From Neelides folsomi (lineage: Eukaryota > Arthropoda > Collembola > Neelipleona > Neelidae): a DNA stretch of 64,000 bases. Below, piece after piece: positions 1-64,000 of the stretch. Position 1 is the stretch's first letter. Every line of letters starts with the position of its first letter. The notes under the pieces are model-generated. The model saw only the letters and a list, made by a program, of their open reading frames with translations. It was not told the DNA's origin and did not search any database. The stretch lies in assembly GCA_034687125.1 (NCBI GenBank), contig JAQGBZ010000059.1, positions 62,001 to 126,000 of the forward strand, given 5' to 3'. Made by a program: the position numbers and the translations under genes.

Positions 1-430
1 ATTGATTCTTCCTTAATGTCTGGGTATATTTGCCTTGCATATTATATGCCTCCTCCTATCCCCAGTGCATGTTTTTGTGGTGACATTCGGGATATTTGCC
101 TTGTTTCGAGATCGAGTTGAGCAAATAGAAACAGATGTGTTTGGTAGGAACGTTATTGTAGCTCTGGAGGATATGATCCATTGTATTCCTATATGGAAGG
201 CGTAATTGTTTGGGGGGAGTTATTGGAACTGACGTAACCTACGAAGGTGTGTGTCTTTGGCTCACCCAGCTCTTCCGCCGACGAGTGAGTGAAGGCCATA
301 TATGAATACTAATATTACGACCCGGTGCGTGTGTTTTTTTTAAATGAGAAACGTCAAAGATCCCTCAGATTCGAGCAGGGCGACATGATGAGGCCCCCAT
401 TTACATATGTATATCAAAGAATGGACTTAC

Positions 431-3400
431 TCAAAGAGGGTGGATCGGGATCTCCAGACCGCGTTCCGCTCCCAGGTCTTCACCGTGAAGCTCATTAGCA
501 TAAGGCTGAGAGAAAAGAGAAGAAAGTTTCCGAGCCTTGGAATCCGCCGTCTCAGCAACTCCATCCCATGTGCGGTCAAAATGCAAACACCAATGCTGCG
601 TATGGGAAATCAATACTCTTTCAATAAAACATAGGAGAGATCATAGGAGGAATCTTCCCAGCACACAATGATTCCTATTTGGACAATCCTCTTGGAAGGT
701 GTCTGGGGAAGGAATTTATTTATTCCGACTCTTTAAATACTCGCTCTCATTTCCGAAGACAGGAATCGTCGCGTTGAGCGGGCTGAATGGGGAAAGTGGT
801 GAGGGGAAATACCTGGGAGTGTAGAGTATTCGTTCAGCTGCTACGAATCCGACGGGAAAAAGTAAATTAGATGCCGGGAGATAGGGAAGAGAGAGGAAGA
901 GGATCGCTACAAAGACGCAGGAATTCCTCCCCTGAAAAACACAAACAACCTTAGCATTTCTTCACAACTTCAGAGCATAAATACGAGCACAAAAAACGGA
1001 CCCATTGAGATATAGCTGAGAAAGAACGTTGGGATATGTGGGCAACGGTTAATTCCCTCTATAATTTCACTCCGTGGAATGTTTATAACCCATTTATGGA
1101 CTCTGGTAAATGGTTGTCTCATAACACAAGTCTCATATCAATTATTTTTGGTATTTGCTTTCTCTTCAGTTTTCCCATTCCGCCATTTGAGTTCTTTTTC
1201 ATTACGGGGGAAGTGAACCATTTGGTCAAATTGCAATTAAACCATCAGCGAGACGGGAAGGGAATTGAGGCATTATTGAGCCAAATAATTGAGGATTCTC
1301 GGAACATGTTGACTCACCTTCTTCAAAGCCCGCTTGAGGATGGAAATGTAAAGTAGGTAAAAAAAGGCAGAAGAGAGATTTCTGGGGTCCCAGAGGGACT
1401 CCACAAGGGGAATTGATCCCATTTGCCAGTCATAAGAGAGCCGAGAGGGGCAGAACATGAGCCAAACATTGAAAACCGGCAAGAAGGCGTAGGTGAGGAA
1501 CCTGGAATGATTTATTCATCAAAGCCCTCTCGATGAGGATTAGTGCGGAGGATATGGAAAGTTGTCCAAACCTCGTGGTGGGGTCCTCGGCCGCAGCGGC
1601 CGGATTGTCTTGAGGTCCAAAGTTGGGAAGAGTTCCGTTCATGATCCCAATCCGCGCCCCCAGGCTCACGAGGATCTGTACATATATTCAAAGCCCTTAC
1701 ATCTCGCGGAATTCGGGGATTGGCGGGCTGAGAGGCTCTTCAACAACTCAGCCCATCACTCATTGATGAGATTCCCCCAAACTACTCACCAGGATCCCCG
1801 TAAAGAGAAGCCGTCTCTTGAGCTGAGATTGGGAGTGGTCCGGTCCTTTGCCTCGCCACCACCTAAAGGAAATCCAATTATTTGCATGGCCCCTTTCCCC
1901 CCACACCCGTCCCATCCATCTCTCTTTTTATGGGAGTTCTCGAAGGGTCTGCCGGACAATGGCGTCCCTCACCTTGCTATTATTGACTCCGATTCCACTC
2001 CTTTGCCTTCACATAAATTAACAGGGCCCATTGAGTGGGCAGCTACCTGGGGAAATTTTGAGTTACGATTAGAGGACAATGTCGTCGGTGATGTGAGAGA
2101 AACCACTTTCCCCGCCCTGCCCATAATTGCACAACATCCCTTCATGTCCAGGTGGAAATAAAAAGGAAATTGAATCTCGTGCCAGTTGATTGGTCCTCAA
2201 TGAATTGCCAACTGTCCGCTCATGATTCACCTCCATAAGACACCCTTATCTGCCTATAACTAGCCCTTGCCTAGGGAGAGGGGAAATACAAAAGAAGGAA
2301 GGACTCGGAGAAAGTCCATTGCGTGTGCGGGGGGGATTTTTATCAGTCTTGTTTCCGTTCCTCTCCTCGTCGCAGGGAGAGGAACCAGAGGGATGAATTA
2401 TACATTTTCTTGAGTATTAAACGGGACCTGGGGACGAAGCCACTCAATAGAGGAGTAAATAATAGAGAACCCCCGCCTTACCGTCTCACTACATGCGAGT
2501 TGAGATAAAGATCGAAGAAGGTGTTAATGCCCATAATGGTAATGCCGGTCTCTTTGGCAAGCATTGCGGAGCAGCCGATGAACCCAGAGGCGATCATCTT
2601 CCAGTCCAATCCATTACGAGGGCCATCTCGCAAAATCGACCTGGAAGGATGCCCGCATTAATGACCAAATACCCGTCCAAAAACACATCCAAGCTCAACA
2701 CCCAATTGCATAATTTTAAAATAAACTCCCACGACTCAGCTCCGCACATCCGTACTTTGTGTAGAGATAAAACGAGATGAGACTGAGAAAACACGCCAAT
2801 GCATCAGAGCGCCCCGTGATTCCAGCAACCTGCAAGTTCACACTTTAAATTCATTTTCCTCCTCCCATCCATCCAAAGGGTTAAAGTCAAACGCAATATC
2901 CTTAGTAAGCTCTTTTAGTTATCGTTCTTGCCCATCTTTTTAACAACATTTTCCTATTTAGTAGTTCATGGCGAGATCATTTAATGCAATGTGTCACACA
3001 GAAGAAGGGAAGTTAAAGGATTAGGGATTTGGGAATGTTTTGAATTAATGAGATTTTCCAACGATTTCTCTAAAACAAATATGTGGTGAAAGCTGGCTCA
3101 TCGGTTCTTTCCTGGCTCAACGTTTATTGGGAATTGGTAAATAATGGGGATGAGGTGAGCCAAGTGAGTTGGCCCTCAGCCTTGGCAAACTCACCGCCTC
3201 GGTGTGGATGGGGTGCACGGCGAACATGATGCTCACGATGAAGGAACTCAGCAGCTTCATCTTAAGAACTTGGTGGGAAACGAGGAAGAGCAGCACACAG
3301 CACCCGGTATGGATCAAGATGTTGGTGGCGTGGAAAGGAACCGACGATCGTCCGTTGCTCATCGCATAGTTAGCCCTATCATCAATTAAATAAATTAAAC

Positions 3401-6400
3401 CTTGTTTCCACCCGATTTCAACTTCCAATCTCCACGTACACCAGGCGTACAAGTGTAGTAAATAATGCATTTAGTATTTGTTGGACATCATCCTTCCTGT
3501 GGTTTACCGATGATTGAAATTAGAGAGGTTTGAAGGGGGCGGAGGTTTGTCGGGAAATCAATGAGGCCACTTCGCGTAAGTTATGACAATAGTTTACAAC
3601 TCCTCAGTCATCTCTTAGCTCAAAGAGCGGCGGAAACCTCGGCCTCTGTCGAAATGTGATAAGGGAATGGCCGCCACATTTCATCCCAATTCCCATCAAA
3701 ACCCAGGGAGGGATCCGGAGTATATACATTTATATATTACATCCTACGACTACTCCAATAAACCTCGGCCCAAAAGACCCCAAACTTCTTCGCATTACAT
3801 GACATTCAAACCTCGCCTATGATTCTCCCCACGGCCAGAGAGATACATATATTTATAATATTATTAAAGGCTACAGTTTTCTTTCTCCATTCATTTTCCC
3901 TCTTTTAATTCCTCCCGAACAATGGAATTTTTAATGGACCTTTTGGAGATTCAACTATTTTGTGACTCCTCGGGAAAATTCTTCCCTCCTTCAAACACAT
4001 TTTTCACAAGTTGTAATGCAAAATAGTTTCTGGGAAGTTTTAAAAATGTTTTTGAGTATTTAATTTCCCATCTAACGATGATGTCTTTATTAAAGCTTTA
4101 CATGTCGACTCAAACTTTCCATTTGTTCTGTTCGAGGCAAGTAATAATTAATTTGAGGATAATATCAATAGTTGAGACTTTTAATTTTAGTAGTTTTAGC
4201 TTTCACGGTTGGCTCTTTGTTCTAACTTGGATCTAATAATGCATGAGCTGTAAAATGGAAATATGTAAGAAAACTCGGAGTGGAAATAGTCTCAATTTTG
4301 TGGTAATTAAAATTATATTTAAACTTTGAAGTTTGAAAAGAAAGAGAGGGATAGTATGGATTGAGATATATGTATTACATTGTATACTGATTGTGAGTAT
4401 AGGTATGTAATATGCAATGTGTGTGTTCACATAGCCAATTGGACTTCAGGCCATTATAAACTACAATGACTGAAGCTCGTTGATGTTGAGGAAAAGTTAG
4501 TTCAATAAAATAATGTTCAAGGAAGTAAAATTAAGGATCAGAAGTTTAATTTACATACTTAAGCGTAAAAGGATTAGTCTTGAATTGAAGCCATATGTGA
4601 TTTGGAAGTTGAGTCTGAGGACTAATAAAATTCTCAGAATTCTTTTCTAATGAGCTTCCTTTCTCCATAACCGCGCTTGAGGGGGGAAAAAATGATGGGG
4701 AATTTTGGATGGGCCTTTGAACTCCACCATTGTGGCCCGGTCCGGAAAAGAAATAAGTGGTAAAGAATGAGGATTTGCTCTTCGGTTTCTCCTCTGACAT
4801 TTGGAGGGTCCGGAGAGCAGCCGCCCATGGAAGAGCCAATAAATTAGGGCTGAGGCTCTGGGGGAACGCGCGAACCTACGACTTTTTATACAAGAAATCA
4901 AGGGAAGTGGTGAATTGGGGAAGCTCTGTTCGAATCCCCAAGTTCCCTCATTCTAATCGCAGATTTGGATGGGATTGAGTGGGAAGGCGGGCAGATGACA
5001 CACTCGCCATTACCCCTCTCCTTCGGTCACGGATCATTTTCCTCATTTATCCAATGGAGTGCTAATTCTTTTGCCCTCTTCGCATAAATGCCCAATTCCC
5101 CCCAAGTCCCTGTAACTCACCCAACTCGGGGTAAATGGGTTTGAAGGGCCCAGGGGGAAGGGGGAACTTTTTATCAACGGGGGAACACAGGGAGTTCTTT
5201 TATTTATCTCGCTACGCTTAAAGGCTAATTGGGATCGGATTTCAGCCCTTTGTTGCAAAAGGAACCCTCAGAGGATTCCTCTGCATACATTACATCCAAA
5301 TACTAATTAAACCAATGGTAGAATGAATACATTTATTACAAATCCAACCTAATATTTAACTTTCTATCTCTCCCAAAGCAACGTCCTTTGTGTGGGCCTT
5401 TTATACATATAAATTACATACGTAGGTTATATCGAGCATAGAACCATACCAGATGCCCCTTAATATTTCGACCCTTTTAATACACTAGAGTAAATTAGGT
5501 TTATATGATATTGATGGGTTGTGGGAGTATAATAACTATTGTTTTAGATATATGTATTAGAGTATCACTGCAGTAGGTATGATTCGAGTGAATAATAATG
5601 TGTAAGTTAATAGTCAATGAGAGATTGGGAAAGGGGTAGAAGGAGCATTGAGCCGTGGAATAAAAAAGCGGCTTAATTGAAGTGCCATGATATTCCACGA
5701 GACTTTCTTTTAGGCCATTGAGCAGTCGGCGGAGCTCAACGGTTTCAGACACGAGATGGGGAAGATAGGGAGATGATCAATAGAAAATGAGGGAAGGCTC
5801 CCTTATTATCAGAGAGGCCCTTTTGAGTCAAACGAAAGGCGTGTTGGTGAAAGAAAAAGTCTCTTAATCTTTTAAAACAGAGTGGAAATGAAGGGGAATG
5901 GAAGAATCCTTATCTTAATTTGAACATTCGGAATTAAAGAAATCCGCGGATCGGCGACGAGCACACGGCCGACATGCAACCGTGTTCTCCATCCAGGCGG
6001 AACTGTGCGAATGTGGAAAATTGAAGGATGAGGGCCGGAGTGTTTTCCACATCCCTGGGTTATCTCAAACCGTCTCAAATCAATGTATGCTTGGGTATAA
6101 TCATCCAAAGGCCTCTTTGATGCTCTTTCCTTCTCCCAAAGGCCTTTAATGTCTTAGATTTCCCAACAAGGAAATTGAGTGGTCGATCCAATAAAACCCG
6201 TTCAAAGGGTCGTAATGAGAGTTATTCGGGGAACAACAGTGATTGGGGCGGAATTGGGCGAAATGCGGCGGAAGGTCGGAATGGACTTTGGATCGGGTAA
6301 TAAGTAATTAATTAAGAGTAAGCGTGCGAACAGCGGGCTTCAATTCCCCTCCGTCGGAGTGCGGATGAGGTGGAACGGCCCGGTTTGGCACCAAGGCCAA

Positions 6401-7760
6401 TTCCTTCGCCTCCAAACTGCTGAGGGTTGATGTGTGGGAGATCCCAAACGTCGAAATTGGATCATTAGGGATGCAATAACTTGTGGAAGACTCGATGGTA
6501 TCTCCTTCTGTCCGCCCAACGAGTTGTAACAAATAAAACCTCCCGCACAATGGCAACTTTTCCTCCCAGTCCACAGCGGCATTTGCATTTTCCGCCCCGA
6601 CTCAGATCCGAAGGATAAATCTCCCAGGTTTTAATCTCTCGATGGCTCTCTTACCTTCCTACTTATCATCCGCGAATATTTCATCTTAAGGACCCGGGTA
6701 ATGTGGGAGGTCGCGGAGACATTAAACCAACCCACTAATCGCTCGCTCCCACTCAGCGCGGGATGAACTTTGCATACCTCCTCTTTGTCACTTCCCCAGA
6801 TTGCTCTCTAATTAATTTCAGGGGATTTCCGCCGTGAAAAATGAGTTTTCTTTCATCCCCTCCACCATCTGCACACGCACCCTCCAGACGGCACAAAGTC
6901 ACCTCATATTTAATGGATTGGCCCAACCGACGGAACAACACACATTTGAATATCCCACTCCTCATTCTCAAACATCCCCATTCACGTCACGATGAATTAT
7001 GAGGAATATTTACGAGACGATTCAATTCATCTTACAATCTCCGATCCAGTTTTATTTACCTTTTTCTATCGCTTCCACCCTTTCAATCTACTGTCTTTTC
7101 CAGCCTTTTTTATTTCCACAATACAACTTACAAACATTACATCATATGATACTTACTCCATTTATGATATTACCAATACAATATATTCAAGACTAAAATA
7201 TAGCACAATACTACTTATATATCATAGATATATTATGTATAGGTATTATTACAAAATATAAGTATGAGATACACTGAGATACATTGCTTACATATGTAAG
7301 TGAGATACGTGAGATGTTAAAGTTAAGCATAGGAGATTGATAGTAGCGTAGTATATGGTGATGGAAAAATAATACGAAATGACAAGGAATATTGTTTTCA
7401 CCTGAATGTGAGCACGGTCAATGGTCTGTACGACTTGTGAGAGTATTCGTGAGAGACGGGCATTCCCCAGTAATCATTGAACCACATTTGGGTCAATCCC
7501 GTGTTCGCCCGCACGTCTGGGTTCCGCACAACGCTGACGATGTCGTCGTGGACAAACTCCCCGTCAAGACTGTTCCAATACACGGCAATGGCCAAGATAC
7601 AAATGAGGCCCACAAGAATTTTCTCATATTTTCCGCCTTCGCCAGCCTTCGAAATTGGCACTGAGGGTTTGGGTGGCGGTGGTGGGGGATGTTGATTGGG
7701 TTGGGGTCGTCGTCGTCGCTTGTGTCGACGAGACATGTGGAAAAATGAGGACTGCATCAC
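431..7760 (-). CDS. TMTC1: TMTC1-like protein O-mannosyl-transferase (5' part; gene runs off the left edge)
   Basis: ER multipass GT-C fold enzyme that O-mannosylates proteins such as cadherins (family knowledge). Exons read on the minus strand, all phase-consistent: 7760-7402, 3375-3195, 2829-2756, 2640-2482, 1862-1790, 1675-1572, 1501-1318, 931-813, 595-431; the last stops mid-codon, so the C-terminal TPR array lies outside the window. Visible landmarks: basic and Pro-rich cytosolic N-terminus; first membrane segment followed by EFVHDD (acidic catalytic-type motif) and HKSYRPLTVLTF; HPIHTEA then GRSDALACF; AMLAKETGITIMGINTFFDL; DNPAAAAEDP; YDWQMGSIPLVE with WDPRNL; LPASNLLFPVGFVAAERILY; ending in KTWERNAVWRSR. 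The YDWQ..GSIPLVE..WD.RN stretch points to TMTC1 rather than TMTC2-4. The first intron is about 4 kb. The 1675-1572 exon uses a weak donor (gtttgg). About 472 residues are encoded here. The start is the first ATG of exon 1. Confidence 0.88.
3376..7401 (-). other. First intron of the TMTC1-like gene
   Basis: This 4.0 kb stretch lies between the phase-matched TMTC1 exons 7760-7402 and 3375-3195. It holds short unrelated open frames on both strands without splice signals or recognisable motifs. I see no second gene, RNA or intact mobile element in it. Confidence 0.6.
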
Positions 7761-10700
7761 AAAATGACCAACTCAAGTAGTTTTAAATTCCGGGGAAAAT
7801 CACTGACTTGGGCTTTTTTTCAAAGCGTGTTCAAAGTTGAGGGAATCTCCTTCCGAGCAGGAAACTGGAAGTTTCGAGAGCAGATTGGGCAAAAGGGGAG
7901 ATCGTCCCATGACATGATAATGAAATCCTTCAGGACATTTGAAATCCTCCAACGCACTTTGGAAGTTGGGAGATTAAAACAGATCTTCCAATTGGATTCT
8001 TTTCCCCACCAAGTGCTGTTCTTCACACAGGCAGAGCGAGAAGGAGCGAGAGAGTCGGAGGGTTGAGAGTTTGGAACTGATCCCTTCCCCACCGAAACCG
8101 GCTCCTTTAACCTTTTCCCGGGACGCACGCGGAGGATCTTCTTCTTCTACACGCACCCAAACTCCCTCATCACAACTTCTGTTAATAGCTCTTTCAATCG
8201 CAACTCAATTTTTCCTCCTTTCCCCAACCATTATTGCCTGTAGTCTGGACACTGCCCACTGAGAGAGGAGCATGTTTAATTGCATTCAGCTTTTGCCTCC
8301 GGTGTTCCGGGAAGGTATGAACACTTTTTTATGGTATAAATAAGGCTTCTAATATCTTAGTGTTAAACCAAATTGAGTCCCTTTCTCGGTCTTATTGCCA
8401 TTTCCCACCTTTCCCCACTTTCTTCCTATCTCCTATTTCCAACAGCCGTTCATCACTTCCCGGCCATGATGAAAGTCTATAAAAAATCTCATTTCTTCCC
8501 CGAACTGGCGGCGGAGCTGCTTTGGGTCCAGGACGGGAAATACAATTTGAAAACAATAGATTAATTATTTTGTGACGGGGGAATGGAGTCTCAGCTCTCC
8601 CCATCCCAATCCCCTGACATTTTTATTCCCCGTCATAAAGTGTAAAATAATGGGCCTCGGCTCCTCCTGAAATACCCTCAACATCAATGAACTCGAAACA
8701 AGTTGTGATCAAAATCCCTCGTTCCAATTCCCCAATTCAACTTCCCTTTCATCAACCTCATCTTTTCCCATTTGAAGAAGTTGATGATGGGAAGTGATTT
8801 CCATGGGTTGATTGGAACCTTTCTGCCTCCGTCTGGCAACTACCAATTGACCTCAGCCTTTGACTCCGCAACCTCATGTAGCTCATCATGATCATGGGAA
8901 GGGAGGAGTGATGGAACCAGGAAAGGTAATAAATATAATCCACCTTACATAACATGGATCGATCATTCAATTTGTTTCTTCATTCTGTCTGGTTGTAATT
9001 GCGCATACATGTTGTAAAAATGGTGATGGGATTAGACATATGGAGTCTCGTAGTAATATGGACACTGGGGAGGGCCGAGGTTGAAGTGAGGGGGAGAGTT
9101 TTACATGGAAATTCCTCCGTCTTGTCAAGAGGAAATGAATAAAATTATCCTTGAGGAAAACGTGTACAAGTGGAATAGTGATTGTTGGGAGCTGGGAAAG
9201 TTATGGGCTTCCTTTTTTCCGTTCCTCTCTCTGCATTCTCTTTATGTGTTTTATGTGGGATCCGGTTTGGTCGTTGGGCCGCGGCCATCTGAAAAGGAAG
9301 TCTCCGTTCCATAAATACTCGCCCATCATTTCGTCCTCGCCGTCGTGTCCGTATGAGAGCTAATCCCACACGCTCCAGTTTCCTCCTCCTGAGAAAGGCG
9401 GATGATCGATGAAATAATCCGACTGGATCTTCCTGACCGCTCGCTCCACCATCGCCGCCTCGGGCCACCCCGACTTCCCACCCAAATCATCCCACCCAAT
9501 AGTCCAACTCATTGTCATATAGACCTATAGCTCCCCGGAGTTCTGCATACGTCGGCATGGGATCTGATGGGTTGCGGATCATTTGGTCTTCATCTCTCGT
9601 AACACGAGGCTCATAAGATGTTCCTTCCGATGATGGCGGAATGAGAGGAAGAGATTTCTCCCTGTTCCGCAACGAGGGGCCATCCCATCTGTTGAGAGCT
9701 TTTAATTTTTACGAGCCCCCCATAAAATCCAAGTTGTGGATATGAAGCCATATGGGCATTGTGGCCTGGGTTTGTGCTTTTATTGGGGAGCCGGGCAGCA
9801 GTTATCTTAATCAGCCACCTCCTCATCTCCTTCAGGGAAATGATCAATAAAAGAGCGGACCTTTCTTGGCCCTTCATGAATATGCATTTCCGGTGTTGGA
9901 TCCAGAGGAGTGGGAGCGGTTTGAGGGATTTTTCCCTCGAGTGGAACCGAGGGAAGATAGACATTTGCTTATTTGCTGTGCGCGGAGGACAAGGAATTGG
10001 AAATTGAATAAAGGGGACGAGGAAAATCGAGTTGGTCGTGTCGACGAGTGAATAAAACCTGCCTTGAGCCTCGGCTGCCATTCTAATTGGATTCCTCCTC
10101 AAACGCTGACATGTTATCTAAGTATTATCTCCGACTCTCTTGAAAAGAGTTATTTATCTTCAGGAGGATCCTCGCTAACTCGCCTTGACAAACTTCAACC
10201 TTCCGAACCCTCCGAGCTCCCAAACCCCCGGCTGAAAAATGTATCTCTTGTCTCATGAATCTCGCCCATGAAATCCTGTCACTGAGGCAGGGCAATTCCA
10301 TCCCCTCCACCTCACCGCCTCTCGGAATTATGAATATTCGGAATGACACCCACCTTTTTGATTTACTCGCCCGCCCTACCACTGGCGGGATCTTTTTATC
10401 ACTCACCCCCAGCCCTCGCAAATCCGGTCCCGCATTTGAATCCCGACGGCGGCCAGAGGAGGAAACCTTCCGAAACTTTTGTTTTTCTTTTTGAGGAAAA
10501 TTGGATCGGGGGTTCGGAAGGAAGGATCAATTGAGATTAATGATTTAGTAGTCGGAGTCTGGAAGGAAAAAGTTCATTTATATAATAGTGGGCCTGGTCT
10601 CTCCATTGCATTCCTCTTTTTCACTTTGGAAAATAACTACATGTGTTTTCCACTCGGATCTTCCGATTAATTCCCATTTCCCTGCATTTCCCTGCATGAG

Positions 10701-13700
10701 TTCCAAGGCGGTCTCCAATAAGTCACCCAAGTGTAGATCCTCCAAATTTTCCTAGGAATCACATTTGACGGCCCTAATGGGCTCATGAGGATGTGAGCTA
10801 CGAGCCTCACAACTGACATGTTATGAATATAATAACCGCCCGTGAAATGAAGCCCTCGTGTTTTTTAATTATCTTATTAAATAAAGCCATTATTTAGTTC
10901 CTGAGCCGGGAATCGTTGTTGCGGGAAGCCTATCCGCCCCTATCCGATTCCACTCTTGAAAGATTTAGATGGATCAGCTTGTCGGACCCAAATGAGAGTT
11001 ATTATTTTCCCCAACTTTCCCCCTGATAATTGCCATTGTCTTCCTCATTCTTTCGCGGAGGTTGGTGGGATATAGCGAGCTAGAGATATTCTTTAGAAAC
11101 GATGGTTGTTATATTCCCCTCCTCTGAGCCGTGAGCTGGGAAGGTTCCTGCTCAGTCATCGCCCTCATTTCTCTGCGAAATCCTCCGTCAGCGAAAGTTG
11201 AATAGTAGGAAAATAAGCGAAAGCCGGCTTTTACCTTTCCAGAAGAAAGGGGGAATTAGCAGTGTAAGAAAACTCGTTTCCTTCCCCTTGTCAATGGTCC
11301 TTCTCACGGTCCGTGAAGATGTTTCTCCTTTCACCGCCGCCCTCCCGAGTGGGTGAAGACAAATTCTTACTTCCCTTGGACTCAGTCTGGGAAGTGGGCA
11401 ATGAAGGTCCTAATCCTCTCAAATCTCTGCATTATTTACTCCCACACTCTCAAATTCATTTCACTCATCTGAAATTGGAAATTGAACCTGCGGTTCCCCG
11501 ACCGAATGGGAAGGAAGTGGCGGAGAAGTCGCAGGGGGCTGCGCAGGAAAGGAAGAATACTTATAATGCCCCTATTGATTCCATCTAATGCCCAGGGTGG
11601 ATAATTAGAGGGGATAATTATAAGGACACTTTCTTCTCAATCACTCCGTCAAACCTCCCACCACTCCCCTGCTAAATACTGCCACATGGCAGACAAAATC
11701 CCTCGTTTGGAATCAATTGTGATGAGCCAACCTGTGAATGGATTCTTTATGCATATTCCCCCGGCCCGGGACCCATTGAGGACATTGAGGAGCATTAGCG
11801 GGGGAAGGGTAAAGAGGGCCGGATAAGTAGGATGGGGATTTATAAATCCTCCGACTCGGTTAAATTGAACATCCCGCGCCATTGTTGAGAGCAATTAAGT
11901 TTCCTCCGTCTGCGTCCCGCCACCAACCTGGGAGTGCATTGTCCTTTAAGCCCCTCTGATTTGTTGCCATTGTGTCCGGGTCCCTTGACTCATCCGCGGA
12001 GGTGGAGCGGCCCTTTCAATTAATTCCAACCCTTTTTCCCATTCTAATAAACGGTAATGAGTTAATGAGTTTTGGCTCCGTCTCCCCCCACTCTTATTAG
12101 GAGATGTATATTAGTAATTCCATATGGCCCAGAGAGGCCCGCTGGGAAAGAAGTTCCTTCCTAATTGTTCAAACTTTCCTTACCACACCATGATGATGTG
12201 ATGAGGAGGGCCTTGAAGTTCAGAGCTCTTTTTTTAATTCCCTCTCATGTTCAAGAATATTACACGTCTCATTACACACCCATCATCATTCCCAACTTTT
12301 TCCTCAAACAGCAGCCCTATGCCTCAAACACACCTCCGGTTTTATTGCTTTTTAATGAGTATTGAGAAGGCTTGAGAAAGTTTGGATCAATCTCGAATGA
12401 AGAATCCCAACAATTGTTTCCATAATATAATATTTGTATGCATGCTTATTTATTGCATTATTAATTATTATACTCAAGTGGGAAATCTCCCATTACGCAT
12501 AGGGGACCGAAGATTGTTGGGAAATGTTTCTTCGATCAAAAGGGAGTTTAAAATGTCTTGTAAATGTAAATATAACTCAAGATGAGGAACTCAAAACTCC
12601 ATCTACTTATCTTGAGTAATAAAAGGGTTGCTCCAACCAGACGGCTGTAATAGGATGCAAGATATATGTATTAACTTACTAATTTGAAATTTGCTTATCT
12701 GGCTGGAACTCATGGGAAACTTCCGTAGTTATTTATACAAAAAATAATCTGAGAGAATGGAAGTTTATTCCATAAAGCAAATAAATTTGGGACATTATGC
12801 TCCCAACATCTCGTGTAGTCCGAGTCCTAATGCATTTATTTCTATATATTAGCCCGAGCATGTGGAGAATGGCCAGGAGGATTTTTAAATTGAAATTCGG
12901 AGCCATTAGGTATCTCCCTCCCGTTCCTCCGTCCCGAGCGAAATGAGAGATGAGCGGTTGGGAAATGTCCCGGAGCTCCCATTCCTCTCTTCCTCCTCCT
13001 ATTGTCTTCGGAGCTGAAGGGTTAAGCCAAAGAGAGGTGCACTCGAAGGGGGGAGACAAAGTGGAACATTTCTCCTCCTCATCCTCAATTACCTCCCCGC
13101 GACACTTTCCCAAATAAAGGCATAAATAAGGAGCTGGAGATGAGGAATGGCTCAGTGAATTAACTCCAATTCAACTGCCTAAATACCAAACACCTGTGCT
13201 CGCCCCAACCGCGCAGTCCCGGACTCACCCAACATTTAAAGTCAACTAACTATTTACATATTATTTAGTACATAGTATCCAAAGTGGAAGGAGGATAAGT
13301 AATGAATTAATGGTCCAAATCCCCAATGCCGAAGAAGTGCCGAAGAGTGACGAAGGAGCGAATGGCTGGAGGGGAAGAGGAAGAGGAAGTGACGAAGGCT
13401 CTCATGAGCCACGAGGATTTTCCTTAAGGAACCCCCTTTTCGGGCCTTAATATTTTAAGGGAAATTGAACTTTGGGATTAGGAGGCGAGCAGAAGTTGGT
13501 AAACTGCGAGGCTGCTTGGATTCCCCTCCATCTCCATATCATGACTAATCCGACTCAAATCCGCTCTCATGATGGGTTTACGTGAAGAGAATCGCGGAAA
13601 GTTAAATAATGTCAGGGGCCTTGAAAGAAAATCTCTCCATCCCCAAACGGCCAAATCTCTTCACCCCCATCTCTATAAGAAAGATCTTTAAGAAAGATAT

Positions 13701-16700
13701 CTCTCTATAGGTCAGATCACTATAAAATAAGTATCTCTATAACAATCATAAGATCTCTATATAATAAGATCATGTGGTATTTATAGACTCCAAACTCACC
13801 TTCCAAAATACAAATTGTTACTTTAATGACTACCAAAATTTATTAACCCCCCACATTTGCATATTTAGATTTAAATCTTTAGGTAAACTAACCATTTCAT
13901 TTGTCATATAATTCATAATACACTCGTAATCCATTTGGAGTTAAAGCCCTGCATTGTTACATACTGCAAAATTGCAAACCGTTAATGTCCATATGTTTTG
14001 CATAAAGATGTTAAATAAATGAAGAGCAAATGTCCTATGGGTAAAATGCAGAATGGATAAATGGCACAATAGTTATCGCGCCCCTCTTTAGAGGTACGTT
14101 ATTTAACACTGTGAGTGAAGTGAATAAGATTTTAGCATTGTCGGCGTATGCAAATGATTCCCTCCATAATAACATTTGAGAGAGGAATTTAAAATTAATT
14201 AAGCATGAAGCGAAGTGATTTGGACGTTTCTCCCCCTCTGCCGATTTTTACCTCTCGAGTCGGTTTGTTTCTCCCTCACTCCTCGTAATTGACTTTGATG
14301 AGCCATAACGTCCGGATCCCCGGCGCAACAAAGTCCGGAACCAAGAGGAAATTTGCATTCGGTTCATGGGGTTCGATTAGGGCTGGAGATTCACTACTCC
14401 ACGACATTATCTCGGATTTCTCCGAGTGTGTGGATCTTTATGTGGTCCAGACGCCGGGGTCTATACATTATTACACATCCACTCTTTGGAAATAACAATG
14501 AATGGCCATAAATCCTCCTCAGCCTCTCCGCTAATATTCCCTCGCCCCACTTACTTTATCTTTCAATCTCCGCTCATCCCCTCTTCAACTCCTCTTGCTC
14601 TCTAAGCCCCGTTTGCTAAACATTACCAACACGCACCCAAAATCCATTCCATTCAAATCACGACACATTCATCAAAACTTCAAAATCCCAAAGCAAATAA
14701 ATTAAATATTTTTCCTTCTAATTCTATTATTTCAACAACCCGTGTATTTTGATAGATGAACAAACTACTGAATGTTTAAACATAATTAAATTCCCTACTA
14801 ATACTTCTAATTTACATGTTGTAAACATTAGCAACTTACATCTCCATTATTACTGTATTATATACTCTACCAAAGCACAATTAGCATACTAACTTATTAA
14901 CTACTACAGTAGAATATTTATAACCATTGTGCATACGTATTTATTATTGTATGCATGTAGTTATTTTCCGAACGAAATTTTGTATTTGTGTATGTATCAG
15001 AATATGTGTCAGCGTTGACTTTTGAACCTTTATTGTAAACGTTGAGATTTGTTGTTTGGAAAGGACGTTTGGACGTTTGGAATAAATGTTGAACATGAGG
15101 GAATATTTTGTGAGTGTCAGCTCTGATTTCGGATCAGTCGGAGGCATAAAGAGCTCAGGTGTGGGAGGATGAAGGAAGGATCATGTGGGCGCAGTTGGGC
15201 TAAGGAAATTCGGACCCGTGGCGAGCAGAGTCATAAATCACGTCCTTTGGAGGAAGAAAATATAAGCAATATCGAATCATCGCCTCGCTGGACACTCGAT
15301 CTTCCATTTCCATATCTTTCTCCCCAAGTTGGCCAAATATATTATATACTAAAAATACAGAGCATGTGAGTATTTACCAAACTCCTATCCCCTATAGGTG
15401 TGTATATTACCTTAGGGTTGTTTCTCTTCTTTTCTATCCAGGGTTTTGTTTCTCCGCCGCGTCACCTCGATTCCTCCTCTTCAATTCCATGGGTTTTTGT
15501 AGCGGAATGAGGCGGTTTGGGTCCTCCATTACATTAGCGGATGATCATTAAGTAAGGCGGAGTTTTTTCCAACAGAAGAACGTCAAAGGAAATTCAATTC
15601 GCCCCTCGCAGGCCCGCGAGATGAAAAATGCATGACTCGGGGAGAGACTTCTCTACACAATTTATTTGTAATCGGATGGAAGAAAACTGGTGCGGACCCC
15701 AGAGACAACCCCACCTTCCTTTGTCACTCGCCTCATACTTTCCGCCGTCTAAGACTTACTTTATGAAATCCCCCTTCATATTGAGATTCAAACAATAATG
15801 ACTCCCACCATCATTCCCTAATGCACATTATTTCATTATCTATATTTATTAGGAGAAAGGAAAGTGTATATGGTATGAGGAGTAATACTCAACGTCCGGA
15901 GTCTATTCCAACTATATTTATTTCTACCATTGGGAAAGTTTGCGTATGAGGTCATTGGGAGTGAAAGGGCAAAGTATAGATTAATGTGAGTGAGATGATC
16001 CTCAGGATGATAGGCAATGAAAAATTCATGTTTCATCTCTCGCAGATTCAACGGAGGGAATCAGCGACATGAGCATTTATTAAATATGTACCATACTTTC
16101 CCTCATACCCTATATATCCCCTTTAATAATAATGAGAACGTATGGAGAGTCCCGCTAAATAATGCGTGTATTTGGGAAAGTGGGGAGAAGCCATTGTTGG
16201 TCGCCTCGTGAAAAGGGAAATATTAAATGGGGAAATATTCGTTTTATTGAAATATTGGTTTTGTCGGAGAGAGTCATTTATGAATAGGAATGGTTTGGGG
16301 CTCGTGGCGGGTATTTAGAGTCGATTTAAATTTCCATTCAATTCCTCTGATTTGCAAACAAGGTTCCTCTCCACTTGAGCCTCAAGATTGGATTCGATGA
16401 AGCGGGGACTTCTGAGACATCCAATATTAGCGAACCTCAATCCGAGATTCAATTTGTCAATTGAGAAATAATATTCTTCGAATTCTTCCTTGGATCCTCC
16501 AGAAAGCGGCTTATGTATTTCTTTTTTTGCTGAGGAGAAAGCATTTTATTCAATATGGCACTCAACCCAGATTCCTTCCTTATACTCAACCGGATGCATT
16601 TATTCAAAGATTCACTCACTTGGAGATTTTCTCTACCTGAGGGGATTCATTTCAAATCATCTCGACCCGACGGAACGCAAAATTTCATTTCACTTATTCC

Positions 16701-17135
16701 CTATTAATTCCCTCCACTCAACCGACCTCACAATTCATAAATGGGAAATTGAGATGAAATCTTTTGAATACATTTAACCACACATTACATATAAAGACCC
16801 ACATAAATTTGAAATTGGAATCATTGCTAAACGGTTTCATATTGATTTATTCAATTCATTCCTCGATATCTAAACTACTTCCACATCTCGCAGTGTGTGT
16901 AAAATAAATAAATAAATGTGAGCCAAGTTGTAGTAGAAACTTCATAAATACAACAAATGATGTTTTTACATAAATATGTAGACCACCAAATCTTTTCCCA
17001 ACGTTGAGAAAGTCAAGTAATTCACAATGTCGTCATCAAACCCATTTGTTGGGGGTTTTACATAATTAAGGGTTGTTGGGTCGTAGGGTGTTTAACATGT
17101 TTCAACAAAGGGAGCTGTGGATTCAATCCGGGCAT
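7761..17135. other. Gene-poor intergenic region
   Basis: This stretch of about 9.4 kb separates the TMTC1 start from the 3' end of the CUB gene. Base composition alternates between moderately GC-rich patches and AT-rich patches. Apart from the weak coding-like segment at about 9207-9700, the open frames are short, start at random and show no family motif or matching splice sites. A small cluster of agatctctata-type direct repeats sits near 13670-13770. The TMTC1 promoter must lie just upstream of 7760, but no core element is evident. Confidence 0.5.
9207..9700 (-). other. Coding-like segment in disrupted frames (possible gene relic)
   Basis: Three consecutive open stretches read left on the minus strand: about 9700-9490 (contains YAELRGAIGLYDNELDYWVG, then TGA), about 9504-9363 in the next frame (contains KIQSDYFIDHPPF and GGGNWSVWD, then TAG), and 9359-9207 in that same frame (contains SYGHDGEDEMMGEYLWNGDF). 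The residue composition looks protein-like and the pieces abut, but a frameshift and a nonsense codon separate them and no workable introns explain the breaks. I do not recognise a family. It may be a decayed gene, an assembly indel or chance in a GC-rich patch. Confidence 0.2.
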
Positions 17136-20100
17136 TTAAACCTCGTCGTGGAAGAAGGGCGGATGACGATGGTTCCACACGTCGCAGGGAATTTGCTCCC
17201 AATCCATGCAGAACGAGCTGAGGCCGTCCTCCTTCTCTTCGTCTGTGGCTATGCGAATGAGGAACGGCTCCACGGCAGCTGAAACAAAGAGAGAGAGACC
17301 GTCAGAGCTTTGGCCAAAGATTAGGACCTAATTAAAATGAAATCGTCCAAGAGTGGTCTCCTAATGGCTTGATCCCCCGACAATCTGCTAATCTCTTGCG
17401 AGATAAAAGAGAGATTACCTCGGCCCATACACAATTCCTCAAAATAGGGAGAAACTGGTTCCATCATGTTCATTTACGTAAGTAGTAGAAAAGAGGATTT
17501 TAATAAGCTTTATTAAAAGATGAGATGGAAGACTTACAAATGACTTTGTCCTCGTCGTCCCACCCCTCGTCCCCGCCGTGGTGTCCGCCAAAGGGGAAAG
17601 GAACGACGGCGACGGGCACGATGGGGATCGGGATTGGAATCGGGAGCGGGATCGGGATCGGAATAATTACTTTCTTTTCTGTGCAGTTCCCCCCGGTCTT
17701 ATTATGGGGGTTTCCGGGTTTGGGTTTCACTTTCGGTCGCACAATTTTGTAAGGCTTTGGCCTCGGCTTCGGCTTCACTTTAATTCTGGGCGGATTTTTG
17801 GGTTTCCCGGGTTTGGCTGCGAGATGAGGACGGGTTTTTATTTGAGATTTGGTGGGCTTGAGGGGTTTCGCCTTGTACTTGGTTGATTTGGATGGAAGGT
17901 GGACGGGTTTGTAAACCGGCACTTTCACGACCGGCTTAAGAATCAAAGGCGGGGATTTCTTCGACGGATGGACCTTCGGTTGCACTTTGAGCGGAATTTC
18001 CCAGTCGCCTTTATGGGAATCCTTCTTCCCCAAAATGTCCTCCCGGCTAATGACCCCTGAGCCATTGACCCGCCCTTGGGTGTATGTGTCCCTGTAGGGG
18101 TTGTAAGGGCTCCAGGAGCCGCCAAGACTCAAATGTCCGGGAGGACAGGAGAGGAGATCGAGAAGGGTCGAGTTAGTGCGGTGGGAAAACCCGTCGTCGT
18201 CGATGGCCGGGCGACAACGGAGCTCGTTGTTCCCCCCGAAGTATTCCCCTCTCCTGCTTTTGAGCCCAGCAAATTTAATTCCCGAATAGCCGGTCGCAAT
18301 GTGGAGGCCCCGAGGATCCGGAGAATTCCGTCGCCGTCTCCGGGGAGCTGAGGAACAGAGGCTCCACTGGAAATAAACGACTTTAGACTCCCATATAATA
18401 AAATACTTTACTCCTACGCATTACACCATATTTATTACATATAAAAATATTGGTTTGAGGAACTTTAGAACATAAAATTTGAACTTGAGACAATAAATTA
18501 TTGTGAATGGGAATGTAAAAGAAATTGTTCATCATTCCTTCACAAAGGAGGACTCAAATTCCAAAGTTTTGTCCAACTTGGATCAAGTGCGATAAAAGGA
18601 TCATTTTTAATTGTATTGATAGTGAAAGTGGGCTGAAAGCGGAGTTTCGGGGAGAGGAATCAATGGAGAAAACTCGGCTTAATGGTCATGGGAGAAGATT
18701 CAAAAGTTGACTCTTTGCATTTGTATAAAAAAAAGTTTCCCAGGATAGAAAGAGGTAAGTTTTATTGAAAAAAAAAGAATAATAAAATGATGATTTATTC
18801 AGAGGCGGAGCTTTGGAAGTTGCGAGATTAATCATATCCATTAAACATGGTTGGAAAATAAGTTCACATTGAACTCGGCGTACCTGAATGGCACAGAATC
18901 CTTTTTCTCTCCGAACACAAACGCCGTAATTGAGATTGTTAATATTTGATTGCTCTCCTTCGAAGAAATTAAAACTCTTGATCCGCCCAGTAATGGCATT
19001 GTGATACTGCAAGCACCCGCCTGGAGCTACAGCAAACCCACAGAATATTAAGGATATATTATATTTATTTCAACCCGGCAAATACCAAAAGAGAAATTAA
19101 TAATAATTGGACCCAAAATTTGCCAACTTTGTGAAATTACTACCTATATAATACTTTTATTCGTATATAATATAAAATCTATAAAAATACAATACACTTA
19201 TAAAAAAGTAGAAATGTACCATACATATAAATATATCGCACAGTCCCGTGGATGAATTTTACACAACCTTGATTTATTTATTATGCATTGGGCATTGCAT
19301 TGGTCACCCCGAACATTTGTCTGGACATATGTCCACGTTCCTCTGAACTCCCAAACTAATCGAATTCCTGAATTATGCATTGGAAGGGGAAAAGATAAAA
19401 AGGATACCCATGAATTGAGAGCAGCATTTGATTTTCGTTGTCCGAATCTTCCACCTTGCAAAAGGAGCCCCAGAGTTGAGCGAGATGAAGTAGGAGACTT
19501 GCGGCTCGAATCCGATCGGCAAATAAACTTTCAAATCAAAGACAAATATTGCATTTCACGATGGCGAATTCATTCTCCTGCGATGGGGGGCATTAGCTGG
19601 GAATCCGGATTATAAATTAATTTGTAAGAGGAATTTGGGGAATTAGTTGGTTCTCTGGCGGATCAACTCACTGTGATGCCCACTCAGATCTCCGCAGAGC
19701 GGACTGAGGGGAACTTCCGTCCCGGCCACAAAGAACATGTCAGCCCAGCAAGTGCCCTTCTCGTTCGGTCGGTCCAGCTCGAACGCATCAAAATCGAGCC
19801 GTAATTGGCAAACACCGTCCAGCTGGCCCAAAAGAGATCATGAGTTTTGGATTTCCATTCTCCCACGTCTTTGGTCGCCGGTGGGAATTGGGAGGAAAAT
19901 CCCCTCTAATCTCTTCATCAATAAAGCGAATCCTCCCTTTTTGTATTTCCCCAATCGTATTAATGTTAATTGGCTCATGACCCCTTTATGAAATATTAAT
20001 TCTCCCCTCAAGATCTCCAAAATGAAGTGGAATGGATGAACTTTTCTTTGGTCGGATTGGGATGATTAAAAAAATATACCTTTGTGATGGTGTGTCGGCA

Positions 20101-20880
20101 AGAGGTGAAAGTTTGAGTCGCATAGGGAAACTCCGGGTTAACAAAGTAGGTTCGATTATGAAGCGTGTCCGTGTCGCAGGAGTAAGAGACTTTTCAAATA
20201 GAAATAATTCACATACTCGCACATGTCGTAAGTATTATTATTATTATATAAGTCAACTTTATAACTCACACACACAGCAGACTCCGAATCCGCCAGCACA
20301 ATACCCGTGCGGAGTTCCGCCCTTCGCTTCGCACTCCTTCCTATTGAAAATTGAACAGAATAACTTCACAAGTAGACACTTTGATTATATAGCACGTATT
20401 ATAACTCTTATAATGTTATATTAACACCATCGTATATCTGGAATAGGATTTTATCAATTATAGTTAATGGTAATTAATAAATATTAATAGGTGACCTGGT
20501 GAAGCAAGTGCCTTGATCGTAGCCCGTGGTCCAACATTTCTCGTTCCACGTGGTGATGACCGAAAAAAGCGGAGCGACTGTTCCCATTAAACCAACATTA
20601 GTGGGGAAGAAATGAATAAAAAAAGTATATAAAAACAGATGCAGGCTCCGATTCCCTTAATACTCCACAGAGCTATAAAGGAGAATAAAAGAGAACACTT
20701 ACGCTTCTTCGCAATTTTGTCGATCCAAAATTGATTCTTTCCCGTCGTGAGTATAATTTGTCCAGACCCACGGCCGGAGTCGTCCAAATGACTCCCATTC
20801 CTTGGAAGTTCCGGGAGGCCGGCGAGGGCCGCAAAGGACACCACGACACAATGTAAAACCACAGCCACTTGAGATCTCAT
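17136..20880 (-). CDS. Secreted CUB-type protein with Lys/Pro-rich insertion
   Basis: Nine phase-consistent exons: 20880-20703, 20577-20496, 20340-20270, 20189-20080, 19822-19672, 19527-19408, 19026-18884, 18366-17538, 17278-17136; 608 residues. A signal peptide is followed by LFSV..TWNEKCWTTGYDQGTC, then the family signature CEAKGGTPHGYCAGGFGVCCVF, then CUB-like blocks: NRTYFVNPEFPYATQTFTSC, CQLRLDFDAFEL, GTCWADMFFVAGTE..LCGDLSG, RWKIRTTKIKC, GGCLQYHNAITGRIKSFNF, YGVCVRREKGFCAIQ and, at the end, PFLIRIATDEE..FCMDWEQIPC. This is an extracellular arthropod family of unknown biochemical role. Exon 8 (829 nt) is unusual: about residues 412-510 are Lys/Pro-rich and about 520-545 are a hydrophobic Ile-Pro repeat, inserted before the conserved last block. 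Family members I know lack such an insertion, so it is probably lineage-specific; a structural or adhesive role is only a guess. Confidence 0.88.
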
Positions 20881-23295
20881 TCTCAGTCCTTGACCTCTTC
20901 ACCCCTTCAATCACATATTTTGGAACCGGAGGGAGAGCAACTGCCAACAACTCAAACCTACAACGGAGGACTGAGAAGGAAAGAGTGAGGCCTTTTTATA
21001 TGAACAACTTCTTGTCCCGTTGATGCGGATTAACCTCCTCTCCTACAGACATAGTTGGAGACGATCTTGTGATTTATCCCCAGGATTCACCTTCCTCAAA
21101 ATGAGCTAAGTGAGCCAAAGCTGAGGAAAAATCCTTGGTATGCACCGTGAAACCCCTTTTGTTCTTTTACGCAAAATTGACACAAGTTCACGTCCTCGAC
21201 ACCGACCTCGACCGCTCTTAACATGCCCTAGTCATCTACACACACACTTTTAGACATTTGTATGCAAAGTATTTTGACACAGTTTTATGGAAATTATTAT
21301 TCTATAGTATATGAAAATAATCTACATCCACTTATATTACAAGGTAGTATAAAAATGTAAAACAAGAGAATATCAAGGCGAACATATTCTCATATTTACT
21401 TTTACCATATAAATACAAATAAATTGTAGAAGTAATATGTACTATGAAGTGATACAAACATGTACTAAATATTTACAATTTTATGCATATTTTAATCAAA
21501 CAACCACGTTAGTAAATGATTATTTTATGTGGGTAAAACTGAATAAAAGTGAGTAGGTGATCTATTTGTCCATATTGGGTTCCTTAGCTGCATTAGGGAA
21601 ATCCGGGACTTATGAGCGACGTGCATACAATTCTCCCCAAGATCCCTTTTAATTCGAAAACAATCCTCTTAGGCATATTTGACTTTCCTCCTTTCCTATT
21701 TATTTAATGAGGCCCGTTTGAGAATCGAGGGCTCTGAATGTAATGGGCATTATATCCTAATCCCATCTAATTGCTTTGAATAAAACAATTCCTCTAGATT
21801 TATTTAATTAAGAGAGCCGAAGTGCACGAGCGGCCTGAGCTACATAATAATGCATTATATTTCTTTATTTGATTCACTCTACATGCTCTCCCCGTCCCTT
21901 CCATATGCAGACTAGACCCCTATCCTCAATTCTTTTAATGTCCTATCAAAACCCATTCACATTACCATTTTTATTAAATGAATCCGAAAAGACTTGTAAT
22001 GGATTCTTGGTCCGAAGTCTCTGAGAAAAGGGATAAGAATAAAAAGTTTAATGGGACATCTACATTACTTATTTATTTTTCATTTCCGGTGAACTCATTT
22101 AAAATTTGGATGTATTATGGAAGATCTTTCCATTGACTGTATGGAATTGCAAATGACTACTTTGCTTTTGATGAATAAAACATTACCTTTGAACATTCCC
22201 AGTGATTTGGGTAGGGATATGAGACACAGGGAAACTCATGCAATCATAAATAAATATAAATATGCGAACTCAACCATGCAATTGTGCACTGTCTCCAATT
22301 AACTATAAAGATAAGTTCATGATATAAGATCATACGCAACTACGTGTATGATACATATTATATGATATCAATGCCCATTCGAGAAAAACCACAATTAAAG
22401 CAACAATACCCTTAAATCCATATAAAAAACTGCTTTAGTTATTTTTTACATTTATTCTACGTGTGCAATAATTGAGCTTTTTGATTCTAAAATACAGGGT
22501 GTTAAAGTCGTTTCGTTTTCTCATCATTTAATAACTTAAAGAAGGTGATCATTGATAAAAATATTTTAAGATAGCCATGTGATGAAGTATATGTTACGTA
22601 TTACGGGTCGCAATTACCGATTAATCGTTTACCGATTAACCGATAAATTGGCTGATTTTGGTTTATCGTTTACCGGTAAAAAAATATATCGATAAACCGA
22701 GCATTTCGATAAATAATTTTACCGAATATTTTCGCAAAAAACCTCTAAAAAATTAAAATGTCGTATTATATTTACCACATACCATTCCAAAATGCATTTA
22801 AAACTTCAAATTTTAAATAATTTAATCCATTTGTGCCATTATATGAGTAAATTGTTAACAATGGCATTTAGTTTTTAAGGACGATTCTTTTTTGCCAATT
22901 GGTATGAGAAACATTAAATTAAAATTACTTCATTAAATAAACGCCAGTCATCTTTCTTTGAGAAAGTGTGATTTCTCGCAGAAAAAGACCGGAGTAAGAT
23001 TTTCTTTACATCAAAATCACGATTTTGCTTAATTAACCAGTAAAATTTCATTTACCTAATATATGATATGATCAACTATAAGAAAGATCCCTGTCAATTT
23101 TAATAAAAATCAATTAAGGGATTAAAAAGATATGATTGATTTTGAACCAAACGAAGCGACTTTAGGCACTATAAATTTGGAAATACAGAAATGTAGAAAG
23201 AATCCGAATAATGAAATAAATGATGTAATAATTTAAGTTTAACGATCGAATCATAGGATTGTACATGAGCTCACATTAGTGTAATATTTAGCTAA
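20881..23295. other. Intergenic, with a repeat-like patch
   Basis: This stretch lies between the start of the CUB gene and the MOZART1-like frame. The first 350 bases upstream of the CUB start are GC-richer and could hold its promoter. The remainder is AT-rich without supported coding, apart from the repeat-like patch annotated separately at about 22496-22745. Confidence 0.5.
22496..22745. repeat. Patch of direct and inverted (t)aaccgataa/ttatcggtt motifs
   Basis: Between about 22605 and 22745 the sequence repeats variants of accgattaatcg, taccgattaaccg, gtttatcg and cgataaacc in both orientations, including gtttaccggtaaa and atatatcgata. Dense inverted copies of such motifs resemble the subterminal regions of some hAT-type DNA transposons (family knowledge). 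I could not delimit terminal inverted repeats or a target-site duplication, and no transposase is present, so this would be at most a non-autonomous remnant. Confidence 0.35.
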
Positions 23296-23532
23296 CTACT
23301 TCTCTTTATCCTTCTTCTTTGCATCGGCTTTCCACTTTAATATCAATTTGCCGAGTCTCGTTGGGTCAACACCGTCTTGGATCAACAGTATGCAGTATTT
23401 GATTGCTTACTCGTCCAAATCGAGTCCTAACTGGTCCGCCATAACTTTGATGATCTTCAGGACTTTTCTTCTTTCCTCCTCCTCCGATTCATCAGAATTG
23501 TTTCCACAGCCATTCGAGCTTGCAGAAGCCAT
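23296..23532 (-). pseudogene. MOZART1 (MZT1)-like frame with an in-frame TAA
   Basis: The frame of 79 codons runs ATG at 23532 to TAG at 23298-23296 without an intron. It has a Glu-rich start (SDESEEEERRKVLKII), then DQLGLDLDE, a TAA codon at codon 42 (23409-23407), then AIKYCILLIQDGVDPTRLGK and a Lys-rich tail. The spacing of GLD, YC.LL, GVDP..L and the total length of about 78 residues fit MOZART1, the small gamma-tubulin complex recruiter. The codon after GAG would be CAA (Gln) by one C-to-T change, so a nonsense mutation is the simplest reading. The string gagtaagc also resembles a splice donor, but the homology continues directly after it, which argues against an intron. A retrocopy pseudogene is most likely; a sequencing error in a live gene or readthrough cannot be excluded. 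Confidence 0.55.
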
Positions 23533-25919
23533 TTCAAAGGTTGACAAATCGGACCTTGTTGATGTGTGAGAGCGTGAAGAAGAACCAATGTGGTGAGGAT
23601 ATTTCTTGGTAATTAGATCGCCTTCCGCTTTTGCGTTTTAGATCTGGAATGTCCGTGGGCGATTTTTGACAGAATTTTGGTCGGTCGTTCGAGAGTAACT
23701 CAAATTACGGGCGTTGATGATCTATTAAAGGAAAGAGACATATGAAGAAGATCAGAGTTGGAAATGGCCAGCAGAGTTGAGCTAACTTAATAAAATACTT
23801 TAGATTGACTAAAGCGTCAAAATTCCAAAGTTCACATACTCTATTCAATTTCTTCTTTTCAAAACTACCTCGAGTTTGATGGAAAGTCCTCAATGCCTAG
23901 ATCTCACAGATCTGATTCTACCGGTGAAAGACGTCTCTAAAGGTCCGTATCTAAAAAGTCCAAATATATCCAATTTAAGCCCACTACTTTCCATTGTGAA
24001 TTGACAATGTTTAAATTAGCGTTTAGAATAATACTATTAACATCAAAGTGCCATTTTACCAATTTATCTCAAGGTTCTTAACAAAGCAGTTACTGAACCG
24101 GTGGTTCCTACACTCCGAATCCTAGGGAAAGGTAAAGTGTATTAGGTATAAGCGTGCTGAAGCTATTTAGTAACTTTAATCAACTAGGTACTCATATACT
24201 TTTAAATTCAAGAAGGCGAGAAAGGTATTAAACCCCTATTGTATAAAATACCTCTATAAAAGATTCTTGTTTATTAATCCAGAAGTTCTTAGTGAAATTT
24301 GGGAAAAATCTCAAAGTTCCGTCGGACGGCTTTTTGGCGTCTCTTTCTTTTGTTCGTGGAACGAGGAGAGCGAGGAGGGGGGAGGGAGGAGATCCGATGG
24401 GGTTCGCGAATTTCATTTCGAGTTCCGAGTACCATCTGCATTCCTTGCAAAAAGACTAGACTGGTTCGTATAAAATATACAGAGATTCGATACATGCACA
24501 TTGGATTAAACCCAAATGATGCAATTTTACAAACACAGATGGTTCCGTCTAATGAAACAAAGATATTTCGCCTGGATTGCTCGATTGTAGTGCATTGGAT
24601 ATATGGATTTCTTGGATGATAAACAAATAATTATTTTGTAGTTAAATCCAATTGTATATTTAATAGTATGCTTATTCTGTAAATCAAATTGCCTTTGTAG
24701 TATGAATAAGCGTGATCTTTATTTAGTCGGGTTAAATCATTAAATGCTCAAACTTAATCAGTTTTAATATGAAATAACAAAATGAGTAAAATATAAATAA
24801 ATATTAAACGATTTATAATATGACAACTCCAAATTATTCTCTTCTTCAAGAGATGTAATTTCTATAATTGCACGTGATTTTTACGAGCTGAGACATGAGG
24901 TCAAAATGAGATGAGTCAAGTGTGAATAACTATAAATATATTAATGAGGGTTTTTATGAGATTTTTACGTAGCTTGAAAGCTCAAATTTGGGTCTTTGGG
25001 TCCTAATTTAAGTATAGTGGATTTAACATTTCCAGGTCTCTCGATCTCTCCGGAGGCAAAATGACGTCCTCCTGCTCACTTTGATTCACCTTGTATGAAT
25101 AGAATAATTGGCCTCTATAATAATAACATGTACATTTCATATTGTTTGACAGATGCGCGAAAAATCCTTTTTTACTATGCATTTATGCATAGACATATTT
25201 TGCAAGCTCGTGAAGTGACCGTGATATTATGGTCGAGCTTCATAGTGGAACTTATTCTACAATATTAGAATCGTAATAAATGACATTATATAAAATATAT
25301 GAAGTAAAAAGGAATTAAACGAAAGGAGGTATATCTGTACTATATGTATCTATCTGAATTGCAAAGTTTGAGGAGATATCCTCATTTATATATTTTATAT
25401 GCTTCTTAAAGGCGTCTATATGTAGGGAGTGTTTTTTTAATGCAGGGAGATAGGAAGAGGCGAGTCGAAGGATTTTCGTACTTCACATTCACTTGGACTC
25501 CTTCGTTTGGGAAGGTTGTGATTCGCACCCTTTCCCAATTACATTCAAATTAATTATTTTGGAATCGAGACCAACAGACTCACCTGTGCTCTTTGGACCT
25601 CAATAATGTGGGCGTTAATCGACTCATGGTATTTAATTTAAAATATTTTATTTTCACCATCTCGAATCAGTTCAAAGGCAAAAGGATTTAATTTAATTTC
25701 CAAATAACTCCACGCACAAAGAATTGAGTTCTTTGGCCTTTTTATCAATTGAAATTCCCGTGTGAACCAATTTAATTTGACTTTATTCCGATTTAAAATT
25801 TGAATTCGAACCCCAATGTGCTTTTGATCTCTTTTGAGAAGGTTGAATTTATAAATTGAAACCAATTTCTGGTCATGGAATAAATAAAGATTTTTATTCA
25901 TTTTTATTTTCAGAGCACG
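23533..25919. other. Intergenic; likely promoter region of the RhoGAP gene
   Basis: About 2.4 kb. A GC-rich patch at about 24310-24460 stands out from the AT-rich surroundings and may be the promoter or a 5' non-coding exon of the downstream RhoGAP gene, because the ATG at 25920 is preceded by a clear acceptor (tttttattttcag ending at 25913). The open frames there show no family features. Confidence 0.4.
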
Positions 25920-28900
25920 ATGGAAGCGACAGTCAGATCAAATACGGAGAATAGAAAGCATTCATTTAGTCCGATTACAGGGTCCCCAGCCAAATTTAAT
26001 AGCGGTTACAACAACGGTAAGATATTTAATAAATCCCTCAAATACAATATTTAGATTTCGATGTTGAGTCTCATACTCAACGGAATGATTTACAACAAGT
26101 GTAAAATTTTCATCAGCTGTGATTCGAATTTACTAAAAAATGTAAAATAGCGACAGCAAATATACCATTTTGAAAATACTTTATAAATTGAAAATTTCTC
26201 ATGTCTTTAAAAATGTTATTACAATTTAAGAAATTGTTAAATACAATACCAAGATAATTGTTCTCTGGGCTTTTATGTCACTGTTTTCCGCAATTTTCCC
26301 ATATAGGCCTTTTGTGTTTTCTGGGGAGATTTGTAGTTTAAGTTAATTGGATTTAGAAATTCTCGTTTCAACAACTTTTTCTAAATTATATGTACTAAGA
26401 AAAGAACGTTTATCTGTGCAGGACAAAATTAATTGAGTAATGTTTTTTCCCATCGGCTAGAGCTTTTTTCCTATTTTTTGTCTTGTTTCATTTTCTCTCT
26501 CTCTCTTTTCTGACAGTTCTTTTTGTTCTTCGATGTGATTTAATTGTAATTAAACGATGTGTATGTGTGTGTGGGTTTCTTCGGTTTCGGAGTGAGTCAT
26601 TAACTTCTTTCCTCTCTTCTTCCTCCCATCCAGCGTCGTCGACCAACTATGGCGACAACGAGGATCCCTACCCTAGTCTCTCAGACTTTCACGACTACGA
26701 GCCGAATCTGGAATTCGACGATACAGAGCTTGAACAAGCGGCTTCAACTGGTAAATCATTTCTCTCATCCCTCAAACAAAATGTAAACCATTATTGGAAA
26801 ACTGTAATTTTGGAATAACCCCTTTCTACCAATAATTAGTATTTATTTATGTTTCTTACAATCCTCATGAAAATGCATACGCTTCTGGGTTACTATTTAT
26901 TGTGTCTAAAGTATGTATTATTACGTCTGGAAATTCATTTTTATTAATTCAACTTTACAATCAGGTTTTAAATTCGGATTCAATGTCCTTTTATGTGTAT
27001 GTTAAATATTACTATTACTTTGAATCCTTATTTTCTTAACTTTTGTTCAATAATGGCTTTGAGGAAAAAACCAATTTAATTAATCATTTATTTGAAGTGG
27101 AAGAACGTGGAAAATGTAAGATTTTTTATGTAAAATTGAAGCATAAGAAAATGAGACCACGTGTATATAATTTTCCTCCAATTACTTTTTCATGATTCCT
27201 TTGATCTCTTGTTTTCCTATCAAACCAGTTGGGAAAAAAGCAATTAACCATTGTGTGGATTATTTATCCTAATTGTAGGTGTAAAGTTGTAAAGCACGTC
27301 ATCATCACAAAGAGATTCATTTTTCAAATTCCCACTTGGCATATTTGTCAACAATTAATATAGAAACCCAAGGGGTGCTTTCGCTTGTTAAGCCCCAATA
27401 ATTACTAACATTTTCCACAATTTCTCTCAAATTCAGACTCTTGAGTCTGGGAAGGTAACACTTGAGAATAATTTCCTATTGTTTCTCTTCATGTCATTTT
27501 CTGTTTCAATTTTAATTGGAGGAACGAAGGATTGAAAAGGAAAAAAGTTGTCAATCAAATGAGTTTTCAGAGCAGGGGAGCTTAAATATTATACAGAGTT
27601 GTAATTGGACATGGATACAAAGAAGTAACCTGGGGATGTTAAGGGAGCATTGAAAGTGTTGATGGGATTTAAAAGACCACATTTGCTATTTCATTTTATA
27701 AATACAAAGCAGCTGATCAAACAAAAGTCAAAAGCAAGACACATGTTTCTTTTAACTCTTCTTCCCAACTCATCCTGGTTTCCCGTAAAACACCCAACAA
27801 AATATCAAAATCTTCAACTTTAAAGTTTAAAACTCATGTTTTGATTTTAATTGACATTCTCTTTGGAATTGATACATCCCATTTCATTATTTTTAACAAT
27901 TGACAGCAATTATTAGACACGAACTTTGTTTCTGGTTTTCCTCATCGTAGAATTGAGTTTTGAGTCGAACTTTCGAATTTCATAAACGACAGTTCCTGTT
28001 GAACAATCAGTAGGTTGAGTCATCCTCCCCCGCAAAAGGATTTCCCCCAGTGGACATCTTGAGTTTTCCTTCCATGTCAAATGGGTCCTAATAGCCATGA
28101 GATGGTTCCTTTTTCCACGTAAACAAATCGAGGGTGGCAGCTCTCAATTGCGTCATACTTCCTTTGTGCAACATTTTCATTATTGAAATGAGATGCGCTT
28201 GGACCAATTGGATCTAAACTATAGCTGAGGTTGAAACTAGTATAAACATTGTATATGGATCATAGAGATCATTTAATGGTGATTCATAATGCTTAGGCTT
28301 AGAATTAGCTGAGAGATGAAAGTAAAGATTCTTCTCACGATATTCCTAAAAAAATATAGTTATTTAGTATGCTTATTTAATACCATTCATATAACTTTGG
28401 GAAGCAAAGGGATTCTTTTGTTCGTCTTCTTAAATGGATCAATTTCAAGCTCGCCACGAGGTCTGAATGACTAAGCGACTATGACTATGACCGAACTAGT
28501 TGCTTATCATAATAATAATAACATTTCCCTTCTACTTCTCAAACTCACTCTACAAAGACACTGAAATCTAATGGATGTATATAAATACTTATTTAGGTAA
28601 TGAGGCTCACTTTGCTTGACAGCAAAATTGATCTATTCACTCAAAGTTATTTAAAGTTCAAATATTTACCCACAGTCCAATCATTATTTGAGAAATCCAG
28701 AATATAGGGACAGTGTATCCATAAGCAACAATAATAAATTATTCATGTTGATTTGATTATTGTGATTAGTAATCGACTTTTGCACAGCTATGGTTTAAAT
28801 GATATTAGAGTTTAGGGAAAGGAAGAAGATATGTCTTCTATTTAATATTATACGCACAAGTACTTTATGCATTTACTTTTTATTTAAGTGATCTATTATA

Positions 28901-31900
28901 AAATTTACTGTTGTGATTGGTATATGTATTTAAATAAATGGATATATTATATAAGTATAGTATATGTAGAATAGATTAAATATAGTCATATATGTAAGTA
29001 TAGTATGTTTAATTTTAATATTTATAGGTACACAGTTATAAATATCAGATCATTATCTTAAATATGGTAAAATTTTAAGGATCTTTTGCTGATTTAATGC
29101 TCTATTATTTAATCGTCGTACAAGGATTTCTTTTCTTGAACTTTTAAATTGAGTAAAGGGATTGAGAAATCAATTTACCTCTTGGTTCTTTGATTAAAAT
29201 AACTCTAGTTTTGGTCCATAATGATACTTGAATTGGGGAGGGCATGAAGTGTGACGATGAGGGGGATAATGTAATTTTCATTTTGGGCGGCCAAGAGCCT
29301 TCATCTGAAAAGACCCAAGAGAGGAACGGATTTACTCAAGAGAATTTTACTATTTAACTGTAATGGGCAAAATGTAACAGTTGTTTGAAACATGATGTTA
29401 GATGGAATCTTGATCTTGTTCCACTTCAACCAGAACCAAATTCTTAATTAAAACTCCTCCCACTTTGAGACGTTTAATAAAATAGATATATACCTATGAA
29501 AATAATAAAAAGGGTTTCTCCGATTTATTCTCACTTTGCTCTCCAATTAATTGAATTCAAAGTGTTTGGGACAATTTGTGAGTTCCTGAGAAACACTTTT
29601 CCAAATATCCCTTTTTCCCCACATGAGCTCCAAAGGGCCAATTATGAAGGAAAGCTGAGTAAAATGAAAGTTAAAAGGAGGGCATATAAAAATATACATC
29701 ATCATCTTGACTCAGGGATTTGGGAAGGAACCTAATTATTCCCCACCTTCCTTCATCTTCAATTTCTCTCACAGAGTCCCCCATTTTCCTAATGGGCTCA
29801 ATTTGCCTTAATTTTTTAATCTTAGAAACCTCTGCACAACAGATGAAGACTTTTTTTTCATACAGCTCGTCCTCAGCTGCACTATTAAAATTATTAAACA
29901 TAAGGAAAATTCCTTTAACCGCATTTCAAAGATTACGTGCGGTTTTATCATGTTGAGATTTTAATCAACATTTTTGAGATTTGCCATCAACTTTTGATCC
30001 GAATCGTTCTTGAATTCCGACATTGATTTTCCAAATATTCTCAATGTTTCTGACGGTTGTTGGATGGAAGGATTTTTATTGGCTTTTCAATAATAACCTT
30101 TCCATTTCATCCAATTTGAACTGGAAGATGAATGGGCCAATTGTAACCTAAGCGTGAAATGAACCGTTAAGAACATGAATTGAACCATTCGTGTGGATAC
30201 AAAGATTCAAACGCTCTCACTTTTTCACTTGACAAATTCATGGGCTCAATTTGGTGCATATCGCATACATAAATAACTTTTTTCTAAACTAATACATCAC
30301 ATTGTGCAAGACAGGCAACATAATTATGTATATCTTCACCCAACACACAAATTCATATTTTGTAAATTTTATATAACAAATAACATTAATAAGCTGCTGG
30401 GCTGAAATGTTGTTTTTCCTATATTTATTTGCATATATAGTACATATGGTATTTGCTCTAACTATTCATCACATAAAATTTACCATCTTTCTAAATACAT
30501 ACATAATAAGTTTACAATACATTCATAAATATTACCTTTAGACCTATTATGGTAAATTTCTCATATTTTGGAGAAAGTTAAGGGTGACAGGTTTTTGAGA
30601 TTAGAGATACTTACCTATAGTTATATTAAAATATATGGTTTGTTTAAGAAGGTGGTTGAATGTGAAAAGTTGTCGGACGAGCGGATGGTTCGGAGATGAG
30701 CTCCAATTCCCACGTTTTTCATCTCATTCCTTGTCTCAAGGATTGACGGTCGAAGTCTCAAAGTGAGCTTTATTATGTCCAATCACGATCAGCTGGGAAG
30801 GTTGGCCCAAAAGAGTATGTCAACATTCCACCTGAGAAATAAATGTTGAAAGCATAAAGGTGGTTGACAAAATGATCGTGACTCTTGTTTTCTATTATTT
30901 TACGGTGAGTGAGCAAGTTGAGAAGGATTAATTGCCGCCAATTACAAATTATTCTCTCACTGATTGTGAATTGGTCGATGAAAAGACATTGAAATGCCGA
31001 GCATTTAATCAACATGTCAATTAACTTCCCTTAACTCATTAGCGCATTGTTCAGGTGTTCAAGGCTTGCGTTTCCTCCTTTACCTCTTATAGTTAATTAG
31101 GATTTTCTTTTGAATTTTCTCTCACTCAGAGGAGAAACGATTTCATTTGTTTTTTCTCTTATAACTTCCAATAATTGCCATCCATTGTTAATGATTAGTT
31201 GTTCATATAAGTAATTTTACTAATAAGGTATAATTTTGTAAAATTAATATTTTACCAGCATTAAACATTTGTCTATTTCATTTACTATTTATCATTCCTA
31301 ATTTACTAATTAACATGAATGGAAGATAAATTGAATGTAGTTGAATTTAAGCAAGCAATGGCTTTTTGTATAAATGATTTTTGATTATTTTGCAGGCGAT
31401 GAGGAAGTAAAAGTGTTTGAATACATGGAGTCGCCGGTATCTGATGGGACGATCGAGGAGAATTTTGAAGAAGAACTCGCAACGGCTCCTTTCGTCTCCC
31501 AACCTGACCTCTTGGCCCAGTTGACCGATGAGGACGACTTCTCCGACATTGCCCAACACAATATCGTCGATGTAGTGGGGGATGACGCCTATGGGAGGAA
31601 AATCATAGTCCTGGCCTCCTGCAAGCTCCCCAATAACAAAACGATTGATCATCAACGATTCCTAAGGTATTTTCATTACGTTCTTAATTGCCAAAGATGG
31701 CTAAAGCTGTTTTAATGGTTAATAATTTGGAAGTTTTATTGGGAGAATTTGGGCCATTTGTATGAACATTTTGATGAAGGTGGAGTGCGGTGGATTGTTG
31801 AGGAGTCATTTCCTTTTTCCTCCTCTCATTTTCACACTTTTGGGCCATTGTAGAGGAATAAGGAATCAATTTAATATTCACTTTCTAAAGAGAGATTCAA

Positions 31901-34399
31901 TGAATCCTCTGCCCACACCGCAACTGTTCAAAAGCCTTTAAAACCCCAAGTTGGGATGATGATGAAAAGAGGGGGGGAAATTGAAGTTTTATACGCCCAA
32001 GTTATTTTGCTGAAGAATCATAAATGGGCTTAGAAAAGATATATACTTTTATTACACATATAAATGTATAAGTATATAAAATCTTTTTCATCTCTCAGTT
32101 TTTAACTTTTCTGAGGAGATTTAGGAGGATTTTTAGGGCCCTGAGCGGAAATGTTGTTAATGACTGAGCAAAATCTTTTTTCTGTTAATTTTACCGTTTT
32201 TCCTCCCCTAAAATGGGTTCAGCACGCTTAGGGAAAATTGGTTGAAGGTCTACTTTTATCAAAATCACTTTCTTGAGCTTCCTTGATTGAATTTAATCCA
32301 TCTTTTTCTCAATTTCACTGACAGTTCAAAAATTGTTTTTCCTCGGGGATGAGAATTCCCTCAAATCTACCATTGGAATTGAACTCATTTCCTCTCCTCG
32401 TGATCTCAAAAAGGTTTAATTATTGGTTGACTCAAAGAGGGTCCGAATAATTGCTCATTCAAATGTTTCTTCCTCCACTTCGCGATTAATTAAAGTAATG
32501 GACAATAGAGATTTTTGTTAAAGAGGCTCAGTGGTTGGAAGGAGGTCAATGGAATATAATTTAGATTCCGAGTCATTTGAGCTTCTTTCATTTACGTTTT
32601 CTTCAATTGGTTTCCTTAAGAAATGGTTAAATGATCATAAAATTCTTCAATATTATTAATTAATTTTGAAATAATTCTAGCTATCTTCTTTTCACGCTGG
32701 ATAAGTACGTGGAACAGGATTACAGTCTGATCTATTTCCATCATGGGCTGAATAGTAAAAATAAGCCGCCTCTGTCGTGGCTCTGGCAAGTTTACAGGGC
32801 CTTTGAAAGAAAGTACAAGAAAAATCTCAAGGCATTGTATCTAGTCCATCCTACTAATTTTATCAAATTGACTTTCCAGCTCTTCAAGCCCGTCATCAGG
32901 TAAATATTGATTTATTGCTAATATTTCAAAATTCCTTTTATATTGACAATAAATAAATAAGTTATATAAATGGATTTTGCCAATATTTTAGTGCGAAGTT
33001 TGGGAAGAAAGTGATGTACATCAATTATCTCCATGAGCTCGAACAATACATTCGGTTGGATCAAATTTCGATACCAACACAAGTTCAAGAGTAATACAAA
33101 TATATTCTCCATATCTTACATTTTTTCATTCATTTTTATATTGATTTAATTATATTTGTATCAATTTTTAATTGCTGGCTAAATAATAAATTTATTATTA
33201 TTCTTCATTGGCCATTTGTTCTTTTCTAGTCACGACCGACAATTGACAGCAAGTAAAGGGAATAAAGGGAAGAAGGCGAGCGGGGAAGTGGAGAAGGTTG
33301 GAGAGAAGCCGGTGCCAACTCAGCAGTTCAGAGTTTCAATTACCTTCATCAAAGAGAACAACGGCGGAGATCCAATTCCAACCGTTCTGAGGGAATGCAT
33401 TGAGTTTCTCAGTCAGCCTGAGGGTGAGCTTTTGATTCATCCCCCATTTTCACAAATGGCTCAAATGGAATGTTATTTGTCATTTAGCTCTGGCGACTGA
33501 AGGGCTATTTCGACGATCCGCCAGCACTTCCATGGTACGAGAAACTCAACAGAAGTTCAACCGAGGCGAGGAAATTGATTTTCACAATGATCACCATTTG
33601 GCGGCCGTTCTTATGAAAGCGTTCTTCAGGGAACTCGACGAACCGCTCCTCACTTTTGATCTCTATGAGGAAATTATGGGATACCAAAGTGAGGGACAAA
33701 TTAAATTACCAAACCAATTCAATTGTTTATTCGATCAATAACTTTTGAAAGAGAATTTAATTGAATATTTCATTTCCAGCATTATCGAAATCCGAGCGAG
33801 GGCCATTTGTGAAAGTGATTGTCCTTGAGAAGCTTCCCGAAGACAACTATGCGATTCTCAAATATTTGGTTCAGTTTCTCGCAAAAGTAGGAAAAATTAA
33901 TAATATTTATATATGTGCCTAAAAGATATTTGCGGAAAGGATATTTAAATGTATTACAAAATTTCAATTTTCCAATATAGAATTACCATTATAAATTTAT
34001 AAATTACTATTTAAATATTATGCGTATTATTTATGAGGATTACGGGGTTTAAACGTTTCTCAATTTTAAACCCCAAGACGATTTCCATCAACTAATCCCT
34101 TTATATGAATTATGCACCTTATATATTACATTTGTGTAGGATATTGAGATTAGTTAAATTCAATATATGTAGTTTAATAATTGATTTTTTAATTGACAAT
34201 TTTAATAATAATGTCTTTGTATTTGTAGGTTATCGACCGAGCGGATTTGAACAAAATGACAGCATCGAACTTGTCTGTCGTCTTTGGACCAAATCTTCTT
34301 TGGCCGGAAAACGAAAAGATGACCTTACTTTCAATAGCCCCAATCAATTTATTCACCGAGTTTCTTCTGACCCATCAAGATGAAATTTTCCTCATCTAA
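25920..34399 (+). CDS. ARHGAP1: Rho GTPase-activating protein, ARHGAP1/p50RhoGAP type
   Basis: Stimulates GTP hydrolysis by Cdc42/Rho GTPases (family knowledge). Nine phase-consistent exons: 25920-26016, 26634-26750, 31396-31666, 32681-32899, 32992-33090, 33230-33423, 33488-33688, 33780-33886, 34229-34399; 491 residues (human about 439). Order: a divergent acidic N-terminus, then a CRAL-TRIO/BCH domain from about residue 130 to 265 ([73 protein letters not shown]), a Lys-rich linker, and a RhoGAP domain from about residue 300. The arginine finger is in [11 protein letters not shown], about Arg341; [29 protein letters not shown] and [17 protein letters not shown] are the other conserved GAP blocks. 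The fly relative is RhoGAP68F. The second intron is 4.6 kb. An acceptor 7 nt before the ATG implies a 5' UTR intron. Confidence 0.95.
26751..31395 (+). other. Large second intron of the RhoGAP gene
   Basis: 4.6 kb of AT-rich sequence between phase-matched exons. The open frames inside are short and without motifs on either strand. I see no nested gene or RNA. Confidence 0.6.
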
Positions 34400-36243
34400 A
34401 AACCACGTTCACACTCGTTCTTTTATCACTTTCAAATTTTGATTCGAGTTGAAAGGAGCTAATGTAAAATATACTTATATTATAAGTTAATTAATACATA
34501 TATATATTATACATATGTCAATATTATACTTCTGTACCAGTCGAATAATTCTAAAAAGTGTATATTACGTTAACAAAATACCAATTAATGTCCAGTATAT
34601 CTATAAATATCAACTTGTAACGATAAACCTTTGATGAGATTATTTTGCTTTTCAAACTTAAGCGTTTAATTGTGAAATCTAGTGAATTCTATTTTATTTT
34701 TTGTATTCTTCCTGCCTGAGTGAATTGCACGGCTAAATATTGAACCAACTTTTCTATTATCGGAAATGCAATTATGTATGTGTAAAAGTGACGTGAAGGT
34801 ATTGGATATGTTCATTTGCTTGTAATGCCTATTAACATTAAGTGTAAAAATGTGTGTTGACTAAATTTTGTTGAGTTCTTCGATTTCCTCTTTTGAATTT
34901 AATATATGGGGAAAATAGGAAGATTGGTCCGAGAATTGAAATTAATACCTGTTGTGAAGATGTTCACTATTTGCTATATTTTAAAGATAACGTAACTTCT
35001 CCGAGTGCATTCCCAATCTCTGTGATGAAAAAATATTTGAATGTTACATAAAAAGTCATTCATATGGTACATGTTGAAGTGGATTTATTTATAATTTACT
35101 ATTTTATTCATTAGCAGGGTTCAAACCAGTTTGAATAACTTATTAAGCTAATGCGTACATGAGTTGGCATTAATTAATTACCGAAATTCCTCTTTCTTGC
35201 CTTTTCATTTATAGCAAAAGTGTTGAACTTGATCGCTTCCTATTTGATGGATAAATGAAATATACTAATATATCTTCTATGTATATATCACCAAATAAAT
35301 ACAGTTATTTATAAATATATTCACCAACAGGGTGACAAAATATTGTAAATAAATTATATAGTATTTAAACCTAAACCATCCTTTATATAAAACTTTAGCG
35401 CTAATAAATTAGTTTACGAGTGTTAATTGTTTATAAATTCCAAATTATATTTCACTTTTGATGCATAATAGATGCATAAAACAAGTTTATAGAAATATAT
35501 TAAATACTTGTGGATATAAGCAACAATATGCCAACGTCAAGTATTTGTATTCATATGTTCTGATTTCCATTCGATGTTGTTATAAAAATATAATAATCTG
35601 TATTACTCAAATTAAGATCTAATGTATATTCATTACACACATGTAAATAAAAATATATACCTTATAGTAAATTAGTAAATATTTAATGAATATGAAAATT
35701 GGCGTAATTGGCTTAATTTATCCTAATTCTTTATTATTTAGTTAAAATTGTATATAAAATGTTTGTCATTTTGGTTCCATCTTCGCCAAATATCTCACAT
35801 TCTTAAAATCGTATATTAACAATATATGTATAATCTTAATCTATCTTCATAAATTTAACTACCTTTAAAAAATAAGTATTAAAAAACCCAACCATTGGAA
35901 AAGTGTAATTAAATCATGTAAATTAAAAACAAACTCGAAATAAATCATAAATATTCATTGTCATAAAACATTATGTAAGTCATTGTAAGTATTTGTACTT
36001 CATCTTTAACTATTATTTAATGCATTGAAATCCCATATTCAAAATAAGGTTAAAAATATACATGCTCATGAGGTAGCAAAATAAAATATTGATATAATAG
36101 CATCTGATCTGATTCACCTGTCTCTTGTTTGATCGATTTAAAAGTAAAATGAATCTGCAAAGGGAATTGATTGCTTTGTAAATCAATGATAGGCGAAGAA
36201 CTTGAATGTTGAATCCATGCAGAACAGAAGTTATTTTTGGTAA
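34400..36243. other. AT-rich intergenic region
   Basis: About 1.8 kb of very AT-rich DNA between the stop of the RhoGAP gene and the first ATG of the SANBR-like gene. It must contain the 3' UTR of the former and the promoter of the latter, both co-oriented. No coding exon or RNA is evident. Confidence 0.5.
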
Positions 36244-39200
36244 ATGGAGATTCGTGGGACGAAACAAATCCTCGACTTCCTCCTCAACTCCTACAGGGCC
36301 CGGCTGGCTGTGGACGACGCTGGCAGCGGTTGCCCCTTTGATTTCACCTCCTTCCTCGCTGCCCTTCCTGGGATGAAAAGGGAAGGGACAGCGGGGGTCA
36401 ATGAGGGGCTCAAAGTGATTGTGGACGAAGGACTCCTCGACTCGATTCTTCCATATCTTGCCCTTGCCTTCAGACACACAGTCGAAGAGGAGCCGTCGGT
36501 GACCCCACAACCTCCTGAGCGCCGTCGGGTCAAAGAAGAAGACCCGGACATCCTCATCCACGTGTGCGACGAGGGACGAGGAGCGACAGAGGACTTTCGC
36601 TGCAAGCAGTCCGTCCTCGTTTCTCAAATGGGATACTTCGGGAGGGTGGCTGTGAAAGGTCAGAGGTTGCGTGACATGGACATTTCGGTCCATTGTGATG
36701 TTGCAGTATTTGACTGGCTCATGAAATGGGTTGCTGCTCATTCAAAACAATCTTCTCCACCTCAACTTGGTAACTTTTCCTAATTTCACATTAAAGTTCA
36801 TTAAACACTAACTTATTAAACTCATTACTTATTATTTGTATTATTACGCATTTCAGTCATTTTATTAATTGTATACAATAATTAGTAAATTTCATTTTTT
36901 ATATTGCGTATGATACCATGGTATACTTACCTAGATATGTTATACTATATAATCATTCATCCATTTGATTGTTTATATTTAGATGCTACAAATGTGATCG
37001 GCCTTTTAGTCTCTGCAGACTTTCTTAAAATGCCTGAACTGACGAATGAATGCCTCGACTTTACTATTTTAAATATGGATCAAATTCTCAAGACCTCGCC
37101 TAATCTTGGATGTTTGAGCGAATCTCTTGCCGGCGTCCTCGCCAACCGCCTCGATAACATTGAGTTAGAGACGAAGATCTTCCCATTGGACAAATCTGAT
37201 AGAATAGCGTCCAAGTTTTACACCCAATTTATCCTGGCACTCAATGAAAGTGATCCCGACCCAGGGAGGGGACATTTCGCCTCAACTGCCACATTGTTCC
37301 GGTGCGAGAATTGCGAGCTACTCCTTGTCAATGATGTCGCCCCCAAAGTTCCCTGCACTTCGATGAAATTGGACTCGCGAGGGCGGATCTTCGCTTGTCA
37401 TTCAAAAGACCCAACTTGGACCTTACAATCCCATGTGAGGGATCTGAAGAAAAAGCTCAAAACTTGGAGAAAAGTTTACTGGAGGTGAGAAAGTTTTTTA
37501 GATAATTAAATATTTAAAGTATAAACTATGCAATTACATACATTCCTTCATTAATTAATTCTATATATAATCAATCCGGATAATTTGATTCATTAATACG
37601 ATTCATTATATTTTTCCAGACTTTGGGGCACTGCCCATTTTTTCTCCTGTTCCTTCTGCGGGGTTTATTTCTCTGGCCAGGAGCTGAGTACTTGCGGCTT
37701 TCACCCCAAAGGCTCCCCTTTTTCAAATCCCCCTGAAGAGGTTAAACGAGAAAAACGACTCAAAGGTCCCGACCAAAACATCCGCCTTGTGATGAGCGGA
37801 GGGAAGAAAATGGAAGTTGAGGGTCGGAGGAAACAAACGTCATTTGCCACTTTCTCGTGTTGTGGAGAAAAGGAATTCAGATTTAAACCAATGCCTCATA
37901 ATACGGTATTTAATGCATCATTTAAACATTCTTTCAGTGCTCATATTTTGAAAATCAATGGCCAATTTAAGAATATAGGAATTGAACAATTCGATCGGAT
38001 TAATCATTCAGTTCATTCACAATCCAAAGAGTACATTGGTGAATTGAATTATTTAATCATTATCATTAGTGTAAACAATAGTTTGGTAAATAAAATACCA
38101 TACATTTTGTTATCTCAATCCTTGTTATGGGATTTAACCATTTAACCATAACATAATGACTGGAAAGCTTAATGCTGTTAATACATATTTATCTAACAAT
38201 AAGTACGTAAAACATGTATACTAATGATATGATATAAATATTGTAGTATTACTACCATAGATTTACTTTCTAACATATGGTATGTTACATGTAACAAAAG
38301 TGCGTTGGTGTACTTGTACCAATAAGTCATTATTAAGTCAACCTTTAATACTCGGTTATATAACATTTTTATCTAATTGGACTAATATGATAATAAATGC
38401 AAGGTAATATTAATTATTAATTAGTTCACTTATACCAAAGTGTTTTATAAGTAGGCATATAAAATAAGCACATGAATTTAGGTATGTAAATATGTGTATA
38501 AAATATGCTCAGCTTCAACGAATGAATCCAAGTGAATATATTAATAATATTAAGAGTATAAATTAGTAAATGTACATTTGGGTACATAGAAAGATTGAAG
38601 TAAGTCAAAGTGAATAAGGAAAGTGTTTTTTAAAGTATCTGATTATGCAAAGTTTGGAGTGCAGAATTATTAAATAATTATACTTGAGACTCATTTCGTG
38701 AGATCCATATACCCAAGGGTGTTTTAAATACACTTTTACATAATAAATAATAAATAAGGAAGAAATTTTAAATCAGCCTTTGATTTCGAGAATATCCAAA
38801 TGTTTCTCACTCATATCATTGTAAGAATGTTATACAAGATGAAGTGGAGGAAGGAAATGCCAAAAATAAAATTAAGAGTCTTAATATCAAAATTAGGTTC
38901 ACTCTAATTACAATTAACATAAACAATATCTTATCTATACAATGAACCTTTGTTACTCTTTTTCTTGAGACTACATTAATTTCGGCAAACTGATGAAAGT
39001 AAAGAATGTATATGTACTTAGTACTTATAAGGTACAAATGGAAAGTCTTTACATTTCTAATAAATAGTATATTAATGTACCATGGTATATGTTATCGATT
39101 TCGATTTGTATTGACAGGCATATAAAATATAGTTATTTTGTTAAATATACAGTATTTAAGTAGATGCTTTAATGAACCAGAAGTATGAATCATATTGAAA

Positions 39201-39930
39201 ATCCCATTTACTTTAATATATATATAGGTATATGAAGTGTATTTTAGTTATTTTGTCAACTGGTCATAATTACATTAATTTCCAATCAAGCCAATTTAGA
39301 ACTAAATGGAAATTAATGTAATTATGAATTGACTGTAAAAATTGAAGTTTACTTTTGAAATTCAATGATTTTGTCTCTAGGGTTGTCGTGTTCGAGAACA
39401 TTCATTCGAAGAGAATTCGGACCAAGATCCGGCCGTGTTCCGGATGAAGAATTTCCGGGACCTCATTGTGGATGTTGGAGGGTGTAAAAAGGTGCTGGAG
39501 CCACTGAGTCTCCTCACCCTTGGCCCGTCCGAAAAGCGTGGCGGTGGGAAAGACCTTTTACCCCAACCGGAGGAACCCCACGAGTTTGAAGTTGGGAGCG
39601 AAGGTTGGCGCTGGAACCATGACCTCAACACCCGCTATAATCAGGATATGCAACGAGAACGTGAAGAGCGTCTGATGATCGATCTTTCCCTCCTTCTCTC
39701 CCAGAGGCTGTCGCTCGAGCCATCACTAACAATCCACAACTCTTTTTTGAGCCGACGGGTTCGCGAGGTGACAAGCTCTTTATTTTATCATTTAGCCAAT
39801 GCAATGAATAGAAATTGTAAAAAATGAATATGAAAATTAACAGAATATGGGCGGGTCCTTCCTCAAACTGGATCAGAATTGGAGAGAGGATAATCAATCA
39901 AGAGGTCGAACAATGAAATCGAAACTTTAA
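36244..39930 (+). CDS. SANBR: SANBR (KIAA1841) homologue, BTB-domain protein
   Basis: Human SANBR (SANT and BTB domain regulator of class switch recombination) is a nuclear BTB protein; its role outside vertebrates is unclear because class switching is absent there. Five phase-consistent exons: 36244-36769, 36983-37484, 37620-37905, 39381-39767, 39844-39930; 595 residues. BTB part: ILIHVCDEG, FRCKQSVLVSQMGYFGRV, MDISVHCDVAVFDWLMKWV, then GLLVSADFLKMPELTNECL. Cys-rich, probably zinc-binding part: LFRCENCELLLVNDVAPKVPC, TWRKVYWRLWGTAHFFSCSFC, STCGFHPKG, FSCCGEKEFRF. C-terminal part: GWRWNHDLNTRYNQDMQRER and LKLDQNWRED. The first ATG gives an N-terminal part (residues 1-90) that is divergent; I cannot confirm a SANT fold. 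The last exon (28 codons) depends on a weak donor (gtgaca) after GAG at 39767, supported by phase and by its GGSFLKLDQ.W motif. Confidence 0.88.
37906..39380 (+). other. Third intron of the SANBR-like gene
   Basis: About 1.5 kb and AT-rich, between phase-0 exons. It contains the 21-bp perfect inverted repeat annotated at 39264-39327; otherwise nothing stands out. Confidence 0.6.
39264..39327. repeat. Perfect 21-bp inverted repeat (intronic hairpin)
   Basis: The arm 39264-39284 (tcataattacattaatttcc plus a) is the exact reverse complement of 39307-39327, separated by a 22-nt loop. It lies near the 3' end of the third SANBR intron, about 50 nt before the acceptor. It may be a small hairpin repeat or MITE-like remnant. 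Confidence 0.8.
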
Positions 39931-40094
39931 TAATTTATTTAATTAATTAGTAATATTCGTAATGATAATGAATTATAAATGATAATAGTATTTTTACAAG
40001 TAAATAATAGGGTTCCATAAAATGAATTCATCTGCCTGAGTGTGTGTTACTTTTCCATAAGGTTAGGGTTTTTTATCATAGGTTCAGGCTGTAT

Positions 40095-42668
<2,574 letters not shown>

Positions 42669-43018
42669 TTCGGTTCCAGAGGCGGAAAAAGAGACGGTTG
42701 GGACGAGGAGCGAACAGCCGCTGAGGAGGGAGAGAGGGAAAATGGCTGGCTCTGACTGCCGACGACTCCCTCCACCCACTGACGTCATCCTTCAGCACCC
42801 CCTGGTGGTCATGCCCCGACAACCCTAAACCTCCCCCCGTCGATTCGCCCATTGCCCACGATGCTTCGATGGAACTGAGACCTTAAATGCTGCCAACTCA
42901 AACGCGACTTTCAAAATTCCAATCTGCGATTTCTCATTTTATAAAGCATTACAGTATAGGAAATAGCATTTCCACGTGCATGTGCATAGTGAAAGTTTGA
43001 TTTTGTTGAAATTAAACG
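42669..43018. promoter_or_regulatory. Shared bidirectional promoter region (PP1 and EMG1)
   Basis: Only 350 bp separate the PP1 start codon (minus) from the EMG1 start codon (plus). The PP1-proximal half is GC-rich and the EMG1-proximal half AT-rich. Both genes are housekeeping, which is typical of divergent promoter pairs. No precise core elements are claimed. Confidence 0.55.
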
Positions 43019-44112
43019 ATGCCGAAAAAGCGGAAAGCGGGTGGGAAATTAGGCCATAAACGCCCGGATGAAGAACATGACGACCTGGCGGAGGACGAAG
43101 AGCAAGAGCCGATCCTGGTGGACTTGCCAAAACAAAAGAAATCTAAAATGGTCCCGGAGCAGAAGATCCTTTATGTTGTGCTCGAAGAGGCCCGGCTTGA
43201 GATTGCAAAAGTACGGTTTTTAATTATGATTTCGTTACCTTATTTCTAAATAGGCTAGGCGAAGTATTCAATGGCTTTAGATATTATGAATTTATTAAAA
43301 TATTTATGATTTGTTCTCCATTTTCAGATGGGGGATATTTATAGGCTATTAAATTCCGATGATCACAGACAATTTCTACTGAAAGCTGGAAAAGACCCGG
43401 CTGAATATCGTCCTGACATCACCCATCAATCATTACTCAACCTCTTAGACTCGCCTCTTAACAGGAATGGGAATTTGCGAATTATCATTCGCACGGTCAA
43501 AAACATCCTGATCGAAGTCAATCCACAATGCAGAATCCCGAGAACATTCCCTCGCTTTGCAGGGCTTATGGGTAAAAGATTTAAAAATTAATTTGATTAG
43601 GTTTTAAGCTAATATACAGAATATATTAATATGATACTTAAGATGACATATTTATGATATAATTTGGTTTTAAATTTCAGTTCAATTATTTCACAAGTTG
43701 AAAATCAAAGCAGCAGACTCGGACATGAACCTATTAAAGGTCATTAAGAATCCAATTGTTGATCATTTGCCAATTGATGGACGAAAGATTTTGCTCACCA
43801 AACATTGCGATAATCTTTTAATGACCAACAAAATCCCAGAAAATGATGATCCTGTTGTCGTTATTATTGGGGCAATGGCCAACGGGAGCGTAAGTTTCAT
43901 AATTGTATAAATATTTTTAAATCAGTTCCAACTATAATATATGTTTACAATGACATTACTTAATATTTTAAGTTAATACAAAGCTTTTTTTACTTTAGAT
44001 AAATCCTGATTACGCGAATGAAAAAGCAGCCATTAGCGAGTATCCTCTGAGTGCAGCTTTAGCTTGTGCTAAAGTTTGTTCAGGCTTTGAAGAAAAATGG
44101 GGAGTTCACTAA
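43019..44112 (+). CDS. EMG1: EMG1/NEP1 18S rRNA pseudouridine N1-methyltransferase
   Basis: Nucleolar SPOUT-class methyltransferase that N1-methylates a hypermodified pseudouridine in 18S rRNA and is needed for 40S assembly. Four phase-consistent exons: 43019-43210, 43328-43571, 43681-43889, 43999-44112; 252 residues (human 244). The Lys-rich N-terminus is followed by [86 protein letters not shown] and [20 protein letters not shown], ending EEKWGVH as in the family. [15 protein letters not shown] is the diagnostic rRNA-binding and catalytic block. An AATAAA lies at 44206-44211, about 95 nt after the stop. The gene is head-to-head with PP1 and followed in the same direction by NLE1. Confidence 0.97.
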
Positions 44113-44984
44113 TTAAATCATAATTTGTTCTTCCAGAGTATTGACGCGACAAGTTAATTACTATATTATGTTTACATAATGTTGATTTTTATCTTATCCA
44201 TTTTTAATAAATAGTTTGTATCTCAACTCAAATTGACATGATTTCATCCAAATTCATCAAAATTATTCTCTCATTCATTAACATCAAATCTCACAATCTA
44301 AATGATAACATCTTCATAATACCATATTTTATTAACCAAAAATAAAATCTGAAAGTATCATATTAACATCAATGAAGAGTTGCTTCTATATCCTGTTCAC
44401 CAAGTTCTCTGCAAATTGGACCGACATTTGAAATCTTCACGTGCTGTGGTGGCGTGGTTTTGGTGTTGCTCCTCTCGGTTATTTTTCATCCTTATCGACC
44501 TCGACCTCGACGCTCACTATCTTTGGTTGTAAGAATAGCTTTATTTTTCATCACCAATACGACAATAGAACCCGTTTTAAAAGCGGGGTTTAAAAGAGGT
44601 GGATTTAAGTTAAATTTATTCCTCTCATAAATTTAAGCGTAATACTTTATCGGTATCCGCCAATGATTACCCTTACAATAATTACTTTAGGTCAAAATTG
44701 ATCCTGCAATAAGTCTCTGGTAAAAAGTAGTCATGTAAAATATACTCCGTCAATGTCAATACATATTCTTGGCTAAAAATTTCTCGTGGTCAAAATGTAG
44801 AGTACTTTGTAAATTATTACTTCGGTTTTTTACTCTCAATAATAATTCTTATTGGTTGTAAACCAACCTCTTCATGCTGATGCTTCCTTTAATAAAATCT
44901 AATCCAAATTTAGGTATAAAATTAGTTTCTAGCAGGTCAATTTTTGTCAATTTGCTAAATTAAAACAATCATATTTTAGATAAA
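44113..44984. other. EMG1 3' UTR and NLE1 promoter region
   Basis: About 870 bp, co-oriented genes on both sides. The EMG1 poly(A) signal is at about 44206. A GC-richer patch at about 44440-44530 may be the NLE1 first (5' UTR) exon: a donor-like gttgtaaga follows it, and an acceptor (atattttag) sits just before the NLE1 ATG. Confidence 0.4.
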
Positions 44985-47354
44985 ATGAACGGATTTTCAC
45001 GTTTCGGGGATGGGGAGATGATCACAGTCCAATTTGAAAGTGTCTCGGGGACATTGACGGGCGATCCCCTCTACATCTCAACCAACGCCGTGGTTATGGC
45101 ATTGAAGCAAATGTTAAGCGCGATAAACGAGAAGGTAAATTGAAAATGTCTTCTTAAAATTACTCTTGCTCCATTTTAATTTATTTTATTATTTTATTTT
45201 AATATTTTATTAAAATTTATTCCAGCCGGAAACAGATCCATGTAGTTTCTATGTCAACGGGCAGGAGTTGAATCTATGCATTAAAGAAGCTCTAACGGAA
45301 TCCGACCGCTTTGCTGAAAAGACTGTTAAGATCGTATACCAATACAAAGATCTTTTCATTGTTCGCCCAGTTACCCGATGCACTAGGTATTTAAATATCG
45401 ACATTTCCTCAATACATTAGAGATTGGAATTAGATTAATTGTAAATATATTAATTGTATATTGATGTATATGTAAATTAAATTTTTTAACAATCAGCTCG
45501 ATTCCTGGGCATGCGGAAGCAATTGTGTCAGTCGCCTTCTCTCCAGATGGCAAAAGACTTGCCAGTGGCTCAGGAGACACAACGGTCCGATTCTGGGACC
45601 TGGATACCCAGACTCCCCATTTCGCATCCAGGGGTTATAAAAACTATAATTCTAAATGAAATGAAATATTGAATATGTGTGACCAATCATCTATCATATT
45701 TAAAAGTTCCAAATCTCACTTTGATTTTGTTTGTAGGTCACAAAAATTGGGTAATGGTGGTTTCTTGGGACCCCACCGCCACCAAATTGGCATCTGGATG
45801 CAAAAGGGGGGAGATCATTATCTGGGATGCAGTAAGAGGAGTAAAAATCGGGAAAAGTCTTTTGGGCCACAAAAATACGATCAACGCCATTGTGTGGAAA
45901 CCAGCCCACTTGTATTTAAAAACAAATATTAATATTAAAAATTTTAATGTGTAGTGTTTTCAAAATCACACAAATAATTAATAACTTGAATTTTAGGGAC
46001 GGGAAATGCCGCGAAATTGCAAGTTGTTCAAAAGACATGTCTATTCGATTATGGGACGTCGCGATGGGCAATTGCTTAAAAATTTTGTCCGGTCACACCG
46101 CCAGCATAACTTGTTTGAAATGGGGAGGCTCCAACATTTTGTATTCGGGATCCCAGGATCGTACAATTAAAGCTTGGACACCAGTCGACGCAAGTTCCAA
46201 TAATAATTGACCAAATATTTTAAATGTTTTGCTCAATTAACAATTGTTTTAATGGTAAATAGGGTAGACTGATCACTACCTTCACCGGACATTCTCACTG
46301 GGTCAATTCGATTGCTCTCTCAACCGACTATGCAAGCCAATGTGGTCCTTTTGGACCCAAAAACAAATGGTCCATTTCAGAGGCCTCAACAAGTAAATCA
46401 CTGAACTTTATTTGTCACCTATACATAAGTCTCATAAGTCATGGGTATCATAAATAAATGGTATTTATTTCGAAGGCAACGATATTTGGGAAGCTTCCAA
46501 GACTCGTTATGAAGAATTAGTCGACCCTGACGCTGAAGAGAGGCTCGTCTCAGCATCTGACGACCATACACTTTTTCTATGGGCTCCTTCATCCAGGAAG
46601 CCGATAAGTATATAAATTATATACGATATATTTATATTATTATTAAATTTAATATTAGCTTTAAAGTTAAAAAGGATTGATAAAAATTTTAAATTGTATA
46701 TGAACTTAATTGCAATGATCTTGAAAAATGTATTTTTGAACCATTTTAAGCTCGAATGCATGGCCATTATCTGGAAGTCACCGAAGTTAAATATTCCCCT
46801 GACGGATCCTACATCGTTTCTGCGTCGTTCGACAAAGCTGTCAGGATTTGGAATGCGGCGAACGGAAAGTTTGTAACTTTAAATGCCTAATTAATTATAA
46901 TGCAAGTCTGGTTTTATTATAAAGTGTTATTATATATTTTAAGTTCCATCGCTACTTTGAGAGGCCATGTGCAGCGAGTGTATCAAATTTCCTTCTCGCC
47001 CGATTCTAAAATGTTGATCTCAGGCTCGTCAGATTCAACTCTTAAGCGTAATAACTTTTTATTCCAAGGATAATATAAAATGTTATTATTATTATTGTGT
47101 ATTTGCTCAAACTTGTATTTCAACCCAGTATGGAACATGTCGAACTTTAATTTGGAAAGCGACCTTCCTGGGCATGATGATGAAGTATACGCTGTTGACT
47201 GGTCACCTGATGGTCAGGTTGTTGCCTCTGGAGGCAAGGATAAAGTTCTCAAACTGTAATACATTAATATTTAATTACACTTATTATAATATCAATCTAA
47301 ATACTTAATTTACACTTTAAATTTACACATTACTTTTTAAGGTGGAAATATTGA
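44985..47354 (+). CDS. NLE1: Notchless (NLE1), WD40 60S ribosome-assembly factor
   Basis: Nucleolar WD40 protein whose UBL-like N-terminus binds the AAA+ ATPase MDN1/Rea1 during pre-60S maturation; first described as a Notch modulator in fly. Eleven phase-consistent exons: 44985-45134, 45226-45386, 45497-45633, 45737-45911, 45997-46189, 46263-46392, 46476-46607, 46751-46868, 46944-47047, 47129-47255, 47342-47354; 479 residues (human 485). N-terminal domain to about residue 100 ending [14 protein letters not shown], then WD40 repeats: [123 protein letters not shown]. The intron after exon 5 is GC-AG. The last coding exon is only 13 nt (ending LWKY-stop), and a diverged tandem copy of it lies downstream. 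Confidence 0.96.
46190..46262 (+). other. GC-AG intron in NLE1
   Basis: The reading frame goes from WTPVD (ending 46189) to GRLITTF (from 46263), matching the family, only if the intron begins gcaagt and ends atag. A GT donor in this area leaves a stop or shifts frame. gcaagt is the standard context of the minor GC-AG class. Confidence 0.8.
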
Positions 47355-47556
47355 AATTCTCACATGGCGTCCTGTTTAAGCATTGCATTTCAATATTCAA
47401 GACTTGCTACTATATTGTATGAAGTGAAGTGAAATGTGAAAGTGCGTATATATTATATTATCAAATTCTAGCACATTAATGTTTAATTATATTTCAATTT
47501 ATCAATCTAAATACTTAATTTATATTATAAATTTACACATTGCTTTTAGGTGGAGA
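47256..47556 (+). repeat. Tandem duplication of the NLE1 last intron and terminal exon
   Basis: The segment 47256-47345 (starting gtaatacattaatatttaat, containing atcaatctaaatacttaatt, ending ttaaggtgga) recurs in diverged form at about 47468-47552, ending ttttaggtgga. The second copy keeps an acceptor and the first in-frame residues, so it could serve as an alternative terminal exon encoding LWRILICLNDADL-stop instead of LWKY-stop. Confidence 0.8.
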
Positions 47557-48071
47557 ATCCTAATATGTTTAAATGATGCAGACTTGTGATATTTTTCACT
47601 TTTGGATCCAGAAGGAAATATTTCCAATAAAAATATTGCTATTATTCAGAAAATAGAAAAAAAATGATCTACCCAAAACGTGTCTTATTTTTTAATTATG
47701 TCAATATTTTAAGTTTTACTGTAATTAAAGAACTTGACTAATTTATTATAAAACTTAAAATTAAAGCTCTAAACTTACCGATTTCTATGTTGGTTTCTAT
47801 ATATATGACTTAACAGTGCACACTATTATGTATATGTATGTTATTTATTTGCCTTTTTTACCTTGTCCTAAAGTTGGTTTTATTAAAATATGTAATGCAA
47901 TAAAACTCAGTGACCTATATTATACATTATTTAAATGATCAAAATCATGTAAACTTCGAATGAGTAAAACGTTATATAATTAAAGGAATATTTATTGGAG
48001 AGGAAAAATGCCCATTTGAATCATAATTATAATTAGCAAAAAAAACTTGCAACAACTATATATATGAAACT
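47557..48071. other. Convergent 3' region between NLE1 and the carnitine carrier
   Basis: About 500 bp of AT-rich sequence where the two genes converge. AATAAA motifs for the plus strand occur at 47626-47631 and 47899-47904. No coding exon is seen. Confidence 0.5.
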
Positions 48072-51000
48072 TTAAGGCGCTATGTAATTGAGGAACTTCA
48101 GGGCTAACTCGAATCCCATAAAACAAGCCGCATTTGCTGGAAAAGCTCGAAGTAACACCGGTGTGGCTCCTTTGTACAACGCTTTCGGCCCTTCGTTCTT
48201 CATCATTTCAGCAAATACATCGCGGACGCCTCGGGGATAAGAACCAGCAGGAGCTAAAAGAAATTTAAAATAATTATTACTAAAAAATACAATATTTTAA
48301 TATCACTAAAATTAAATTATCTCAACAGTGGAGATTTTAATTTTATTGTATATATTCCATTTCAATATTATCTAACATATCGCCATATTTAAAAAATGAA
48401 ATTCCAGGCTTCTTACCAGTTTGAAGTCGACTTTTAATGACGTCTGCTGGCAATGCAACGATCCAATTTAAAATCCCAGCCATCCCTCCAGCAAACAGAG
48501 TTTGGAATGGGCTGAGGGTTTTGGATCCTTCGGGGTTCATGTAATGTTTTAACCACTCGTAAGTCATGAAGTACATCCCACTGGCTGGTACATCTACAAA
48601 ATGACAATTATTAATGGTCTTGCTATACTAAATATTAACTCATTATTTTCTCCTATTCATTAATAAACTGAATATTTAGACTAAAAGTATATAATACTTA
48701 CAAGCATTTTGTCCGCCATATTAGTTAATGAAATATGCAATCTAATATTATATAAGTGTGTACAATGTAAGTGTTATGATATAAATATTGAATGTTATTG
48801 TGAGATGTTTCATACAAAGGTTGTAAGTCTTGTAGGGAAAGATAAAGAAGAGGAAAACGATTTCCGTTGGGGTTCAGTTCATCTTGGAAAGCGATTAAAG
48901 AGAGATGCAATGGAGTTTATTCAACTGTGCATTTTACTCGTTTTAGCAATTCCACTAAAGGTAATAATTGAATTGAAATGCTCGATGGCCACCGGTTTTA
49001 ATTAATTGGAATGTAAAGGTATGGAGTTGCCCATCAGACTGCATTTGTTACAAGGACTCTTTAGCCAATCTGGAATCTTGGCAATGGACGCAAGGAGAAG
49101 AAATTGAAGATGTTCAATTTGTTAATAACGAAGTAAGCTCAATAACATTTACAACTCCAAAGTGGAAATTACGTAAAAATCATCTTAAAACTAAAATATT
49201 AAATCCGATAAAAAATCTAAATTAAATCTATTAAAAAATAGGTAATGCGAAATGTTGAAATCGGTGTAAATCATGAAATTTTAGAAACCGTTACTTGCAT
49301 TATAAGAAGCTCCAATTTGAGTTTTCTGACAAAAATCCCACCAACGACTAAGGTAAGCTCACATGTTATGAATTCCTTGCTTCTAACAATTTAATGTATT
49401 TTACACCATAATTACATTTTATATTTATAAGTACCTACTACAATACATATTATGTGTATATTTAATATTAATGCAAAATAAACTTATGGGCTTTATAAAT
49501 TTTAGATTCTTTCCCTCCTTCAATCTGAAGGGTCAGGAAAGGTGAAATTGAAAAGATCAGATTTGGAATCGTTGAGTTCATTACAAGGACTGAAAGTGCA
49601 AGGAACGTCCAGTGGGGCCTTGTCACTTTTGCCGCTTGAAGGATTGAATTCTCTTCGTTTCCTCACTTTGGAAAACATCATGATTGACTCTTTTTCCAAC
49701 CAAATTCCTCTTGATCATCAATCAACAAAAAAAATACTCGAGAATGAAATTAAGCTGATGGAACCGAAAGAAATCCTTCCCTACAGCGAGTTCAAAAAGA
49801 AGTCCTGGGCCAAATTGGTCTTCAACAACCTTCCCGATTTGGCCCAATTGAGAATTTCCAAGTGTGACATGGGGGAAATGAGTGTAGACATGTTTCACAA
49901 CCTCTCCAGTTTGACCTTCCTCCTTCTGGAAGAAAACGAACTCCATTTCCTCCCCGATTTCCTCTTTTACTCGACCCCGTCCTTGGCACGACTCTCGCTC
50001 TCAAAGAATAAAATCCTTTCCTTGGGCACAGTGGGACTGGCTGGGCTGCTAAGCTTAAAATCCCTAGATATGAGCAGGAACAACATTACACATCTTTCAG
50101 AACTTTCGCTCCCGCCGTTCCCGCTATTGGAAACTGCAGATTTCAGGTTCAATCCCATCGAAACGGTTTTTCCAAATACGTTTGAAGTCATGAATTCTAC
50201 CAAAACTCTGTTGATTGGAGGCCCAGACGTGGCTCTTCGGTTTTATCCTTCTTCTTTTGCTGGCCTGACTTCTCTCCTTCACCTCACTTTGAATAATGTG
50301 GAGATCCCGGGATTGGAAAAAGCCATGCTGGTCGGAATGCCAAATCTTAAATTTTTGAAAATGAATGGGAAGATCAGGAAGATCATATTTGATGCTTTCA
50401 CCGAAGTCCCGAATCTCGAGCGCCTCATTTTAAAAGGCTGTCTAATGAAAAAAATATCAATGGATGGATTTGTCGGACTCAGGAGCCTCCTGACCCTTGA
50501 CCTCTCAAAGAACAAATTGACTTCCCTTCCGCCTGGAATCTTCGATGATCAAACATCCCTAAGAGAATTGTACTTACAGGAAAATCAAATTACGAATTTC
50601 CCTTTCTCCATTTTGATTCTTTCACCTCTGAAGATGGTGAGATTGGATGGGAATCCTTTAGATTGTTCCGCTTGTGACTTTCCTCAATTCAACTCCATCC
50701 TCCATGTGGTCAAACGGGTGGGATTTGAGAAAAACAATTGTTCGTATGAGGAAAAGAATTGTAAGAAATCACACGTCATGAAGGAAACCTACACATTTGA
50801 AAAACGGGTTTCTCCTATCTGCAATTCCCCAATTGAGCTGAAAGGCAAAACGGTTTTCCAACTTGTTCAAAAGCAACTAAATGGAAAATGTTTAAATGCC
50901 ACTGTGAAGGAGCGAATAGAAAAAATTTCAAAAAATTATTCTAGAACGAAAAGTACTACTGCCCAGCCTTTAGTTCACCCATCACCCAACACCGTTCTGC

Positions 51001-52130
51001 TCAACAGGATCGAGATGAAGTTGAAGAAGTTGACCGAAGACGAGGGAAAGCCGCCCAAGGAGACGAAGAACGAAATTCCGCTCAAAACACCGCTCTCCAC
51101 TTCCTTCAATCCTCTGAGTGAAATCGAGAGGGTGGAAAAGAGCCTGAGCTCTGAAAGAACCTTTGACCCTCCACAACCCACCGGAGAAATTAAATTATCC
51201 AAAAAGGCCAAATTAGCCAAATATTGGAAGTTGAAGCAAAAGCTTGAGCAACTCCGAGACTCACCTCTTAAGAGGGTGGCACAGGTGCCTTTGTAAATGC
51301 TTCGAATGCCTCCTTCCCTAATTAATTGAGCACCGCAGTCGATCGGGCCGTTGTATTTAACAGCCGCTCCGCTCCCTTGCTGGACCTAAACAAAATTAAA
51401 ATGTGAAAAATTCTGGAATTTCTTTCTATTAAAATGCCTTTGTTGAATATGTTTTATAAATGTTTTGGTTACTTGGAGCAAGCACTTGATTCTTTCACCG
51501 GGTGTCATTACAATTGTAGTCATCACACCGGAAATCGTCCCTGCGAAAAACATTTGTGTAGCCGAGAGTCGCTGATTTGGAGCGTTTCCACGCCCCACGA
51601 TGTCTTTCCCAACTCCGTAACCGAAAAAGCTGAGGGCAAAAATTGGTGCAACTCCAGCAATTGGTGCAGCCATTCCTGCAAAACACAATAATTATTTTAA
51701 AATCAATAATATGATATATGAAGTTATAATTATATATTATTACATATAATATAGTATAAGATGCATACTACATGATTATATTTATGTGATTTAAAGTACC
51801 TTTATAAAGACCTTTAACGCCTTCATTCTTGATAATTTTTCTGAAGCAATCATAAGTTCCGGCGTACTTTGGCTTGCCATCAACCAGGCTTTGAGTTTGG
51901 AGTCTCACCTGTGCATGTACATGATAAGTGAATACATTAAGACCGGAAATAATAGAAGTAATAATTGTTTGAAAGGCCTTTAAACTTAATTATTTTACAA
52001 TGATAGTGATAAAGTTAATTAGAATGTATTAAACCTTAATTGTATCAAGAGGATGACCAGTAAAGACAAGGCAAACTCCTCCAAAACCACCAGCAAAAAA
52101 GTTCTTAACAGGACTGATCTGTTCACCCAT
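48072..52130 (-). CDS. SLC25A20: Mitochondrial carnitine/acylcarnitine carrier (SLC25A20 type)
   Basis: Inner-membrane antiporter exchanging acylcarnitines for carnitine for fatty-acid oxidation. Six phase-consistent exons: 52130-52035, 51908-51800, 51675-51473, 51385-51265, 48593-48417, 48253-48072; 295 residues (human 301). The three carrier signatures are present: [24 protein letters not shown] and [12 protein letters not shown], each about 100 residues apart. Subfamily blocks: [86 protein letters not shown]. The ATG follows an acceptor-like ttttag, so a 5' UTR intron is likely. The fourth intron (48594-51264) contains an entire LRR gene on the opposite strand, and exon 51385-51265 overlaps the coding end of that gene by 32 bp. 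Confidence 0.96.
48910..51296 (+). CDS. Secreted leucine-rich repeat protein nested in the carnitine carrier gene
   Basis: Four phase-0 exons: 48910-48960, 49019-49132, 49242-49352, 49506-51296; 688 residues. A signal peptide ([17 protein letters not shown]) is followed by an LRRNT-type CPSDCICY, then about 12 LRRs with LxxLxLxxN cores ([77 protein letters not shown]), and an LRRCT from about residue 475 ([10 protein letters not shown], then two Cys in [10 protein letters not shown]). No transmembrane segment is visible; the tail of about 170 residues is polar and Lys-rich, ending in a short helical stretch. It is probably extracellular; I cannot assign an orthologue. It lies antisense inside the fourth intron of the carrier gene. 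If the last long exon is unspliced, its final 32 bp (codons [13 protein letters not shown]) overlap a carrier coding exon; an unseen earlier splice could avoid this. Confidence 0.85.
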
Positions 52131-53083
52131 CTAAAACAAATAAAATCATTATTTATTAACTACAGATATTAATTAATAATTTTAAATATGAATAAAAAAT
52201 AAATCTGCAAGTTACGCTTTTTCTCTTATATGTTTCACCTTTACAGTTATTTTATCTGTAATATATCTCCATATTTTGCATACATGTGTATTTAATATTA
52301 CCTTGATTCTTGAGTATAACGATGTGGACTTTGTTAATCACGAAGATGTTTGAATTTAGATGACAGCCGGCTAAATTGAAGTGTCAATCACAGATTCGAA
52401 TCTGTTGAAGTATTGAAGCTGATGAGACTGATGATTGTCTAAAGTTAAGAATTTGTAAATGGTAAAAGTAAATTAATTTAAAATGTATTAGGGGAAAAGA
52501 AGCGAGTTTTTTCTTATGGAGTCAAAAGTCCAACTGTTGGACTTCAATCCAACAATTTATTTGATCTTCTCCCAAAAGACCTTTGGACTTGAATTCTTTG
52601 GTATATTCCACGATCTAGGTGGTAGAGCAGCTGAATTGTCAATTGTCACGCAATGCCAATGACCAATAATCCCCCAAGGATTCTTAATGGAATTACCAAA
52701 AAATAGTAAAGTAAAGCATACCTCATTAATTAATTAAAATATAAATGACCACTCTTCATTTTGATTTAAATGTCTTTGACATATATTTAAAGGTAGAGGT
52801 GAAGGTTGTTCAATTGTTAACATGGGAATATTGAGACAATTTGTCTCACTCTATTTCAGCAACATGATAAAGCCTGGGTCTGATCCACATTTATAAATCC
52901 CGGTGGTGGGGATTTACTCTCAGACCATGCCTCAGGCCTCAGAGGCTTTTTCTGGACCAGCACGAGCTTGCCAATGTAACGAGGCTCCCAAATAAATCCG
53001 ATTTTCTCCCGAATAAAAGATTGACAACTCATCTCTGAATAATTTTCGCATCAACCGTGATCTTACTTATCGTCTAGCCTATA
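52131..53083. promoter_or_regulatory. Divergent promoter region between carnitine carrier and the unrecognised gene
   Basis: About 950 bp between the carrier ATG (minus) and the first ATG of the downstream gene (plus). It should contain both promoters and the non-coding first exon of the carrier. From about 52830 onward it belongs to the first copy of a diverged duplication described at 52830-53600. No coding sequence is seen. Confidence 0.4.
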
Positions 53084-53600
53084 ATGAAGACCGGTGAGTA
53101 ATTTCGACCATTTTTATCCACTTTTAATTGTTGGCTTCATGTAGCACATTGCAGAGTAGCGAAGGCGGGCAATGGTCATTTGTTTCCAATAATGTTATAA
53201 AGCTCACTGGTTTTACAACGTAAAATTGAATGATGTTAAATAATTGACATCCTTATTCATGTCATTGTCAATTGACACTTTTAACGTATAGATTAGTGGT
53301 ACAAGTACAATTGATCCGGGGGATTGAGAGACAATGTGTCTCATCTATCAAGGGGATAAAAGCCGGTTCGTGTCTCTTATAATTCGCGGTGAGGAGAACT
53401 CAAATCCTTTTCAACAAGGCAGAAAGCAGAATGGCAGAATCGACTGTAAAACCTCTCCCGAATTAATCGAGTTTTCTCATAAATTAAAGATTGACAATCG
53501 TCATCCAAGTGTTTTTTTAATTGAGTAACGTTAGATCTATCGTCTGACACTATTTTCAAATGGGTGAGTGGTTTTGAGCAAATTTTAATTCATTTTCAAT
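52830..53600. repeat. Diverged tandem duplication of promoter and first exon
   Basis: Two blocks of about 270-300 bp align with each other: from about 52833 (gagacaatttgtctcactct) and from about 53327 (gagagacaatgtgtctcatc). Shared landmarks in order are ccggt near the start, gattttctcccgaataaaagattgacaa against gagttttctcataaattaaagattgacaa, cttatcgtcta against tctatcgtctg, then an ATG and a gtgagt donor 4-10 nt later, followed by similar intron starts. The identity is partial, so the duplication is old. Confidence 0.65.
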
Positions 53601-56527
53601 TTTGGGCTGTTTTGGTTGAGCACAATTGACTTTCACCAGGCTCAAGGAACCTGAGCCTGGTGAAAGTGAATTGCATATATGACCTTATATGATGAGATAT
53701 GTGGCAGAGTTCATTGACCCCGACTCCCGACCCTTTACCTTATTAAAGCATTCATTTTGAATTGATCATCTTTTAAAGTTTAATCATATTTCAAATACTT
53801 CTTTTCCTATTCTCAGAATATTTAATTTGATATGGGTCTTTTATTATTTCAGCTGTGTCAAGGAACATTAAGGCCTTCGCGGTCTCGAGGGATGGCTTTT
53901 TTATGTTCTCGCTTATTTATCCCGAGAACAAAAATGTCAAAGAGCTTTTCAAGCGAATAGAAACATTCAACCCCACGGAGAACCCCGAGTAATAAATATC
54001 TTATAATTTATACTCAATTACATATTTGTATTTCTAAAGATTAATTAATAATTTTTGAGGTTTTTAAAGGGTTTTTTAAGTCTAACGAATTGTTATTATA
54101 ATGTATAATAATAACAATTATCATTTGTAAATTTGAAGAAAGCTACACCTGGTCAGTCAACTTGAAGGCGAAGAGGTTGTTATTCTCGTTAAGACTTTCC
54201 TTGGTTTTACCAAGATGATGGAAAGATTGATGGAACATTTATCGCTAAATATTGATCCAACTAACAAGTAATTTAGAACACATTCTTGGTCACTTATAAT
54301 AAAAATTCATGAAATGGTGATATTTATTACTAATTGATTGCATATAATTAAATTATGGTTATATTATAGAAACGATGATACCACCGATGTCTTGCTTTCG
54401 AAGTTTTTTGAACATATCGGGTTCTTGGCAGATCTGCTCCATGATTTTGGAGGTTATCAACACCTTGGTTGCCATCAAAAAACGATTGACGAATTTAAGG
54501 GAGTTGACATGCTCGTCAAATCAATCTTGTCCGATTTGAGAAAGCCCGTTGATGTTTTCAACTGGACATTGAAGTGGAAAAGATTTCAAGTGATAATTTT
54601 AAAAATATTTTAATTTATTGAATTTCCCTAAATACAGTGTTGATAATATTTTTAACAATGCAATAAATACCATTTATTTAGATATACAACAATAAAAATT
54701 TATTTTTCGCAATTAAATAACTGAAATTATAATTTTACTTTCTTTTAGTTCCTCAATGAAGTTTTGAGCATGAAGATAATCCACTTTGTGTTCGTACATG
54801 TAGTATCTCTGGGATTATACATCCAAAGGAGCGGATCTCAAAAGCATGCCCTCAAATCTTGGACCGATATTACCGAGATCCACAATGTTTTAGTAAAGGT
54901 TGCGGATTCCGAGCAAACACTCCGCCAACATATCGATGAGTAAAATACAATATAAAATACAATGGTTTATATTTTATAATCATGATTGGAATGGAAATTG
55001 GCCATTATTATTTAAAATACTTTCCTATTAAGTTTATTATTAATACTAATACAATTGTTATATCAGTACTTTGAAAAACATTACATTTACAAACCAGATA
55101 ATATTGTTGTTATATGTTTATTAGCATGATTAAGAAGCAGGAAGAGATTTTGGGTAAAATTGCCAAGGTCCGAAAACGCTTCACTCGGCAGAATGAACTC
55201 TATGTAAACCACCACTTCTTGCTTGCCTCGACCCAAGACCTTATTGACACGTTTGCTCGACTCCAGACATACTTGGTGAAACTGAATGTTTCACCACCCA
55301 ACCAAAGTTATACTTGGAGCACACTTACCTATCAAACTATTCTATCATTGAAAAGTATGGCTGTGGAGCAAATGAAGAATTTCGAACGGGTCTGTAATTA
55401 CCATTGCCTTCTTCTTGGGGTTGCTGTCAAGCCGCCTGAGACCAAGCACATTGAAGTGTCGTTGCCTCCAGAATTTGTTGTCCGAGCGAGCAACCCCAAC
55501 TTGAGCCCAAATCTTGACAATCCCGCCAATGCCCACGCGGGAGCCTTTGGAGATTTTGAAGAAAGTGTTGGTCAGATTAGGGATTATGTCCCACAAGAGC
55601 GTCGAGACGAAGTTTTTACTCTTGAGCCCGGCGATCGAGCAGAAGAGCCGACCACTTCAACACCGACCACTTCTGCTTATGACATTGACCCAAATTTGGT
55701 GTCCTCAATGAACGTCTTGTTTCTCCAACTCAAGGAAAAACTTGAGCCCATTTATAATGCCACACTGGAAAGAGAAAAGGAGGCAGGAGCAGAAAGACGC
55801 CGGTTTATATACCTTGGACAGGCAGGAGTGGATAGAGCTAGGTTTTACACCAGCCTGGCGAATTTAAGGGCTGAAACTGAAGCTGAAGCTGCGACTACTA
55901 CATGTGAGCATCCGAGTGTTCCTGAAACACCAAGTGATATTGATGAGGAGACGCTTTTATTATTTGAAGGACTTCCTCTTGGTTTCGGTAAATGAGCGTA
56001 TTCGTTAAAAAACTATTAAAAACTTAGTTATTTTAAATATATATTATATTAATTGTTTTAACGGATATTATTATTTAAAGTAAAATTAAAGGTTGGAAGT
56101 TTATTTAGCGATATTTTTGTGATATTTTTAAGCTGATCTGGCCTTCGTCAAGGCAGCCGGGAAGTTGCGCCAAGGTGAAGAAGACACCTACGGGGACAGT
56201 GATAGCGACAGTGATGACAGCGAGGAAGAAGAAACCATCAGGATTGATGAGGGTGAGGGCGGTGAAGCCATGAACAATCATGACAGTGGGGGCGGTGATG
56301 CTATGAACAATCAAGCGAGTGAGAACAGAGAAGCCATGAGCAACCATGAGAGTGCAGAAAATGCTTCATCTGATGTACACTTCCCCGATTCTGGCAGCAA
56401 TGTGAGCGAGCTTGCGGAGATAAGGGAACTGTTTGATTTCGACGTCGATATTTCGGATTTTCTCGCCAGCCATCTCGGTAGAGGTCTATTTGAGGAAGAA
56501 GAAGGTGAATTTGACGATAGAATGTGA
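53084..56527 (+). CDS. Unrecognised protein with two alternative first exons
   Basis: Alternative first exons 53084-53093 (ATGAAGACC-G) and 53560-53563 (ATG-G) both end in phase 1 with gtgagt donors and can each join 53853-53988, then 54139-54267, 54370-54589, 54749-54939, 55125-55987, 56133-56527. The downstream form has 645 residues and starts MAVSRNIKAFAVS; the upstream form starts MKTAVSRN. I do not recognise the family. Residues 1-300 are mostly helical (LVKTFLGFTKMMERLMEHL, KKQEEILGKIAKVRKRFTRQ); about 172-188 are strongly hydrophobic (IIHFVFVHVVSLGLY) and could be a membrane or buried helix. A Thr/Pro/Glu-rich linker follows. The last exon is very acidic, with a DSDSDSDDSEEEE run and three imperfect EAMNNH-like units. 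Phases agree at every junction, so it is a real gene. AATAAA is at 56674-56679. Confidence 0.8.
53623..53673. repeat. 22-bp inverted repeat with a 7-nt loop (strong hairpin)
   Basis: The arm 53623-53644 (caattgactttcaccaggct plus ca) pairs with 53652-53673 with a single mismatch, around the loop aggaacc. It lies in the first intron of the unrecognised gene, 60 nt downstream of the second first-exon. The stem is GC-rich relative to its surroundings. It is shorter than a typical miRNA precursor stem, so its nature (small RNA, regulatory hairpin or mobile remnant) is open. Confidence 0.85.
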
Positions 56528-59500
56528 ATATTTCTTCAAATTCTCTAACTAACAGTATTATGTGTTCTAATGAGAGTGGAGGAGTATAAGACTGAGCCAT
56601 TAACTACTTTAAAAATAATGAAAATGCGTCATGTGTATCTGCCTGGATGTTTTTAAGCCTAAAGTTTTAAATTAATAAAAGTTACCTGACTGTTAACCCT
56701 TTAATTTGTTTTTGTTTTGGTGTCATAAAAGTGAACAATTCATAGTTAGTGATTTTATCTAGCGATGAAGAGGGAATAGGTATTAGGTATACTACATATA
56801 TGGCATAATGAAGAAGAAATATAATATAAATATGTGGGAGTGCAGGTGGGAATGAAGATTTGTATTACATAGATCTCAACGTTCATTCGGATCATATGAA
56901 GAATTGAGGATAGATGGTGATGAAAGGAACACGTGAGGAGTGTTTCCGGAAATGGGAAACTTGATCTTGTGTAGAATTAAAGGAGAATCAAAAGATGTTT
57001 CTTTTGTGGGCGCATAAAAGGGAACTCGTTGGGTTTGGTGGAAATGAGTCGGGTTTTGAACTGGCGGTTGATGAACTATTGACCGAGGCGGGAGGGTGGC
57101 GGGTAACAAAGGCGGGCTGGTGGCGTCCCAAGAGGACCTCCATACGCTCGCTTTGTATTTGTTCAGGGCCATTGTTGGGCCCGGGTTCCTCTCGAAATTG
57201 AAGTATTTGTGTAGGAGTAATGGGAAAGTGTAGAGATGAAAGGGCAGCAAGTGGATGGTGCGGATGTTGTAAAAGGGGAACGCGTCCCCACTTTATTCCT
57301 CAATCATAATTCCATTCACTCAAATGCCAGCCGCAAAATATCATCAATCTCACCCGGGTTTTAATCTCCACTTGAGCTGGAGAAGACCCGCGGGAGGGAA
57401 TTCATTCACCTCCAAGGAACCACTTCATTGGCCACCAAATCCGACTAACACATTTCACCAGAGACGTTTTACATTTCCAATCAATATCACCCTCCACCTT
57501 CCATTTTTACATCCTTTGCCACAACCAGAGCTTTTTTGAGTCCAAATAACAACTCCTAAATACAGATAGTTTCTCTCTTTTTTGACAGAAGGAAATTTTT
57601 GGCCCAAGTTGGGTTCTAAACCAAATTTTGTTCCGAGTGGAATGACGTTGATCCGAAGTGTGAATGGGTTGAGTGGGAGGGGGCCAAGGAGAGTTGTAAG
57701 GAATTAATTAGAGAAGAAAGAGCCGAGGCAGAAGAGAATAATCGAACGGAGTTTGATGGGCCTTTGTGCTGGAGTTGGATTAATTAGGAGATCACGGACT
57801 TGGGCCCCACTTCATCTGACGGGGCGGAGGAACGTGTGAATTGGACTCGGCCGCTCGAGAAAGCCATTACGAGCAAACAAATACCCGCGGGTGATTGAAA
57901 AAGGAGAGCAAACACTCCTTCCCTCCAAGGATCCATTTAAAGATGGTCTCATTACGTTCCCCTTCCTAATCTCCTCAAATGCTCAATTTCTCGAGGGCCC
58001 CGGCGACTCCCCCGAGAACCAGCATGCAAATACCCGAAATGAAGATTCGGAGCAAATACGCTAATACTCAAACTACACTCAAACCTATACACTAATAAAA
58101 CACACACACTTCACATAAAAAACATCTTGCATCACTTTTTAAACTAATATCTATCTATATCATATAAGAAATAATACTTTAGTAGTATTAGTAGTCAACT
58201 ACAAATTCATATGAGTACCTACTACATACCTATAATATGGTACATAGGTATACATAAGTATGTACATACTATTCATTTTATAAGTGTACCAAGAATGATG
58301 TAAAAGACAAACAAGTAAGATATGTATTACAACATAGGAATATGTGTACAAACACTTTTATACTTACAATATCAATAAATGCACTTAATGTTAGTTATTC
58401 AATGTCGAATCTTTTCATACACGATTGGCTTAATGTATGAGAGGAATGTCTTTGTAAACTGGACCATTTTGAATGTAAATTGTGTATGAGTCTGAAATAC
58501 ATGGAGAGAGAGAATGTATGAGAGTATTATAAAGTGTTTGATAAAAGTGGCGGGTGGAGTTAGGAAGAAAGATGTTGGGGAGGGAGTGGAGCGGAATCCC
58601 TCAGTTTCGACTCCTGCGGTTCCTTTACCTCCTCGCGTAATTCCACTAATATGTTCATCCTTGTCAAAGACCCACTCGAGCAGCTCCTCTCACCTCAATG
58701 AGTCTCTCAAACACAATTCCCGGCATCCTTCACAAAGATCTTCAAATCGGCCCTGTCCGTAAACACTTCCATTCACCTTCTTCCATATTCCACAGACAAA
58801 TATACACTTCCTTCAAAATCACTCATTCGGGCTTTTCGGGTTGATAAGAAAAACTCCTACAATCTTAAATTTTATCTCCTCAATTTCTATGAACAAATGG
58901 TCGAACATGTGCAAATGTTTAGCTACCTACCTATTTACTTTGGTAAGATTCTCTTAAGCATGATCTGAACATGAGGAATCTTGTGGTCAACATATCTGGA
59001 TATCTGGATACTTAATGTAAATGTTATTGCAAATTGTAATTATAAAAATATAATGTTTAAAGACAACCATAAAAGAGAGATGATTCAAGTGCTGAGAGAT
59101 GTTCCGGATGTCCACTTGACCCCCCTGGTATGAGGGCAATGGAAAAATCCTCTGTGACCTCTCCAGCTGAGCCGAGGGACTTGAGCCGCCCTGTCACGAC
59201 GCATTATGTAATTCAGGATATAAAGGAAGGCAGAGAAGAATGGAGAAATCCCTTTCGGATTACGACCGTGGGATGGAGAGGGAATGTTCAATCAGGCTGG
59301 AAATCTCTTGAGGATAAATGGGCAAATCTCATTCGCCTGCCACACAGACATGCACCTAATTCAGACATGGGTCATAGAGACGAACCAATTAACTTCTTTC
59401 AAAAACTCCCACTAAATATTTTTCCTCTTACCTTCCAACTGACTAGCAGAATGTGTAAAAACCATTTGAAATTTCATTTATTTTCTACAAGAAAATCCTT

Positions 59501-61358
59501 TGGATCATTCATAAAATATACATGTTTCAAAATGTGTGTAAAGAGTATGGATGTGGAAAGCGCGTATGGTATTTATTCTATTGCGGTTGAACGGAGAAAC
59601 TTGAGAGTTAATAACGGTGTGATGAATGTTAATTAAGGAGAGCCGATCCCATTAGGAAGAATTGGCGAGGTGAAGCGAGGAGATGGGAGAAAATCTTCAT
59701 TGATTTTCACTTGATCTGTGAGTTTTCCCATATGGAGGGGATTTCCTCGCTGCTCCACAGCTCCCTTTATCATCTTCGAGTGTGGAAGTCAGAAAGATTG
59801 GTATCAGCGGTTAAATGTAATTTTGCCCTCAAATCTCATTCAATCTCCCCTACAAGAAAAGAAAATGGAGAAGGGATGATTGACAAAATATTATTGCGAG
59901 GAGGCATATCAATAAATCAATACGGAGCATAATAAATCTGGTAAAGATATCAGAGTCTTGCCATAATACATAGCAAGAGTGCAAACAGAACTCAAAAATC
60001 TAAAATTCTTGTAAAACTGGTCAATTAAAAAGCGGGTGGGTTTTAAAGGCCAGACATTAAAGAGAAATAATGAATCGAGGAGGGAAATGACTGGCGATGA
60101 GTTATAAAGAAAATGATGAAGTCTCATGAATGTTGAGTTGAATAAAAGGAAAAATCGGGTCTGAAGGGAGAAGGTGGGAGGAATGGAGTTGACAGGGATT
60201 TAAAGCTGCTCCTGATTTCCATAAGCCCCTTCACCCCTGACGAGCCGCGAAGGTCTTTTGGGCCGCATTTCCTCGAGAGGTAATTAGGTTAGATGAGGAA
60301 AGGAAGTGTGATGATAATGGAGATTGATCTATTAGCCTCTCATTTAACCCTCCCCGACTCCATCAATGAGAGATCTTGTTTGTCAAACCCACGCGTCCCC
60401 TCAAATATTCCTCTTAATAAAGATATGACAAATTTGTCCCCCCGACTCCCCGCACAAAGCCATTAATCCGACTAACCGGCCACAATCCCCAAACTCCAAA
60501 ACTACATGTGTAAATCCATTTCTCCCCAATCAACAATGGGTGAGAGAGATGGATTGGAAATGGAAATGGTTTATTAACCGCATTATGCCTTCAGCCTTCC
60601 TATTAAGATCATACAGAAGGACTTTTGTCAAACATCACCACTTTTGTCCCATATTTGTCAAAGATTATTGTTGAGAATAATGCTCATGAATACTGTGTAC
60701 TTACTATACTGTAGTACTATACTGTACGTTCATACTTGCAAATTTCATATATTACAGATATGTACATATTTCTTTCTAAATGTAAGTGTACAATCTTTTA
60801 CTTTTGATCCTTACTTACTCTACAGCAACTTAAGCTAATGCTACTTTAACTAGTACAGATAATACCTGGTGTCTAGTTTGATAAATGGATAATTTATATA
60901 ATTATTGATCATGTATGCTATTGATTTTAAATCATTTTATGGTTTCAGTAAAAGGATTTTCCACATTTTTCCTCATAAATAATCTTTACATTGTGAATTG
61001 AACATTAAGGGCATTAAGGTATTAAAGTATTGGGGATCAAGGATAAAAAAGAGCTTCGAATGGGTTAATCTTTTTCTAAAATATCTTGAGGCAAAAGAGG
61101 AAACGCGGTGAAAAGAAAACTTTTTTCTATTCATTCGTGGATTTCATCTTAGGATTCCAAAACTACTAAACATAATATCAATGTTCGTAAATGTATTAAA
61201 ATGTATCAAAAACATGGCATAATTTGTAATATGAAATTTTAAAAGTTGTAGTTATTAAATGTCTAATATGAAAATATAGATAAATAATTATTTCTGTCGA
61301 ATATGTCCAAATATTTTAATACAATTTCATTAATTTTACATAAAATGTTTGAAATGAG
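56528..61358. other. Gene-poor intergenic region upstream of the FEZF 3' end
   Basis: About 4.8 kb between the unrecognised gene and the 3' end of the FEZF-type gene. Open frames of 124 codons (56876-57250, minus) and 168 codons (59130-59636, plus) occur but show no family motif, no signal peptide and no paired splice sites. Most of the rest is AT-rich. Distal regulatory DNA for the developmental FEZF gene is plausible but not visible. Confidence 0.45.
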
Positions 61359-62532
61359 CTAAGAAAAGCTGTTGTGTATCTGCGCTTGGTGGAGGAGAAA
61401 CGGCGAGAACAAATTTTGAGGTTGGAGCTGCGGGGCGGAAGACTTCGTGGGCGAAGTGAATGGAATTTGCGGGGAGTGGGGAGAGTCAGTGGGACGATGG
61501 TCATGGAGTTTCCGCATGTGCTTCTTAAGGTCAAAGTTCCTGCAGAAGCCCTTGCCACACGCCTTGCACGTGAACGGTTTCTTCTCGTTGTGGGTGTGCA
61601 TGTGGAAGGTCAAGTTGTAGATCTGGTGGAAGGCCTTGTTGCAGATGCTGCATTTGTAGGCCTTGTCCCCGCTGTGGGTCAACTTGTGATTTTTGTAATT
61701 GCCTTTCTGGTGAAAGCCCTTGCCGCAGAACTCGCAGACAAAGGGTTTGAACCCGTCATGTATCCGAATGTGGGTGTTGAGGGTGGAGCTCCGGTTGAAG
61801 GCCTTCCCACACGTCCCGCATTTGTGAGGCTTCTCCGACGTGTGGATGATTTTGTGCCGGCAGAGGGTCGAGGCCTGGCGAAACCCCTTCCCGCACACCT
61901 TACACACAAACGGCCGAGCCCCAGTGTGGACGGGCATATGGCGGGTGAGGTTGTAGTGGGCATTGAACACCTTCCCGCACTCGGAACATGTAAAAGACTT
62001 GCTCTTGCTCACCGGGGGCTCCTTTTGCTCCTCCTCCTTCTCCGACTTCTCCCGCCCCCGACAGGGTTTCCCCCGAGGTTCGGCCTTTCCTTGGGGCCGA
62101 GTGGGAGGCTCGGCGGTGGTGAGTCCGGAGTTCCTGGCGGGGGCTGCCAGGTGGGCCTTGGCCGCACTGATGTAGGCCGCGTAGAGCGGTGAAAAACCTG
62201 TGTGGGTCGGAGGGTCGAACCCGGTGAGGTATGGTGGATAGTAGACGAGCGGGTATTGGCGGAGGATCTCTCCCGTCCCGACGGCATAGTTGGCAGAGCT
62301 GATCACATCCCTGGGAACATACTTCCTGAAGGCCGAGTCTTCCGCTTTGCTTTGGAGTGCACTTGTGGGGATCTTCGGGGCCTCCATGATCTTGGCAATG
62401 GAGAAGGTGAGAAGAGACCGAGGTTTTTTGACCTCATCGTGGGGAAGATCCGCTTCGCCCCGGGGCGGTGCCCGATTGTCAATCATGGGAGAGATCAAGT
62501 TGTTGATCGGCTGCATTTTAATCCTCCCGTCC
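61359..62532 (-). CDS. FEZF: FEZF-type zinc-finger transcription factor (Fez/earmuff family)
   Basis: Nuclear repressor of forebrain and neural progenitor fate; the fly orthologue is earmuff. The exon runs from an acceptor (tttgtgcag, exon from 62532) to TAG at 61361-61359; the first ATG inside is at 62516, giving 385 residues. An Eh1 Groucho-binding motif ([10 protein letters not shown]) lies at residues 36-45, as in FEZF proteins. A linker rich in charged residues and proline precedes six contiguous C2H2 fingers from about residue 175 to 340: [95 protein letters not shown] and [19 protein letters not shown], all with intact Cys and His and nearly identical to vertebrate FEZF1/2. The whole finger block is in one exon. 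The frame is open from the acceptor, so an upstream coding exon could exist; I prefer a 5' UTR exon because Eh1 is already near the start. Confidence 0.94.
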
Positions 62533-64000
62533 CTGCACAAAGAAAAGGAGTTAAATGGGGACTAAAACACACCGCCATTCAAATTAAAATCCCCCTTCGT
62601 AACAGGCGGCAAAAGGAGGACTTAATGGGCTTAAGGCAAATGGAGATGAAATCAATGGCCTTTCACGACGTATCTCGCCGTTCACAACCCAAGCTGTTCA
62701 CAACCCAAACTTTCTTTCATTTCTCGATAACATGCGAATTGGGTGAGTGTTGATTATGTGAATATGCACGAGGAGAGTTAAAAAGAGAGTAATAGTCACG
62801 ATTGCTCAACACGCCTCCTCATTTCCACGAAGGAAATTGACATTTGAGCAAACACCGATGACAATTATGAGAAAGTAAATTCACCATCCCCCAGAGATTT
62901 AAAGCCCCTATTTCCATTTTCCCTATTCTTTCCACCAGTCCCTTTTTATTTCATCAATGGTCCAAGTGGCTATTATATCATCCAAACAATATGATCAACT
63001 GCCTACTTCCATCTTTCAACATTATTGGTATTCACTCTAAAATCCATTCCAAATGAGAAACATTATCACAATCGAAAACATCATTCCTATCCACTTTGAT
63101 CAACTTTTGAATGCGTTTACGATGAGAACGATTACATAAATTATTTACAGCTGACTGAATGTAAAATTATGAATATATGACAACTTGGATATAGCTAAAC
63201 TATGAATATTGGCAGTATTAACTAAATTCATCCATTAATAAATAAAATAATTAGTTTTGATTATTTAAATAAAAATTAACGATAAACCTGATCGTTAAAG
63301 ATTTGTGAGTATTTTTTTACTTGTTAGACCAATAAGCATAACCTGTCTTTAAATTCAATAATGATTTATTGGGTATCAATCGATTGGGTCGTTCTGAAAA
63401 GCACCGTTTGTCCATTATTTTAAACCGAATAAATTCCTAATTAACTCCTCGTTAGACCGTCGTGTCCCACGGGTGTCATGTAACTATTTCCCGTCTCCAA
63501 ATACTTCCTATTTAAGTACCAGTGAGTTATGGTCAGTAAAAAAGGAGCTGCGGAATCCGTACAATGTTAATTGTAAATTAGAGAGAGGTTGTAAAATCCC
63601 TAACGTGTCTCCTTGTGGGAAATGAGCGGGAGCATGGAATGTTTGCAGAAGTGGACACCAATAAAGAAAAAGTTTTAAAATTAAATGCCTCCTCCGATCC
63701 ATCGCGAATTAGAAATGTAATGACTGTCTGTCTGTTGGGGTTGGGAAGAACAAATGAGGAACAAAGTATTGATTAAAGTAGAGTCATTAAAAAACCTCCC
63801 CACCGAGTAAGGTGAAGAAATCTTCATTTTACGAGGGCCGTTCAGAAGTGGGAGAGTCGAGAACGGGATAATCGGATTCCTCATCGGGAAAGGGGGAATG
63901 AACGCCGTTCACACCTGTGCATTTCATCAGGAGGGATTCGTTCTGGTGACTCAACAGCCTCCACGGCCCGATCGAGGGAAAAGGAATTAATCAATTTTAT
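62533..64000. other. Upstream of FEZF, no gene seen
   Basis: About 1.5 kb to the window edge. The region next to 62532 is the first intron or promoter of the FEZF-type gene; the rest is AT-rich. No coding exon or RNA gene could be supported. Confidence 0.5.

Follow-up and report, generated by a model that had tools for sequence, protein, structure and literature searches.

The analysed window is a 64,000-nucleotide stretch of the genome of the collembolan Neelides folsomi (assembly GCA_034687125.1, contig JAQGBZ010000059.1, positions 62,001 to 126,000 of the forward strand), and all coordinates below refer to it. Two predicted protein genes occupy opposite strands of the same DNA. The gene model on the minus strand is an SLC25-type mitochondrial carrier of six exons and 295 amino acids, with GT/AG boundaries at all introns, while that on the plus strand is an LRR gene of four exons and 688 amino acids. 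Their features are as follows.

52035-52130, minus strand: carrier exon 1 (gene model), running up to HPLDTIK and ending at a GT donor
51800-51908, minus strand: carrier exon 2 (gene model), AG before and GT after
51473-51675, minus strand: carrier exon 3 (gene model), AG before and GT after, containing TPGERIK
51265-51385, minus strand: carrier exon 4, AG before and GTGAGT after, opening with VQQGSG and ending with the first base of an Asp codon
48594-51264, minus strand: carrier intron 4, 2,671 bp, containing nearly the whole LRR gene
48417-48593, minus strand: carrier exon 5 (gene model), AG before and GT after
48072-48253, minus strand: carrier exon 6 (gene model), including the stop codon
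48910-48960, plus strand: LRR gene exon 1 (gene model and hydropathy), 17 residues resembling a signal peptide
49019-49132, plus strand: LRR gene exon 2, AG before and GT after, with the cysteine-bearing segment CPSDCIC
49242-49352, plus strand: LRR gene exon 3 (gene model), AG before and GT after
49506-51296, plus strand: LRR gene exon 4, with LRR repeats, cysteines and a basic tail of about 169 amino acids, ending in the stop codon TAA at 51294-51296
51265-51296, both strands: shared stretch, in which the LRR C-terminus and stop lie opposite ten carrier residues (from the phase table and codons)
51428-51433, plus strand: candidate poly(A) signal of the LRR gene, ATTAAA followed by a GT-rich stretch, within carrier intron 3 (consensus match only)

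The assignment of the minus-strand gene to the SLC25 family is based on domain matches and on sequence motifs. In a scan of this genome, four Mito_carr (PF00153) matches above the cut-off were found at the carrier locus; exon 4 by itself matched with an E value of 5.4e-6, and the exon 6 region (48072-48296) with 1.5e-12. Inspection of the translation by eye identified three PX[DE]XX[KR] repeats (HPLDTIK, TPGERIK, and LPADVIK), a motif which we take to be the signature of SLC25 proteins. The ten solved structures matched by the carrier are ADP/ATP carriers, uncoupling proteins, a GTP/GDP carrier, and 2-oxoglutarate/malate carriers. From its presumed likeness to SLC25A20 (carnitine/acylcarnitine carrier), the protein is probably of the carnitine/acylcarnitine type. 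At 2,671 bp intron 4 is an outlier, since the other carrier introns measure 126, 124, 87, and 163 bp. A second close copy of the carrier, one without an LRR gene, was sought in the 75.1-Mb, 840-contig assembly and was not found; the matches to the carrier above 40% identity were its own six exons and one piece of 51 residues at 41%. The assembly also contains 39 matches to the RR cuticle domain (Chitin_bind_4), which points to an arthropod, and none to the intradiol dioxygenase family, a marker of spider mites.

The plus-strand gene contains eight stretches matching LRR_8 above the Pfam cut-off (E 1e-39, 134.5 bits). The cysteine-bearing segment CPSDCIC of exon 2 and the cysteines of exon 4 resemble N-terminal and C-terminal caps, respectively. 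In a plain hydropathy scan, the top four of all 19-residue windows start at residues 1-4, making the N-terminus the most hydrophobic stretch; the predicted product is probably secreted. Among the best 60 of 264 solved-structure matches are LGR5, the acid-labile subunit, and Toll-like receptors. The introns are short (58, 109, and 153 bp), and an alternative, shorter end of exon 2 at 49120 also keeps the frame and leaves the C-terminal end unaffected. The last 169 residues form a basic tail, with 34 K+R vs 18 D+E. A close paralogue by which the conservation of this tail could be judged was not found in the assembly, where only LRR-repeat similarity occurs elsewhere. The last LRR exon matched itself and 29 other places at no more than 49% identity, none of them extending beyond query residue 423 into the tail. 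Structure prediction for this exon without an alignment gave a mean pLDDT of 34 and is uninformative about the tail.

An earlier note on this DNA had described a complete LRR gene lying antisense in a carrier intron, with the coding ends of the two genes overlapping, and the sequence models of both genes agree with that description. In these predicted models the bases 51265-51296 are coding on both strands, which makes this a bidirectional coding overlap. Two details of the description need adjustment. The LRR gene was said to be complete within the fourth intron; nearly all of it does lie there, but its reading frame leaves the intron and stops at 51296 in exon 4. Likewise, of what were called its last 32 coding bases, all 32 are shared, but only 29 are sense-coding and three form the stop codon, the LRR frame thus running ten codons into exon 4. 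A strictly nested gene lies wholly within a host intron (PMC2330155). With a frame ending 32 bases inside exon 4 the LRR gene falls outside this definition, and in the terms of that source it comes nearer to an embedded antiparallel arrangement (PMC2330155).

Opposite-strand coding overlaps had also been called rare in animals, and the literature bears this out. Among 13,484 orthologue pairs surveyed, 51 of 615 different-strand overlaps in human and 28 of 497 in mouse involved coding sequence on both strands (PMC2335118), and in FlyBase in 2015 a single opposite-strand CDS overlap was given, that of CG34148 and P5CDh2 (PMC4528330). Overlaps involving coding sequence are described as underrepresented in five metazoan genomes (PMC2330155). 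Nested genes are estimated at about 6% of Drosophila genes (PMC3786989).

Rarity as a class does not make this overlap remarkable in itself, as had been supposed, and the reason lies in its register. The LRR and carrier frames share their third codon positions, and the first position of each frame lies opposite the second position of the other. In this wobble-to-wobble register the genetic code permits a stop on the opposite strand only at a Tyr codon preceded by a codon with C or T in third position, or at a His or Gln codon preceded by one with T there. Read inward from the splice donor of carrier exon 4, the sequence first allows such a stop at the Ile-Tyr of the I-Y-K-G (IYKG) motif. When exon 4 was recoded synonymously 20,000 times with the codon usage of the same genome, the first stop in the LRR frame fell at base 32 in 17,827 recodings and earlier in none. 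It fell later in 1,149 (at base 65 in 668 and at base 119 in 481) and was absent in 1,024. The length of 32 bases is therefore what the carrier protein forces on most open frames that enter in this register, and it is the default outcome for an LRR frame that reaches the exon edge without a stop.

Openness over such a distance is common as well. Twelve coding sequences of this genome were read on their opposite strand in this register, and for 73% of 5,529 entry points the first stop lay at least 30 bases in; runs that reached the end of their training frame stopless were left out of this count, and adjacent entry points depend on one another. The figures for the other two registers were 75% and 57%. 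Every entry point was placed at a codon edge, but the end of carrier exon 4 falls after the first base of a codon. The codon-usage training set comprised 11 long open frames (7,634 codons) from LRR and carrier loci of the same genome, taken uncurated from stop to stop; for both the recoding and the opposite-strand stop counts it was extended by the coding sequence of the carrier itself. As such, the overlap does not exceed what chance would give, and it calls for no function or special explanation.

A second question is whether the LRR frame is coding up to the edge of the carrier exon. It is open from 49506 through to the TAA at 51294-51296. In 5,000 dinucleotide shuffles, the 161 codons at 50811-51293, which include the 29 shared bases, stayed open just once, and for this reason the LRR frame is probably coding as far as the edge of exon 4. 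The remaining two plus-strand frames contain seven and five stops within 51000-51264. By codon score, the LRR frame tops the three plus-strand frames in all 15 windows between 49506 and 51335, albeit weakly in the tail. Its scores are positive across the LRR domain and near zero in the tail, with values of -0.10 in both of the tail windows 50826-50975 and 51186-51335. Moreover, a minus-strand frame outscores the LRR frame in two windows, namely 51066-51215 (0.26 vs 0.14) and 51186-51335, which is partly carrier exon (0.07 vs -0.10). Given these low tail scores and the higher minus-strand values, coding in the tail falls short of proof.

Opposite this tail, the frame of carrier exon 4 runs open for 290 bases beyond its donor (50975-51385, minus strand; 136 amino acids in total). 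This open frame in the intron is probably a shadow of the LRR codons. Retention of intron 4 would yield a long read-through carrier product.

Taken together, the carrier/LRR arrangement is probably real and ordinary, as judged from the gene models. We put the probability at roughly 0.7 that the locus holds two ordinary protein genes on opposite strands, the LRR frame passively reading on to the first stop that the carrier permits in exon 4. The LRR introns and nearly all of the LRR coding sequence would then lie inside carrier intron 4, as would the LRR promoter. The LRR frame meets no stop ahead of the intron edge and so continues into exon 4 as far as the Ile-Tyr of IYKG. The frame may once have ended within the intron and then lost its stop, or may have drifted to its present end. 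The last ten LRR residues would have no function of their own, and the mRNA would end near 51445, in carrier intron 3.

The placement of this end derives from a scan of the plus strand for ten poly(A)-like hexamers at 50500-51800, by consensus match only. The scan returned AAGAAA at 50763, ATTAAA at 51189, 51395, and 51428, TATAAA at 51455, and AATATA at 51748. None of the ten types occurs between the LRR stop and carrier intron 3; those at 51395, 51428, and 51455 are within intron 3, and AATATA at 51748 is within carrier intron 2. Since the nearest hexamers after the stop lie in intron 3, the LRR mRNA probably spans exon 4, and if one of the hexamers beyond the stop is used it would cross the exon in its entirety.

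It is also conceivable that the LRR transcript is spliced or ended before carrier exon 4. There would then be no coding-on-coding overlap, and the open frame would be a chance extension. The weak codon score of the tail and the higher minus-strand frame in two windows are in line with such an early exit, as is the frequency with which chance leaves an opposite strand open for at least 30 bases. In addition, the ATTAAA at 51189 lies within the tail and could terminate transcripts earlier. An end near 51189, however, would leave the LRR frame stopless, because the first stop of that frame is at 51294. Splicing fares no better, as from 50800 to the overlap no donor-like site exceeds 5 of 9 consensus positions. 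This argument is not exclusive, for the eight donors of the LRR and carrier models score 5 to 8 of 9, one of them scoring 5. A convincing earlier exit from the LRR frame was not found among the donors at 50800-51300 or the ten hexamer types at 50500-51800, and we consider an early exit unlikely.

The best donor-like site at 50800-51300 is CAG|GTGCCT at 51285, which lies inside the overlap and agrees with 7 of 9 consensus positions, equal to several of the real donors and above all other sites in that interval (at most 5). Were the LRR transcript to use it and splice onward, the protein would have another C-terminus, and carrier coding bases would still be overlapped. Acceptor-like sites are available downstream at 51364, 51479, and 51520, each with 9 of 15 pyrimidines. 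These sites equal or exceed the three acceptors of the LRR gene (6, 6, and 9) and fall below four of the five carrier acceptors (8 to 12). As their pyrimidine content is no lower than that of the LRR gene's acceptors, a splice at 51285 would be feasible. Nevertheless, an in-frame stop lies 9 bases past the donor, so that the frame would end without splicing, and inspection by eye revealed no additional LRR exon. We regard the use of this donor as quite improbable.

The overlap could alternatively be a selected regulatory device, in which antisense LRR RNA over exon 4 influences the splicing of the carrier or gives rise to double-stranded RNA. The probable overlap of the mRNA with the whole of exon 4, with no scanned hexamer between the LRR stop and intron 3, would suit such a role, but the geometry is accounted for without selection, and the proposal is highly improbable. 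A further, highly improbable suggestion is that the LRR messenger spans the whole of exon 4 and that the wobble-locked overlap is retained for coupling a secreted LRR protein to the splicing or dosage of the carrier.

For this arrangement, known systems offer partial parallels, each described here as far as the available text of its source goes. In Drosophila, 2mit resembles the present gene in encoding an LRR protein from the strand opposite to its host, in an intron of a gene unrelated to it (intron 11 of timeless2, tim2). Unlike the present gene, 2mit encodes a transmembrane receptor and is described as lying within the intron, and a shared host coding exon is not mentioned in that text (PMC3786989). 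LRRTM1-3 in the introns of vertebrate alpha-catenin (CTNNA) genes are likewise LRR genes opposite the host strand; they differ in that the host introns are very large and the proteins transmembrane, with coding overlap not mentioned in the text available (PMC3933685). The same source states that most nested pairs with a lost partner comprise LRR domains (PMC3933685). TRalpha2 and Rev-erbalpha share with the present pair a bidirectional coding overlap between two opposite-strand genes, but that overlap is described as present in all eutherian species and is tied to an alternative isoform, whereas the one reported here is known from the models of one genome (PMC3047299). CG34148 and P5CDh2 represent, as here, an opposite-strand coding overlap in an arthropod, whose extent and arrangement are not stated in the consulted part of the source (PMC4528330).

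Literature searches showed no report of this carrier/LRR pair among the titles listed, which is no proof of its absence from print. The pair adds one predicted arthropod case to a short list of opposite-strand coding overlaps. The end of its overlap has a simple cause, in that the register is wobble to wobble and a host tyrosine codon supplies the neighbour's stop. Above all, the case is a warning that gene models may contain short coding overlaps of passive origin.

Several other features were observed in the window. A 297-amino-acid open frame at 55102-55995 (plus strand) appears to be part of a multi-exon gene and has no Pfam match at 0.01. A gene at 36244-37485 (plus strand) has the type of BTB domain seen in the SANT and BTB regulator family, matched at 36244-36780 (E 3e-16). 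The frame at 61359-62561 (minus strand) has five zf-C2H2 stretches and resembles a Fez-family factor; the 279-amino-acid open frame opposite it (61353-62192, plus strand) is an example of long antisense openness in this DNA. Lastly, a 48-base direct repeat (47290-47337 and 47500-47547, plus strand; 92% identity, spacing 210) lies just upstream of what may be two short last exons in a WD40-like gene, which we take to be Notchless-like, and the terminal exon of this gene has perhaps been duplicated.
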